Assembly: GCF_032854445.1 (NCBI RefSeq) | Contig: NC_088304.1 | Location: 6,831,704 to 6,895,703, forward strand | Direction of reading: 5' to 3' | DNA from: Liolophura sinensis | Taxonomy: Eukaryota > Mollusca > Polyplacophora > Chitonida > Chitonidae | DNA: 64,000 nt | In this document: in pieces, positions 1 to 64,000 of the stretch | How the letters are laid out: every line of letters begins with the position of its first letter | Numbering within the stretch: the stretch's first letter is position 1 | The notes under the pieces: generated by a model | The model's database searches: none | What the model was told of the DNA's origin: nothing | Seen by the model: the letters and a program-made list of their open reading frames with translations, nothing else | Program-made: the position numbers and the translations under genes

Positions 1-1606
1 ATGTTTGTCTCACCAATGCCTTCCAAAGACTTGAAATGTTATAGGGATAACTGCAATGAAGGGAAGATGTCATTCTGTCATCTGATGTTATGTTTGTCTC
101 ACCAATGCCTTCCAAAAGACATGAAATGTTATAGGGATAATTGCAATGAAGGGAAGATGTCACTCTGTCATCTGATGTTATGTTTGTCTCACCAATGCCT
201 TCCAAAGACATGAGATGTTATAGGGATAACTGCAATGAAGGGAAAATGTCATTCTGTCATCTGATGTTATGTTTGTCTCACCAATGCCTTCCAAAAGACA
301 TAAAATGTTATAGGGATAATTGCAATGAAGGGAAGATGTCATTCTGTCATCTGATGTTATGTTTGTCTCACCAATGCCTTCCAAAGACATGAGATGTTAT
401 AGGGATAACTGCAATGAAGGGAAAATGTCATTCTGTCATCTGATGTTATCTTTGTCTCACCAATGCCTTCCAAAGACATGAAATGTTATAGGGATAACTG
501 CAATGAAGGGAAAATGTCATTCTGTCATCTGATGTTATGTTTGTCTCACCAATGCCTTCCAAAGACTTGAAATGTTATAGGGATAACTGCAATGAAGGGA
601 AAATGTCATTCTGTCATCTGATGTTATGTTTGTCTCACCAATGCCTTCCAAAGACATGAGATGTTATAGGGGTAACTGCAATGAAGGGAAGATGTCATTC
701 TGTCATCTGATGTTATGTTTGTCTCACCAATGCCTTCCAAAAGACATGAAATGTTATAGGGATAATTGCAATGAAGGGAAAATGTCATTCTGTCATCTGA
801 TGTTATGTTTGTCTCACCAATGCCTTCCAAAAGACATGAAATGTTACAGGGATAATTGCAATGAAGGGAAGATGTCATTCTGTCATCTGAGGTTATGTTT
901 GTCTCACCAATGCCTTCCAAAAGACATGAAATGTTATAGGGATAATTGCAATGAAGGGAAGATGTCACTCTGTCATCTGATGTTATGTTTGTCTCACCAA
1001 TACCTTCCAAAAGACATGAAATGTTATAGGGATAATTGCAATGAAGGGAAGATGTCATTCTGTCATCTGATGTTATGTTTGTCTCACCAATGCCTTCCAA
1101 AAGCCATGAAATGTTATAGGGATAATTGCAATGAAGGGAAGATGTCATTCTGTCATCTGAGGTTATGTTTGTCTCACCAATGCCTTCCAAAAGACATGAA
1201 ATGTTATAGGGATAACTGCAATGAAGGGAAGATGTCATTCTGTCATCTGATGTTATGTTTGTCTCACCGATGCCTTCCAAAAGACATGAAATGTTATAGG
1301 GATAATTGCAATGAAGGGAAGATGTCACTCTGTCATCTGATGTTATGTTTGTCTCACCAATGCCTTCCCAAAGACATGAAATGTTATAGGGATAATTGCA
1401 ATGAAGGGAAGATGTCATTCTGTCATCTGATGTTATGTTTGTCTCACCAATACCTTCCAAATGGCATGAAATGTTATAGGGATAATTGCGATGAAGCGAA
1501 GATGTCACTCTGTCATCTGATGTTATGTTTGTCTCACCAATGCCTTCCAAATGGCATAAAATGTTATAGAGATAATCACAATGAAGGAAAGATGCTATAT
1601 TCTTTT
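1..1606. repeat. 90-bp minisatellite, about 18 copies
   Basis: Unit of 89-90 bp begins atgtttgtctcaccaatgcc and repeats head to tail from the left edge to about 1606. Most units are exactly 90 bp from about 700 onward, so three-fold periodicity keeps frames open on both strands (361 codons plus, 331 codons minus) as 30-residue repeats. The earlier units are often 89 bp (one A fewer in the ccaaaagac run) and break the frame. The last two units are more diverged. The array lies in the TPC1 intron just downstream of the exon at 1741-1813, so it is most likely noncoding. It may continue past the left edge. Confidence 0.95.
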
Positions 1607-1740
1607 CTTGCACATCCATTTTATATGTATTATGCTATGTATGGACCATGTGTCTGCAAAAAAATGGTACATATTTCTGAAAACGGTACTTTAAAGGCAC
1701 TGAAAATTTAGAGAATCTGATGATATATTGGTGTACTTAC

Positions 1741-1813
1741 AAATCCCAGCCAGAGGTAAAATAGTCGATGGGACCTCGGCCAAGAACCTTGATGATGACT
1801 TCTATACCATACA
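1741..1813 (-). CDS. TPCN1: TPC1 exon 16: helix IIS2 to start of IIS3
   Basis: Acceptor tttggttgcag, donor GTAAGTAC; 73 nt. Encodes [20 protein letters not shown] then GWD, matching [24 protein letters not shown]. It ends in phase 2, so the next exon, beyond the 90-bp array and off the window, must complete a Leu or Phe codon. Confidence 0.96.
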
Positions 1814-4800
1814 CTGCAACCAAAACAAATGCTTCTTTTATCACAACTATTTCTGTATTGTATTGTTTTAAACTGATTTATTAATTTATTTTCATTGGTG
1901 TTTTTACGCCGAACTCAAGAATATTTCACTTACACAACTGTGGCCAGCATTATGGTGGAAGGAAAACCAGAGCCCAGGGGAAACCCTAAACCATCCATAG
2001 GTTCCTGGAAGACATTCGCACTTACAGCTGGAGAGGAAGCCAGCATGAGCTGGACTTGAACTCATAACGACCGCACTGTGTTAAATTGAAGAGGGCAACT
2101 CCTCGTCAATGGCTAATAATACTATACTCACCACATAAAAATACTATGGAAGCATAAGTGGTGGAAAAATTATACTTGGTCACATCCATGGAAGTCACTG
2201 AAAAGGAAATAAAGACATACTTAGCCTGAGGTCAGTATTAAATGTATTACCCACTCGGGTGATAGTCATTTCTCACCAGTTGCATGTATGGATATATCAC
2301 GATTGTGTTTGTGTGACCACAAGCAGCAATGAGAGCAGCTTTTCTGTGGTTAAACATGTACTATGTGTAGCCACTGGAAATGTCCCTGTAGCTTTTCATC
2401 AGCTGGTGTAGTGTTGAGTTTCAGATCAGCACATCGATTCAAGTTCAAATTCTGAAGACCCAGAGGCCCCTCACCAATACAGTCGCTGTGAATTCGTCCA
2501 GCTCATGCTGGCTTCCTCTCTGCTCTAAGTGGGAAGGTCTGTCAGCAACCTGCGGATGGTCATGGATTTCCGCCAGGCACTGCCCGGTTTGCTTCCACCA
2601 TAATGCTGGCCCCTGTCGTATAAGTGAAATATTCTTGAGTACGGCGTAAAACACCAATCAAATAAATAAATAAGTAAATGACAGCAGCCAGAATTATAGT
2701 TGGAGGTCAGTGTCTGGGAAAGACCATCCACAGATAGCTAGCAGAACTTTCTGTGTAAAACAGGAAAGAAAGCTAGCATGAGCTGGATCACATTGGTGAG
2801 AGGCTCATGTGTCATTGTGCTACGCTAGCATGTCACTGATCATAAATAGACGCTACTGCCAAACAATGAAATTTTAATAAAGAGTGACCATGTTTTGAAT
2901 GGGTTATAAGAATTATTTCTACAACCCAGTCATGCTGCCCCAACTTGTCTGAAACCAGTTTTTGTCATCAGTAATACAGTACTGAAGGACCAGAAGGTTC
3001 TCACTGGCATGCCATTAGTGCATCACTGGCACACCTTCATCATTCCACAACCATTCCCCTAGCAAGCCCATCTGCTAGGTGTGTACATTTGCCACCATAA
3101 CTACAAGGGTTTGTAAGGATAAGGAGACAGACCAATAAAAATCTGCTAGAACCATTCAACTCACATACTACATACTACCAGGACTGTGGTATGATACTGT
3201 AATGTCAAGCTGTGAATAACATGTGCCATAAGTCACTGTTCCGTCAGTCATTGGAATGTTTTATATCTTATCTTTAAACACTGGGTCTGCGTGCAAGATG
3301 ACACAAAATTCTACGCTCATCAAACAAGACGATTAACAAATGAGCTCACAGACAGGAGGGTCATACATCAATTAATACCTCTGGGTTATGACAGCGTAAC
3401 GCACAGAAATGGGTGGGAGGAAAGAGTTTACTCTGTGCCAAAAAAACACTCATCATAATACCTGTATAGATCACGGAACTGATAACGAAATATCATGCTG
3501 CATTTATACATTTACATATCTAAATAATCACATACCTGATATATGAATGGTTTCAATTAAAATCCACAAAAAGTTAACAGCAATCACCAAATCTGTAAGT
3601 CGAAATTGACAAAAATATTTACAACTTTGAAAACTTTGCAAGTATAAAATATCTGTACATGTACACACACATGGTTGACTTGTTTCATAAACATTGCAAG
3701 TTCACTCTAACAAGAAATCAAAAAATTATTTTCAACTTGTATTTACTTAATGCTCAACATGTATCCACTTAATGAAAAGAAAACCCTAAAAAACGATGAA
3801 GACTAAAACAAAAGGATATTTAAGATTTATGTCAATAATTCAAACTAAGAAATTACATGGAAATATACAGTTATTTTTTTTTTAAAAACATAGATAATAT
3901 TTCAACAAAATTTGTTACTGGACTTACAGATAAAATAGTCAAACCACCTCCAGGTGACAAATCTGTACAATGCTGAAAAATTGAGAAACAGACAAAATGG
4001 TCAAGGTCTTGAAACCATAATGGGGAGCATCTCCCATGTAAACAATATGGGATGTATTACAGAAGAGTGAGTGAGTGAGTGATTGGGGTTTAACGTCGTA
4101 CTTAACAATTTTTCAGTCATATGACAACAAAAGGAATCCTAGGAGTGCATGTAATGTGCCTCCTTGTTGCAGGACGGATTTTCACCACTCTTTTATCTAG
4201 TGCTGCTTCACTGAGACAACTTACTGAAGTAAGCCGCCCCGCCCGAGCTGTTATACTGATACGGGTCAACCAGTCATTGCACTATCCCCTCCATGCTGAA
4301 TGCCAAACGAGAAAGTTACAACTTTCTCTTTTAAAGTCTTAGGTGTGACTCGGCCCAGGATTGACCCTGGATCTACCGCTCCCAAAGCAGACGCCATACC
4401 AACCGTGCTATCAGGGTTGGATTTACAGAAAAGAACAAGGGCATAAATTGCCTGAGCTGACTTAGGTAGATTATGTTCCCCCCATTTGAATCACAAATAT
4501 TAATTTGAGTTCATACTTGACACTGAGTGCATAGCCTGCAACTTAGTATATAAAGGAAAAATGTCCAAATTTTTGTATCAAAACACGAGATATTACATGT
4601 ACTTTGAAAATGATAGTTCATGATGTTTATTAGATATTTTACTTCCACCTTTTTTCATTTCTTCAGAATATGCATACCAAAATCGCTAGATGAAACACCA
4701 AAATTCTCTTCAAAACATCCAAGACTTACCTTTAAAAATTCTGTTAAAAGGAGGTCTGAAATTGTGGGACCAGGTCGTATCCGCATTCTTTGGCTAAGAA

Positions 4801-7800
4801 TGAAAAATGTATGGAATGTTGTCAGCGAATGATGGAAACCTTGTTACCATTACATTATAATGATGAATCCAAATTTGTTGTCAGACAGCTTAACATTTTC
4901 TCTGATGTAAACTATAATCAGAATGTCTGAAATATCCCACTTCCATCCACCAACATTTCCAAAAATAAAAGAAAGAAAACTAAGAAAATCTAAAGAAAAT
5001 GGCAGGATGCCATGTTGCTTGATTTGGCTTCATACAGAATGTTTTATGGGCCATCTGTGATTTGCTTTTATTGCACTGTTGGTACTTTCGCTTTGATGTG
5101 ATGTGCACTGATTGCAATACTGGTACATTTGGTTTGAATGGAAAAATGTAGCAATAAGAAGAGAAGTACAGAGTACATGAAAATCCATTATTGCATTAAG
5201 TACCTGCATGAGAGTAATTATTATGAAAATGTTTATCAAACTGTAATTAACTTAAGCATTCACAAGTTTAGATGATAGGGAAGATGTATGCTAAGTTTCA
5301 CGGAAATAGGTTCAGTACTTCAGGAAGAGATGCATGAGCAAAATCTGAATACGTGGAAAAGCACTACTGCGCAAAGACTTAAATGGAGGTAATTATGAAA
5401 AATAATTACCCAATTCCCATTAAACTTAAGCATGCTACATTCAGATGACAGGTAAAGATGTATGGTAAGTTTCATCAATAAGAGCGCAGTAGTTCAGGAG
5501 AAAATGCATGGACAAAATATGAATACATGGAAAGCACTATTATGTAATTGGGCTAATTATGAAGAAGCTCATATGACGTGAAATCAGCGCAGTAGTTCAG
5601 GAGAAAATGCATGGACAAAATATGAATACATGGAAAGCACTATTATGTAATTGGGCTAATTATGAAGTAGCTCATATGACGTGAAATCAGCGCAGTAGTT
5701 TGGGAGGAAACGCATGGACAAAATATGAATACATGGAAAGCACTATTATGTAATGGGGCTAACTATGAACAAGTTCATATGACGTGAAATCAGCACAGTA
5801 GTTTGGGAGGAAACGCATGGACAAAATATGAATACATGGAAAGCACTATTATGTAATGGGGCTAACTATGAACAAGTTCATATGACGTGAAATCAGCACA
5901 GTAGTTTGGGAGGAAACGCATGGACAAAATATGAATACATGGAAAGCACTATTATGTAATGGGGCTAATTATGAAGAAGCTCATATGACATGTGAAATCA
6001 GCGCAGTAGTTTGGGAGGAAACGCATGGACAAAATATGAATACATGGAAAGCACTATTATGTAATGGGGCTAATTATGAAGAAGCTCATATGACATGTGA
6101 AATCAGCACAGTAGTTTGGGAGGAAACGCATGGACAAAATATGAATACATGGAAAGCACTATTATGTAATGGGGCTAACTATGAACAAGTTCATATGACA
6201 TGTGAAATCAGCGCAGTAGTTTGGGAGGAAACGCATGGACAAAATATGAATACATGGAAAGCACAATTATGTAATGGGGCTAATTATGAAAAAGTTCATT
6301 TTGAAATCAGCGCAGTAGTTTGGGAGGAGACCCATGGACAAAATCGGACGGCCGGCCGTCAAGTACACCTCCCCCTGCCAAACTCCAGCTAGCTTTGTTG
6401 AGGGTATAAAGATTTCACAAAAATACAACAAATTACCTTCCATTGGAGACTGTTCATGTCATAGATGTTATAAAACTATACCAAATTACCTTCTATATGT
6501 TATAAAACTATAATTACTTTCCAGATGTTATAAAACTATACCAAATTACCTTCTAGATGTTATAAAACTATACCAAATTACCTTCCACTGGAGACTGTTC
6601 ATGTCATAGATGTTATAAAACTCCTCCCTGGTAATGGCACCACATTTACTCGTGTTCAGGGCTTTGAACAACAGGTATGTATCCCGTCTACCTGGCAAAG
6701 GTAACACAAAACATTTCTAATTAACACAAAACACTGAGCATGAGCACATGAACTAGAAAAAGGCCATTTGCTTCACCCAAAATGGAGGCGATTTTCAACA
6801 CACAAGTTGACAAAAAATCTCTTTCTTGTATGTTTTTTTTTCTTTTTTTAACCTTAATTTTTAAACCTTAATTTATCAATTAATTATTAATTTATGTCAA
6901 AATCTTCAAGTTTCTAATTCACAGAAGCCAAATGACATGCTCTCATTAAAATAATTCACTACAATTCCTTTGTTTGCTTTACATACAATCCGACACTTGG
7001 CTGCACCTTTACGTCAGGAAGGTAACTTACAGTCAGAAATTACAACTGAATCGGCCTGCTTTAAGTATATACAATCAACCCAAGCTTAACGTTAAGTGCA
7101 AATACTTGCTTTAGGCAGCGTGTTAGTTAGAAATTTTTGAACTCCGATGAAAGTGTCACACTTTAAAGATCAAAGTTGCTTCTTAAATTGTTACTTACTT
7201 TTACGAGGTGAAAAATACTTCAACATTCCAGAGAAATGCTTCATACTGATTCTTGAACACTGAAACAAGACAGAAATATACATGTACTCGTTTCATACTG
7301 ATTCTTGAACACTGAAACAAGACAATAATATACATATACTTGTTTCATACTGATTCTTGAACACTGAAACAAGACAATAATATACATGTACTTGTTTCAT
7401 ACTGATTCTTGAAGACTGAAACAAGACACAAAATATATATGTACTCGTTTCATACTGATTCTTGAACACTGAAACAAGACAGAATAAATTAATACCCTAC
7501 TTGGTTCATGCTGATTATTGAAGAATTAAATGAGACAAAAACATACTCTTCCATTTGGATTCTTCATACAGAAAAGATTAATGTGTAATAGCCAATTCCT
7601 AAAAAGCTTCTCCATTTCCTACAGAAACTGAGGGTATAGTTGACCATAATGATATGAAGGACATCTTTTAAGACCACCCTAATTCCTTAACCTTTTCATT
7701 TATGAATGAGCAATTTTCAGTGCAATTTATGTACATTTTTAATTTAATTTTGGAGACAAAACTACATTGGTTGGACTAGCCAATTTCGGCGCTTCACAAA

Positions 7801-10800
7801 ACGTATAATTTTTTCATTCTACTCAAAATAATGTCTTCAGAATATGCTTGAATAAGCACCTTGCAACCATGCAAAAGGATTAAAGAATTACATGTGTACA
7901 GTACCTGTACCTGTAACATGATGGTTCAAATGCATTTATGATGAATAGCACTATTTAAGCCCCACACCTTAACAGTTCTGCAAGGCAAAATTTGCGACGA
8001 TGTGATGCTATAATGTTTCTTCTGACATTAAGTCAGGAAGATATGATCAGACAAGTATGGACCGGCCCGGATAGCACAGTTGGTAGAGCGTCCGCTTCGG
8101 GATCGGTAGATCCAGGATCAATCCTAGATCAAGTCACACCTAAGACTTTAAAAGAGGAAGTTGTAACTTCCTCGCTTGGCGTTCAGCATGAAGGGGATAG
8201 TGCAACGACTGGTTGACCCGTATCAGTATAATGGCTCGGGCGGGGCGGCTTACTTGCCTTCGGTAAGTCATCTCAGTGAAGCAGCACTAAATAAAAGAGC
8301 GGTGAAAATCTGTCCTGCAACAAGGAGGCACATTACACGTACATGCACCCTAATGATTCCTTCGTCGTCATATGACTGAAAAATTGTTGAGTACGACGTT
8401 AAACCCCAAGCACTCACTCACTCAGGCAAGTATGAACGTCAGCTTAGAAAGTGAATTAAGTAACAGTATTATCATTATTAACGATTACACTTTCTGAATA
8501 TAGCACACATTCTAGTGCTGATATTTGGCTTGAGACCACTGCGGGTTTCGAACCAGCGACCTCAGAGTCGGGCACCAAATCGCCAGCAATGCATGTCAAC
8601 CATCTAGACCACTCAATCAACAGGCTTTCCACTAAAATAGAAGGTAGCTGAACTGTAGACTTTAAAGCGAACATGCATTACCCCTCTGATGATCACAAAT
8701 AACATCTACTCCCTCAGGTGAATATATCAGACACATATGAACGTCAAGTTTAGAAAGTGAATTAAGTAACAGTATTATCGTTATTAGAGATTATAATTTC
8801 TGAATATAGCAGTGGTCTCAGCCAAATATCAGCACTAGAATCTGTGCTAGATTCAGAAAGTGTAATCCCCAATAACGATAATACTGTTAGGAGGATATGA
8901 TGTCTAGTAAGGCAACTGTGATCAAATGCCATCAAAACCATTTGAACATACAGCACCATTTGTGGTTTAATATGTACGTCAGCAATGGATGATGCCAGGT
9001 CTTCAAGGCAGAGGCAAAAATCACATAAATACCTTAAACTAATCAAGCTGTATTAAAACTATAACAAGCAATCTAAACAAAAATATGATACAACTGACAA
9101 TATCATCCATATAGCTCGCAGACAACATCATTTTGATATGTACTTAATGGAAAAAACAAAAGTTTCCACAAACATTTGCAGAACCATTTATTTATTATGT
9201 TTTGAATACAGCCGTGATGAATGATACAACAGTAAGCCTCACCCCTTTTCTGACCAGCAGTTTAAAGGCATGCTCACACCCCTGTCTCTTGTGGAAGAAC
9301 AACTGTTTTAACTTCTTCTTCTCCAGGCCTGTGAATGTATCATACACCACTGCCAGCAGCTAAAAGTGAAAAATACACCATGGACGATTAGCGAGGACTT
9401 TACGCACATTTCTTTCTTTTTTTCTTTCATTACAGATTTTTATAAACACGCAGCCAACAACTTCATTTATTCTTTCCCTCGTATATTTTTTCCAGAATAC
9501 AAAGTGGCTTCATTGTTCTTACTCATGAAATTGACATGATTTACAAGAGTGGGTTAACACAAAAAATACATTTCAGAAATTGTGGCGATACTGGGACCTG
9601 ACATACATGTCAAACGCTAAAGGGAAGCAGGTCTTAAAATACACTGTCGACATGAGAAACCAACATATTCATTTATTTATCTGATTGGTGTTTTGTGCCA
9701 TCATCACGAACATTTCACTCATAAGGCAACCAGAAACTTAGACAGCCCGTGAGAAAACCACGACCATCAATCGGTTGCTGTCAGACATTCCCACGTACGA
9801 CCGGTGAGGAAGTGAGCATGTGCTCGACTTGAACTCACAGTGACTCCTGAAAACCAATATATACACATAAATCTTGGTCTACAGTGAACAACAGAGCTTG
9901 CAGTATCTATTTGTTCTGTTTTCTTGTTTACTTTTCAACTCTTATAGGGAACTACTGTGTTGAAAACTGAACACAGCTTTGGACAATCTCACTGAACGTC
10001 TTACCAGATTCATGAGAAAGTAAAGCTCCAGGGAGAGGTAGACCACAAAGAAAATAGCGTACCACCGGTTGACTGAGAACGCTGGCATCATCACATCGGG
10101 GTAACTACAATGTCAAAAGACAACATTAACGCATGCGTAAAATCCACACCTGTAAGACAACTTCAGTACAGAGACATAGATGTCTGGTTATATCCACGAT
10201 GCATGATTTCAGTTACCTGCCTTGATACCACTAATGAGTGATGCCTTCATCATTTCAACAACAGCATATTCATTTCACATAACAACTGAACAATACATTT
10301 ATGTTTACACATTACATGTGCATCATTGTTAGTATGGCAATTTATTGATGACAACAATCAGATTTCAATTTTCTCATGAACTGTACGTAAGATCACCTAA
10401 GAGGATCTACCAGTTACTAACGGCTCACTGCCACCAAGGCTCCGTAAGACCAGCTTCCCTGTCTGTGGCTGGAAGTGAATCAACACACTTTTGCCGTTTC
10501 CAATGATTCAAAGTTCACTTATTTATCGAATTATTTTATGCTGTACTCAAGAATATTCACTTTCAGGACGGCGGTCAGCATTATGGTGGGTGGAAACCAG
10601 GCAGAGCCCGGGAGAAACCTGCGCTCATCCACAGGTTGCTGGCAGACCTTCAGACGTACGTCCGGAGAGGAAGCCAGCATGACCTGCACTTTAACTCACA
10701 GCGACTGCAATGGTCAGAGGCTCCAGAGTCTTTGTTTTGCAATAATCCCTGATTCATACATTTATTTCATGTAGTATTTCAACTGAGCTCTCATTTAATA

Positions 10801-13800
10801 CCTACACAAAGAACATCAGGACAAGGGATGAGACAATCAAGGGATGACACAAACATGGGATGAGACAAACAAGGAATGAGACACACAAGGAATGAGACAA
10901 ACAGGGGACATAAGCTGAGCAGCCAAACTTACTTTGCAGTTGTCAGCAGAACAAACAGACTGACAAAACTGTCCTGAATAGTTGAAAAATACTACAAAAA
11001 GTAAATAACCAAATGACGGAGAGTTAGTTGAAAGGTCAACATTAACAAGAAATGAAAAGTATTATTTCAAACAAAAGTAATCAACTTCATAAGGTTACAG
11101 CCTTTAGAAAAAGCATCGGCAGAGTGAAAACTGTATACAGGCATGTATAAAGCAAGGGTTAGCCAAGAGCAAGGATGTCTATAAATATGACCAAAAAAAA
11201 ACCAGTTACTGTAAGTGACCTAAAATTTCATCAATCACTGTGGTAACTCATTTCCAGTATTAATTCTAAGGGTTATATTGTTCTCAGAAATGTGTCAAAT
11301 TGAAGTGCGTTTGGAAGTTCGGACGATATCCTACTAACGGTAATATCTGATGACATTTACACAGTCAAATCTAGGTTACTTTGAAGTCTGATACCGGAGG
11401 CTGCCCTTTGGCTTGTAAATTTTGACCAATGAATGCGCTTTTATGCAAAAACGAGTAAAAAATGATCACAATTAGTCAATTAGGCATTCCAAAGTGGCCC
11501 TTGGAGTCCTTAAAACTGTACTTTTGGTTCTCCCAAGCTTTATTATGCCTTACTTATTTCCACTCAAAAAATGAATTTAACAGGGGTAAAATTTTTGGTC
11601 AAATATAGCAGAAAAATTCTAATAATGGTAACATATTTTATGTGTTCTGCTATGAATGAATAATAACAGATTAAAGTGTAGCCATCACTATGTTACCTAA
11701 ACATGTTCGAGGGAATACACTCAGACTATGTTCCTTTATATGGACATACAACTTTCGAAGTAGTTACTAACATCATCATCAAATCATTGGGCTTGAACTT
11801 CCTATATCACTTGATCACGATGTTAGTTACGACATCAGAACGTGATAATAAACCCAAAAATTTGTATATCTGTAAGTAACAGAGCGCTGGTGTATTTCCT
11901 CCCCAACTTTTAAATGCCACCAAAAGCAGTTATGTTCAACAAACACCAAAAAAAAAATTAATGTCAACAGAAATAAAATTACTGAATAAAAAATACAATT
12001 CCTGCTCACCTGGTCTTTAGCTATTGGTGAAAATAAATAGAATCCTGAAACAAAGAATACAAACAGGAAATCCACTGGCTATATCAAATGTATATGTAGC
12101 CACCGTTGGTTATCATCTATACATGTGGACCAAATGTATCAAGTTTGTTAAAGCCCAACATGACATTATCACTCACAGATGTATAGCTCTACAAATATGC
12201 TTGTTTAATTCATTGCAGGTTATTTTTATAAGCATTTATATACCATGCCTAGCAACTGACTTACTCGAGTTTCAGTTTATTAGAAAACAGTAACAACAGA
12301 TAGTATAACCAAACATGAAGGCTTAGATTTCATTCTGCTTCATGTGGATTTCTTTTGAGAATTTACTTCCCACTTGTCAATACTGCGAACGACTTACCTA
12401 ATATAGAAAATATCAACATGAAGAATAGAAGTAAGACTATCATATCTAAAATAGGTGGGAGGGACTGTAAAATCTGCCGGGCAAATCTGAAACAGCAGGA
12501 AGAAAACAACGGACATGAGATATCTGGACAGCCACACATAAATCACTTCCTTCATACAATATACACAACAGTTTAACTTGAAGGACATTCATGTTCAAAT
12601 TGTCAGTTTAATAATGCCCCTTCCTGCTCTTTTTTAATGCAATTTTTCCATTTACTATGAAAGTAAGTGAAAAACTGCACTTCACTGTGAGTTGTAAAGA
12701 AAGGAACAGCAACAAGCTTACTTACTTCATATCGACAGAAATCAAAAAACAATCAATGGATGTCAATATGCATTCTACCATTGATAACATTATTAAAGTC
12801 ACATCTCAATCTCGTACATGAACATTTGCCCATCTACACCTTAACTATCCATACCCGGATTCTTCAACATTCTCAACCACCTCTACAACCAATATTTTGA
12901 AACATTCTCAGAGAGCTGAGAGGTGTAGAGAAAAAATCTGTATAGTTTAAGGAAGCTTGCATTTTTGGTGACACAAATAAATAATATTTGGTGTCATTTT
13001 CATAATAACTGTATGCCTAAATTCCCCTAAAAAAAGTGCTGTAGAGGTCAAAAAGATTGAAAATATATAACATGACGACCTATATTAACTCTCATTGCCT
13101 AATAAAGATAAAAATTTATCACCTGAATAATTGACTCTCACGAAGTCTGTGGCACAAAACTAATTTCAACAAATTTTACCCTGTAACATGCAAGGCCTGA
13201 ACATAAATCGCAGTTGCAAGACGAAATCTAAGCGTTACCTCCCTTACCTCCGCACACTCCTGCAATAGTAGGAGTCCAATAAAAAACAGCGGCCTGAGGG
13301 CCCGTGTGACCCGAAAGTGATTTGTCTGTCTGATAAGCACCACGATCGCCTCCACAAACATGATAGACAGGGTGAGAGACTGCAAAATTAGGGTATAAAA
13401 CAATTAAAACTGGTCAAAAATAAAATTACATCCTTGTTTTGATAATCCCCAATGACCAAATTTATTGATTTATTGGAATGTTCAACAAGATTACTGCTGC
13501 TAACAAGTGTATTCTACTTTATCAGTATATAATGTAATGTTGTTTCAGTAAATCACTTTCTATACAGGGTGGGGCAAAAGTCTGGACCCATAGGCAATTT
13601 ACTATAGAATTTGTTTTCATTTACTTTCAACATAATTTTGATCATTTAAGAGTGATGTATAATTTTACATGACACCACATTTCCATGGAAATGGATTGGA
13701 CATCAGTTGAATGGCCACCAAGATCTCTAGATTTGTGTCCTTTGGATTTAAGATGAGGACATCTTAAATCAGTGGTTTATGCTAACAAACCATGAACATT

Positions 13801-16800
13801 ACAAGCACTAAAAGATAACATCACACAAGAAATTGAAACCATTAGAGGGAATAACTCTATGCTTCAAAATGTGCAAAGAACATGTGTCTCCCGAGTAAGA
13901 AAGTGTTTGGAGGAAGGTGGAAGTCAGTTCGAACACTTATTGTAAACTGTAAACTGTTATATAGTAAATTGCCTATGGGTCTAGACTTTGGTTCCACCCT
14001 GTATATGCCATCCAATGAAAGTCCTTTTCAACTATTATCTTTTGGTAAAATCAGAGGGGAATTACTACATGACAGTTACATAAAAATCTATTGGTCAGCT
14101 GCAGTTGGATCCCCTGATTCTGTAAAAGGCCAGTAGGCTGAATGGTTTAGTTTATTGTTTAAGTGATTAGGTGCCTGACTCTGAAGTCATTGACTGAAAC
14201 AAAAAGTGCTGTCTGACAACTTTCATCACTATACTGTGCTATACCCTGAGGTAAATAACAATAACACTGATATGAAAACATTAACCAGCTCTGATATGAG
14301 CATTACAATCAACAGAAATTGCTTTGATTTCTTTACTTCCTCACACAAAAGATCTAAAGCAGGTTTTCAATGAATGGTTATGTATCAGTAATTGATGTTC
14401 AACAGCTTGTTACCTGACTGATATTGATTTCATTCCATATACATATAGAATAAAAATCTAAACAGATGTTATATGTACATGGTCCCTGACAGGTGTGGTA
14501 GACATTTGACAGGATTTCCTGTTTTTACTAAAAGTAAAGCTCTAGGAAAGAAACTGTTATTCAAACAATTAAAACAACTGTTGATCATTTTCTCACATCT
14601 ATCCAAAGCAAACACAAAAGTTAATCTACACATTGTCCCCCTACCCCACCCCCAGGACGCTGTTCTCACTGGTTAAAGCCTGTCTGGAGTAGGTACATGT
14701 ACAGTGTGGAGAGCAAGAAGTAGCCAGCCTGGGGGTTGCCCAAACAAGTCTCCTCACCAACAATATGTGTGTCCCCAGGGGGGACGGGCAGTCAGGGGTA
14801 GGAGTTAATTGTTAGCTACTCAGAGGGATAACAATACCATACCTAGGGTACCATGTTAGGGAAGAGATCATGCTGACCAGTGTGTCTCACCTGTTATTAA
14901 TACCCTATAAACAGTAGCCATATCACTGTCCACTGTCTACTCAAGGTTCTCTACTTCACCTGATGGACACTGTGTGCTAAGAGGACTGCCAGACAGTTTC
15001 ACTCAAACGTCTGTCAACTTCCCGATAGGCACTTGTGCACGAGGCCTTATAAGCAGAGGCACTTTTGACAGCACACACAGAAGCTTCAGAGTATACCGTT
15101 GAAGAAGACAGGTGTACTGTGTGACATACACTGTCTAAGTGAAATACGGTTATCCCTCTAGGAATAGAAACTGGCCACACACTCAGTGCTGCAGGTGATT
15201 TTGACTTCTATTATTTACCCTTAAGAGGAACAGAAGACCTTGCGGAGTTTTTGTCAAAACAGTGGTGTAAGACTATTGGCTTTTTAAACAGGGCACCATC
15301 CTATCCCGGTGAAACACAAAAATTTTCTAACTGGAAATCAAAGGTGTGTTGGAAGTGGAACACTGGTCAAGAAATTTCTGCAATATAAGAGGAGATTCTG
15401 AAACCTAAGAAGCCAATTCCTAACATCTGTGAATACTAATCCATCGGAGAACAACATGCATACCAAGAAACATCAACAACAGGCAAGAGCCAAGAAGGAA
15501 AAGTGTCACAAAAACATGGTCTCTGAGCTGGAAAAAGTCGAGGAACGTTTCAGCAAAGCCTGCGAGAGAATTGCAACCATCGATACGACCTTGGACAACC
15601 TTGAGTGTCGCCTGAGAGAAGAAAGCCGATTCGTCTACGACAACCGAGCGTGCTCAAAGCTCAGAATGAAGATTGACATCGCCACAGCGATAAGAGCGAT
15701 GTATTTTGAATACGCGCTGACCAAAGGTGATGAGGTAACCGGTCTGAGGTGTCGGCTCTATGGACAAGAGGCAATATGTGACATGTTAACACAAAATGTC
15801 TGAGATGGCCTGATGTTTAGTACACTGACTGGCTACTGTTACTGATGTCACTGGCTCTACACACAGACGGATCAGAAATGATCAATTTTTATGAAGGCAC
15901 TGGTCTGCCACCAGGCAAGCTGACACTGACAATACACAGTATTTGTCAAAATCAACCTGTTTCACAGTACCTGAGAAAACACATGTTGATGATATCAGGA
16001 ATGTTCAAGATTTCCCATTCAAGAGCAATGTATTGGACAATAGTTTATACACTGCTGAAGATCGTTTTAATTTTTTTGTTGGAATGTTAGGCCTACTGAT
16101 CAGCCACAAAGGTATGTTATTATCTACTTGAGTGACCCCCTTATTAGGACAACATACACCAACAGAACTGCTTCACTGAGAGCAGCAGAATTCTTCAGGT
16201 CAGGACACAATGTGATTAACAACAACACCACCACCTGTTGCAGGTATAATATACATGAGAGAGTAGCGAAGGTCACAGCACTGATAAACAGGCCAATGGT
16301 CCTTTGAGTATCTATGTCCAATTACATGTATGTTAATATTCTATTTATTCAACATTCTATTTAATACTGTATGCTTATGTATAATTGTATAAAGTGTTAT
16401 CTAAATGTATACATGTCAATCTGTATCAGTTTTAAATGCATACCTGTATATGTAAATCCTGCACCAGTTGAGAAGCACAAGAAATAAATTGTACATATAC
16501 TGATCATGAAAACTGACTTTTACTCTCAATTACTCCTGCTATGAATAATTTGTTGCATCTGATATTTTTCTTGTCATGCCAGTCTGCTTCAATTGTGCCC
16601 TCTACAGCTGTTTCATTGGGGTTTTGTACATGTACCTCAGACTTCACTCAGCTATACTGTATTGAGTACAAATTCAACACTACTGTCTAAAAGATGACCA
16701 AAAGCACAAAAATATGGCGAAGTATTCACATCACATACATGTAACACAGCTTGACATTCCATTCAATTAGATTACTGTAAACCTTCAACCTTTTTTCATG

Positions 16801-19800
16801 TTTGCAAGGTGTACATTCAAATACATGTTGAAGGCATTTTTCTGTCTAGACTGATAAAATCACACTTTTTGTTGAAGCCCTGAAATTAGTGAACCTATCA
16901 CCAAGGCAGTTTTATCTCCAAAATCAAATCAAAATAAAAAAAAATGTGCATAAATTACACTGAAACATGCTCTTTCATGCACAAAAAGCCAAGGAATCAG
17001 GGTCAGTACATGTAGTTCAGGAGATATTTCACAGACAAACAGTAGCTGATCAAATGGCTAAAACTTCATCTAATGGCTACAACCTGATCAAGTGGCAAAA
17101 ACATGATCAAATGCCTGCAAAATGATCAAATGGCTAAAACATGTCCAAAAGGCTAAAACTTCATCAAATGGCTATAAGAAATAAAACATAGTTTACCATG
17201 GTCAAATCACAAAGATAATGCACAGCAGACGGGAGCTGTCCACTGTTTGAGAACAAGTTGTCCATCATTTGAGAATGAGTTCTCAAACAGTGGACAGCTC
17301 CCATCTGCTGTGCATTATCTTGGTGATTTGAGCATGGCAAACTACGTTTTATTTTTATTCTAACATACCATTATGAAATAACAGAGCCACCAGAGGGCGA
17401 AGATAACACTTAAACAACTGCTCTCCCCTTCCTGTTAATATGTAATGAACTGGTTGTTTTGTTGTGATTTTGGACAAGTCCATGTCAATGGAATGGGTGG
17501 GAACTAAATCATCCAATCAGAGTGAGGCACGTGACAGTTATTGACCAATAAATGCACATTTCCAGCCTGCGCCTTTTCATGTCAGTTCTAGCTCCAAATT
17601 TGAAAATAACAGTTTTGAGACAACAGAGAAATGATGATTTAAAGTTAAACTAATAAAAAACTTTCAGCAGTGAGCGATTTATTTCCTGCAAAAAACTTGT
17701 AGATTCAGTTGAAACTTAAATGGAAGGTGCTTCCTGAGATGGTAGTGTTGCCCAGAATTTGATGACTATGTGGAGTTGATTTCTGCAGACTTGGGCCCAC
17801 AGCTTCTTCAACTTGAGGTCACACTCTGTGTCCGGGTGACGACCATGACGAGGATGGCAAATGTGTATAGACTGTCAATTTGAGCACACTTCTCTCACCA
17901 CTGCTTTCAGTGTTAAAGTTTTTGGAGGTATATTAGAATGACAAATAAATTCCACCATCTAAGCAGTAATTAAGGTCCTAATGAAAAAACTGGACACCAA
18001 ATTTAATTAATTTTTGTAAGATATGACAGTAGCCAATTAAAATTACTAAAACATGACGAATGGCCAAACAGATAAGCATGCACCAAAATACATGTATAAT
18101 CAGTTGTTAAGGTTCTCATAAAAAGCCTGAAACCAAATCAGGTTTATTTCTGTGAAGCAGATCTGCACAAAAAGAGTAACAGACTCTACCACAAAGGCAC
18201 CAAATTCTAATCAGTTGTTAATATCACCATAAGAATGCATTCAAAGTTCTGCCCAGTAGTTTTGAATATATCTTAGACACAAGCTAAGGTGCTTAACTGC
18301 ACAAACTTGGGTACACTTTCGGTCTCTGTCCAAAAAGTGGAGGGCACAAACATCTATGTTGTGATACATACCATAAGTAATCAAACTATGAAATTGCCAT
18401 CAAAAGTTACCCTATAATACAGGGTATGGGCATACCTTGAGCATTGTACGTCTGTGTCTGAAAAATATCTTCCATCCTAGCCATTTGAGCTTGATGGCAA
18501 TATCGAGACTTTGTACCAGTAGACAGAACAACTCCAGAGACCCGTGAATCTGAAAGTGAAAGTGAAATCAGTGAGCCAACATGTACATGTATGTTTGTAC
18601 ACTTGAGCTTGATGGCAACGTTAAGACTCCGTACCAGTAGGTAGAACACCCACAGACACCTGTGAATCTGGAAAGTAAAATCAGTGAGCCTACATCTATG
18701 TAAGTGTGTACAATCAGGTTGATGGCAAAATATATGAGGAACTGAATCTAGTGAATTAAGAAGTCAGAAACCAAGAAAGTCAAATTTTTATAGTTGTTAT
18801 TTTTCAGAACATTATTAGTCCATTTGGGAAGACCCTGGCAAAGTCATCAATGTCACAGCCTCAAAACAGACAACAGACACAAACTCATCCTCTCACATAA
18901 TACATGACATAATTGCTTAACGGTGAACTAATCCGCCTATTAAGTGGTAATTTTATTCCGAAGTAAGAATTTGGAAATTAGAATACTTTTGTTCAATCAC
19001 TGATTCATGAACGCATGTAATTGTTGGTATATGAAATTAATCCTATCAGCCATACTCACCCCAACATCTAGCCGTAACCATGGAACTGCAGGTTTCTCAC
19101 AAGCTGCCAAGAACAGAATCAATATGGCTGCCATCAAGTCTAGTAAATAGAACCATTTGTTATGAGCAATCTGATAGGCTGGGAGGGCCTCATGACTCGC
19201 CGGGTGGGTTCTGTATTTGTCATTATTCTCGCCCTCCTGTAAGAAAATGGCAGCCTCCTGGTAGTTGAGCTCCCAAAGTTTGAGTCGGTTGTTCTCGGAT
19301 TCTTGTCGTGAGAATCTTGCACTTGGGAGTTCAATGTCATAGCCCATGTTCCCGGATTCATTGGCAATATCGGATTCTGGATCATCTGTCGAAACAAAGC
19401 GATCAAAGGAATTATGCCGGTATCAAAAAAAGTTTTGTGCATAAAATCAGGATGATGTACATAAACCTAAATAAAGACTTCATGTATCAAGGAAGATCCA
19501 CACAATCAATTTCCACTCATTTGTAACATTTACCATGTCCATACTCCTGACTGAAGTCCTGCCTTGTGAGGGGAGCTCTTTAACCCACTCAGAGTCTCCT
19601 CCCCTCTCAACCAATTCGAACTGAATCCCAAGTAACAATGACAATTATTAACATCAACACAGAGACTTTGAAGCCACACAAAAATCTCAAAAATCAATGA
19701 TTTAATGGGAAAATAATTTATTTACCATCTCATAAAAAAATTCTCTGTATTTATATTTATCTATTTTATATTCTCTATATTTTACACATTAAACTACTTT

Positions 19801-22800
19801 TCTTTTTTTTTTTTTGCTCTTTAGTTAGGGATAGTGACCTGTGAGAAATGATATTCAACACATTACACACAACTAATAACTGGCTGGCATTATACTCCTT
19901 GAAACATTTGGGGTTATTATTTCAGCATAGGGGCGTGCAGAGTACAATGTATACTCATGTATAAAATAACAGAAAACCTTCTCAGCTTTCTTCGTGGGGA
20001 GTAAATATGATCTTCCACTACAGTTTTCTTAGGACCCCTGTGGTCAGGAATAAAATAACCTGTAGTGATGATGTCAACAGTGAAAGCTGTCAAAACTCTG
20101 TGCACAGTCTATATGGGTTCGCTCAGCTGGTTAAATCTTGTCAGTTAGTTTATGACTGACATCATCTCCACAAAAATTTCCAGCCACTGACAAAAAATAC
20201 GCATAGAATAGAAGGTTAATTATGTAATATAAAGTAAGCTTCAAAAAGGAAATTTTGTTTTAGGAATTGTATTAGCTTGACTTTCATCAGCTGCCTTGTA
20301 TTAAAGCATGGCCTTCACAGTAAATTGTCAGATATTCTTTAAGCTAAAGTTAACAATCAACCCTTGACAGGAAACCTACAGGAAAATATTAGACCTAGGT
20401 GGGATAAATAAGAAAATTATGTTGCTGCTTGCAAGTAGCCCGGTACACTGATTAGCAGAAGGGATGGTTGACAGGAAAAGTGTTTGAATGACATCAATCT
20501 CAACAGGTTGACAAAGTGTACGAGTCTTAAACTAATGCGGAAATCCAGTACATCATTGCACTATTAACTGCTTGCCTATTATAACCAGAGTTGTAACACA
20601 GTTTATACACATAGACTACAATTAACACAATATGATCTTTTTTTTAAAATGTTTTAAGATAAATTTTGAGAAGAGCTATGTCATTGATTCCAGCATCACA
20701 GAAAATATGTATGGTCACTTTGCAAGGAGATTAAAGGAGAAGAAAACTTAAAAACGTGACACTATAGGCTAAAAAGAGCGCATTTTTTTCTATCTGGTGT
20801 TGCCTGCTGCATAATTTTACGATTTTTCTTTGCCATACACATAAAGCCTGAAAACGGCAAAGCTGGCATAAATTGCTGAATCCGTCGCGTCCTCCATCTT
20901 TAACACCCTGTAATTTATGCAGGGGGGTGTGTTGCCTCTCAGCCAATGAGAGTCGTTAAAGCTGCCAGCTTCTTTGTGTAAAGTCAGAACCTACGTCCAA
21001 CATTCCGGTATCTCGATCGTCAAGTGGAAAACGAACTGTACTGTTTGCTACCTTCCGGGAAGAAGAGTTCTAACGGAAATGTACGAACTGCACTTCAGTG
21101 GTTGCCGACAGCAATTCTCCTCCTAACACAGAAGACTTCAGGACTAGTTCTTAGGCAAAATGGAGTTGCCCACAGCGGATGTTGGCGCGGACTTTATTTA
21201 TAATTTATCCACTTGAGGTACACATTAGAATGTTTTTTATGGCATGCACCTGTGAGGAAATGCATACTCTTTTCAATGCTATTTGATTGATATTTAAATT
21301 TTCTTCTCCTTTGAGAAAGTACATGTAAATACAATGTATATGTGTTAATGAATGCAAATATCAGAGTTTAAAATCAGAACAACAACCACAAATAAATATA
21401 CATGAACATGGGAATAATCAGCAAGGTGAATGGCTTACCACAAGAGAAACACGTTTCATTTCGTAACAGTGAATTTGATCTCCCTGTAACAGCTCTGAGA
21501 GTGACAAAGTTGTCTTCTATCCTTACTGCCATATCGGACATAACTAAGAACACTCAACCAGACACAAGAAATCTAACACCAGGCTGTCTTTGAGGTTGGC
21601 TCTTCAGAAGGTAATCTTACAGTAGCTACGTCATTTCCTTAGACAATCATATGATACTGCTATCTATCTGTAAGCTTATCTTCATACTTCCTGAAACCCT
21701 ATACACACAATACAATCTACTGTGGCACGATATGGTTGGAAACCAATAAGTAAACATCAGTGAAAATTACATACCAGAGCAAACTCTGAGTGTAGCATCT
21801 ATCAAACATAATCTCAACAATTTCAGAAAAAAAAAAATACCTGTTTATTTGTCAGCATGTCATCACATCACCTGCAACCCTAAACAATCCTATACAGTAG
21901 CGCTGGTCTAGAGTTTTAACACAGGCATGTTACACAGACACAAGTGATGTGTACACAAATAAGGGGTATTCAACATCCATGAAAATCTTCTGAGGGGAAT
22001 TAGACATTATTTTAAGCCTATGTATTGCTTCAGGCTGCATTTTATAAAGCTGTCATTGCACAAATCAATCACTAAATCAGAAGCAAAGAAAATCATTAAA
22101 CATATGCAAAACATATGCACGTACATGTATCACACCTGTTTTCAAAGCTTCCACAAATTAAAACTGCATACAACATTTCACCCAAACTTGACAACACTTG
22201 ACACAGTTATTGTCTGGAATCAAATGCGTAACAGGTACAGTCACTTAATAAATCTTCGTAGCTTCAATTTCACGGAAGCTTGGGAGAAAAACATTTTGTG
22301 TACTTTTCCAGCACAAAAAATATGATTTTTTTAGAACTTTGTACACTTGTAGATAAATGTGTACAGTTCTACATGAATTGTAAAGTTTAGATCAACCATA
22401 TGTACACATATATACTGTATTGTATACATGTTTGCACAGTAAATGATCCCAAATGTGCACATGTACTCCATATGCAAGTACAGTAAATGATCCCAAATAT
22501 GCATCTGTATACTGTACTTTATACATGTATGTTTGCACAGTAAATGATCCCAAATGTGCACATGTACTCCATATGTAAGTACAGTAAATGATCCCAAATA
22601 TGCATCTGTATATTGTACTTTATACATGTATGTTTGCACAGTAAATGATCCCAAATGTGCACTTATATACTGTACTTAATATGTATGCACAGTAAATGAT
22701 CCCAAATGTGCACCAGTATACTGTACTTCAATCTGTATGAACAGTAAAAGACCTCAAATATGTACATGATCAGTTTTTCCAGAAGGTGTTACAGGACACC

Positions 22801-25800
22801 TACAGTTCTAAATTAGGCAAGGATTAGAAATCCGACACAAAGTAATCCTTACAAAGGTCAAAGTGTACATAAAACTCAAGGGTCCCAATACATTTATACT
22901 ACATTTCTGCTCAAACGTTCCCATATTCACACGACACAGTTATACCAGATAGAGGATGTCACTGCAATGGTGTAGGCATACAATCGAATAGAGAGGGATA
23001 CCGCTCGCTCAACCTACACCTAAAAGTCAACATGTCTCCTTTACTTAGTCAAAGAATGATGGAAGAGTAATTGGCCAATATCCGATGGAGAGCATAAAGA
23101 TTCGCACTGTATGTACATGTTATTGTCTACAAATGTACATGCCTCATGGATCTAAGAGGTATGTGTTCTGTATTGTGTACAAACTCCACACTACAAGAGA
23201 CAATCAATCCGCCTTATAAACAGAAACTTGTGAATGTTTAGGACTGCATGTAGGATCAAGGTGCAGTCTCACTCAAACCGTTTCTATTAATTTGTCAGCA
23301 TACTTACATGTATTTTAGCTATCTACAGTAAAATTAGGATAAAAAAAAAATCTATCACATCATGATAAATAAAGCAGTCCTTAAAGCATATTTAAATATT
23401 CAAACCTTTAAAATGTTTGACAGCATTTAATTCAGTGAATTTCTGGAAATCAGCACTTGCAATATCAGTCCTCAGGCGCCACTGTGTCTTTTAAAAGTTA
23501 TATTTATGTTTTATGAACATTCCTGGATTTATATGGCACCTACGATACAAGTTTTAGTATTTAAGTGAACAAGTTACATGGAATTAACCATGTGTGTAAT
23601 CAGTAACCACTAAGTACTGCCTACCAGTTAACAAAAACATTACTTGTGGGAGCAGAAAACAAAAAGTTAACAATATATTATTGGAGCACAAGACACTAAG
23701 TTAACAATATATGTATTTTTATGTCATCACCAGCTAAAATGAATATCTTAATCTGATTAAATTTTATGAGCAATTAATAGCACTACACACACAAACATTT
23801 TATTTACAGATGTATTTAATGTTAGAGAAAAGAATATTTACAAACCTCTAAAATTTGATAGCTCTCCTTTATACTTGTCATAATTAAAATTTACTGCACT
23901 AAAAAAAAAAAAAAGATTGTGTTTAGATAAATCTTCATTTACAAGATTTAAGATAAGTATGCTTTTTTTTCCTTTATACGGTTTAGGATATATCCTTAGT
24001 GCATAAAAAAAGAGAGCTTCTCAGTCTTGTTCTTTGGCAAGGAGGGTGGGGTGGGGTGGGGGGGGAGGAAGCGTTGCCTTAAACTCGTCACTGAATCCGG
24101 AAATCAAGTAGCAGTCAAGTGTGTCATGACATCACTGTGCATGTCAAAACTCTATGTGATAACAGTCAGAATGGTACACCAGTAACACTCATTTCTGAAA
24201 ATTACTAACCATGGACAGAAAACAGACCTAAAAATAGAGGGCCAATGAGGAGATAAATGTGTAAAATATGAATGATTTTTTTCTTCGTTTTTTTGCGGGA
24301 GAACACTTTTTTTTTTAATGTTCCTCAAAATAAATAATCTTTCCTTTAGAGTTACTTTTCATGTGCCCTTTAATTTGAACAGATCACAGCTGTAGTGTAA
24401 TCTGGATCAGAGGTGCTACTGTATTTGAAATACATGTACAAAATGAGCTATTTCTGAAATAATGTCTATATGTACTGTATTACTTAGAGGATGGTTTCAG
24501 TCAAAAATTCTACACTATACTCTCATCAATATGTAAAGAAACTGTAGCCAACTGAGCTATTTCATGACCATCAAGCAATTTATGTAACGTTTGAATGATT
24601 AATTCCATGTTAACATTGTGTTCCTAATATTAATTCAAATTTGGCACTGAAAGACATGATTTTGTCTTCTTTTAAATCCTATAGTTGAATGAACATGACT
24701 GAGGCTCCATTCCAAGAACACTGCACGTACATGTGAAAACTTCTCGCTGTGTTTATACAGGTGTCATTTTCCAATCACACTGAAGTTGTACACTGACTTT
24801 GCCTTTATGCATGTACAATGTATCAACAAATAAGACCCTCTTAATGTCAGCAGTCAAGGACACAAAAATAGCAGATGAAGATAATACATTACAGATAGGT
24901 ACAGTTTATCATTGTTATTTTGATAAATGTACATGTATACATGCTAATATGTAGGCCTACCTGAAACAAGAAACATTTAATATTCCCTTTCCGTTAATTA
25001 TTAAAGCTCCCTGCTGAACTGGATGTTTCATCAGAATTCCTTGTCCAGCAGAAGTGGTGTAATAAACCTGGCCCATATCAAGATAAAGTATGACATGACA
25101 TATTTGAAAGCAAAGTTATGGTTTTTGTTTCCCAGTATGATCAGCACAGATCATCCCTTAAAATCAGAATGCTTTTGCTGGCACCCAACAGAGGCAAGTC
25201 AGGACAACTGATTTTCTACCATTTTAACACATATGTTTAATAGAAATTCACACCACTATTACCTCATTCCAGTTATCACAACCTGAGTGATAAATACATG
25301 TGAGAACATGAACATGCAAGACTTTCAAGGCGGCTTTACAAGGTCAAGATACTTAAACTGACCTAAAATGGCTTGCGTTTTCTTCTTTATGAAAGTGATA
25401 GTAGATTTCTTGTTCTCTGTCAAAATCTTTCGCAAAATTGGTGTGGGCAGCAGAACAATTTTCATCATGATTATATTAGCTATTTCCATTGATAATGTCA
25501 GGTTTTGTAACAATTTCTGGCAAGAAATGAAATAGCAAGTTCTGATGCAGGGAATAAAATTATGTGCAAGGCATGTTGGAACCAAACAAGGCATCAAGTG
25601 TGACAGGCCTTCCAATCCCAAACCAAATGAACAAAAATGTCATAATGGATTACTGGTGCATGAATACATAGTTTTTCAGTGATACGTGTCACAGCTGCTC
25701 TGAGCCAATCATCTGCACGCCCTTTGGTCACGTGACTACAGTACTGGATGTGAAAATAAAGCAATCAAATTTAACCCAGAGGAGATAAGCATTGAAGAAG

Positions 25801-26627
25801 ATTTTGGTATGAAAAAAAGGAGAAATATAACTGTTAGGTAAGCAATTTGTTTCGGAAAAGTAATCGGAATGTATCTATCTTTCAGATATGATAGTTTCAA
25901 AGTCCTGTTGTACTTTAAACTTTAGAAATGGGCAAAAATCAGCATTTTGCCCATTGGCTCCATGGCATTTATGTTATCACCTCCTGCTCCTTGTGAGGAA
26001 CCCTGGTGTTCAAAGCTATATAAATAAGACTCCGTGATAGAATGCAGAGATTTTTCCTCATGTAAACTGGGAGGCTTCTTTGACTAACCACATTATCTCT
26101 TACTAGGATGTCCGTGAAGCCCTCTTGCCCTCTAGATCTACACTCATGTATATCTACTTCTATGTACTGGTAATGCAGAATCAAACAGGTATGTGGCCCT
26201 AATTTTACATGAAGGTCTAACACTATACGATCTGGCTTGTACCACATTGGTATCCTACTCCCGGTATAAAAAAAGAAAAAAAAAAAAAAAAAAAAAGAAC
26301 AGAAACCTTAGCCTAGAAGTGCAATATCTCCACACAGCGTGGCGCCAAATTAAGAATTTAAATTATTCACTGTTTTCATTCATTCACACTGACAGATGAC
26401 TGTCGTTTTGACAGCTCTCTAACCTTTTGAACTCGCCATCACATCAAAATTTGTCACATTACAAATGCAAATTGGCTCACGCTTTAGAATGCTGATGCCA
26501 CCGCTATGCACATTAACAGCGAAAAACAAAACATTTTAACATCAAGAAACAAAGACGCCTTACTGATGCTAAATGTCCGACTGGCTCCATTTCGTATCAG
26601 CAGGGGGCTTTCCATAATCCTCGCCAT
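1741..26627 (-). CDS. TPCN1: Two-pore channel 1 (TPC1), 5' sixteen exons, 3' part off window
   Basis: Two-pore channels are endolysosomal cation channels with two six-helix domains; in animals they respond to PI(3,5)P2 and NAADP signalling. I joined sixteen minus-strand exons by GT..AG sites with all phases consistent, giving about 504 residues against roughly 816 in human TPC1. Seen in order: N-terminal ESPLLI motif, the family block [16 protein letters not shown], helices S1-S6 of domain I with the S4 segment FRVTRALRP, pore segment LLTTANYPDVMMP, an EF-hand-like linker, then S1-S2 of domain II ending at YFTSGWD. Domain II S3-S6 and the C terminus must lie left of position 1. One exon (13248-13379) carries a one-base homopolymer excess. 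The gene is divergent from DRC10. Orthology is by remembered family sequence, not a search. Confidence 0.95.
1885..2086 (-). mobile_element. SINE family A copy, 5'-truncated
   Basis: Reads (on plus) ttttacgccgaactcaagaa, then catccataggttcctggaag and gagctggacttgaactca. This is the reverse complement of the tRNA-headed family defined by the full copy at 45632-45898. The tRNA head is missing. Lies in the intron between TPC1 exons 16 and 15. Confidence 0.85.
2132..2197 (-). CDS. TPCN1: TPC1 exon 15: IIS1-IIS2 loop
   Basis: Acceptor atttccttttcag, donor GTGAGTAT; 66 nt, phase 1 to 1. Encodes [20 protein letters not shown] then C. The loop is variable in the family; exact phase at both ends and the hydrophobic ASIVFLC run into VYGIE of exon 16 support it. 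Confidence 0.88.
2453..2676 (+). mobile_element. SINE family A copy
   Basis: Contains cctctcacc-type sequence, gctcatgctggcttcctctc, cagcaacctgcggatggtca, ttcttgagtacggcgtaaaa and ends in an aataaataaata tail. The tRNA-like head is incomplete. Intronic in TPC1. Confidence 0.88.
2681..2835 (-). mobile_element. Diverged SINE family A copy, inverted next to the previous one
   Basis: catccacagatagctagcag, gctagcatgagctggatc and ggtgagaggctcatgtgtca follow the family A order in reverse complement but with many changes. It sits tail to tail with the plus copy at 2453-2676, making an inverted pair. Confidence 0.6.
3536..3592 (-). CDS. TPCN1: TPC1 exon 14: helix IIS1
   Basis: Acceptor cgacttacag, donor GTATGTG; 57 nt, phase 1 to 1. 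Encodes [18 protein letters not shown], closely matching LVVAVNGVWILVETF of the family. Confidence 0.96.
3928..3972 (-). CDS. TPCN1: TPC1 exon 13: start of helix IIS1
   Basis: Acceptor tctcaatttttcag, donor GTAAGT; 45 nt, phase 1 to 1. Encodes [14 protein letters not shown] with a Tyr codon shared with exon 14. It matches the position and pattern of INILVKSKAFQYFMY in TPC1. Confidence 0.9.
4064..4425 (-). mobile_element. SINE family B, near full length
   Basis: On plus it opens with gtgagtgagtgagtg and ggggtttaacgtcgtactta, passes gactcggcccaggattgacc and ends at a tRNA-like head (ccaaccgtgctatcaggg). It is the reverse complement of the copy at 8061-8420. Intronic in TPC1 between exons 13 and 12. 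Confidence 0.9.
4730..4793 (-). CDS. TPCN1: TPC1 exon 12: linker before domain II
   Basis: Acceptor cattcttag, donor GTAAGTC; 64 nt. Encodes [20 protein letters not shown] and K, then G of a split codon. It is less conserved than its neighbours, but WxxxxRPxxxRIFK and exact phase fit the family's WFDELPRTALLIFK. Confidence 0.88.
5300..6345. repeat. About 105-bp tandem array
   Basis: Units carry atgaatacatggaaagcact, ggggctaattatgaagaagc and gcgcagtagtttgggaggaa. The first part (5300-5540) is diverged; from about 5520 the copies are nearly alike. Units of 103 bp (gacgtgaaatc) and 105 bp (gacatgtgaaatc) alternate. Only the 105-bp type is a multiple of three, which opens a 153-codon frame at 5931-6392 that I regard as a by-product. 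Located in the intron between TPC1 exons 12 and 11. Confidence 0.93.
6428..6580 (-). repeat. Copied 3' end and donor of TPC1 exon 11
   Basis: 6428-6477 repeats the last 40 or so bases of exon 11 plus its donor with one mismatch (cattgg against cactgg). Between them, shorter units of 30-60 bp (ttctagatgttataaaacta, taccaaatta) fill 6478-6580. Each intact copy still has an accaaattacct-type donor context on the minus strand. Confidence 0.85.
6582..6691 (-). CDS. TPCN1: TPC1 exon 11: linker, EF-hand-like 2
   Basis: Acceptor acctttgccag, donor GTAATTTG; 110 nt. Encodes [20 protein letters not shown], then [15 protein letters not shown], aligning with RERYLTFKALN and FYDIYEV of the family. Its 3' end plus donor is copied about 150 bases downstream in the transcript (6428-6477). 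Confidence 0.96.
7199..7259 (-). CDS. TPCN1: TPC1 exon 10: linker, EF-hand-like 1
   Basis: Acceptor cttgtttcag, donor GTAAGTAAC; 61 nt, phase 0 to 1. Encodes [20 protein letters not shown], aligning with the family's ISYRQFEGLMRFYKPRMS. The acceptor and first 20 or so bases of this exon are repeated four more times upstream in the transcript at 52-53 bp spacing (7293-7480); only this copy carries the whole exon. Confidence 0.93.
7241..7530 (-). repeat. 52-bp array carrying the TPC1 exon 10 splice acceptor
   Basis: tcatactgattcttgaacac followed by tgaaacaagac starts at 7241, 7293, 7345, 7397 and 7450, with a decayed unit near 7505. On the minus strand every unit holds cttgtttcag and the first bases of exon 10. 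The copy at 7241 continues into the exon; the others run into acatgta-rich spacer. Confidence 0.95.
8061..8422 (+). mobile_element. SINE family B, full length with short target duplication
   Basis: Starts ccggcccggatagcacagtt, an A-box-like tRNA head with ggtagagcg, then gatcaatcc in the B-box place. The body includes gaggaagttgtaacttcctc and the conserved 3' block catatgactgaaaaattgtt with gtacgacgttaaacccc, then a cactcactcactcag tail. caagtatg flanks both ends (8052 and 8427), the expected target-site duplication. Confidence 0.92.
8456..8625 (-). mobile_element. SINE family C, tRNA-headed
   Basis: Minus strand reads gtggtctagatggttgac (A-box-like), then gctggttcgaaacccgc (B box), followed by a body ending in aatgataatactgttact. 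The head looks like a type-2 or extended tRNA head. Intronic in TPC1 between exons 10 and 9. Confidence 0.75.
8757..8900. repeat. Inverted repeat made of two family C tails
   Basis: taacagtattatcgttatta at 8766 and ccaataacgataatactgtt near 8869 are near-perfect inverse copies, with ctgaatatagca and gctagattcag as matching inner parts. The two arms of about 60 bp meet near 8830. It looks like a foldback element built from the tail of the SINE at 8456-8625. Confidence 0.8.
9243..9359 (-). CDS. TPCN1: TPC1 exon 9: end of IS6 and gating linker
   Basis: Acceptor ttcacttttag, donor GTGAGG; 117 nt, 39 codons. Encodes [20 protein letters not shown] then [19 protein letters not shown], matching LLAVVFDTFNDIEKRKFKSL of the family. 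This begins the cytosolic linker between the two channel domains. Confidence 0.97.
9665..9852 (-). mobile_element. Diverged SINE family A copy
   Basis: tttatctgattggtgttttg, cacgaccatcaatcggttgc, and ctcgacttgaactcacagtg keep the family A order in reverse complement. The tRNA head is lost. Lies between TPC1 exons 9 and 8. Confidence 0.75.
10005..10104 (-). CDS. TPCN1: TPC1 exon 8: filter I and start of IS6
   Basis: Acceptor acattgtag, donor GTAAGACG; 100 nt. Encodes [19 protein letters not shown] then [14 protein letters not shown]. The filter-following PDVMMP and the IS6 start match the family closely. Confidence 0.97.
10512..10732 (-). mobile_element. SINE family A copy
   Basis: gctgtactcaagaatattca, ggtcagcattatggtgggtg, agcccgggagaaacctgc and gaggaagccagcatgacc mark a family A copy in reverse complement, lacking the tRNA head. 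Intronic between TPC1 exons 8 and 7. Confidence 0.88.
10822..10910. repeat. About 18-bp short tandem repeat
   Basis: Five or so imperfect copies of gggatgagacaaacaa just downstream, in the transcript, of TPC1 exon 7. Confidence 0.7.
10933..10991 (-). CDS. TPCN1: TPC1 exon 7: first pore helix
   Basis: Acceptor ttttttgtag, donor GTAAGT; 59 nt. Encodes [19 protein letters not shown] and splits the following Asn codon with exon 8. FVLLTTAN is the pore helix and start of the domain I selectivity filter. Confidence 0.97.
12010..12044 (-). CDS. TPCN1: TPC1 exon 6, a 35-nt microexon
   Basis: Acceptor ctttgtttcag, donor GTGAGC. Encodes [11 protein letters not shown], equivalent to the family's GFYLFSP turret before the first pore. 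Starts in phase 1 and ends in phase 0, joining neatly to exon 7, which opens with YFST. Confidence 0.95.
12398..12486 (-). CDS. TPCN1: TPC1 exon 5: helix IS5
   Basis: Acceptor ctgctgtttcag, donor GTAAGTCG; 89 nt. Encodes [16 protein letters not shown] then [13 protein letters not shown], matching the family's RQIFQSLPP and IS5 helix. The in-frame join needs the corrected phase from exon 4, which supports that reading. Confidence 0.97.
13248..13379 (-). CDS. TPCN1: TPC1 exon 4: IS3-IS4 voltage sensor, one-base frame problem
   Basis: Acceptor taattttgcag, donor GTAAGG. Encodes IS3 ([14 protein letters not shown]) and S4 ([12 protein letters not shown]). After PLF the printed frame departs from the family. 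With five T in place of the six T at about 13281-13286 (read on the minus strand), the frame gives [12 protein letters not shown], as the family expects, and the phase then fits exon 5. The exon is therefore 132 nt as printed and 131 nt as expected. Consensus error, allele or true lesion cannot be told apart here. Confidence 0.93.
13565..14001 (+). mobile_element. Internally deleted mariner/IS630-type element
   Basis: Terminal inverted repeats of about 40 bp begin cagggtggggcaaaagtctg and are mirrored at the right end (tctagactttggttccaccctg in two parts), flanked by TA on both sides. Inside, a decayed frame reads [16 protein letters not shown], then [10 protein letters not shown] and later [19 protein letters not shown], the C-terminal catalytic region and tail typical of mariner-like transposases. 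The N-terminal two thirds are gone and stops interrupt the rest, so the copy is dead. It lies in the intron between TPC1 exons 4 and 3. Confidence 0.88.
14128..14265 (+). mobile_element. Degenerate SINE family C copy
   Basis: taggctgaatggtttag, gtgcctgactctgaagtcat and gtaaataacaataacactg follow the order of the family C element at 8456-8625 but with many changes. Weak call. Confidence 0.45.
14663..14795 (-). other. Possible coding segment in TPC1 intron 3
   Basis: The minus strand reads [17 protein letters not shown] then [18 protein letters not shown] before a GTGAGA donor-like site. The composition looks protein-like, but I see no homology and the TPC1 frame joins exons 3 and 4 directly without it. 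It could be a cryptic or alternative exon or chance. Confidence 0.2.
15456..15803 (+). CDS. Hypothetical small basic coiled-coil ORF nested antisense in TPC1 intron
   Basis: 115 codons from ATG (context acaacATGc) to TGA. The product starts [18 protein letters not shown], then [20 protein letters not shown] and [11 protein letters not shown], a charged, probably coiled-coil stretch, and ends DMLTQNV. Codons include many CG-rich forms (cgt, cga, gcg) unlike the AT-rich surroundings, which hints at real coding. The frame is open about 27 bases further upstream without an ATG. I recognise no family. It could be a retrocopy, a domesticated element fragment, an exon of a nested gene or chance. Confidence 0.35.
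   Translation: MHTKKHQQQARAKKEKCHKNMVSELEKVEERFSKACERIATIDTTLDNLECRLREESRFVYDNRACSKLRMKIDIATAIRAMYFEYALTKGDEVTGLRCRLYGQEAICDMLTQNV
16990..17180. repeat. Short degenerate tandem repeat (atgatcaaatggctaaaac)
   Basis: Seven or so imperfect units of about 20-22 bp built on tgatcaaatggctaaaa, running directly into the left arm of the palindrome at 17181. Confidence 0.8.
17181..17352. repeat. 172-bp palindrome with 74-bp arms
   Basis: Arms 17181-17254 and 17279-17352 are inverse copies with five mismatches in 74 (about 93 percent), around a 24-base loop. The core is gggagctgtccactgtttga. Such an arm length folds into a stable hairpin in RNA or a cruciform in DNA. It lies within the intron between TPC1 exons 4 and 3 and may be a foldback-type mobile element. 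Confidence 0.95.
18436..18549 (-). CDS. TPCN1: TPC1 exon 3: helix IS2
   Basis: Acceptor cactttcag, donor GTATGCC; 114 nt, 38 codons, phase 0 at both ends. Encodes [23 protein letters not shown] and RHRRTMLK, matching the IS2 helix and the RHKRT-type basic loop of TPC1. A truncated copy of this exon lies about 50 bases upstream in the transcript (18601-18667). Confidence 0.97.
18601..18667 (-). pseudogene. TPCN1: Truncated duplicate of TPC1 exon 3
   Basis: Keeps an acceptor (actttccag) and 67 bases homologous to exon 3, reading [20 protein letters not shown] then LK against [20 protein letters not shown] and LK in the real exon. Homology stops after CTCAAG; the WLGW...RTMLK part and the donor are lost. 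Many of the substitutions change residues conservatively, which is odd for plain decay. Using it would not give a full IS2 loop unless a new donor exists. Confidence 0.85.
19060..19385 (-). CDS. TPCN1: TPC1 exon 2: N-terminal domain and helix IS1
   Basis: Acceptor tttgtttcgacag, donor GTGAGTATG. Encodes residues 22-130. It contains the strongly conserved [18 protein letters not shown] block just before the membrane and helix IS1 ([20 protein letters not shown]), then the [11 protein letters not shown] turn. Starts in phase 1 and ends in phase 0. Confidence 0.97.
20733..21312. mobile_element. 580-bp element with 14-20 bp terminal inverted repeats
   Basis: Left end aaaggagaagaaaacttaaa at 20733 is mirrored at the right end (tttaaattttcttctccttt, ending 21312). 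The interior has a GC-richer block (20860-21190) unlike the intron around it and no clear transposase. Probably a nonautonomous DNA transposon in TPC1 intron 1; no certain target duplication. Confidence 0.5.
22437..22760. repeat. Tandem repeat, agtaaatgatcccaaat units
   Basis: Six copies of cagtaaatgatcccaaat at 44-60 bp spacing, with alternating short (tactccatatg) and long (ttatacatgtatgtttg) spacers giving a higher-order period near 101-103 bp. In TPC1 intron 1. Confidence 0.88.
26564..26627 (-). CDS. TPCN1: TPC1 exon 1 (coding part)
   Basis: Begins ATGGCGAGG in a strong start context (AAAAATGG) and encodes [14 protein letters not shown] followed by RTFSI, with donor GTAAGG. It ends in phase 1, which fits exon 2 exactly (A|AT makes Asn). 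Residues 6-11, ESPLLI, match the acidic dileucine pattern [D/E]xxxL[L/I] that targets two-pore channels to endolysosomes. The frame stays open upstream to an ATG at 26750, so a longer N terminus is possible, but the downstream ATG has the better context. No homology is visible in this exon; the call rests on phase, donor, motif and position. Confidence 0.7.
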
Positions 26628-27073
26628 TTTTGGGGTTGTTGTTGTTTTTGTAAAACAGCGCCGCCTACTGGACTCGACGAATATTAAAGAAGTCCCTAGC
26701 ATGGCGACATGGCGAAGTAATTCGTAGACAACAAAGTGCAATAATATCAAAGTATTTGCAATATTTTAGAATTATAATAGTGACTAACTTACATGAGCAA
26801 TAAAATGAAGCTTGCTGATTATCTAATTCAAATAATATTACGGGGAAACATCCAACTCGCTTAAGAATTATTTGTTGTCAAGGCGTACTTGTTGATGATA
26901 AACAGAGTAAGTTGGTCCGAATATTGAAAGGATGGAAGTGCAGAACTGTCAAAGTTAACACTGCGAGAGGAACTTTAAATAAGACCTCGGGTTAGCTTGC
27001 GAAACTCCATGATTCCTTGGTGAAATAGATATTTAACCGCCCAGCCGGAGGGCTTGACTTTTAAGTTGCGAAA
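26628..27073. promoter_or_regulatory. Shared bidirectional promoter of TPC1 and DRC10
   Basis: 446 bases separate the two start codons of the divergent genes. Both 5' leaders must start within it or overlap. No convincing TATA box faces either gene at a fixed distance, and I see no clear RFX X-box, which a cilia gene might carry. The stretch near DRC10 (27030-27073) is GC-richer. The divergent layout, short spacing and the same arrangement in human support a shared promoter. Confidence 0.7.
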
Positions 27074-27949
27074 ATGGCGTCAACAGTAACAAGAACTTTA
27101 CCACCGCTGTCGGCCGGTCGACAGATGGAGACTATGCATGTGCGTCCAAATATGGCGAACAGAGGCCAAGGTAATGTGTTGTCACTGCAGAATAGCAAGG
27201 CTAATAACAGGCTACGTTTAGATCCTGCCCGTGCTCTGGAGCCAGCTAGGAAAAAAATAGCAACACTTGAAGCTCAGCGTGTGATGACCGTTTTTGACGA
27301 GACAATAAAGCGTTCGGAAATTATAACACTGATGCCCTTTGTACTGGAGAACTTGTCAAGGTTTAATGTGGTTTTTGGGTCCGAGTTGGTGGAAGCCCTT
27401 GAGCAGCATGGATCCATCAAGAACAGCTATGAGGAGATCAGAAATCAGCTAGAAAAGATCCGACGAAGACGTGAAAAAAGTTCAGACTCATTGCACTCAA
27501 ATCTTAGCCAAGCTGACCAGGGTGAAGGGCATGATGTTGAAGATGGTGAAAGTACGGGAGAAAAGTCACGACCAACAAGTCAGTACAGCCAGCATTCCGT
27601 ATCAGCTTCGGAAAGTCAAATGGATAATGTTATGAGAAATTTGAGTTTTGTTGCGCAGCAATTGAGCACATCAACCAAAAATGTGCTGAGGCTATTCTCA
27701 GTCAATCCTGCTGCGATGAGTGCGGTGCGAGCAGAGGTGGGAGAAAGAGCTAGAGAGTGCCAGTCATTTATCACAGCTCTGGAGGAGCTCAAGGAAGTCC
27801 TGTTGGTCAAATTGTTGACCACTCCAGTCGAAGAGAAGGAAAAGTTTGATTATCTCCATGAGATTTCTCTCAGGGAACAACAAAATGCAGCTCATATCGT
27901 AAAGCTAGAGGCTGAAGTGAAGGGGGCACAGGACGACCGGGATGAGGAG
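27074..27949 (+). CDS. DRC10: DRC10 exon 1
   Basis: Starts gcgaaaATGGCG, a good start context, and codes 292 residues ending DDRDEE before donor GTATTA. Contains the conserved N-terminal half of DRC10 and the low-complexity acidic/serine linker. An in-frame stop follows 6 bases past the donor. Confidence 0.95.
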
Positions 27950-28585
27950 GTATTATAATCACATCACATAGTCTACACATCTTCAGTGATATGTAGACTA
28001 TATATTTTTTTTTTTTTAAGTCAGTATGACATATGAGGTGTGAGTTACAATCCACCTGTAGACAAGGAATTTGTAGATCATGTAGCCATTTGTATAGTCT
28101 TCCATTCATAGCATGAAGAACACCTCTCTCCTCCCATCAGTGGTGGTGGGTGTTTACATGTGTTTCACATGTGAGAAAGCTTGTCAGTAACTTACCTGTT
28201 ACTGTCTGTAGATTACCCTTGGCTCTTCAGTTTCCTCCACCCATAAAATTGACAGTCTTCGTATAAGTGAAAAATTCAGCAATAAAATATATAAATACCG
28301 TAATTCTTCCACCTTTTCACATGTTTGCCAAGTGTTGATTCAAGCATCTTCGGAAGGTATTTCTGAAGGCATTACTCTGAGTTTACTGATATTTGTCTCC
28401 AAAATCAAATTAAAAATTTGCATAAATTGCTCTGAAAGTTGCTCTTTCATATGCGAAAGGTTGAGAAATTTGTATAAACAAATATACTTATACCATACTT
28501 TTAATGTCATGCATATTTATCCCAGCATGGACAATGTCTTCTTGACATCAGAAAAATCCCACTTTTATACCTATACATATACATG

Positions 28586-28641
<56 letters not shown>

Positions 28642-31089
28642 GTATATATATATATATATATGTATATATACCCTAAATGACCATAAATTTCGTCCAGGAC
28701 AAACTAAGCCATTTTTCCTGATTCTGAGTGTTCCATTGATTTTAGAACTTTAGATGTTTTGAGATTTACAATGGCAAGTTTCAGCACCAAAAATAATAGT
28801 TTGTGACATTTATTTGCCTCTAAAAAACGCTTTTGTGAGCAAACTTTGAAGTCAGTAAGGGTATATATGTGTATATTTGGATAAGTGCCCTCATCACTTA
28901 GTGCCCATATTACTAAGCCATCATAAATGTAATTTGAGCTTTGAGTAAGGTTAGGGTTAGGGTAAGGTTGATGTATAATGCCATCTGCTGATATAGTGAA
29001 GACCTCGACATATATACATGCACACCTCAGAGTTAAGTTTCTTCAGCTTAGCTAAGTGAATGGTTAGTAAAACATTTCACAGTTTTGGCAGAAACAGGTG
29101 AATTGGTCCACTGATAAAGTGGAAAATGTGTTCTTTATACAGGGTGTCCCAGAAGTCGCGCACCATCTAGGTTGAGGTTGAATGCTTGAGGTACAGAGTG
29201 TGTTGCCCCATCTCTTCCAAGAGATAATTAACTCTGGAAGAGAGAAAAAAATTTAAATCAGTATTAAATATGAAACACAGAAAAAAAATGAAAATCTGGA
29301 TATATACATGACTTCTGGGACCATGTGTACAATGAGCATCAATGTCTAACTGTGACTACTTTAAGAATATATCCTTCCATATAAATATTCTTTATATATA
29401 AATTTATTTGACTGTTATTTTGACTTGTTTAAAGGATTGCTCAGAAATGCTTATAGAGCATACCATCAGACTGGGAAGCCTGTGTGGATGGGCCAGTGGT
29501 ATCTCCTCAGAGTTTTCTGCTGATGTTACTTGTGATGAATTAGATTGGTCTAAAGATTAAATATTTATACTTAAGATAACCTTATATATATGTGTCTATA
29601 TATATATATATATATTTTTTTTTCTTGCCTGTCAGATAAGGAAGAAGAATGACGTGATCAGAAGGTTGCAGGCAGAACTGCATCAGATTGAGAAGTTCTC
29701 AGAGGAACACATTAGAAGAGTGAAGTCTGAGGCCGAGAAGCAGGAATCTGCTGACATCAAAAACAGTGAGGGCAGGACACAGAAGCTTTCTCAGGAGGCG
29801 AGTCAGCTGAAAACACAGCTGCAAAACCTCATCCAGGAGCACAGAGAGCAGGAACAGCAGTTGAGGAAGGTAAACACACTTGAAGAGTCCATTTTGTCTC
29901 AAGTACCTCTACATGTATTTTGAGGGATAAATACCATCAGTGTGGACGTGTTCAAATTGTGCAGCAGCACTGAGTTTGTATTGTCCACAACCATTGTCAA
30001 CAACTTAAGTAACTTTACCTTAAGAGTTTAAATTTAAGTTTAAATTTAATTTTTTTTACAACTTTCAATCCCTGTTGGAATGTTGTTGTATGTAAGGGTT
30101 TCAAATGCATGTGTATTATAATTATGTGAGAACAGTTAAAAAAATTATTAATGAAGTATTTAAGAATTTAAATTATTTTGATAACATTTTAGTATGAAAA
30201 CCATTTCTCATGATGTCTGATTACAGAAAAAATTCAAGATTGAAACTGAAGTTGAAAACTGGATCCAGAAATATGACAGTGATATGGGGGAACGACAGGT
30301 ATGTGGTAACATAATGTATTGTATATGTAATAGTGCTGTAGATCTGAAATATATGTCACTGCAATTAGTTGAATTGAAACAATGCCAGTGGACTTGTGCC
30401 AAAAGAACCTGTGAGTTTTTAAAATTTTTTTGCAAAGAAAGGATAGGATCATAGTGTAATATGATATTTGTATTTACTAATTGCTCATATTTTTGCCTTT
30501 CAGAAAATATCAATCATCACACCTGTTTAAATGATTCTAAAGTTTGAAAAATTTAAAATGCAACCCACTTTATAAATTTATGGAACTTCACTACTGGTTT
30601 TGAATGGTAACCCTGTCATGATGAGGCTGACATTTTGTGAAAGGTAACTATTTTGGCTGTTCTGAAATAATAGAAAAGATTCAGTTGGATTTGCGATGAT
30701 TGATATCTTGCCCAAAATTGCAGGTATGGCCTCTTTAACTTTTATGGTAATATGATGTTTTTTCTGTGACTTGTATTATACTAAATGGCGGGTTTTGATT
30801 TTGTATGTTTTCCCTATCAAAGGACGAATATGAGGAGATTGATGCTGTATACACTGAGGAAAAGAAACAGCTTCATGAACTTGAGGAACGATTTACCACA
30901 CTGGAGGCAGAGTACCTGCAGATCATGGAGGAGCGTCGTGTTGCGCGAGAACGACGCGAAGCAGCCGAGAGAGAAATGGCTCTGATGATAAAATCTGCCA
31001 CAACCATTCAGGCATTCTGGAGATCCTACAAGGTCAGGAAAGCCCTCAAGGCCCGCAAGAAGAAAGGCGGTGGCAAAAAGAAGAAGTAG
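27074..31089 (+). CDS. DRC10: Dynein regulatory complex subunit 10 (IQ domain-containing protein D)
   Basis: DRC10 is part of the nexin-dynein regulatory complex that links outer doublets and tunes dynein in motile cilia and flagella. Four exons with GT..AG sites and phase 0 junctions give a 482-residue protein, near the 449 of human IQCD. Seen: an N-terminal region with LRLDPARALEPARKKIATLE and ETIKRSEIITLMPFVLENLS, a Ser/Glu-rich linker (about 140-185), long coiled coils (about 190-450), one C-terminal IQ motif TIQAFWRSYKVRKALK (about 458-473) and a Lys/Gly-rich tail. Complete and undamaged. Divergent from TPC1. Confidence 0.95.
28585..28670. repeat. (TA)n microsatellite in DRC10 intron 1
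   Basis: About 85 bases of nearly pure TA, interrupted once by taatatgta. A second, shorter TA tract is at 29598-29614 just before exon 2. Confidence 0.97.
29140..29326. mobile_element. Short CAGGGTGTCCC-ended element (MITE-like)
   Basis: Left end cagggtgtcccagaagtcgc after TA; right end tgacttctgggaccatgtgt, an imperfect inverse. About 187 bp with no coding, in DRC10 intron 1. Mariner-type ends are common with CAGGGTG; family not certain. Confidence 0.5.
29636..29869 (+). CDS. DRC10: DRC10 exon 2
   Basis: Acceptor ttcttgcctgtcag, donor GTAAAC; 78 codons, phase 0. All coiled coil: IRKKNDVIRRLQAELHQIEK to EHREQEQQLRK. Confidence 0.96.
30227..30298 (+). CDS. DRC10: DRC10 exon 3
   Basis: Acceptor tgtctgattacag, donor GTATGTG; 24 codons, phase 0, KKFKIETEVENWIQKYDSDM then GERQ. 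The ENWIQKYD block is typical of DRC10. Confidence 0.95.
30823..31089 (+). CDS. DRC10: DRC10 exon 4 with IQ motif and stop
   Basis: Acceptor ttccctatcaaag; 88 codons and TAG. DEYEEIDAVYTEEKKQLHEL continues the coiled coil, then the calmodulin-type IQ motif and KKKGGGKKKK end. Confidence 0.96.
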   Translation, partial: DEYEEIDAVYTEEKKQLHELEERFTTLEAEYLQIMEERRVARERREAAEREMALMIKSATTIQAFWRSYKVRKALKARKKKGGGKKKK

Positions 31090-31445
31090 GAAGTAATGCG
31101 AATTTTGTACATCATAGTTGTGAATAGCTGGGCTGATCAAAACAGTCAAGTGTGACATCAAGCCTAATTTTTCATATGGTTTGTGTAGAACTTGTGCAAA
31201 CATGAAACAAAATCTTGGCCTTGTATATAACTCATTTGAAGATGTAAATTTTCAACAAGGTGATTTTGTTGCAGTTTAAGTCAAATCATGTAGCATGTGG
31301 CTTTCAAGACAACCTGACATTAAGAACTATCACAAGTTCAAGTGTACATACAAATATAGCTTGCATTCGAAATTGGTACCATATATTTTCAATATGAACT
31401 GTAATAGAATTGATTTTCCGAAAGGCTCTGTATAACTTGGGGTGG

Positions 31446-31451
31446 AATAAA
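31446..31451 (+). promoter_or_regulatory. DRC10: Candidate DRC10 polyadenylation signal
   Basis: AATAAA 357 bases after the stop codon, the first canonical hexamer I see downstream. Transcript data would be needed to place the true 3' end. Confidence 0.4.
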
Positions 31452-32624
31452 TTATATTACAATGGTTTGAGTAATTCTGTATCATGTTGTGATATCGTAG
31501 CCCAGTTTCAGGGGGCGTCACTCTCACAGTCATTATTTTGTTCGGCCAAATTGCCTCCCTTGGTGAGGAGCAGCACAACTGATTATGGATGTTTTTCAGT
31601 TGATGTACATGTAGTATGTTCAACTGTAAAGGCGCTTTTCACTTGTGAAATGACAATCTAAAGGTACCGAATATTGTTTACTGCTTCTTCTTTTAAGCTG
31701 CATGATTTTCGTCGGTATATGACTTTTGAACCTGATATGGCATCTTTTTCGCCAGGCTTACCCTATTTCTTCTAATTTGTTTGACACCTGGTCTGCTCAT
31801 TTTAGCCAATGTATATGTAGTTGTAGCAGGAATATTGATTTTCTTTCTTTCCTCACATGGTTAGACCATATAATGAACAACATAGTCATATCCTTACTTT
31901 TCCAAAAGGCTGGTAAAAAAATGTAATATTCTATTTTCAGCACTACTAATATCTGTCCCAGAAATTAGAAGAATCAGGGTAATTGTCACCTTTACAGTCA
32001 GGCAGATATATATATACACCAGCTGATCCGGTGTCTGATTGTAGATGTTCTTTAGGTTGATTGGGGCTACATGATTTGGTCACGTACGTGTAGAAACACA
32101 CTGGAGATAACACCAAACATGAGACCAGATAAGTTTATGACGATGACCTAACTTTGCCAGTAGTAGTATGGTTGCAAACATGTGACTCTGACGAAGTGGG
32201 GTCCGAGTTACATGTACAATACGAAACAGGACTGAATATGTCGTGGAATATTTTGCTCCGTTCCCAGGGAGATGTATTGTATTTTAGTCTGGCACATTGT
32301 CTAAAACGAACTCTTGCGATACTGAGAAAAAGAGTGCGTGAGCCTTTCAGAAAAGAGTGTTACAGCAAAAAACGCGAGTTTATCGGTGAGATTTCTCTTT
32401 GCGATAAGTGGTCGAATACAATATACAACTACCAGTGACAGCTCCGGATCCAGGGAGGAGCTGCTTTCTTTGAACAAATCGCGCAAAACATGTGCGTCTT
32501 CAGCGGCTACGAAACATTAAAAAGCTTTTCGCGTTGTAACTCTCGTGGCTGCTCCACTCCAGACATATTTGAAACTATGGTAGTAGTCACGTGAAAGGTC
32601 CTATCTGAGCATACGTCTTGGAAG
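31452..32624. other. Intergenic, nothing recognised
   Basis: Mixed AT-rich sequence downstream of DRC10; small open frames lack homology or splice logic. Confidence 0.5.
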
Positions 32625-32965
32625 CGGACCGCTTCAGTGGACTAATGGTTAGAGAGCGAGGTTTGAACCTCGAAGTCTTGAGACCAGGGATCAAAGCATG
32701 GTCGGTTCATACCAAGACATTAAAAATGGTACTTGTTGCGGCCTCGCTTGGCGCTCAGTATTGAAAGAGCAGGGCAAGGAAACAGGACTGCTTGACCCGA
32801 TGTTTGTATAACGTGACCGGGTGAGGGTGTCATGCCTGCATTATACTTGAGAGGCTTGAACTCGCCCTGCCACAGTAAATACACATGCACATACTGAGTG
32901 TATTTGTAAAGTGCGATGTAAAACCCAAAGGATACACACTCTTTGAAGAGGAAGACTTGAGGTTC
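32625..32965 (+). mobile_element. SINE family B variant
   Basis: tRNA-like head (gactaatggttagagagcga, gggatcaaagc), then ggttcataccaagacattaa, tggtacttgttgcggcctcg and cttggcgctcagtattgaa, ending in a worn 3' block (gatgtaaaaccc). Related to the copies at 35545, 48560 and 51965. Confidence 0.82.
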
Positions 32966-35125
32966 AGGGGCCGATTCCACGATGCCGTTTCTGACTTGGT
33001 ACTCGAAGCTGAAAGGTGGAGACGTTTGATTTGGTACACGTACCATTGATATCAGGGTGGTCAAAATGTTAGTTTCTATGATCCAAAAATAAGCTTTAAA
33101 ATGGTATTCAAAATTTTGAGGCTGTGAGTTTGTGACAAAAGCGCCTTATACCTGAGCATTGATATGATTGGTGTTTTGAAGGAGTCGATGAGGGCACCGA
33201 GCCGCGGACCATAAGTATGTAATCTTGGTATGATCAGTATAAGTGGATAGGCCAAGTAGCCTACTGGTTTCGCCCAGAGTCCGTGTATTGAGAGATTTAG
33301 AGTTATGTCAAACGTCCAGTGAGGCAGCACTGTAAAAATGTCACTGTGAGAGCGAATCCGTTGCAAGAAGACACCGTCATGAACTGATTAGCCGGAAAGA
33401 ATGTTGAAAACGAGCAACTTTAAAGTGAACACAAAGTCAGCCAATAAAGCTGAATTAACTAACCAAGTAGTATTCAAAGAAAATATTCTTAAAAGACTAC
33501 ACCGCTTATAAACAAAATAAGTAGCAAACAATCGTTAGCACCTATAGCCACTAATTTGCTGACGCCATTTTGCCGTATTGTAGTTATCTAGGAGAAACCT
33601 AGGAGATCTCCTGTATGATCGGTATTAAACGATGTGACAAATGGGAAAATACAAATGAAAACGCCGGACACCCAGCCAAAGTGTATAAGCTCTGTTCCAT
33701 GTTCAAGGTGATGTTAGTGGACACAAGCGTCCTGTTTTCGGGGTCGTGCTCGTTCTCATCTGTACTGGCTGTACCGACTTCAGGGAATTTATCGAACATA
33801 GCAGGACATTCAGATTGATAACAGACCTTTTCATTCAGATTTTGGAAAGATACTTTCGTAATAAATCTGACTTTGGTAAGGAAAAAGAATGCAAAGTCAC
33901 AATATTTTGCTTCAAGCAATGGCTCTCCTAAGGTGCTTTTCTTGCCAGCTCACCCTGACAAGTTACTGCAGTATCCTTCCCAATATATACGCATTGTGAC
34001 ACAGGCAGCCTCCCTCAGCTCCCTGCTCATAAACGGGTGGTTTATGCATTAGTTTAACACTAAAACTAACCGCATAATCCAGTTATCACGTGACTCTTTC
34101 AGCGCTATTGATGAACAAAGTTCACAAAGGCTTCTACAACATGGCTACTGGCAGTGAATTGCCCGTCAGTGCCATATCCCCAAGGAACTTCATCTTCTCG
34201 GCTTTTAACACTTCACAGAATTTTTTTCACATATTTTTCTGTGATAACTGTGTCCTGTATCATTTTCTCTATGTATGTATAGTGGCAGACTTCATGTTCA
34301 CTTTAAACCCTAAACAAACGCATGTAACTCTCTCTCTTTGCTTAAAAGTGGAATTTGTAAGACTGGTGTTGAAACGTTTTGGTTTACTTATAATATAAGG
34401 GTAAATGACCTAAAATATATATGTGTATACATGTAGGTGTAAACCCTATGCACAAATACATGTATGTATGTGGTGCAGCTGAAGCCGCGTACATTTGGCG
34501 TATGAATGTCCCTCTGAAAGAATCAAAAGTCTTGCAGTTGCCTTTGGTATTTTGAGTGATGGAAAGACCCATGCTATGTGTCATTTGGAATTTACCATTT
34601 AGATATTTAAATCTGAAGTCAACCGTTAATTGTTAACACAGCCACGATAGAATACCGTAAAATGTTACAAAACATAAACTTTGCGTCTGGCTCCAAACAA
34701 AATTGCTGATGCAGTCCTTCTCGCCCCTGTAGCTCACGCCTCTCTCACACAGGGAGGGCTAAAATGTCATCTTCCATCAACAACTCTGCCTTTATGTTTG
34801 AGAGAATAGCTTGAATTAGTTAAGGAAGTATTCCTAAAGGTAAGCACTCTGTTCCTGAGTTGACTGGGGGTTGAAATAGCGCTGTTATTATGACTGTTGG
34901 CAATATATGAGTTAGCACATTGAACAATAAGTATGTTTATTATAGGGGGGGGGGGGGGGGGGCGCAAAACCCATACAAAGCTACGAACATGAAGTAAAGA
35001 CAGGTACCAACTTAAAATAGCAGGGAGGTTCACTCTGGGTGGTTTATTGGTTTGTACAGTCCATTTGGAGGTTACACAAGCTGTCCTGGTGCCACATTGC
35101 TAAGTGTTACATTGTTGCAGTTATA
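32966..35125. other. Intergenic, nothing recognised
   Basis: Contains ggggccgattccacgatgcc (32966), shared with the start of the element at 45064, and a G17 run (34946-34963). No gene seen. Confidence 0.5.
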
Positions 35126-35400
35126 TGTATTTATTTATTTATTTGACTGGGGTTTTACGCCGTACTCAAGAATATTTCATTTATACGACGACGGTCAACA
35201 TTATGGTGGGAGGAAGCCCGGCAGCACCAGGGGGAAACCCACAACCATCCGCAGGTTGGGATATTTATTTATTGGTTCCCTTCCTCTACGCCATGCATGT
35301 GTCTGTCTTGAAACAGTTTTCCAGACTTTCTAGTCCGGGAGAAAGCCACGGTCATCCGCTTTTGGCTGGCAAACCTTCCCACGTACCACTTATATTGACC
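35126..35400 (-). mobile_element. SINE family A copy with internal insertion
   Basis: ttttacgccgtactcaagaa, acaaccatccgcaggttggg, and later ggctggcaaaccttcccacg belong to family A in reverse complement. About 80 bases starting atatttatttattggttccc interrupt it. Confidence 0.82.
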
Positions 35401-35544
35401 TATTCCGTATATATCAGTGACATCTAATTATTTTACTGTAAGTTTGTTTAAGCTGCAGTTTCTTATGTCCTATAAAGGATATTACAATTTGAATGTGTAT
35501 ATATATTACATGCTGTCTCCAGATAGCTATAGGTCGGGTTATAT

Positions 35545-35835
35545 CAAAGACTTTAAAAATGGTACTTTCTGCCGCCTCGCTTGGCGCTCATCACCAAGAG
35601 GTCAGAGCAAGTAAACATAACTGGTTGGCCCTGTGTCAGTGTAATGTGACAGGGAGGGGTGTCAAGACTGGTGTCTTCGGCATGATGCTTCAGTGGCGGA
35701 AGCACGTTGGCGCAGGGATCACCCTGCCACAAGAAGTATAGGTGCAAACACCTAATGACTCGTCGTCGTCATATGACTGAAAAATTGTTAAATACGACGT
35801 TAAACCCCAATCATTCCTTCCTTCATTCATTCGAG
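35545..35835 (+). mobile_element. SINE family B variant, 5'-truncated
   Basis: gactttaaaaatggtacttt, cctcgcttggcgctcatcac, ggtgtcttcggcatgatgct and the shared 3' block catatgactgaaaaattgtt, tacgacgttaaaccccaatc, then a ttccttccttcattcattc tail. Confidence 0.88.
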
Positions 35836-38330
35836 ATAACTAAACCATCGGTATATTCATGGTTTGCCATCATGTTTGAAAATACAGTAAGTAAGTCCTG
35901 CATTTACCTGAACCAGCTCATTGTTTTCCTTTTTCTTTCCTTAAAATTTATTTAATAATTCTTTTTGAATTATTTATTTTGTATTCGGGAAAAAAAATTT
36001 GATCATTAAACTTTCGCGAGCTTCTAAACTCAATCCCCCGGGCTTCTCATTACACACCGCTGATATTATTGACCGGCCTACGCCCTTTGTTTTCTCATTA
36101 ATTGGATTGTTCCAAAGCAAAAAAAATAGTTAGTTTGTTAGATTGCATCTCTGTCGACAGGTATCGACTTTGAACATGTCAGTTTGAAGCTATTTTCGTA
36201 ATTACCAGGGAAAGAGAGCACCGACAGTGTCCCAACATAGCATTGCCCTAGCGGACGGATACACTTGTCGATAGCAGACAAGGAGATAAAATTGCGGCAG
36301 GGATTTTCACAATGTCCTGAAATTAGCTAATTTCCCAGGGGTTCCGAACTCCTGATAACATCAGTATAGGCTTGAGCCAGGTTATGCGTGGAGAAAAACC
36401 CACAGCTAATTGAATCTACCGATGTACATTAATCAAATGTAGAGGCTTTAGAAGAGACAAAATTTTGTCTACAACCAATGTAGCCATGCCTCGTATGGTT
36501 TTTTCCTACGACTTTTGCTCAGTTGCGTTTATAGATCATTCTATACACGCTATTCACCGCTGTCCTGGTGAACCAGAAAAAAACCCTCATCTCGCTTAAA
36601 TTCGTATTTATTCAAAATGTTTGACACATAAGGCTTTGCTATTTTTTACACACATCATTTAATAGATATTAGACACCTTTCATGACAATTGCAGCAGCAT
36701 AGGGAACACAGTATTAAATCAGCTAAACATTTAAAAGGGCAGTGCTTGAAATGCTACACTTGTCCATCAAGTAAAATGCTGATCTTTGGGGATATTTTCG
36801 GGGTCCAAGGTTCTAATATTCATTAAATGATATGTGTGAAATACCAATTTTAAGAGCCATATCGTCTTTTATGGCCTGTGCGATACGTTCACCGATTTTT
36901 ATTTTAGATGGACATAACTTTCTGTCAAGGTTTACCATCTTCCACAGGTATATAGACTATAAAATATTGTACTACGTTGCAAACCTGAGAAATAGTTCAG
37001 ATCTTTTTCATATATATATATATATATTAGAGCCTACAATCATTTATCCTTTGTCGGGCCCCTGATGACGTGTTTTGTGCTATCAATGAAGGGTGCGAAG
37101 AAGTGTGCGAATTTTGCTGTGTGATTTGCCTGTGATTCCAAGACGCACTCGCAGAATGACATGTGTGATTACCTTTTCCGGTCCTGTGACCAATGTTCAT
37201 CACCTGACGGCTGAAATAAATGAACAAAGATTTAAAAACAATGTCAACCTGATGCAAGAAAACAAATAATTCACATCCATTGTGACAATCTCATTGATCA
37301 TTTAGCTATGTGTATATAGTATATAGTTTTCTTGAATATAGTACGCTACCAGAAAAGCATAATTATTACAAACATACATGTCTGATAAGCATGGTAATGA
37401 ACATTTATAGTTGTATTTATAATTCTTTCTGAAGTCCACAGTCTTTTGATGAAGAATGGGGTCAGTGTCACCATAAATTTTTATCATCATGGTTATCTTA
37501 TAGATATGTTTGTAATAATTACGCTTTTCTGCAGGTCTACTGTATGCATGTATAGCTATAAAACGTGCCTCATTTGGCAATATTTTTGGCAATTTGAATT
37601 TCTTTGAGGGCAGAGTCCTTCTGAGGGATGAGAACTTTGTATCCAGCACTGAATAAAAACCAGTTTGATTTACTGACGTCCACGACTTACGTCAACAATC
37701 AGTTAAGTGTTGAATTGGTTGTAAAACAGCACACGTTTTGTGTTGATGCGTGAACATATTACGTGTTGCGACTTCATAAATCAGCTTTTCGTAGTTTTTC
37801 TCGTTAATCCCGTCGATATATATAAAATAGTGTTAAATCCAACAAAAACCTTTACGGTAAATGACGTGATATTTTGCACATTCTGGCGGTTTTTGAGAGC
37901 TTTATTCTTACAAAGGTGTTTTAATGTTTGTTTGGAAGATAAGATGGTATCCTACTGGATACAGCACCCGTGATAATAGTTTAAATCATATTTATTTACT
38001 TCTAAATGTGAAATTTTCGGGGCAATATTTCGTACATGAGAAGTTCGATTTACAGTGTCATGTAATAATGGACCGTGCCTTCTGTTTGACAGAAGCAAGC
38101 TCTCTCTGCATAACTTTGCGTATACATATATATGGTGCCAATAATATGGGCTTCCCTGCACTGGCTAATGTGACGAATTATCAAGCCATCACCATCATTT
38201 TCCGAACGTATTAATCGCTGCCATTGGGTTCAATTATTCCCCTCCCAATTCTAATTACCACGCCATAAACACATAAAAGTCGTATATATGTTTGCTAATT
38301 GCTGATGTAGGCCATGTATAACTCATGTAC
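35836..38330. other. Intergenic, nothing recognised
   Basis: About 2.5 kb of AT-rich sequence with no supported gene, RNA or element. Confidence 0.5.
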
Positions 38331-38332
38331 CT

Positions 38333-38410
38333 TTATACTAAGGCCTAATGACTCCTCGTCATCATATGCCTGAACAATCGTAAAGTACGAGGTAAAACCC
38401 CAAGCATACC
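38333..38410 (+). mobile_element. SINE family B, 3' end only
   Basis: ctaatgactcctcgtcatca, tatgcctgaacaatcgt and gtaaaaccccaagcatac correspond to the last 80 bases of family B. Confidence 0.75.
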
Positions 38411-39154
38411 TACATGCAAACATATCATTAGTAGTATCACTCAGACTAACATCTATGCATGGCCTACACCCGTCAAGGGTCGTTATAGAGGTTCAGAATT
38501 TACAAATAGATATAATTTAAAACACTGCTAAATCGAGAACAGAGAAAATACTCCCTGGTGTGAGACTTGGCGCTGGTCTCTAATTATCGGTGTTGGAAAT
38601 TATACGTGTATCTAGTCGATGTACTCCCAGACGATGATACAAATTGCAGAATTCACAACCGAATAAATCCGTCCCTGTACATTGCCTGTGAAGTAAATTC
38701 TCTCTTGAAACAGGACTGCTATGTGTAGCTATTGTAACGTTGTATAGACAAGATTTTCTGTGTGCCTTTATATCGATGGTTTAACACTTTCTCAAGTGTT
38801 TAAAATTTAACATTTTTTGAAATGATAATTAATGTTATAATTTAAGATTGTATGTCTCATTATTACGTTGTATGTTCAAGCCTTGTATTCACATCATACG
38901 TGTTAAAACATGTCCAGTAACTTAACATAATGCTTCAACTGGCAAACAATCGTTATATACGCGCTGCCGTCGTTTAAATGTAATATTCCTAGGTACAGCC
39001 TAAAGTACCAATTGCTGAATATTTTTAAATATATTTTGAATATTTATGAATAGTCATTTTGTAATTAAAATATTCTTAAATTTCTACGACGATTCGATCA
39101 TTCATAAATACATGCAACATAAATAAGATACTAAAGCGGATGAAAGAATCATGG

Positions 39155-39845
39155 ATAATACAGAGGTTTACTGCATGGAACAAATAATGAATAAAATAGA
39201 GGTTTATTGTATAGTGCAAATAATGAATAAAATAGAGGTTTATTGTATAGTGCAAATAATGAATAAAATAGAGGTTTATTGTATAGTGCAAATAATGAAT
39301 AAAATAGAGGTTTATTGTATAGTGCAAATAATGAATAAAATAGAGGTTTACTGCATGGAACAAATAATGGAGGAAATTTTGGTTTTCAGCATATAACAAA
39401 TAATGAATACAATAGAAGTTTACTGCATGGGACAATGATGGATAAAGTAGGGGTTTATTACATGGAGCAAATAATGGATAAAATAAAGATTTACTGCATG
39501 GAACAAATAATGGATAAAATAGAGGTTTACTGCATGGAACAAATAATGAATAAAATAGAGGTTTACTGCATGGAACAAATAATGGATAAAATAGAGGTTT
39601 ACTGCATGGAACAAATAATGGATAAAATAGAGGTTTACTGCATGGAACAAAAATGGATAAAATAGAGGTTTACTGCATGGAACAAATAATAAATAAAACA
39701 GAGGTTTACTGCATGGAACAAATAATGAATAAAATAGAGGTTTACTGCATGGAACAAATAATGAATAAAATAGAGGTTTACTACATGGCACAAATAATGG
39801 ATAAAATAGAGGTTTACTGCATGGAATAATGGTGGATAGATTAAA
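39155..39845. repeat. 36-bp minisatellite, about 19 copies
   Basis: Unit aataaaatagaggtttactg followed by catggaacaaataatg. The 36-bp length is a multiple of three and leaves frames open on both strands (minus 152 and 119 codons, FHAVNLYFIHYL repeats). A variant block at 39195-39350 reads tattgtatagtgcaaata. Noncoding in my view. Confidence 0.95.
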
Positions 39846-40169
39846 GGTTTGTTGCATGACACAAACTATAATTGACAAAATGAAATAGATAAATATTTGA
39901 CTAGGTTAGTGTGTACTGATGAGAGAGGTAATTAGGCGCGTCTCTGATAAAGAATACAGCGGTTAATGGTAAACAGTTTCATTAACAGTATAAAGCCACT
40001 GTGCCTGGTTCAAGGATTCAAAGGAAAACGAGGAAATTTTTTTAAACCTCTTTCATCATTGATATACTGTTTAAGATTCATAAAGGTGTTTGGGTTCAGT
40101 AATGATAATTACTATTGTTTTGTGAAATCTAAACGCGCCAGTGCTTAGTGCCTCAGGTGTGGAAGCCGG

Positions 40170-40290
40170 ATAAGGCCACCATCGCACCATCGTACCATCG
40201 TTCCATCGCCTGGCGATGACACGAAGCGATGGCCCGATGATGCACAGTGATGGCACGAAGCTAGCTTCATCGCACGATGGTGGCTTCTGT
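40170..40290. repeat. ccatcg/cgatgg-rich imperfect palindrome
   Basis: ccaccatcgcaccatcgtac on the left is mirrored by catcgcacgatggtgg on the right, with several cgatg units between. Likely able to fold back. Confidence 0.7.
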
Positions 40291-40734
40291 ACTTAGGCCT
40301 TCTTGGGTCCCACAAAGCCAGAGTTGACTTCACTTAAAAGGTAAAACTTTATTTAACCGCTAATTTTTGTGACAAACAAATTAAATTTGAAACACATGTA
40401 ACAAGTGGCAAGACAAAGTTATGACAATTTGAATTTCTTACACTGTAAACTATGTATTCAGTTCTAAATTTTGATTCACGCCTCTGTGGAACGGTCCCCT
40501 GGTAACTGTATTAAAACTAATTTGTAAGCGTAACTTATGAAAGTATATGGGTTATTTTCACTTAGCATTCCGAAGAAATACAGTAGCCGTATTTAGTGAC
40601 CAAAAAGATGAAAAGCCTGCTGGGATATTGTGAATGTATATGCTGCTATACTCAGGGCAGAGCAGACAGGAACCTATCCATACACAAAATACGTGGTAAA
40701 TGTGGTCTATAATCTTTTGTGAGCGATTGCAAGT

Positions 40735-41010
40735 TACATGTATAGTTTATTTATGTGATTATTTTACATGTTTACCTTATTTAGGTGATATTTTTACATG
40801 TTTAGTTTTTTGTTTATTTGGCTATGTGTTTTTCAATTTATTTATGTGGTTGTTTTACATGTATAGTTTATTTATGTGAGTGTTTGTACATGCTAACTTT
40901 TTTTATGTAATTTATGGGATTGTTTTAAATGCTAAGTTTATTTATGTAATTTATGGGATTGTTTTGCATGAATAATCTATTTATGGGATTTGTTTTACAC
41001 GTTTAGTTAG
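40735..41010. repeat. Degenerate 30-40 bp tandem repeat
   Basis: Repeated tttatttatgtgattgtttt and acatgtttagtttatttatg units with drift. Confidence 0.7.
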
Positions 41011-41129
41011 TCCCCTATTTCAAGGCGAAGGTTTCTTAAGGTATTTTCGAGGTCCTTATGCACGGTTAGGAAAGCAATGGTACGAGCCAATATAATCGGA
41101 GGACAGGGCACAAATGGCCGAGGAGGACT

Positions 41130-41345
41130 CCATGGCCGAGGGAGGGGAGGGGGTAGGTTGATAGCTCATGCTGGCTTTCTCTCCGGTCGTACGTGTGTTG
41201 GTCTGTCAGCAACTTGCCAATGGTCGTAAGTTTAATCCAGGCTCTGCCCGGTTTCCTCACCATAATGCTGTCCGTCGCCGTCGTATAAGAGAGATATATC
41301 TTGAGTACGGCGTAAAACACCTCTCAAATAAATACATACATAAAT
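41130..41345 (+). mobile_element. SINE family A, 5'-truncated
   Basis: agctcatgctggctttctct, gtcagcaacttgccaatggt, cttgagtacggcgtaaaaca and an aataaatacatacataaata tail. Confidence 0.85.
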
Positions 41346-41669
41346 AAACAAATGACCGTTTGAGTAGTCTCACTCGGATTTCATTTGTGTTCACTTGTCT
41401 CTTACCCAAAATAGTATACAAAGCGAGCTCTATCCAACCTTCTTTATCGAAGAAGTAAGGAATTTGGGACAAAATGCAGTTTGTCATGTCCAACCAATAA
41501 ACATTGTTTATCAATGTTGTTTTACCCGTGTACAGAAATTAAAGCGCAATTGATGTAGTTAAGATCATTTAAACCATGCACTGCATATGTTCAAATGGTC
41601 TCTGATATAGTTTGGTTGAAAGGGTTGAGCCAGTAATATTTCATCCTGCATGTGCAATAATGAAAGTGT

Positions 41670-41895
41670 ATAGGACCCAGGAACCTCTTGCCAGTGCGGT
41701 CACTGTGAGTTCAAGTCCAGCTCATGTTCGCTTCCTCATGTTCGCTGTTCACTCTGCCAGCAACCTGTGGATGGTCGTGAGTTTCCTCCGAGCTCTGACC
41801 AGTTTCCTCTCATGATAATGCTGACCACCGTCTTTTAAGTGAAATATTCTTGAGTACATTGTAAAACACCAAGCAAATAAATAAATTAAATAAGG
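41670..41895 (+). mobile_element. SINE family A copy
   Basis: acccaggaacctcttgccag, gtgagttcaagtccagctca (B box), then cagcaacctgtggatggtcg and aaatattcttgagtacattg with an aataaataaatt tail. The A box is missing. Confidence 0.88.
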
Positions 41896-43381
41896 CGTAT
41901 AGGAAGAAACGCTCATAGCAATGGCCGCTCAAGTATCAATGACACTGAAATAACAATATACAAACACCAATGACTCAGGAATCTACAAGCGTTTAGTATC
42001 GACAACTTATGTACTAACATGGAACACGATTTGTATATTGATTTTACTCTTACTTCGCGAACATATCTTGCGTCTTTCAAACATCGCTGAAACTGATGAC
42101 AGCTTCTCTTTGTATAATTTCAATCCTAATGTCATTGGTCATAATGACCACCTGTGCCTTCTCAACGATGATGGAAGCTTATGGCATTAACCATGTTCAT
42201 TGGCAACGGTTCAGAATATGGCCGTACGTCCGTCGGAGCCTCTGGGAAATCATTGCTGACTGCCATGATCACAATCCAACAAGAAGAGAGTATAGGCTGT
42301 TTCTTAACCCCCTTCTTTACGATAAATATACCACTGACAAGCTATAATTTAAAGGTAAAAGTTTTTTTTACACACATCTGTTATTTGGAAAAAGTAATAA
42401 ATATTCTCCCATTCCCTGAGATATAATACATGGTTCGACAGAAAAAAAACTGCACTAGGCCTATCATACTACTCACAACAACATGGGATCCTGTCTGGCT
42501 ATGTACCCTATAACATATATTATACAAATATATGCAAAAGTACGGGTATGGAACTCACTTCGGTCTGCATCTCCAAATAACGCTACGCGTCGGGGAACAT
42601 AGCCACCAGAGTCCTAGATATCCTCCCATTTCCTGATTTCAGACAGTACCTTACACATATCCGCCGGTAGAACATCTGAAGCGCTAGTAATTTTCGTAAC
42701 AACAATCACATCGAATTCATGTATACCATGGTTTGTAGTTTCAGAGCTGTCGAATTATGCATTTGACATAAAGAAATAGATGGAATCAACATCGGTTTGT
42801 AGCGAAAACATGACATTACGGGGCGTTATATGCGGTGTCTCAGCATGGTAATCTATTGAGACAGCACCTCAAATAGATCTGTATTAGTGCTGGCCGGGTA
42901 CAAGGAGACACCATCATAGAGTAACTGAAATAATGCTAAAAGCAACCAAAAGGAATAAGGAATCTAAAGGGTACCCAGTGTCGTCGGACACTGTTTATCT
43001 CATGTGGGTAATCAGTTGAATTCGCTGTTAATGTAAATATTTCTCCTTTGGGAATTGGTATTTCAGGCTGTTTTGGAAATGGGTCTTGTGGTTATCGACT
43101 TGGAACGTCCTTTTGATGGTTTACAGACAGGATGAAAATGTCGGACCTGACACCCTGACGTTTCTACATTGTCCACTGAAAACAACACAAAAGACCCTAC
43201 AACAGTTATTTGCATGCTCTCTAGAATCGCTGAATTAGGAGTGAGTGAGTGCTTAGAGTTTAACGTCGCTGAATCAGGACAGACTAGGAGTGTGTTTATT
43301 TTCCCAATGGGTCGCTGCAGCAGTCAATATCCAGCTGAGAACCGGCTTGTTTCCTGTGATGGATACAAACCACCTTTTCAC

Positions 43382-43573
43382 CTACGTCCTCGGCATTGTA
43401 ATAGTCAATAGTGTTTTACCACTCAGCATTGCACTCCCGAGCATTGCGGTTAACTTGTTAGTATCCGGAGAAGCGGTAATGATATCCATACAAAACAAAA
43501 TATAAAAGATACACAGTATAGAGAACAAAATCAGAGAAGCGATGGGACTGTGGTAATTGGCAAATGTTGACAC
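43382..43573 (-). pseudogene. Hydrophobic frame, member 1 of a three-copy family
   Basis: Reads NYHSPIASLILFSILCIFYI then LFCMDIITASPDTNKLTAML. It aligns with the frames at 44066 and 61386 across the membrane-like stretch, and the flanking DNA (tcagtttatctcagttaggg) also matches. About 300 bases further along the minus strand (43075-43110) is a second conserved patch reading SITTRPISKTA. Could be fragments of a multi-helix membrane protein such as a receptor; no family recognised. Confidence 0.3.
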
Positions 43574-44065
43574 GTCATCGGTGAAATGCGGCCTATTATC
43601 AGTTTATCTCAGTTAGGGTTTTTATTCTAACTATTCATTTAAATGCATAAATAGTAGCAAATTACACACACACCAGCACCATGGCTTTAACAGAATTAGG
43701 TAAATTAGGCGTCAGTGGTTCATAATTGCTCGAAATGCTGTATTGCCATCGCATTTAAAATACAATGAACAGGGACTACATCTCGGGGATGCTATGAAAC
43801 CCTCAGAAACCCGGTTTATGCAGGACTACATTATAGAAGGCTACACCATAGATAACATAAACAATTAGGTTTTACTGACTGCCGTCAGAAAATAATAATG
43901 CCAGGACCTAAAGATGGCAGTTAATTTCTCAAGGTAGTCCTGAAATTCGATTGATAGGATGTGTTGATGTCAATCCTAACGCTAACAGATTGATCCCAGC
44001 TCAGGCGTTGTCAGCGGACGTTCCTTACGAGGTGTCGGCTGCTGTCGGTGACATTCTCATCCATT

Positions 44066-44248
44066 TCAACGTGTCCACGCGAACACTGCTTTTGGTAAAA
44101 AAATCTCTGCCACATACGCAGTCCATTTTAGTTTAAATGATAGAGCGTACAAAAGACTGTTAACATATAGAGAGAAACACCAGAGGAGCCACGACAACGT
44201 GATAATTGCCAAATGGCTGCCAGTAACCTCTGAAGTTTGGCCTCTCAT
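44066..44248 (-). pseudogene. Hydrophobic frame, member 2 of a three-copy family
   Basis: Reads HLAIITLSWLLWCFSLYVNS then LLYALSFKLKW, with tttacctcaatcagggattt upstream matching the other two members. The SLLYALSFKLK end resembles a seventh helix of a receptor superficially; not enough to assign. Confidence 0.3.
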
Positions 44249-45063
44249 TAATTTACCTCAATCAGGGATTTATTCCCACTTTTTAATGCTTATAGTAACA
44301 CAAAGGCTTCCGCAGAATTATTCAAGTGAATTGCAGTGATGTTAATTACAATTTATGAGACGTTATTGATCTAATATTGCTGAAAATGCTGTATTGCCAC
44401 CACGAGATACAGAGGCAAATCCCAAATATTTGTGAAATTAGCCGTCGTAGCTTGTGTATTTGCCAGCTGTTTGTTTTGTTCGTTTGAATCAGTCAGCGCA
44501 CCTTTGTCATGTAGGCCTACCTCTAGCCAAGCTAAAACCTAAATTTCCACATAATTGAAGGATTCTGTCTCCAGATGTCGGCCACTCGTTCCCAATGACC
44601 GACAGTTACACCAGAGCCTATGTTTGCAGCTGGTAGAATTTTGAAATCACGAATGCCAACACCGAGTCTCACGAATGCCACCAGCGATTGTCATTCTCGT
44701 TGGTGCAGTCAACGGCTGACTTGACAAGCAAGACAGTCGAGTTAAGACGGTAAGTTGGTTAACACCGAAGAAGTGTGATTTACACGATCTTGACCTATAA
44801 GAGATAGTGTAAAGACAGACCTTCATAGTTCGCGGGAAGTCGGTGAGTGGTAATGATCTCTAGTGGACAAGACATGTCAGTTGTTAGGTCAAAAAGGGCG
44901 TGTTAATGGATTTCACGTGCTAATATTTTTATAATGCTTTGTTTGTTGGAGTTAAGTAAATAATTATAGCATAGTGATGCTTTACTCTATATTTCTCACC
45001 TTTGCTCGACATGGGATCGTTATACTCTTTGAAGTGTCATGGGATTGCGAAATAAGCTTACAC

Positions 45064-45292
45064 TTCTAGCCGTGGGGCCGATTCTACAAGGCGATTTCTG
45101 ACTTCAGCCAAAATTTAAAGCCTCCTCAAGGTGCTTAGTTTTTTGGTATAAGAAGTTGAAATTTTGACACGTTTGCCTTAAGCTAAAATTGGTGAGGTGG
45201 TCACACTTTTAGTTTTTAGGGCCTAAAAGTAAGCTCTACAGTCATATTTAATATTTTAACTCGGAACTGACTTTGTGAAATCGGACCTTGTT
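45064..45292. mobile_element. MITE-like element, GGGGCCGATTC ends
   Basis: Left ggggccgattctacaaggcg and right tttgtgaaatcggaccttg are imperfect inverse copies. The same left end occurs at 32966 (ggggccgattccacgatgcc). No coding. Confidence 0.45.
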
Positions 45293-45631
45293 TATATATC
45301 CCACACAAAATTAAGCTTCAAGCATGCATTGTTAAGTATCTTTGGGTTAAGATAAACTAAGAAAATATATTTTCGCTGCAAATACGGCTTATTTTGTACG
45401 GATATTTGATTGAGGCGATAAAGGAAATGCGTCTGCCACTGCGTAGTATACCACAGGAGTTTTAGCTATTATGCAGAACGCGAATTTTGCGAACTGCGAA
45501 TATTCTTTCTCGTCGCCATCTTGATACAAAGTAATAAGTTCAGATTCGACATCATAAAGCACTTAAGTCTAAGACAGTGATATGGTCATGTCACTTGAAC
45601 ATATCTCTCTATGTTATATATCCTGCATACT

Positions 45632-45898
45632 GGGGCCTCCGTGGCTCAGTCGGTTAGCGTGCTAGCGCAGCGTAATGACCCAGGAGCCTCTCACCAATGC
45701 GGTCGCTGTGAGTTCAAGTCCAGCTTATGCTGGCCTCCTCTCCGACCGTAAGTGGGAAAGTCTTCCAGCAACCTGCGGATGGTCGTGGGTTTCCCCCGGG
45801 CTGTGCCCGGTTTCCACCAACCATAATGCTGGCCGCCGTCGTATAAGTGAAATATTCTTGAGTACGGCGTAAAACACCAATCAAATAACAAATCAAAT
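45632..45898 (+). mobile_element. SINE family A, full-length reference copy
   Basis: tRNA-like head: ggcctccgtggctcagtcgg with ttagcg (A box) and gtgagttcaagtcc (B box). Body: cagcaacctgcggatggtcg, ccgggctgtgcccggtttcc, cataatgctggccgccgtcg, 3' block aaatattcttgagtacggcg and taaaacaccaatcaaat end. atatcctgcatac before and atatccttcatac after are a near-perfect 13-base target duplication. The head would be an internal RNA polymerase III promoter. Confidence 0.95.
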
Positions 45899-46007
45899 AT
45901 CCTTCATACCAGTTATGTGTATGATAACTCGTCGACTCACACAAAGGATTTTGGAGAAACTGTTTATCCGTTTAATAAATAGTTTGAAGATTCATTGTCC
46001 ATTATAT

Positions 46008-46245
46008 TTATTTATTTATTTATTTGATTGATGTTTTACGTCGTTCCCAAGAATATTTTACTAACACGACGGCGACCAACATCATAGCAAGAGGAACCCC
46101 ACGACGACCCGCAGATTGCCGGAAGACCTTCCCAGGTACAGCCGGAGAGGAAGACTTGAACTCACAGCGACCGCATTGACGAGACGCTCCTGGGTCATTG
46201 TGTCGTGCTGGCACGCTAACCACCTTGACCACGGAGCACGAGACT
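46008..46245 (-). mobile_element. SINE family A, near full length
   Basis: Begins with a (ttta)n tail, gattgatgttttacgtcgtt, and ends accttgaccacggagcacg, the tRNA head in reverse complement. Internally shortened. Faces the copy at 45632 tail to tail. Confidence 0.88.
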
Positions 46246-46562
46246 TGTATATCACTCATTCACGATGAAGGGGCGCTCCAGTTTCCAAGGGAATATGTAT
46301 TAAATAATATACATCCATGTAGGGCATATAAATAAGAATAAACTACACAGTAACCAATCAAAATAAATTATTTTTTTTTATTCGTTTTAAGAGTATTCAA
46401 AAATAATATTACTTTTGTCAACTATAACATGATTTGGTCTAAATTTCTAAAAAAAAAACATAATTTTAAATACAACACATAAAATTGCATAAGATACCTG
46501 TAAACCGACTCAGAATTCACAACCTTACGCGACATCTACGAGGTGGTACTGTGAATCGTATA

Positions 46563-48066
46563 CTATCCAAAAAAAGAAACGCATAGGTGTTTTGTTTTAT
46601 TTTAAAATGAAATAAATACATTTTGTCTTCATTTCATGAGCAAAATGTGTTTTAATATTGTTAATAGTCACAGTTAGCACACATTTTATTCCTCAAAACA
46701 TTTCTTGGTTGAAAATGTTGAGTTTGGAGGCCGTTTTTGGAAGAAGTAAAAAATACAGCACCACACTGCATCACGTGCAGTCTTACACGCCGAACTTACG
46801 CATGGAAAGCATGCAGTGTGTGACTATAAAACCGCAACTTCGGGCCGGAAATCGGCGTCTTTCAAGTGGTGTTTTCAAGCTGATTCAACATGCCACATCT
46901 TGACACTGTCACAAGAAATATTGCCATTGGAAGACTTCAAGCTGGAGAGTCCCAATCGTCCATGTCTAGGCGTCTACACGTCAGCCAGAGCACGATTTCA
47001 CGGCTTGCTGCCCGCTACAACAATACTAGGACAACAGATGACCGTCGGCGTTCAGGTCGACCACGTGTCACTACAGCAGCCCAAGATCGCTACATAAGGG
47101 TCCTCCATTTGCGTGACCGTTGTGCTACAGATGAAAGCACAGCAGCCAGCATACCGGGACTGAGGAGGATATCAGGTCAGACAGTGCGGAACAGGCTGAG
47201 GGAACATGGACTGAGAGCCAGGAGGCCCTATGTTGGGATCGTGCTGCGTCCTCACCATCGCGCCAATCGCCTCCGATGGTGTAACAACGTGACTGCAATG
47301 GAATCTACGCAACTGGCGACGCATTTGGTTCAGTGATGAGTCCAGATTCCTATTGCAGAGACGTGATGGTAGAAACCGGGTTTACAGACGTGCTCACGAA
47401 CGTTATGCCCCTAACTGCGTACGCCAAGTGGACAGATTTGGTGGAGGGAGTGTGATGATGTGGGCAGCAATATCGTATACTGGTCGTACAAATCTTGTCC
47501 ACGTTCAGAGACACCATCCTGGAGCCACACCTCTTACCTGTCATTGACGTTCAGCGGGAGTTGTTCCAGCAGGACAACGCCAGACCGCACACGGCACGTG
47601 TCACAAGGGACTTCCTCGCCGAAAACAATGTAAATGTGCTACCCTGGCCGTCCCGTTCCCCGGATCTTAACCCAATTGAGCATCTGTGGGATGAACTTGA
47701 TCGACGTCTACGCCAACGTCAACCTCAACCCCAAACGCTTCAAGAGCAAGTTGCATGTTTGCAGGAGGAGTGGCAGAACATTCCCCAGGCCTCTATCCAG
47801 CGTCTCATCCAGTCCATGACAAGGCGTGTCAGAACTGGTATTCGTGCCCGTGGTGGGCACAACAGATACTGACATTCCACTCAAGTTGGAGACTCATTGT
47901 GAGTGTCTTACCTCAAGTTAATGGCCTTGTTGTCTAGATATGGACCCTTCTTTAATCTGTGTAAAAAAATATTTGCAGAATAGCAATTCTTATTTAGTTA
48001 TGCATAATTGAAAAGACTGCATCACCTCCGCAAAAAACCGGGTTATGCGTTTCTTTTTTTGGATAG
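46563..48066 (+). mobile_element. Tc1-like transposon, 1504 bp, DD34E
   Basis: Perfect 23-base terminal inverted repeats (ctatccaaaaaaagaaacgc plus ata; inverse ending at 48066), flanked by TA on both sides. The transposase region is 46890-47872. Ends and length are those of a complete Tc1-type element; the identical ends suggest recent insertion, while the frameshifts suggest it is now inactive, unless they are consensus errors. It sits between the two halves of the duplicated SINE block. Confidence 0.95.
46890..47872 (+). pseudogene. Tc1-family transposase with two frameshifts
   Basis: Cut-and-paste DDE transposase. Segment 1 (from 46890) has the helix-turn-helix pair: SRRLHVSQSTISRLAARY and ISGQTVRNRLREHGLRARRP. 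Near 47293 the frame moves by one; segment 2 holds FSDESRF (first Asp codon 47335) and SVMMWAAISY. Near 47500 it moves again; segment 3 holds QQDNARPHTA (second Asp 47573) and SPDLNPIEHLWDELDR (Glu 47678), 34 residues apart, so DD34E. It ends GHNRY and a stop. About 330 residues in all, normal for the family. All three catalytic acids are present. Confidence 0.95.
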
Positions 48067-48424
48067 TATAGGAAGCTATAGCTTGCGCGCCGTGCTGAAA
48101 TATTTCATGGAAACAAATTGACTATAGTGGTTGAATAAACTTATATTTGCTGGACGAAAAGCATTTGAGAATAATATTAGAGACATCAGAAACACTCATT
48201 TTTGGCCATTTGTTTTGAAAACGTACGTGTACAATGCTTATGAGAGGAAAGATGCTGAACCCGAGTGAGAGACTGGGGTACACTTTGATGACAAATTTTG
48301 AAATGAAAAACAAAGTTACGCTACATAAATTCCCGTCAACAAATATTTAGCAGTAAATTAAGTCATCGAGGCTTTTGTTTGCGGGGCTTTTGTTTGCTGG
48401 GCTTTTGTCTCGCCCACGCTAGAG

Positions 48425-48500
48425 AAGAGCATGAGCTGGACTTGAACTCCCAGGAGAGGCTCCTGGGTCATTGTTCGGCGGTAGGACACTAAACACTAAG
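48425..48500 (-). mobile_element. SINE family A fragment, tRNA-head part
   Basis: gagcatgagctggacttgaa and gaggctcctgggtcattgtt are the family A head region in reverse complement; the body is absent. Confidence 0.75.
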
Positions 48501-48559
48501 CCGCACAGGTCATATTTTTAATGATTTTTCTGAAATGAATACTTTCATGGAATTAGTGT

Positions 48560-48858
48560 AAAATGTTTTGTCGGAACTTTGCGTCTTCCTGTGGCAGAGC
48601 GACTTCTTGCCGCCAAAGTGCTGCCGCCACTAAACTTGAATGCCGAAGACACAAGACAGGACTTCCAACCAAGTCACATTATATTGACACTGGGCTAACT
48701 AGTGCTCATTCTTTGCCCTAACCTCTCAGTGCTGAGCGTCCTGAGGGCTGAGCAGCAGCAAGTACCATTTTGAAGCCTTGGTATGACCCTACCCTGGTTT
48801 GATCTCAGGTTCGTCCGACTCCGAGGCGGACGCTCTAACCACCAGGCCACCAAAGCAA
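48560..48858 (-). mobile_element. SINE family B variant with clear tRNA head
   Basis: Minus strand starts gctttggtggcctggtggtt then agagcgtccgcctcggagtc (A-box region) and gatcaaaccaggg (B-box place), followed by gtcataccaaggcttcaaaa and tggtacttgctgctgctcag. It ends by the tgtcttcggcattcaag block; the usual 3' end is lost. Confidence 0.85.
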
Positions 48859-48859
48859 T

Positions 48860-49915
48860 CTGATTTTAGAGTTAGACTGACTTAGAGTTAATTGAAATCG
48901 ATTTTATATGTCAGAATTGGTGTTAATTCATGGCTCAATTAAGACTAAATGATGCTAATCTAATACTTGTGTGAACAAATGACTTCTTTTTCCAATAACA
49001 CACATTGAAACAAATATGTCTGTCTGAAGCCTTACGCACACTGACAGCAGAGGGCCTCTGACCCTAGATCAATTGATCCTATAGATATCTGTAACTCCAA
49101 GATTACGCGGCTTTTATGAGGGGCTGTCTGTCTTCAATTTCCCGGGCCAATTCTTAAAACATTCATCAGCTGGCTTAAATATACAGTCTCCCGTGAGACG
49201 TAACTGTGGGTATAGGTGCTGGGGCACGCAAAGCTACAGGAAGATGGAATGTGCGTAGTGGCGTACTCAGTTTACAACCAATCGTTAATTATTCCAGATT
49301 CTTGTCTGCCGGAACTTTGTCGTAATGATGGCACACTGCCATTAGAGACAATCGGGTCCACTGGACGTCAGCCAATGACCTGCCAGTGCTTCATTGTCCT
49401 TGTGTAGGCTCTAAACTGATGCTTACCGTTTCCCACACTGTATCTTTGGCTGTTTTTGTGACTTGCATATTAACAAAGGTATTGACCGCATGATTTCTTT
49501 TTACAATTGATTCAAACGACAAGATACATCCCGGTCATGTGACCAGCTTGACCTGCACATTGTCGCGTGGGTTCTTGCTTGCCCACAAAGGCCAGCTGAC
49601 TGCAGTCAGCGAATTTACTTCTTGTTTGCCTTTTTAACTGAACTGCGCGGCTGTTAAAACCTTACTTTTATGTGAAAGATATCACGAATCAATTGATCAC
49701 GACGCATACAGGCTGTACATGAATATCGATCAACTAACAGAGTAGGTCGGCTTTATTATGCCATCAGCTGTTGGCGGACAGGAAATTCTAATTAAAGAAG
49801 CAGGACAAAATCAACAGGAATCATCATAAATGCGGACTATATGTGCAGGTGACTGAGTCAGTTTATTGCCGATTAACTATATATAGAGAGGAGAAACATG
49901 TCTTTTCTGGAAGAA
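48860..49915. other. Intergenic, nothing recognised
   Basis: No supported gene or element. Confidence 0.45.
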
Positions 49916-49917
49916 AG

Positions 49918-50165
49918 AGTGGTTATAGCTTGTCAGCGCAGCGAAGTTACCCAGGAGGCTCCCATCAATGCTGTTGCTGTGAGTTAAAGTCCAGCTCATG
50001 CTGGCTATCTCTTTGGCCGTACGTGGGAAAGTCGGCCAACAACCTGCGGGTGGTCGTGGGTTTTCCCCTGAGCTCTACATGTTTTCCTCCCACCATAATA
50101 CTGGCCGCCGTCGTATAAGTGAAATATTCTTGAGTACGGCGTAAAACACCAATCAAATAACAAAT
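49918..50165 (+). mobile_element. SINE family A copy, part of duplicated block
   Basis: cagcgcagcgaagttaccca, gtgagttaaagtccagctca and the family 3' end. The first 180 bases are well diverged from the 45632 copy, but from 50103 onward the two are almost identical, including non-SINE sequence after the tail. Confidence 0.92.
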
Positions 50166-50296
50166 CAAATATCCTGCATACCAGTTATGTGTATGATAAC
50201 TCGTCGACTCACACAAAGGATTTTGGACAAAACTGTTTATCCGTTTAATAAATAGTTTGAAGATTCATTGTCCATTATATTTATTTATTCATTTAC

Positions 50297-50331
<35 letters not shown>

Positions 50332-50371
50332 TTTGATTGATGTTTTACGTCGTTCCCAAGAATATTTCTCT
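50103..50371. repeat. Second copy of the 45829-46065 block
   Basis: SINE 3' end, unique spacer (accagttatgtgtatgataa, ctcgtcgactcacacaaagg), expanded (ttta)n tract and start of an inverted SINE (gattgatgttttacgtcgtt) match 45829-46065 with only a few base differences apart from the longer (ttta)n. Confidence 0.93.
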
Positions 50372-50410
50372 AACACGAAACTTTCCTGAATACCGCGTAA
50401 AACACCAAAT

Positions 50411-51320
50411 AAATAAATAAACAAATCTGGAGTAATGAAGCGCATAACTATTGTACTTCCATTTTTGTTAACATGCTGTGTGGAGAAGGTGTTCCAGCTT
50501 TCTTATTACACATCTGGACACTTATCGCCCCTTCAGCAGTTGTTACTCTTGGTGATGCTACATGGCTTTGCGAGGGTTAATGTCACGAGTTCTGTCCAAA
50601 ACCATGTTTGTAGAAACATTTACTGCATCGTTCACATTAGCTTACTTGTAATTACTGTTTCGTATAGCCAATATGTTGGCTAACATCCTATACATAATTG
50701 CCAACATTAAATTTGCATGTTTTTGCTCGACTCGGATTTTAACTCTCATTTTCAATACAGATTTGTGCCTTCCCACTTTTTTTGGAAACTATACATTAAA
50801 TAGACCGCTTGAAATCTGAAAATGCTCTTACATCTATGTTTGTAAACACAAAACATACCCTTATGATTTTGTCTCGATGTAAAGCACTTCACCGGGTGAA
50901 GTTTTTTTTCAATTCCGTGAGGTTTTCGAGAAGTTCCGGATTTACCGGAACAAATCCGAGTGCAAACTACAAACAGCGTGCAATTCACTCCAGTCTGGGT
51001 ACGGCCTTAACGTGTTTGATTCCCTGTGCAAGACGCTTGGTCACGTGTCGCAGATTAGCCATCCGGATTTCCCTCATTCCAGCTAAAATGCAATGTACAG
51101 AAGAAGAAAAAAAAACGATTTGCCTGGGAATAGATCTTCTGGGGGCCGAATTTCGACAGACAAAGTTGTCGGCAAAGGTGTGAATCGGTACCAAAATATC
51201 ACAGCTTTGGCTCTCTCCACACTGGCAATGCATGCTTATTGTTTTCCTCTTTCGCAAAAGGGTTTCATTTAGAATCTTGATGTGGAAACAGACGTTCGTG
51301 TATACACCAGTTCCAAAGCC
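50411..51320. other. Intergenic, unresolved
   Basis: Overlapping open frames of about 124 codons on both strands at 50809-51359 show no homology I can name. Confidence 0.4.
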
Positions 51321-51321
51321 G

Positions 51322-51748
51322 GGGACACACTGGACGGATTTTTTCACTCCTACATTCATATTTTGGGAATTTATAAAAATCCGCCTTGTGTGTTCGTGCC
51401 CGCGACGGTGTATTTAGCAGGAGATTTTCTCCAACCCGAAGTTCGCTTGTATCAAACATGTCAGATACCAGCGAAGAAAGGTGGGCCGGCGTAGTGTGTC
51501 CGCTCCAGCGAATTTTGGCGATCGAGACAATCAGACTGACCAATCATACAACACAGAATTATGTTAAACTGTGAAATTTTGTTTGTGTCACATGGTTTAC
51601 TAGGTCACGTGACATAACCTACTGATGACTGTCAACAGGAAAAGTCCGCCTAGTGTGTCTGCAACTATGCTGCGAATATCGTGAGCGTATTTCGCGGGCG
51701 ATTAAGTTCGTCCCTACAAGCAAAAAAAAAAATCCGCCCAGTGTGGCA
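51322..51748. mobile_element. Possible element with CACACTGG..GGATTTTT ends
   Basis: Left gacacactggacggattttt and right aaaaaaatccgcccagtgtg are inverse copies over about 19 bases. The same motif recurs inside at 51388 (aaaatccgccttgtgtg) and 51640 (aagtccgcctagtgtgtc). No transposase seen. May be nested short elements. Confidence 0.45.
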
Positions 51749-51959
51749 ACGTTTAACACAAATAACCAAGAAAAGATGAAAGAAAATAAGTAAGAACTTA
51801 GGACGGATTCATGCAAAGAGGTGTTCTAGGGAAATCAGTTGAATCAGTATTCATATCGTGTATCATGCATAAGAGAACTGTGTTCAAAAATCCTAAGGCA
51901 GTTCATCATAGACGATATCACGGAAATGTTTCGCTGACATATAAGGGAAATTCTCTGAG

Positions 51960-52280
51960 GATCAAAACCCAGTCGGGTCATACCAAAGACTTTAAACATG
52001 GTACTTGTTGCTGCATAGCTTGGCGTTCAGCTCTAAGAGGTTAGAGCAAGGAAACAGGAGTGGATGATCCGGTGTCAGTATAATGTGACTGAATGGGGTT
52101 TCATGTCTGGTGTCTTCGGCATGATACTTGGTGGCCACTTAACTTTGACGGCCCAGATTCGCTTCGCCACAAGAACACACTGTATATATATATATATATG
52201 AACGCACACCTAATGGCTCCTCGGCATCATCTGACTAAAAAATAGTTAAATACGACGTAAAACCCTAAGCATAGATACAT
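51960..52280 (+). mobile_element. SINE family B variant
   Basis: gggtcataccaaagacttta, catggtacttgttgctgcat, ggtgtcttcggcatgatact and the 3' block aatacgacgtaaaaccctaa. A short (ta)n tract interrupts it near 52187. The tRNA head is missing. Confidence 0.85.
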
Positions 52281-53181
52281 ATATACAGGAAGTAAGTCAT
52301 GTGACGTAACATCACTTGTAGATCCTAGAAGACCACTGTACTTTGTCCTGTTTTCATTGCGTTTTTTGGTGCAGCAAATATTTAAAAAAAAAACATACTT
52401 TATGTTCACTTAACCATAACGTGCAGAAAAATAAACCAGGCTTTCAAAATTCGATGTAATCCCATGAAGCATAAAAATAAATCAAAGCATTAATGTATAT
52501 AAACATTCATGTATGGTGACTGCCTTCCGTCATAACCTCATGATAAGCACGGACGTCACCTATGACGTCAACACCGCTACATTACTTATAAACTACGGAG
52601 CGATTGCCACAGGAGCGGAATGCCTGGGGCAAGCATGCAGGCGATGCTGCATATCTGTGTGGTTTATTTGCATGCATGGGAACCTAACGGCATAAATATG
52701 TTTTTTACATGTAAACACACGATTGTCATCAGGGTGGGTTTTAAGTAACGGAGAGTCCGCGTAACTCCCTATACTTTAATATAATTAATTAATCAATTAA
52801 TTGATCGATTAATTTTAAGGAATAGACCGTTACTCGGTCTTTCTACACACCGTGAAAATTTATTGTGCTTAAGTATGACCATAAGCGTGCTAAACCTTTA
52901 TCATTTACTTATCCATTTTATCCGTATCTATGTTCCAAAGGGCAGGTATAGTCGTTATCAACGTGTTACCTACATAATGTGCGTAATAAGTGCAGATAGT
53001 TTTGTGTGTTATGACGGAAGGTGAGAACAGCCGATTTTAAACAGCGAGGAACGAACAGAATCTTTCGGCACACACTTGTGCTTGTCAGAGGAGGTGTCGT
53101 TAAAGTTTGTGCTGCCTCTTAAACTACCCTGACGTTGAGCGACCCAAAGAATATCAAAACAAAACACTTAACGGTGGATAA

Positions 53182-53530
53182 ATGATCTTTGCCTCCCAGC
53201 TCTGGGTGATAAACGTGCTGGCTGGGTTCACTGAAGCAATGTTAACGTTGACACAGCGCAGCCTCTGTACACGGCTTGTGTTTGCATATGCCTTTCTGGT
53301 GGCTGTCAACATCCTTGCTGTAAAAGTAATTCTGCACATAGGACAGGTGTGGGATAATCAAACCCACACATTTCATGAATTAGCATTGAGCCAATCCATG
53401 CAGCGCAGACCTTCAGCTAATCCGTGTCAAACAGTCACCTACTCCCGGACACCTCTCCCCCGGACGGCCTTATACAGCTATCCGGGATCCGGCAACACCT
53501 GGCTGAGACACCTGATCCAACAGGCAACAG
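53182..53530 (+). CDS. First exon of a WSCD/sulfotransferase-like type II membrane protein
   Basis: One exon, ending in donor GTAAATC in phase 1. A downstream ATG at 53239 gives a short cytosolic tail MLTLTQRSLCTR, a single anchor LVFAYAFLVAVNILAVKVIL, a stem, and then TALYSYPGSGNTWLRHLIQQ with ATG. PGSGNTW is the 5'-phosphosulfate-binding loop of sulfotransferases, and the block matches WSCD1/2-type and related molluscan proteins that act in the Golgi using PAPS. The first ATG (53182) adds 19 mostly hydrophobic residues. I could not find the next exon inside the window, so the gene is partial here. Confidence 0.8.
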
Positions 53531-53729
53531 GTAAATCGAAGTCATTGTTTTCATTTACGTATATGTATTTATTTATAAAAATAAATGGGCTGCAGTGAGA
53601 AGAACACCTATGTCGAATGAGTTAAATGACTGTTCTGTGAACACAATGTGTACAAATTGTTCCAAAATGTGAACGGATTTTTCGCAAATTATATTGATTA
53701 AAGTGGATGTGATATGCATAACGAGTATG

Positions 53730-53994
53730 ATTTTTTTTTTTTGATTGGTTTTTTACGCCGTACTCAAGAATATTTTACTTATACGACGGCGGCCAGCATT
53801 ATGGTGGGTGGAAACCGGGCACAGCCCGGGGGAAACCCACGACCATCCGCAGGTTGCTTCAAGACCTTCCCACTTACGGCCGGCGAGGAAGCCAGCATGA
53901 GCTGGACTTGAACTCACAGCGACCGCATTGGTGAGAGGCTCCTGGGTCATTACGCTGCGCTAGCGTGCTAACCGACTGAGCCACGGAGGCCCCT
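53730..53994 (-). mobile_element. SINE family A, full length, perfect 13-base target duplication
   Basis: Opens with a T run and gattggttttttacgccgta, ends aaccgactgagccacggagg with cccc. cataacgagtatg stands on both sides (53717-53729 and 53995-54007). It lies in the first intron of the sulfotransferase-like gene. The best example of a young insertion in the window. Confidence 0.96.
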
Positions 53995-54007
53995 CATAAC
54001 GAGTATG

Positions 54008-55784
54008 TGAGGACTATATATATATTTTTATCTGAACCTGACATACTATACGGGAACCGGATATAGAATTTATTCTATAATGTCGAGGTCAGTGATCAAG
54101 GGGGGGGGGGGGGGGGGTTCAAGAATACAGCATTCAGGTACATCGACAGAAAATGAAAGAAACAAGAAGCGAACATGACTATTGTATCAACATACGGGAG
54201 ATATTCCACAGTTCTGTATGGTCCGTACGTTATGTATGTATATTGTAGTAAGGTGACGACTTTACCAGAAAACAAGCAGTTGTACAAGTTTAGTTTATCA
54301 GAAAACTGAGACAATTTTTTGGCATAAAAATTTATTTTACACATTATTTTTAAGGAGTGTATTTTACATATGAAAATGTCGTAAGCGTCTTAGGCTATAT
54401 AAAAGCCCATTGTTCTTTTCCTTTATACAGGCCTTGTAGTGTGAAATATTGCCTTGCCTTATACAAACACCGCTACACAGAATGCCATTTTACGCCATTT
54501 CAAACAAAAGAAGACAAAGCCGTATACAGTTTGTGATCTCACTTTGAGTTCAACGTTAAATAAAATTCTAAATATATTTTTGTGTTTTCATATGATTATA
54601 CAAACATTTTGTTTCACGTGCGGTTTAGGCTTTCCGGAAGCAGCTTTTATACCTAACTACACATGTGCCCCATTGGCAAACAGCAGCTGTCTCCCATCAG
54701 GGTTGTTAATTGAACGAAAAGCGCAGGTTCTCGATAGTTGCGGATGAATTATTCACGCTCCAGTATGAAGACGGTCACACTGGTATTCTGTAGAGAGTTG
54801 CTAAACACCAAGCTCTATCACCCTATAGAATAAGCTCGACTCTCCTTCTAGCGAACCAGGCATTAGTGTTTATAATCGTTCCGTTGTTTAATTATTTCCC
54901 CAGTACAAAGGTGTATATATTGTCTTCCACACGGAATGTATCTGTAAGTTAATGCCAATGACCATTGAGACACACCGTTTATAAAGGTTCCCAAGGTAGA
55001 AATACGGCCATTAGCCGGTAATAATAAACTGGCCCTCATCGTGGCTCCTGGCAACTGGGGATAAGCATCACTAATTGCCTTGCCAGTCAAAATTAGGTGG
55101 GGAGCCCGAGATTTGACAGAGAGGAACAGGTCTATTGCTGGAAAACGCATTCATTTTTTTTAAATAAACACCTTACAGGCCAAATGATGAGGGCGAGAGG
55201 AAAAATACTAGTGAGAGCTTATTTTAGAAGGTGGTGATATTATAGTACGGCTACAACTGTACAAATTCCTAAAAAAAGGAAGGCAATATGTAAGTATATA
55301 CCAAACCATTAACCTGCTTTATTTTATTTATTTGATTGGTATTTTACGCCAATAACCTACTTGTACCCAAAGATATTTCCACACCGGCGCAGGGCCACTT
55401 TCACAAAACTCCCAAGTCCATATTTCTTACCAATTTATCGTAAATGACGTTTCTGTAGGTTATAGCGCCATGATTTACGACGAATGTTACGAAACGCGAA
55501 TTACTAAGTTTCTTAGTGCGGAATGAAATGATGATACCCTTTGTGGTTTTGTTTTTAGCACATCAAACGCTAAGGCTTTGTGGTTTCTTTTTAGCACACC
55601 AAACGCCCTGAAGGGCAAATCTGAACAGTTTAAATTGTTCAGGTAGATTACCAATTATATAACTCTGTCTGCACGAAATTATCTAAACACCCATTGACAA
55701 TATCCTAACTAGAGGGGAATGGAATCTTTACTGATGTAGGCTTCATCGTCGCGTCATAACCAGATGAATTGGGAAGTGCCTGGG
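54008..55784. other. Intron or intergenic, nothing recognised
   Basis: Includes a G19 run (54100-54118) and a family A tail scrap at 55320 (ttatttgattggtattttac). I looked for a second sulfotransferase exon and found none. Confidence 0.5.
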
Positions 55785-56960
55785 TTCTGTTGCAAATCTT
55801 GACATCGCTAGGCACACTTGTGATCAGTGTGCCAGGTTTTTCGGCAGATCGACATATTGCTAGGCACTATTGTGACAAGTGTGCCAAGACTTTGTGGCAG
55901 ATCGAGACATCTCTATGCTGAGCCTAGGTTTTTAGGACAAATTATGACTTCGATATTGAAATATCGCTGGGCACCTTTGTGACCTGTGTAGCTAGGTTCT
56001 GTTGGGACATCGAGATATCGCTAGGCTCTTCTGAGACCAGTGTGAATTGATTCTCTTGCAGATCGAGATTTTTTTCTAAGCACATTTCTGGATATTCCCG
56101 TTCCTGCTCATATCGAGGCACATTTGTAACCAGCGTGCCTTTGGTCCTGGTTAGATGGAGATATCACTAGGCACATTTGTAACCAGTGTACCTTTGGTCC
56201 TGGTTAGATGGAGATATCACTAGGCACATTTGTAACCAGTGTACCATTGGTCCTGGTTAGATGGAGATATCACTAGGCACATTTGTAACCAGTGTACCTT
56301 TGGTCCTGGTTAGATGGAGATATCACTAGGCACATTTGTAACCAGTGTACCTTTGGTCCCTGGTTAGATGGAGATATCACTAGGCACATTTGTAACCAGT
56401 GTACCTTTAGTCCTGGTTAGATGGAGATATCACTAGGCACATTTGTAACCAGTGTACCATTGGTCCTGGTTAGATGGAGATATCACTAGGCACATTTGTA
56501 ACCAGTGTCCCTTTAGTCCTTGGTTAGATGGAGATATCACTAGGCACATTGTAACCAGTGTACCTTTAGTCCTGGTTAGATGGAGATATCACTAGGCACA
56601 TTTGTAACCAGTGTACCTTTGGTCCTGGTTAGATGGTGATATCACTAGGCACATTTGTAACCAGTGTACCTTTAGTCCTGGTTAGATGGAGATATCACTA
56701 GGCACATTTGTAACCAGTGTACCCTTGGTCCTGGTTAGATGGAGATATCGCTAGGGACATTTGTGACCAGTGTGCCTTTGGTCCAGGTTAGATGGAGGTA
56801 TGGCTAGGCACACGCCTCACTAGTGTGTCAAGGCGTTTGGTCAACTCGAGACATAACTAGGCACATTCCCTCACCAGTGTGTCAAGGTTTATGGTCAAAT
56901 ACAGATATCGCTTGGTACATTTCTGACCAATGTGCCAAGGTTTTTGGTAAGATCAAGATG
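55785..56960. repeat. 53-bp tandem array with diverged flanks
   Basis: Unit taggcacatttgtaaccagt followed by gtacctttggtcctggttag and atggagatatcac. About 13 near-identical copies at 56106-56760, with progressively older copies on both sides (gatcgagacatctc, tgtgccaaggttttt). Confidence 0.93.
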
Positions 56961-58540
56961 TATATCGCCAGAACTGCACGCCAAACAGTAGCAAACAGTC
57001 GATGGCCTTCACTAACACAGTCTTCAAATATAAATTCGAAATAAAGAAATGGTGTGACAATAGCCCTGACGACTGTCATCAAGCACAGAAGCCGATCTAA
57101 GGCAGTCAGTCAGTTTGCCTCAGAGTGCTTTATATTCTCCAAACTTAATTACCTTTGTCGTTTTGTTAAAGAAAAAAAAAACACAATTCCTAAAATCATC
57201 CTTCTTTATGAACACACGACACGAAAACGTGAGCAATCGATGCTCCTATTGGGCTAGGTTATCGATTGGTTACGAAGGTTTTCGGATTTTATCATACAAA
57301 ACATAAAAACATCGGACATTTTTATGTATGTACAAGAAAGCGGCTCAGAAATTGAGGGCGTATCACCAAATTGCAATGTTTTTTCTGGATATATTATATC
57401 TAATCAGTCTTCAGTTTTGTTCAAAGTCATTTTCGGGTATCGCGAATGTAACCTATAGCAACTAATCAGTAATTATATCAATCCGTGATTGAGTGGAATC
57501 TTGAGGACGCCGGCTTCTCAATAAATCAATTCCTCCGTTGAGCCTTATAGTAACGTTTGGATCATGTTGGATTGTGCTTGCTCTGTGGAGGACTTTTAGA
57601 TATTCTCAGATCAATAAGAATCAACCACACATGCCTCAGTCGTGTTCATATTTTGATAGCTCGGACAGGAACTAATTTGACGGTTTCTCGGACAAAGGTC
57701 AAACAAGCTGCCCAAGGTCAAACCCTAACTCGATCAAACTGGTCTTGTATTCATTCGGAAATTCCCTGTTACAGAGAGATTTATAGATCACTCAAGGGCC
57801 CCAATAGTGCACTTTATATAAGCCGGTTACGGTTGTTTAGATAACGAAGGATAGGAGGAAAACTATATTATTTCATATACTCTGGTCAATGGTTTGCCCG
57901 TAAATAGTGTGTACCACCGGGACTGGCAAACCTGGTTCATATTTTTCAAAAAGCTCTTAAGTTGACTACGGTACTAGGAATATAGAAAAGCACCTATATA
58001 CCCCCACCCCCTTTTCCCCAGGGAAGCAATGGGCCCGAATTTATACAAGGTTGAACTGAATACTCTATCATTGCGCAATATTCCGGCAAAATGTTTTTAC
58101 GAATAAAGAGTTCTGACCTTTTCATGACGGTACGCCATTATCATTGAAGATAATTCCAGCGTAGAATGAGCCAGGAAAGCCTGGCTCAGATAAATAAGTG
58201 AATTGGAAAATTGAGAAAATGATGTGCTACATACATACTCAGACATAGGGATGGCAATGGCGTTTTATACGGTTGGGCAGACTTTCTCTCCATCGTTTAC
58301 AGTTTCTATGGTATATTTAACCTGCCCGTAATATCTACGAATTTACTGACAACATTATTTATGGAATATATGAGAGAAAAGAAAAAAAAAATAGAAAATA
58401 TACGCATTTATTACACAATCACAGTGAAATGTTCCAACAACTAAAGTTAAGTATATGTGTAATATACCATATGATTATTATCTGTCCACGTTTATTTTGG
58501 GCGCAGCATTGCACCATTGTTTCCACTGGATGTACAAATC
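56961..58540. other. No gene recognised
   Basis: AT-rich sequence; nothing supported. Confidence 0.45.
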
Positions 58541-58544
58541 ACCC

Positions 58545-59215
58545 ATTTTGTCACTGATCAATTCTGCCCAATCACCGACTTGATATGGATCAGTTCTGAG
58601 TATGCTAAACGAAAACATTTCAATCACCGGCTTGATATGAGCCAGTTCTAAGTACAGTATGCTGAACGAAAACTGACCAATCACCGACTTGATATGGGTC
58701 AGTTCTGAGTATTCTGCACGAAAACGACCCGACCATCAACCCTGTTTGGGTCAGTTTTGAGTATACTGAACGAAAACTACCCAATCGACGGCTTACTATG
58801 GGTCAGTTCTGAGTACGCTTAACGACAATCACCGATCTCATTTGGGTCAGATCTGAGTATGCCGAACGAAACTACCCAATCACCGACATGATGTGGGTCA
58901 GTTCTGAGTATGCCGAATGAAAACTACCCAACCACCGACCTTACATGGGTCAGTTCTGAGTATGCTGAACGAAAACTACCCAATCACCGACATGATGTGT
59001 GTCAGTTCTGAGTAAGCCGAACGAAACTACCCAACCACCGACCTTACATGGGTCAGTTCTGAGTATACTGAACCAAAAATACCCAACCACCGACCTTACA
59101 TGCTTCAGTTCTGAGTATGCCGAACGAAAACTACCCAACCACCGACCTTACATAGGTCAGTTCTGAGTCTTCTGAACGAAAACTGAACAATCACCCGGCT
59201 TGATATTGTCAGATG
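58545..59215. repeat. About 55-bp tandem array, 12 copies
   Basis: Unit caatcaccgacttgatatgg, gtcagttctgagtatgctga and acgaaaactaccc, with 50-60 bp spacing and 10-20 percent drift between copies. Confidence 0.93.
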
Positions 59216-61380
59216 ACACAGGTTAAATATTATTGTGATGATCCAAAGAAAAAGTCTGACCAAAACAGACATCTTGACATCATCACTGGTACTTTATACT
59301 GGTCAGTGATGGAAATGGCACAGTTATAATTAGGCATCGGTTTGCCTCTACAACACCAAGCACCCCCCCGCCTAAAATCCTGTGTCATAAACTTATCGCC
59401 AGTTCTTCTATGAAGAAACCCAACTATTTTTGTTATCGCGAAAAAAAATGACAACAGAAGGTATTGATCGACAATCACTTCTCGGGGGTCACCGGGCCAA
59501 CAATCAAATGGCAGGTTTCCTGAATTTGCTATCAGAGACTCTAGGCGTTTGAGAGGCTATATTCCTGCAAAACCCAGGAGCTCGAAGTTAAAATGTTTCC
59601 AGCAAAGAGTTTGTTCAGTCAGCTGGCTTCTACCATGATTGGGATCCAAGCCTCAAAGCAGTTATTCGTAAATACCAAACTAATACACCGCCTGCTTAAC
59701 TTGCCACTTGTATGTGGCAAACTGTTATAACCAGTACTTCGTTCTCTGAATATAACGCAAAGACTGTTATTAAATTGATATATTTACATAATATAAATAT
59801 ATATTATAAATATATAATCTGTCTTAAGTAAGATATACAGTGGAATCATGTAAGGTGTATATAATAAATTTATTTCTGAATACCACAGCTGCCTTTTAAC
59901 ATTGTTGCCTGTTAAAAAACAGCATACATGTGTCTGTAAGTTTATAAGTCAGAAGTCAGGAATTTCGAGAAATCAGAGGTAATAGTGGTGAGATAAAAAA
60001 AAAGTGACAAAAACTATGTGTTTGTGATGATGTCACAGTAAATGGCAAGTTATGTTTTGCAGTGAGATGGCTCTTGCAGTGTCGTGGATGACGTCATTAG
60101 TATCTGTGGTCTGCCCTCCGAAATTCCCCGAATCATGTGTCACTGGCCACACTGTCATGCGCTGCCAGGGTTTTGTTCTGACACCATGTTATAATGTTTA
60201 ATATTCTAACGTGTAAGTCAGTTTCCATACATATGACTGGTTAAACAAGGACTACTTTTCCTTAATCAGATGCCCCAGTGTTTCTATTAAACTTTTTATT
60301 AATGAAATGTACTGAATATTAATGGTTTTGTCTCACAGAAATAGAATTGTCCTTGCCATTTTTAGAATAATACTAACAAGGTAATCGGCTGTCATTTATA
60401 TCTCACATAAATTACACACGCCACGTAGGCCTACTTGCATGATGTAAGATAAAAATCCAATACACATTGTCCATGCAAGTCACGTGTGTCCCTGTATTAT
60501 GTACAGAGCACATGGGATGTTGCCGGAAATTGTATATTTTTGCCACACTTGGCATGTAAAGTTTTGCGGTTGAAGTTTAACTAACGTGTAGCAGTCTGAC
60601 ATACACAGGTTACAGTTACGGAAATTAAATTCACCGCTTACCGCAAAAAATGTAAATATTGACAAGAAAGATGAATTACCCTGTTTGAGAGTTAAAACGC
60701 TGGGAAAATTATACATGTAATTAACCACTGAACTTTCAAAAGGTGCAATTCGCTTCATTCAGGCAAATATTTCCATATACACGAAAAGTGGCTGAAGAAA
60801 TGTCGTACATATTGCGATACATCTCTATGCGAACATAGCCAACATTCTTCTCAGTAAGTAAATATGGACAGAGCATCCAGAATCTCTGGCATTCTGCTTC
60901 ATGATTGTGTCTAACGCCGCTTAACCCAAGGTTTGCGACTGTATATTCATCGTGCTGCATATATGAACAGTTGAATTCAAAGTGCAGCTGAGATACATAT
61001 TTTATTGTTCAGTACTAGCATGGTAGACGATTTGAATACTGATTACATTTCATTCTGGTAGACATACAGTTAGGTCTTTCCATTATCATTGAAATCTGTT
61101 GAGTGCTTGGTATGATTGTATGATTCCGTTCTAATTTCGTACTTTATATACTTTCATAGTCCTTTCATGGTGGTTTTGGTTTATACGTCGTTTTGGGAAT
61201 TGGCTTTGTGATTATTGACCTGAAAGATCCATATGAGCTGATATCTGGTATATGACTGTCTGTTTCGACAATAGATTATAAATGTCCCACATGTGGCATA
61301 CATCTTTACGCACACAACACAGACAGAGCGTCCAGGAATCCCAGCACTCTGCTTCGTGATTGTGTGTCGATAGGGAGGGG
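59216..61380. other. No gene recognised
   Basis: No supported gene. 61190-61235 carries the conserved patch SIITKPIPKTT (minus) related to the one at 43075. Confidence 0.45.
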
Positions 61381-61385
61381 TATAT

Positions 61386-61598
61386 TCATATGGTACAGTG
61401 TATTTGAGCTTTTATAGAATCAAGGCCCCAAAAACCGACATTCGTAAACCAGCCGCCAACCAAAATGGACGTTAAAGGACAATCTTCGCATGTCAATTGC
61501 CAAAACGACGTCTTTAACCCTGTATACAATATAAAATACTGCAGCAGAGAAAGTAAAACCATAGCAGTGACGACAATGTGATAATTAACAATGGTCAC
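61386..61598 (-). pseudogene. Hydrophobic frame, member 3 of a three-copy family
   Basis: Reads MTIVNYHIVVTAMVLLSLLQ then YFILYTGLKTSFWQLTCED. Shares NYH plus the hydrophobic run with the frame at 43382 and the flank tttacctcagtcaggcttta with both others. Confidence 0.3.
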
Positions 61599-62628
61599 AC
61601 CGATTAACTCCAGCCAAATGTCAATTTACCTCAGTCAGGCTTTATTCCGGCATTTCATGTATATATTTAGACGTCCCTATAAAACTGTATCATACTATTA
61701 TTGTCGTTATAGTTCTACTGCCTACGGCTTGTCGTTTACACACAAAACTAGAATGTTAGAATAAACACCAATACCTCGTGTTGTCAATATCAAATTAAGG
61801 ATGGAATAATTATTAAATGGTTTTACCTACGAGATATTAACTGTTCTCAAAATTCAAATACTTCGTTCATTTAATGAAATTAAACTGATACAATGTGTTT
61901 TGAGGTGACTTAATTTCATTTTCATTACATCGTTTACGCCTAATTTGCTGCAATTTGATGCAAAAAATTTAAATGTGGATAGTTGAAAAATGAAGCACGT
62001 GAGCATATATCAAAGATATATCAAAGAGTGTGATACTCATTATTTTGATAGTAATTTTGCACAGAAATTTATACAACATATTGCCTTTCCACTGGTCATT
62101 GACCCACATCTTACCCCAACACGCCTCCACCCCTTCCCAGTTACATTGCTATGCCGGAGACAGATCGGCATGGCCGGCTTCCTGTGACGGAAATACGGAG
62201 GGGATTACGTCGAGTGTCCAAAGCAGGGGATGCCGTAGCCGTGTGTTGAGGTGAGAGGACCGGTGCGGCATCGCGTCCGCACCGTATCAGCCACACCGTA
62301 CTCGGAGTTCCCGAAGGAACGGACAATCGACTGCACAGACAACAGCTAGAGCAGAGTAGCGTACCCTCCCGCCCCCAGACTCCAGCAGGCGTGTGTCATA
62401 CGCCGTGCCCACAACCAGTCTGTCAGCTACACATAATCATTTCAGCGTATATGTATGCACCGATGAGTACGGGACAGAACGGCTGTGTGTAGCGAAAGGC
62501 ATGAAAGCGGCTCGAGTAGGCTGGAGGCTGATAACGACAACGAGCAGCCGAGGAGTCATGGCCAGACACAGCAGCCGCTGTTACTAGAGTACGATTACCT
62601 GCGAGGGGAAGAGAACGACACTGGCTCT

Positions 62629-62948
62629 ATGGGCCGGCGGAAATTCGGCGGCTGCAAGTGGAAATTGTGCCCTAGTGATAAGTGTGGTGATCTTCTACGT
62701 CGGGGTGTTCAACTTGATCACCCATTCCCGTCTCTCGGACCAATCTACCTGGGACCCCGGGGGTGAGGGTATGTCTATTTCCCTAAGGGCGTTCCCCGGG
62801 GCGGCCGGTTCTCGCGCCTAGCCCGGGTCAGGGGATGGTCCTGCAAACAGCTAAGTTTATCTCGGACACCCTTTAGCTATGACGGCCTTAGCAAGTTATC
62901 GGGCTCCGGAAACACCTGGGTGAGACACCTGATACAACAAGCCCACAG
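62629..62948 (+). CDS. Second WSCD/sulfotransferase-like first exon, with frame discrepancies
   Basis: ATGGGCCGGCGG opens MGRRKFGGCKWKLC, a basic cytosolic tail. A one-base shift at the CCC run 62670-62672 then gives LVISVVIFYVGVFNLIT, a good single anchor, and another shift at the G run 62759-62763 returns to the first frame: SLSRTPFSYDGLSKLSGSGN then TWVRHLIQQA. The last block parallels 53182-53530; the loop reads SGSGNTW where the other has PGSGNTW. One extra C at 62942-62944 spoils the phase before donor GTAAGC. Three homopolymer discrepancies mean either a decaying paralogue or consensus errors. The GC-rich leader (62140-62628) may hold its promoter. Confidence 0.6.
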
Positions 62949-62949
62949 G

Positions 62950-64000
62950 TAAGCTCTTCAAATTCCGCCCGGAAGCTCTACTTTTAATCAGGGCTAGGCA
63001 TCAGTGGATTGGTGTTTGCACGAAGAAAGCAATGTGTAAATATGGTGAATTTAGTTACGAACGTGTTCGTCGTCAGTTACAACATGTGTAGTCTAGTGGT
63101 TTTAAAGCAGGTAGCTGGTATGTTCCCTAAAAATTGAAGTCGGATTTCACCGGTTACATGCGACCGTGTACCAACTATCATTTTGTTATCTTTTTCAATC
63201 ATCGTAACCAAAAAAATGTCATCAAAAGCAATGAACGGCCACATGTTCGATTAAAAGCCCTTAACACAAGTTTTTGTCACCGTAATGTAGAAACGTGATT
63301 TATCAAGTTGGGTCAGTCTGCCTTTCTCCATTGCCCATAAACACCGTATTGCATATTGCGATGAGGTAAACGATTTGTTCAAATGATCATATGCCTATTT
63401 GATGAAGCAGAAATGATGGGGCCATCCATGGGTGTACTGATGTCGAAGAGCTATTTGTCAATGTATAGACATAGGCCTCCTTAACTGGTTGTGTATAGCG
63501 TATGAGCAGTAGACTGTTTCCCTACCATTCCTTCATTTCTAGTCAACCGACACTTGCAGTTTCCATTACCGCCCTCATAGGATATAATACACGGTCTTAA
63601 TATTGCTCACATATATTTGCAGTTCTAAGGCAGCATTCTATTAATAGCTCTCTGATGGAGTGTGGAATGACTGTACAGTGTTACGGCTTTAAGACCAATG
63701 CCTTGCAGACGGCGGAGATACTTGTACATTGATAGTCATGTGTAGCTGAAGACGGTACAGACCTGCATCTGCCCAGCCCACGTGAAGGTAATCATCGGGG
63801 TGATCGCCATATCACCAACTATGAGCGCGCGAGACGAGATTAAAAATCGTTGTTCATAATGGATCATAAGGCCTGTTACATAAAATGATTCACAGTTGTC
63901 ACATCTGCTGCTGGTCAAATGTTAACACGTTTCGTGAAAATTTAAGCCTCCTGAATCGCAGCCGTCAATATTATACGAAAGGCATTTGTATTAGTATCAA
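62950..64000. other. Probably first intron of the 62629 gene; nothing else seen
   Basis: No second sulfotransferase exon recognised before the window ends. Confidence 0.4.

Follow-up and report, generated by a model that had tools for sequence, protein, structure and literature searches.

Tandem copies of a splice acceptor beside a TPC1 exon of the chiton Liolophura sinensis: a mirage minisatellite with counterparts at other exon edges

How is the correct 3′ splice site of an exon found when it stands at the end of a row of near-identical copies of itself? The choice made by the spliceosome among equal sites is usually studied with built constructs. In the 64,000-nucleotide stretch of DNA analysed here (the window), one short exon of a TPC1 gene is bordered by just such a row, and this array, together with a row of about 43 acceptors at a myosin-head exon, offers a natural test of splice-site choice. 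The sites within an array are locally alike, so the choice among them must stem from position or from the exon.

The gene was identified as TPC1 in an earlier note on this DNA, and the identification is upheld by a conceptual product of 129 amino acids, assembled from four exons, that aligns over its full length with mouse TPC1 (6c96; 1.7e-39). The short exon (exon 10 in the numbering of that note) lies on the minus strand at 7199–7259, is 61 nt long, encodes 20 residues plus one nucleotide and has the donor GTAAGT, read from 7198 downwards. Beside it, at 7240–7481, are five copies of a 52–53 bp unit in which the 3′ splice site is intact; TRF (period 52 bp, 4.6 copies, 94% matches) delimits the same interval. 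The unit, read on the minus strand, contains a 33-nt core composed of the last 13 nt of the intron and the first 20 nt of the exon, which is found exactly at 7240, 7292, 7344 and 7449 and with one mismatch at 7396, giving spacings of 52, 52, 52 and 53. TRF and core matching thus both confirm the five-fold repetition originally described, of a unit holding the acceptor and some 20 first bases of the exon, and the inclusion of the exon start in the unit. In the intact copies the intron-like part ends TGTCTTGTTTCAG and the exon-like part begins TGTTCAAGAATCAGTATGAA, with one base altered in one copy. Beyond a divergent spacer lies a sixth, worn copy of the core (7505–7537) that has seven mismatches and has lost its AG, leaving the AG in five of the six copies, the real one counted. 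The array is therefore present where it was first reported, at 7241–7530, with its bounds corrected to 7240–7481 for the intact part and to 7537 for the end of the worn copy. No further site with 11 or fewer mismatches to the 33-nt core was found on either strand of the whole window, and a genome-wide search for the array elsewhere, unlinked to the exon, returned its own locus as the single match; this search ignores very common words, and diverged copies could escape it.

In order of transcription the worn copy (7537–7505) comes first and the five intact copies follow, the last of which alone continues into the exon body (7199–7259). This exon-proximal copy (7240–7291) carries the frame-keeping acceptor, with its AG at 7260–7261, and the first 20 exon bases. 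The other four are decoys: from exon-like starts at 7311 (copy 2, 7292–7343), 7363 (copy 3, 7344–7395), 7415 (copy 4, 7396–7448) and 7468 (copy 5, 7449–7504), they would add 52, 104, 156 and 209 nt, respectively. When the preceding exon was joined in silico to each acceptor in turn, the exon-proximal acceptor alone stayed open through the next exon, and all four intact decoys ran into a stop. The sequence thus bears out the claim that four decoy acceptors precede the frame-keeping one. The claim that they break the frame is true in its outcome, a stop in every case, but not in every detail: the third decoy, at 156 nt, keeps the frame and yet meets an in-frame TGA. Transcripts carrying such stops are predicted to be degraded by nonsense-mediated decay. 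The spliceosome would, judging from the order of the sites, encounter these decoys and reject them.

The upstream exon (exon 9; 9243–9359, minus strand) has no local copies of its edges that we could find. The next exon (exon 11; 6582–6691, minus strand) presents the mirror case. Its donor, GTAATT at 6576–6581, heads a donor-side array that occupies 6431–6581 on the minus strand, 3′ of the exon, and the exon end plus GTAATT is present five times, the real one included (6576–6581, 6544–6549, 6512–6517, 6484–6489 and 6431–6436). Of the four additional copies, the outermost has its full length and the other three, nearer the exon, are truncated. When the four adjacent exons of the TPC1 neighbourhood were compared with their own flanks, two of the eight edges were thus found to be copied locally. 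The outermost donor-array copy (6437–6475, minus strand) differs from the real exon end by one silent base, leaving all 13 encoded residues unchanged, and, being bordered by TATAG and GTAATT, could in principle serve as a 39-nt in-frame extra exon. Just past the donor array, the TPC1 intron also holds a 103-bp tandem array of 8.3 copies (95% match) at 5483–6344.

Arrays of this kind have a precedent. In amphioxus, so-called mirage minisatellites have been described in Adh3, the globin genes BflGb6 and BflGb9, PGBD5 and TnC, in accounts that report them without disturbance of splicing (PMC3087553, PMC3902484). As those accounts present them, and as in the chiton, the tandem duplication takes in an exon–intron boundary, which may be that of a 3′ or of a 5′ splice site, AG or GT persists in many of the copies and correct splicing of the gene is still expected (PMC3087553, PMC3902484). 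The TPC1 acceptor array has the structure by which mirages are recognised: its unit spans the boundary (taking in the last 13 intronic and the first 20 exonic nucleotides, in five intact copies), its copies carry the splice signal (AG in 5/6) and the unit length of 52–53 bp falls within the 10–160 bp given for amphioxus (PMC3087553, PMC3902484). The host is not a cephalochordate, as is evident from eight matches to molluscan haemocyanin domains in the genome, but the assignment stands and the range alone changes, because cephalochordates, in which mirages were first observed, are no part of the structure's definition. We conclude that the chiton TPC1 array is, in its structure, a real mirage minisatellite.

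The chiton case departs from the amphioxus ones in that its host is a mollusc, in that a rate can be given (9/270 exon edges, see below) and in that one array reaches about 43 copies. Two further systems are related. Minisatellites across exon–intron boundaries can also add splice sites in human duplicated genes, although there the search was for altered transcript structure between recent paralogues, and some of the repeats form new introns (PMC2812944), whereas in the chiton the exon-proximal site appears to be kept. In polyubiquitin genes, likewise, tandem repetition makes a row of equivalent splice sites, but the repeats as described are coding and each site is dual-specific, acting as donor or acceptor (PMC10809524); those of the chiton are intronic, with one type of site per array. 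No report of a mirage from any mollusc was found in the literature searched, mostly freely available papers, and the text portions covered of a comparative chiton genome paper (PMC12005716) hold no such arrays under the words tandem, minisatellite, splice or intron. As far as these searches reach, neither a molluscan mirage nor a frequency among sampled exons had been reported before.

That rate comes from a survey of 135 exons (270 edges) drawn from HMM matches to three protein families, with 65 of 132 kinesin, 30 of 81 myosin-head and 40 of 110 ion-transport matches being taken. Selection was by short open frames and preceded any look at the flanks, matches with many stops or long frames being excluded, and each edge, which is the end of an HMM match rather than a mapped junction, was compared with its surroundings in flanks of 400 nt. 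An edge score of 18 or more was reached at 11/270 edges and at 0/270 in locally shuffled sequence, where the maximum was 17. On inspection, eight of the 11 arrays contain the splice site, and three (L056, L107 and L106, all scoring above 18) stop before it and were not counted; L099 (score 13), whose array likewise falls short of the splice site, was also left out. A ninth array, L100, scores 16, short of the cut-off (18) and also of the highest shuffled score (17), and was counted on the strength of TRF and inspection (7.5 copies with the donor). Arrays spanning the splice site are accordingly found at 9/270 edges, in 9/135 exons, a lower bound, since inspection below 18 was confined to L099 and L100. 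A cruder TRF criterion, that an array cover at least 8 nt on both sides of the match edge, gives 8/270, namely seven of the nine plus L107, and misses L104 and L100.

Four of the nine are acceptor arrays: L036 (64 bp unit, 11.8 copies), L104 (32 bp, 42.9 copies), L125 (86 bp, at least 5.6 copies) and L133 (55 bp, at least 7.9 copies). The remaining five are donor arrays: L095 (66 bp, 8.1 copies), L057 (63 bp, 17.2 copies), L100 (32 bp, 7.5 copies), L151 (154 bp, at least 3.6 copies) and L126 (92 bp, 4.2 copies). The copy numbers of L125, L133 and L151 are lower bounds because these arrays run beyond the fetched stretch. L125 and L126, 10 kb apart on the same strand, probably belong to one gene. 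The myosin-head exon at L104 (with L117) is preceded by some 43 repeats of a 32-bp unit reading TGCTGTGTTTGTAG and then GTTTGAGCG. The survey is small, but it suggests that splice-site arrays at exon edges are not rare in the chiton genome, and by this sample the TPC1 array is one of many. That it is a singular feature is not borne out, in view of the donor array on the next TPC1 exon, the nine sampled edges and what the amphioxus papers relate of the same kind of array (PMC3087553, PMC3902484). Were the rate of 9/270 to hold genome-wide, an extrapolation, there would be some 3,000 such arrays per 100,000 exon edges, an abundance that, if true, would be relevant to gene prediction in the chiton genome.

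The arrays can be set against the general load of tandem repeats around the sampled matches. Repeats with a period of at least 10 cover 13–15% of bases 200–400 nt outside the matches, 9% at 50–100 nt and 4.4% in the first 10 nt outside, with 3.4% in the first 10 nt inside. Exon edges thus have between a third and a quarter of the cover found 200–400 nt away, and over the sampled matches and their flanks cover does not peak at the edge but rises smoothly outwards. Mirages resemble the part of a general intronic repeat load that reaches the exons, a load that becomes sparser towards them but does not disappear. Since cover is reduced at the edges, the arrays there may carry a cost; the thinning may reflect a cost to splicing, or simply the need to keep coding bases.

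Because edge arrays carry near-identical sites, splicing must choose one among several. Across 11 arrays (the nine sampled and the two of TPC1) we counted 128 decoys, 115 of them with an intact AG or GT; these counts take in half-unit matches (at L095 and L126) as well as some eight units of another array close by at L104, omit one of the four donor copies at the next TPC1 exon and use codon phases set by eye from the match frames. Not one of the 115 intact decoys would preserve the frame and at the same time avoid a stop, although chance alone predicts few, making this a consequence rather than a test. In 10 of the 11 arrays the adjoining intron contains sequences identical to the real motif, taken as 13 nt at acceptors and 9 nt at donors: 44 at L104, 16 at L095, six at L100, four in the TPC1 acceptor array, three each at L126, L133 and the TPC1 donor array, two at L151 and one each at L125 and L057 (the latter against 16 decoys counted). 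At L036 no decoy is identical to the real 13-nt motif, and seven have one mismatch. Local motif strength is therefore not the whole answer.

In acceptor arrays the site that preserves the frame closes the row, and in donor arrays it opens it. Were the first site transcribed also the first used, acceptor arrays should be spliced at the wrong site and donor arrays at the right one; recognition of the exon predicts the exon-proximal site in both, and it is the latter rule that the position of the frame-keeping site fits better. From this arrangement, and from the presence of several decoys whose splice motif matches the real one exactly, we infer that site choice most likely stems from recognition of the exon as a unit, which would draw on signals within the exon body and on pairing with the splice site at its other end. 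Public RNA-seq data exist for Liolophura sinensis, so site choice can be answered without new experiments.

On our preferred reading, to which we give a probability of roughly 0.83, the TPC1 array is a mirage minisatellite in which tandem growth across the boundary has been tolerated through choice of the exon-proximal site. The structure of the acceptor array is certain; how it arose, that splicing uses its exon-proximal site and why it should do so are reconstructed. A tandem duplication of about 52 bp over the intron end and the 20-odd first exon bases would have placed a second acceptor inside the intron, and further copies of the unit would then have been added to the row. Splicing would pick the exon-proximal copy, the sole one that leaves the protein intact, and the array would be tolerated for that reason. 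Against this reading, use of the decoys could be sizeable, the reduced repeat cover at exon edges hints at a cost, and L036 and L057 depart from the other arrays in how few of their decoys match the real motif exactly.

The decoys might instead be put to use. It is conceivable, if unlikely, that thousands of chiton exons bear such rows of sites, that the decoys are partly used and that array copy number, in TPC1 as elsewhere, acts as a heritable dial of output via stop-bearing transcripts. A rival reading, in which frequent use of poison acceptors yields stop-bearing transcripts that are degraded, copy number tuning the amount of TPC1, is improbable. It would account for the stop met from each of the four decoys, for the local identity of decoy and real acceptor over 13 nt and for the unaltered 33-nt core in three of the four intact decoys. 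Against it, like arrays occur at 9/270 edges of unrelated genes, which argues for a general process rather than regulation of one gene, and aberrant mRNA was reportedly not found in amphioxus (PMC3087553, PMC3902484). Nor does the splice core of the TPC1 acceptor array change significantly more slowly than the rest of the unit (8/95 versus 22/165 differences, p 0.31). Pooled over eight arrays (all but the TPC1 donor array, L151 and L057, the last of which had too few chained units) the figures are 55/1509 and 199/2488, a signal that comes from L104: by subtraction, the pool without it gives 49/711 versus 156/1942, a small difference. Purifying selection on the decoy splice motifs, which the pooled figures alone might suggest, was rejected on these grounds. 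At L104 itself the core varies far less than the rest of the unit (6/798 versus 43/546), unlike the other arrays.

A second alternative to tolerated growth with exon-proximal site choice is that RNA structure hides the decoys, in a predicted nine-pair hairpin over the decoy AG whose arms would be CTTGTTTCA (intron end) and TGAAACRAG (end of the exon-like part), the real copy being without the full second arm. Modelled folds of single units do form the hairpin for each of the four decoys but not for the real copy, and in a 150-nt folding window the real TTTCAG is predicted to be more open (0.166 against a decoy mean of 0.047). The difference is gone in an 80-nt window (0.245 against 0.220), however, the fold of the whole array pairs the tract of the real copy as much as those of the decoys, and over the 11 arrays the real site lies above the decoy median in five (80 nt) or six (150 nt). 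Suggested by single-unit folds and not upheld across the arrays, masking of this kind is highly improbable.

Although tandem arrays are a known cause of assembly error, an artefact or collapsed haplotypes can hardly be credited here, given that the five copies carry differing spacers, that nine more such arrays occur in other genes and that the array, of about 300 bp, is short beside the HiFi reads described for the assembly (mean length 8,347 bp, 14x; PMC11068029). That assembly, as its description has it, was purged of duplicates to one haplotype (PMC11068029), and its species has been corrected by the authors to Liolophura sinensis (PMC12441733).

Other repeats lie near the TPC1 exons. A 90-bp tandem array of 17.8 copies enters the window from its edge (1–1594) and is open for more than 330 codons on both strands; it lies about 150 nt from a TPC1-like exon and makes no contact with it. 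The stretch at 8063–8430 opens with GATAGCACAGTTGGTAGAGCG, in the manner of what we take to be a tRNA-derived short interspersed element, and closes with CACTCACTCACTCA; a start resembling it is also seen in the intron of L100.
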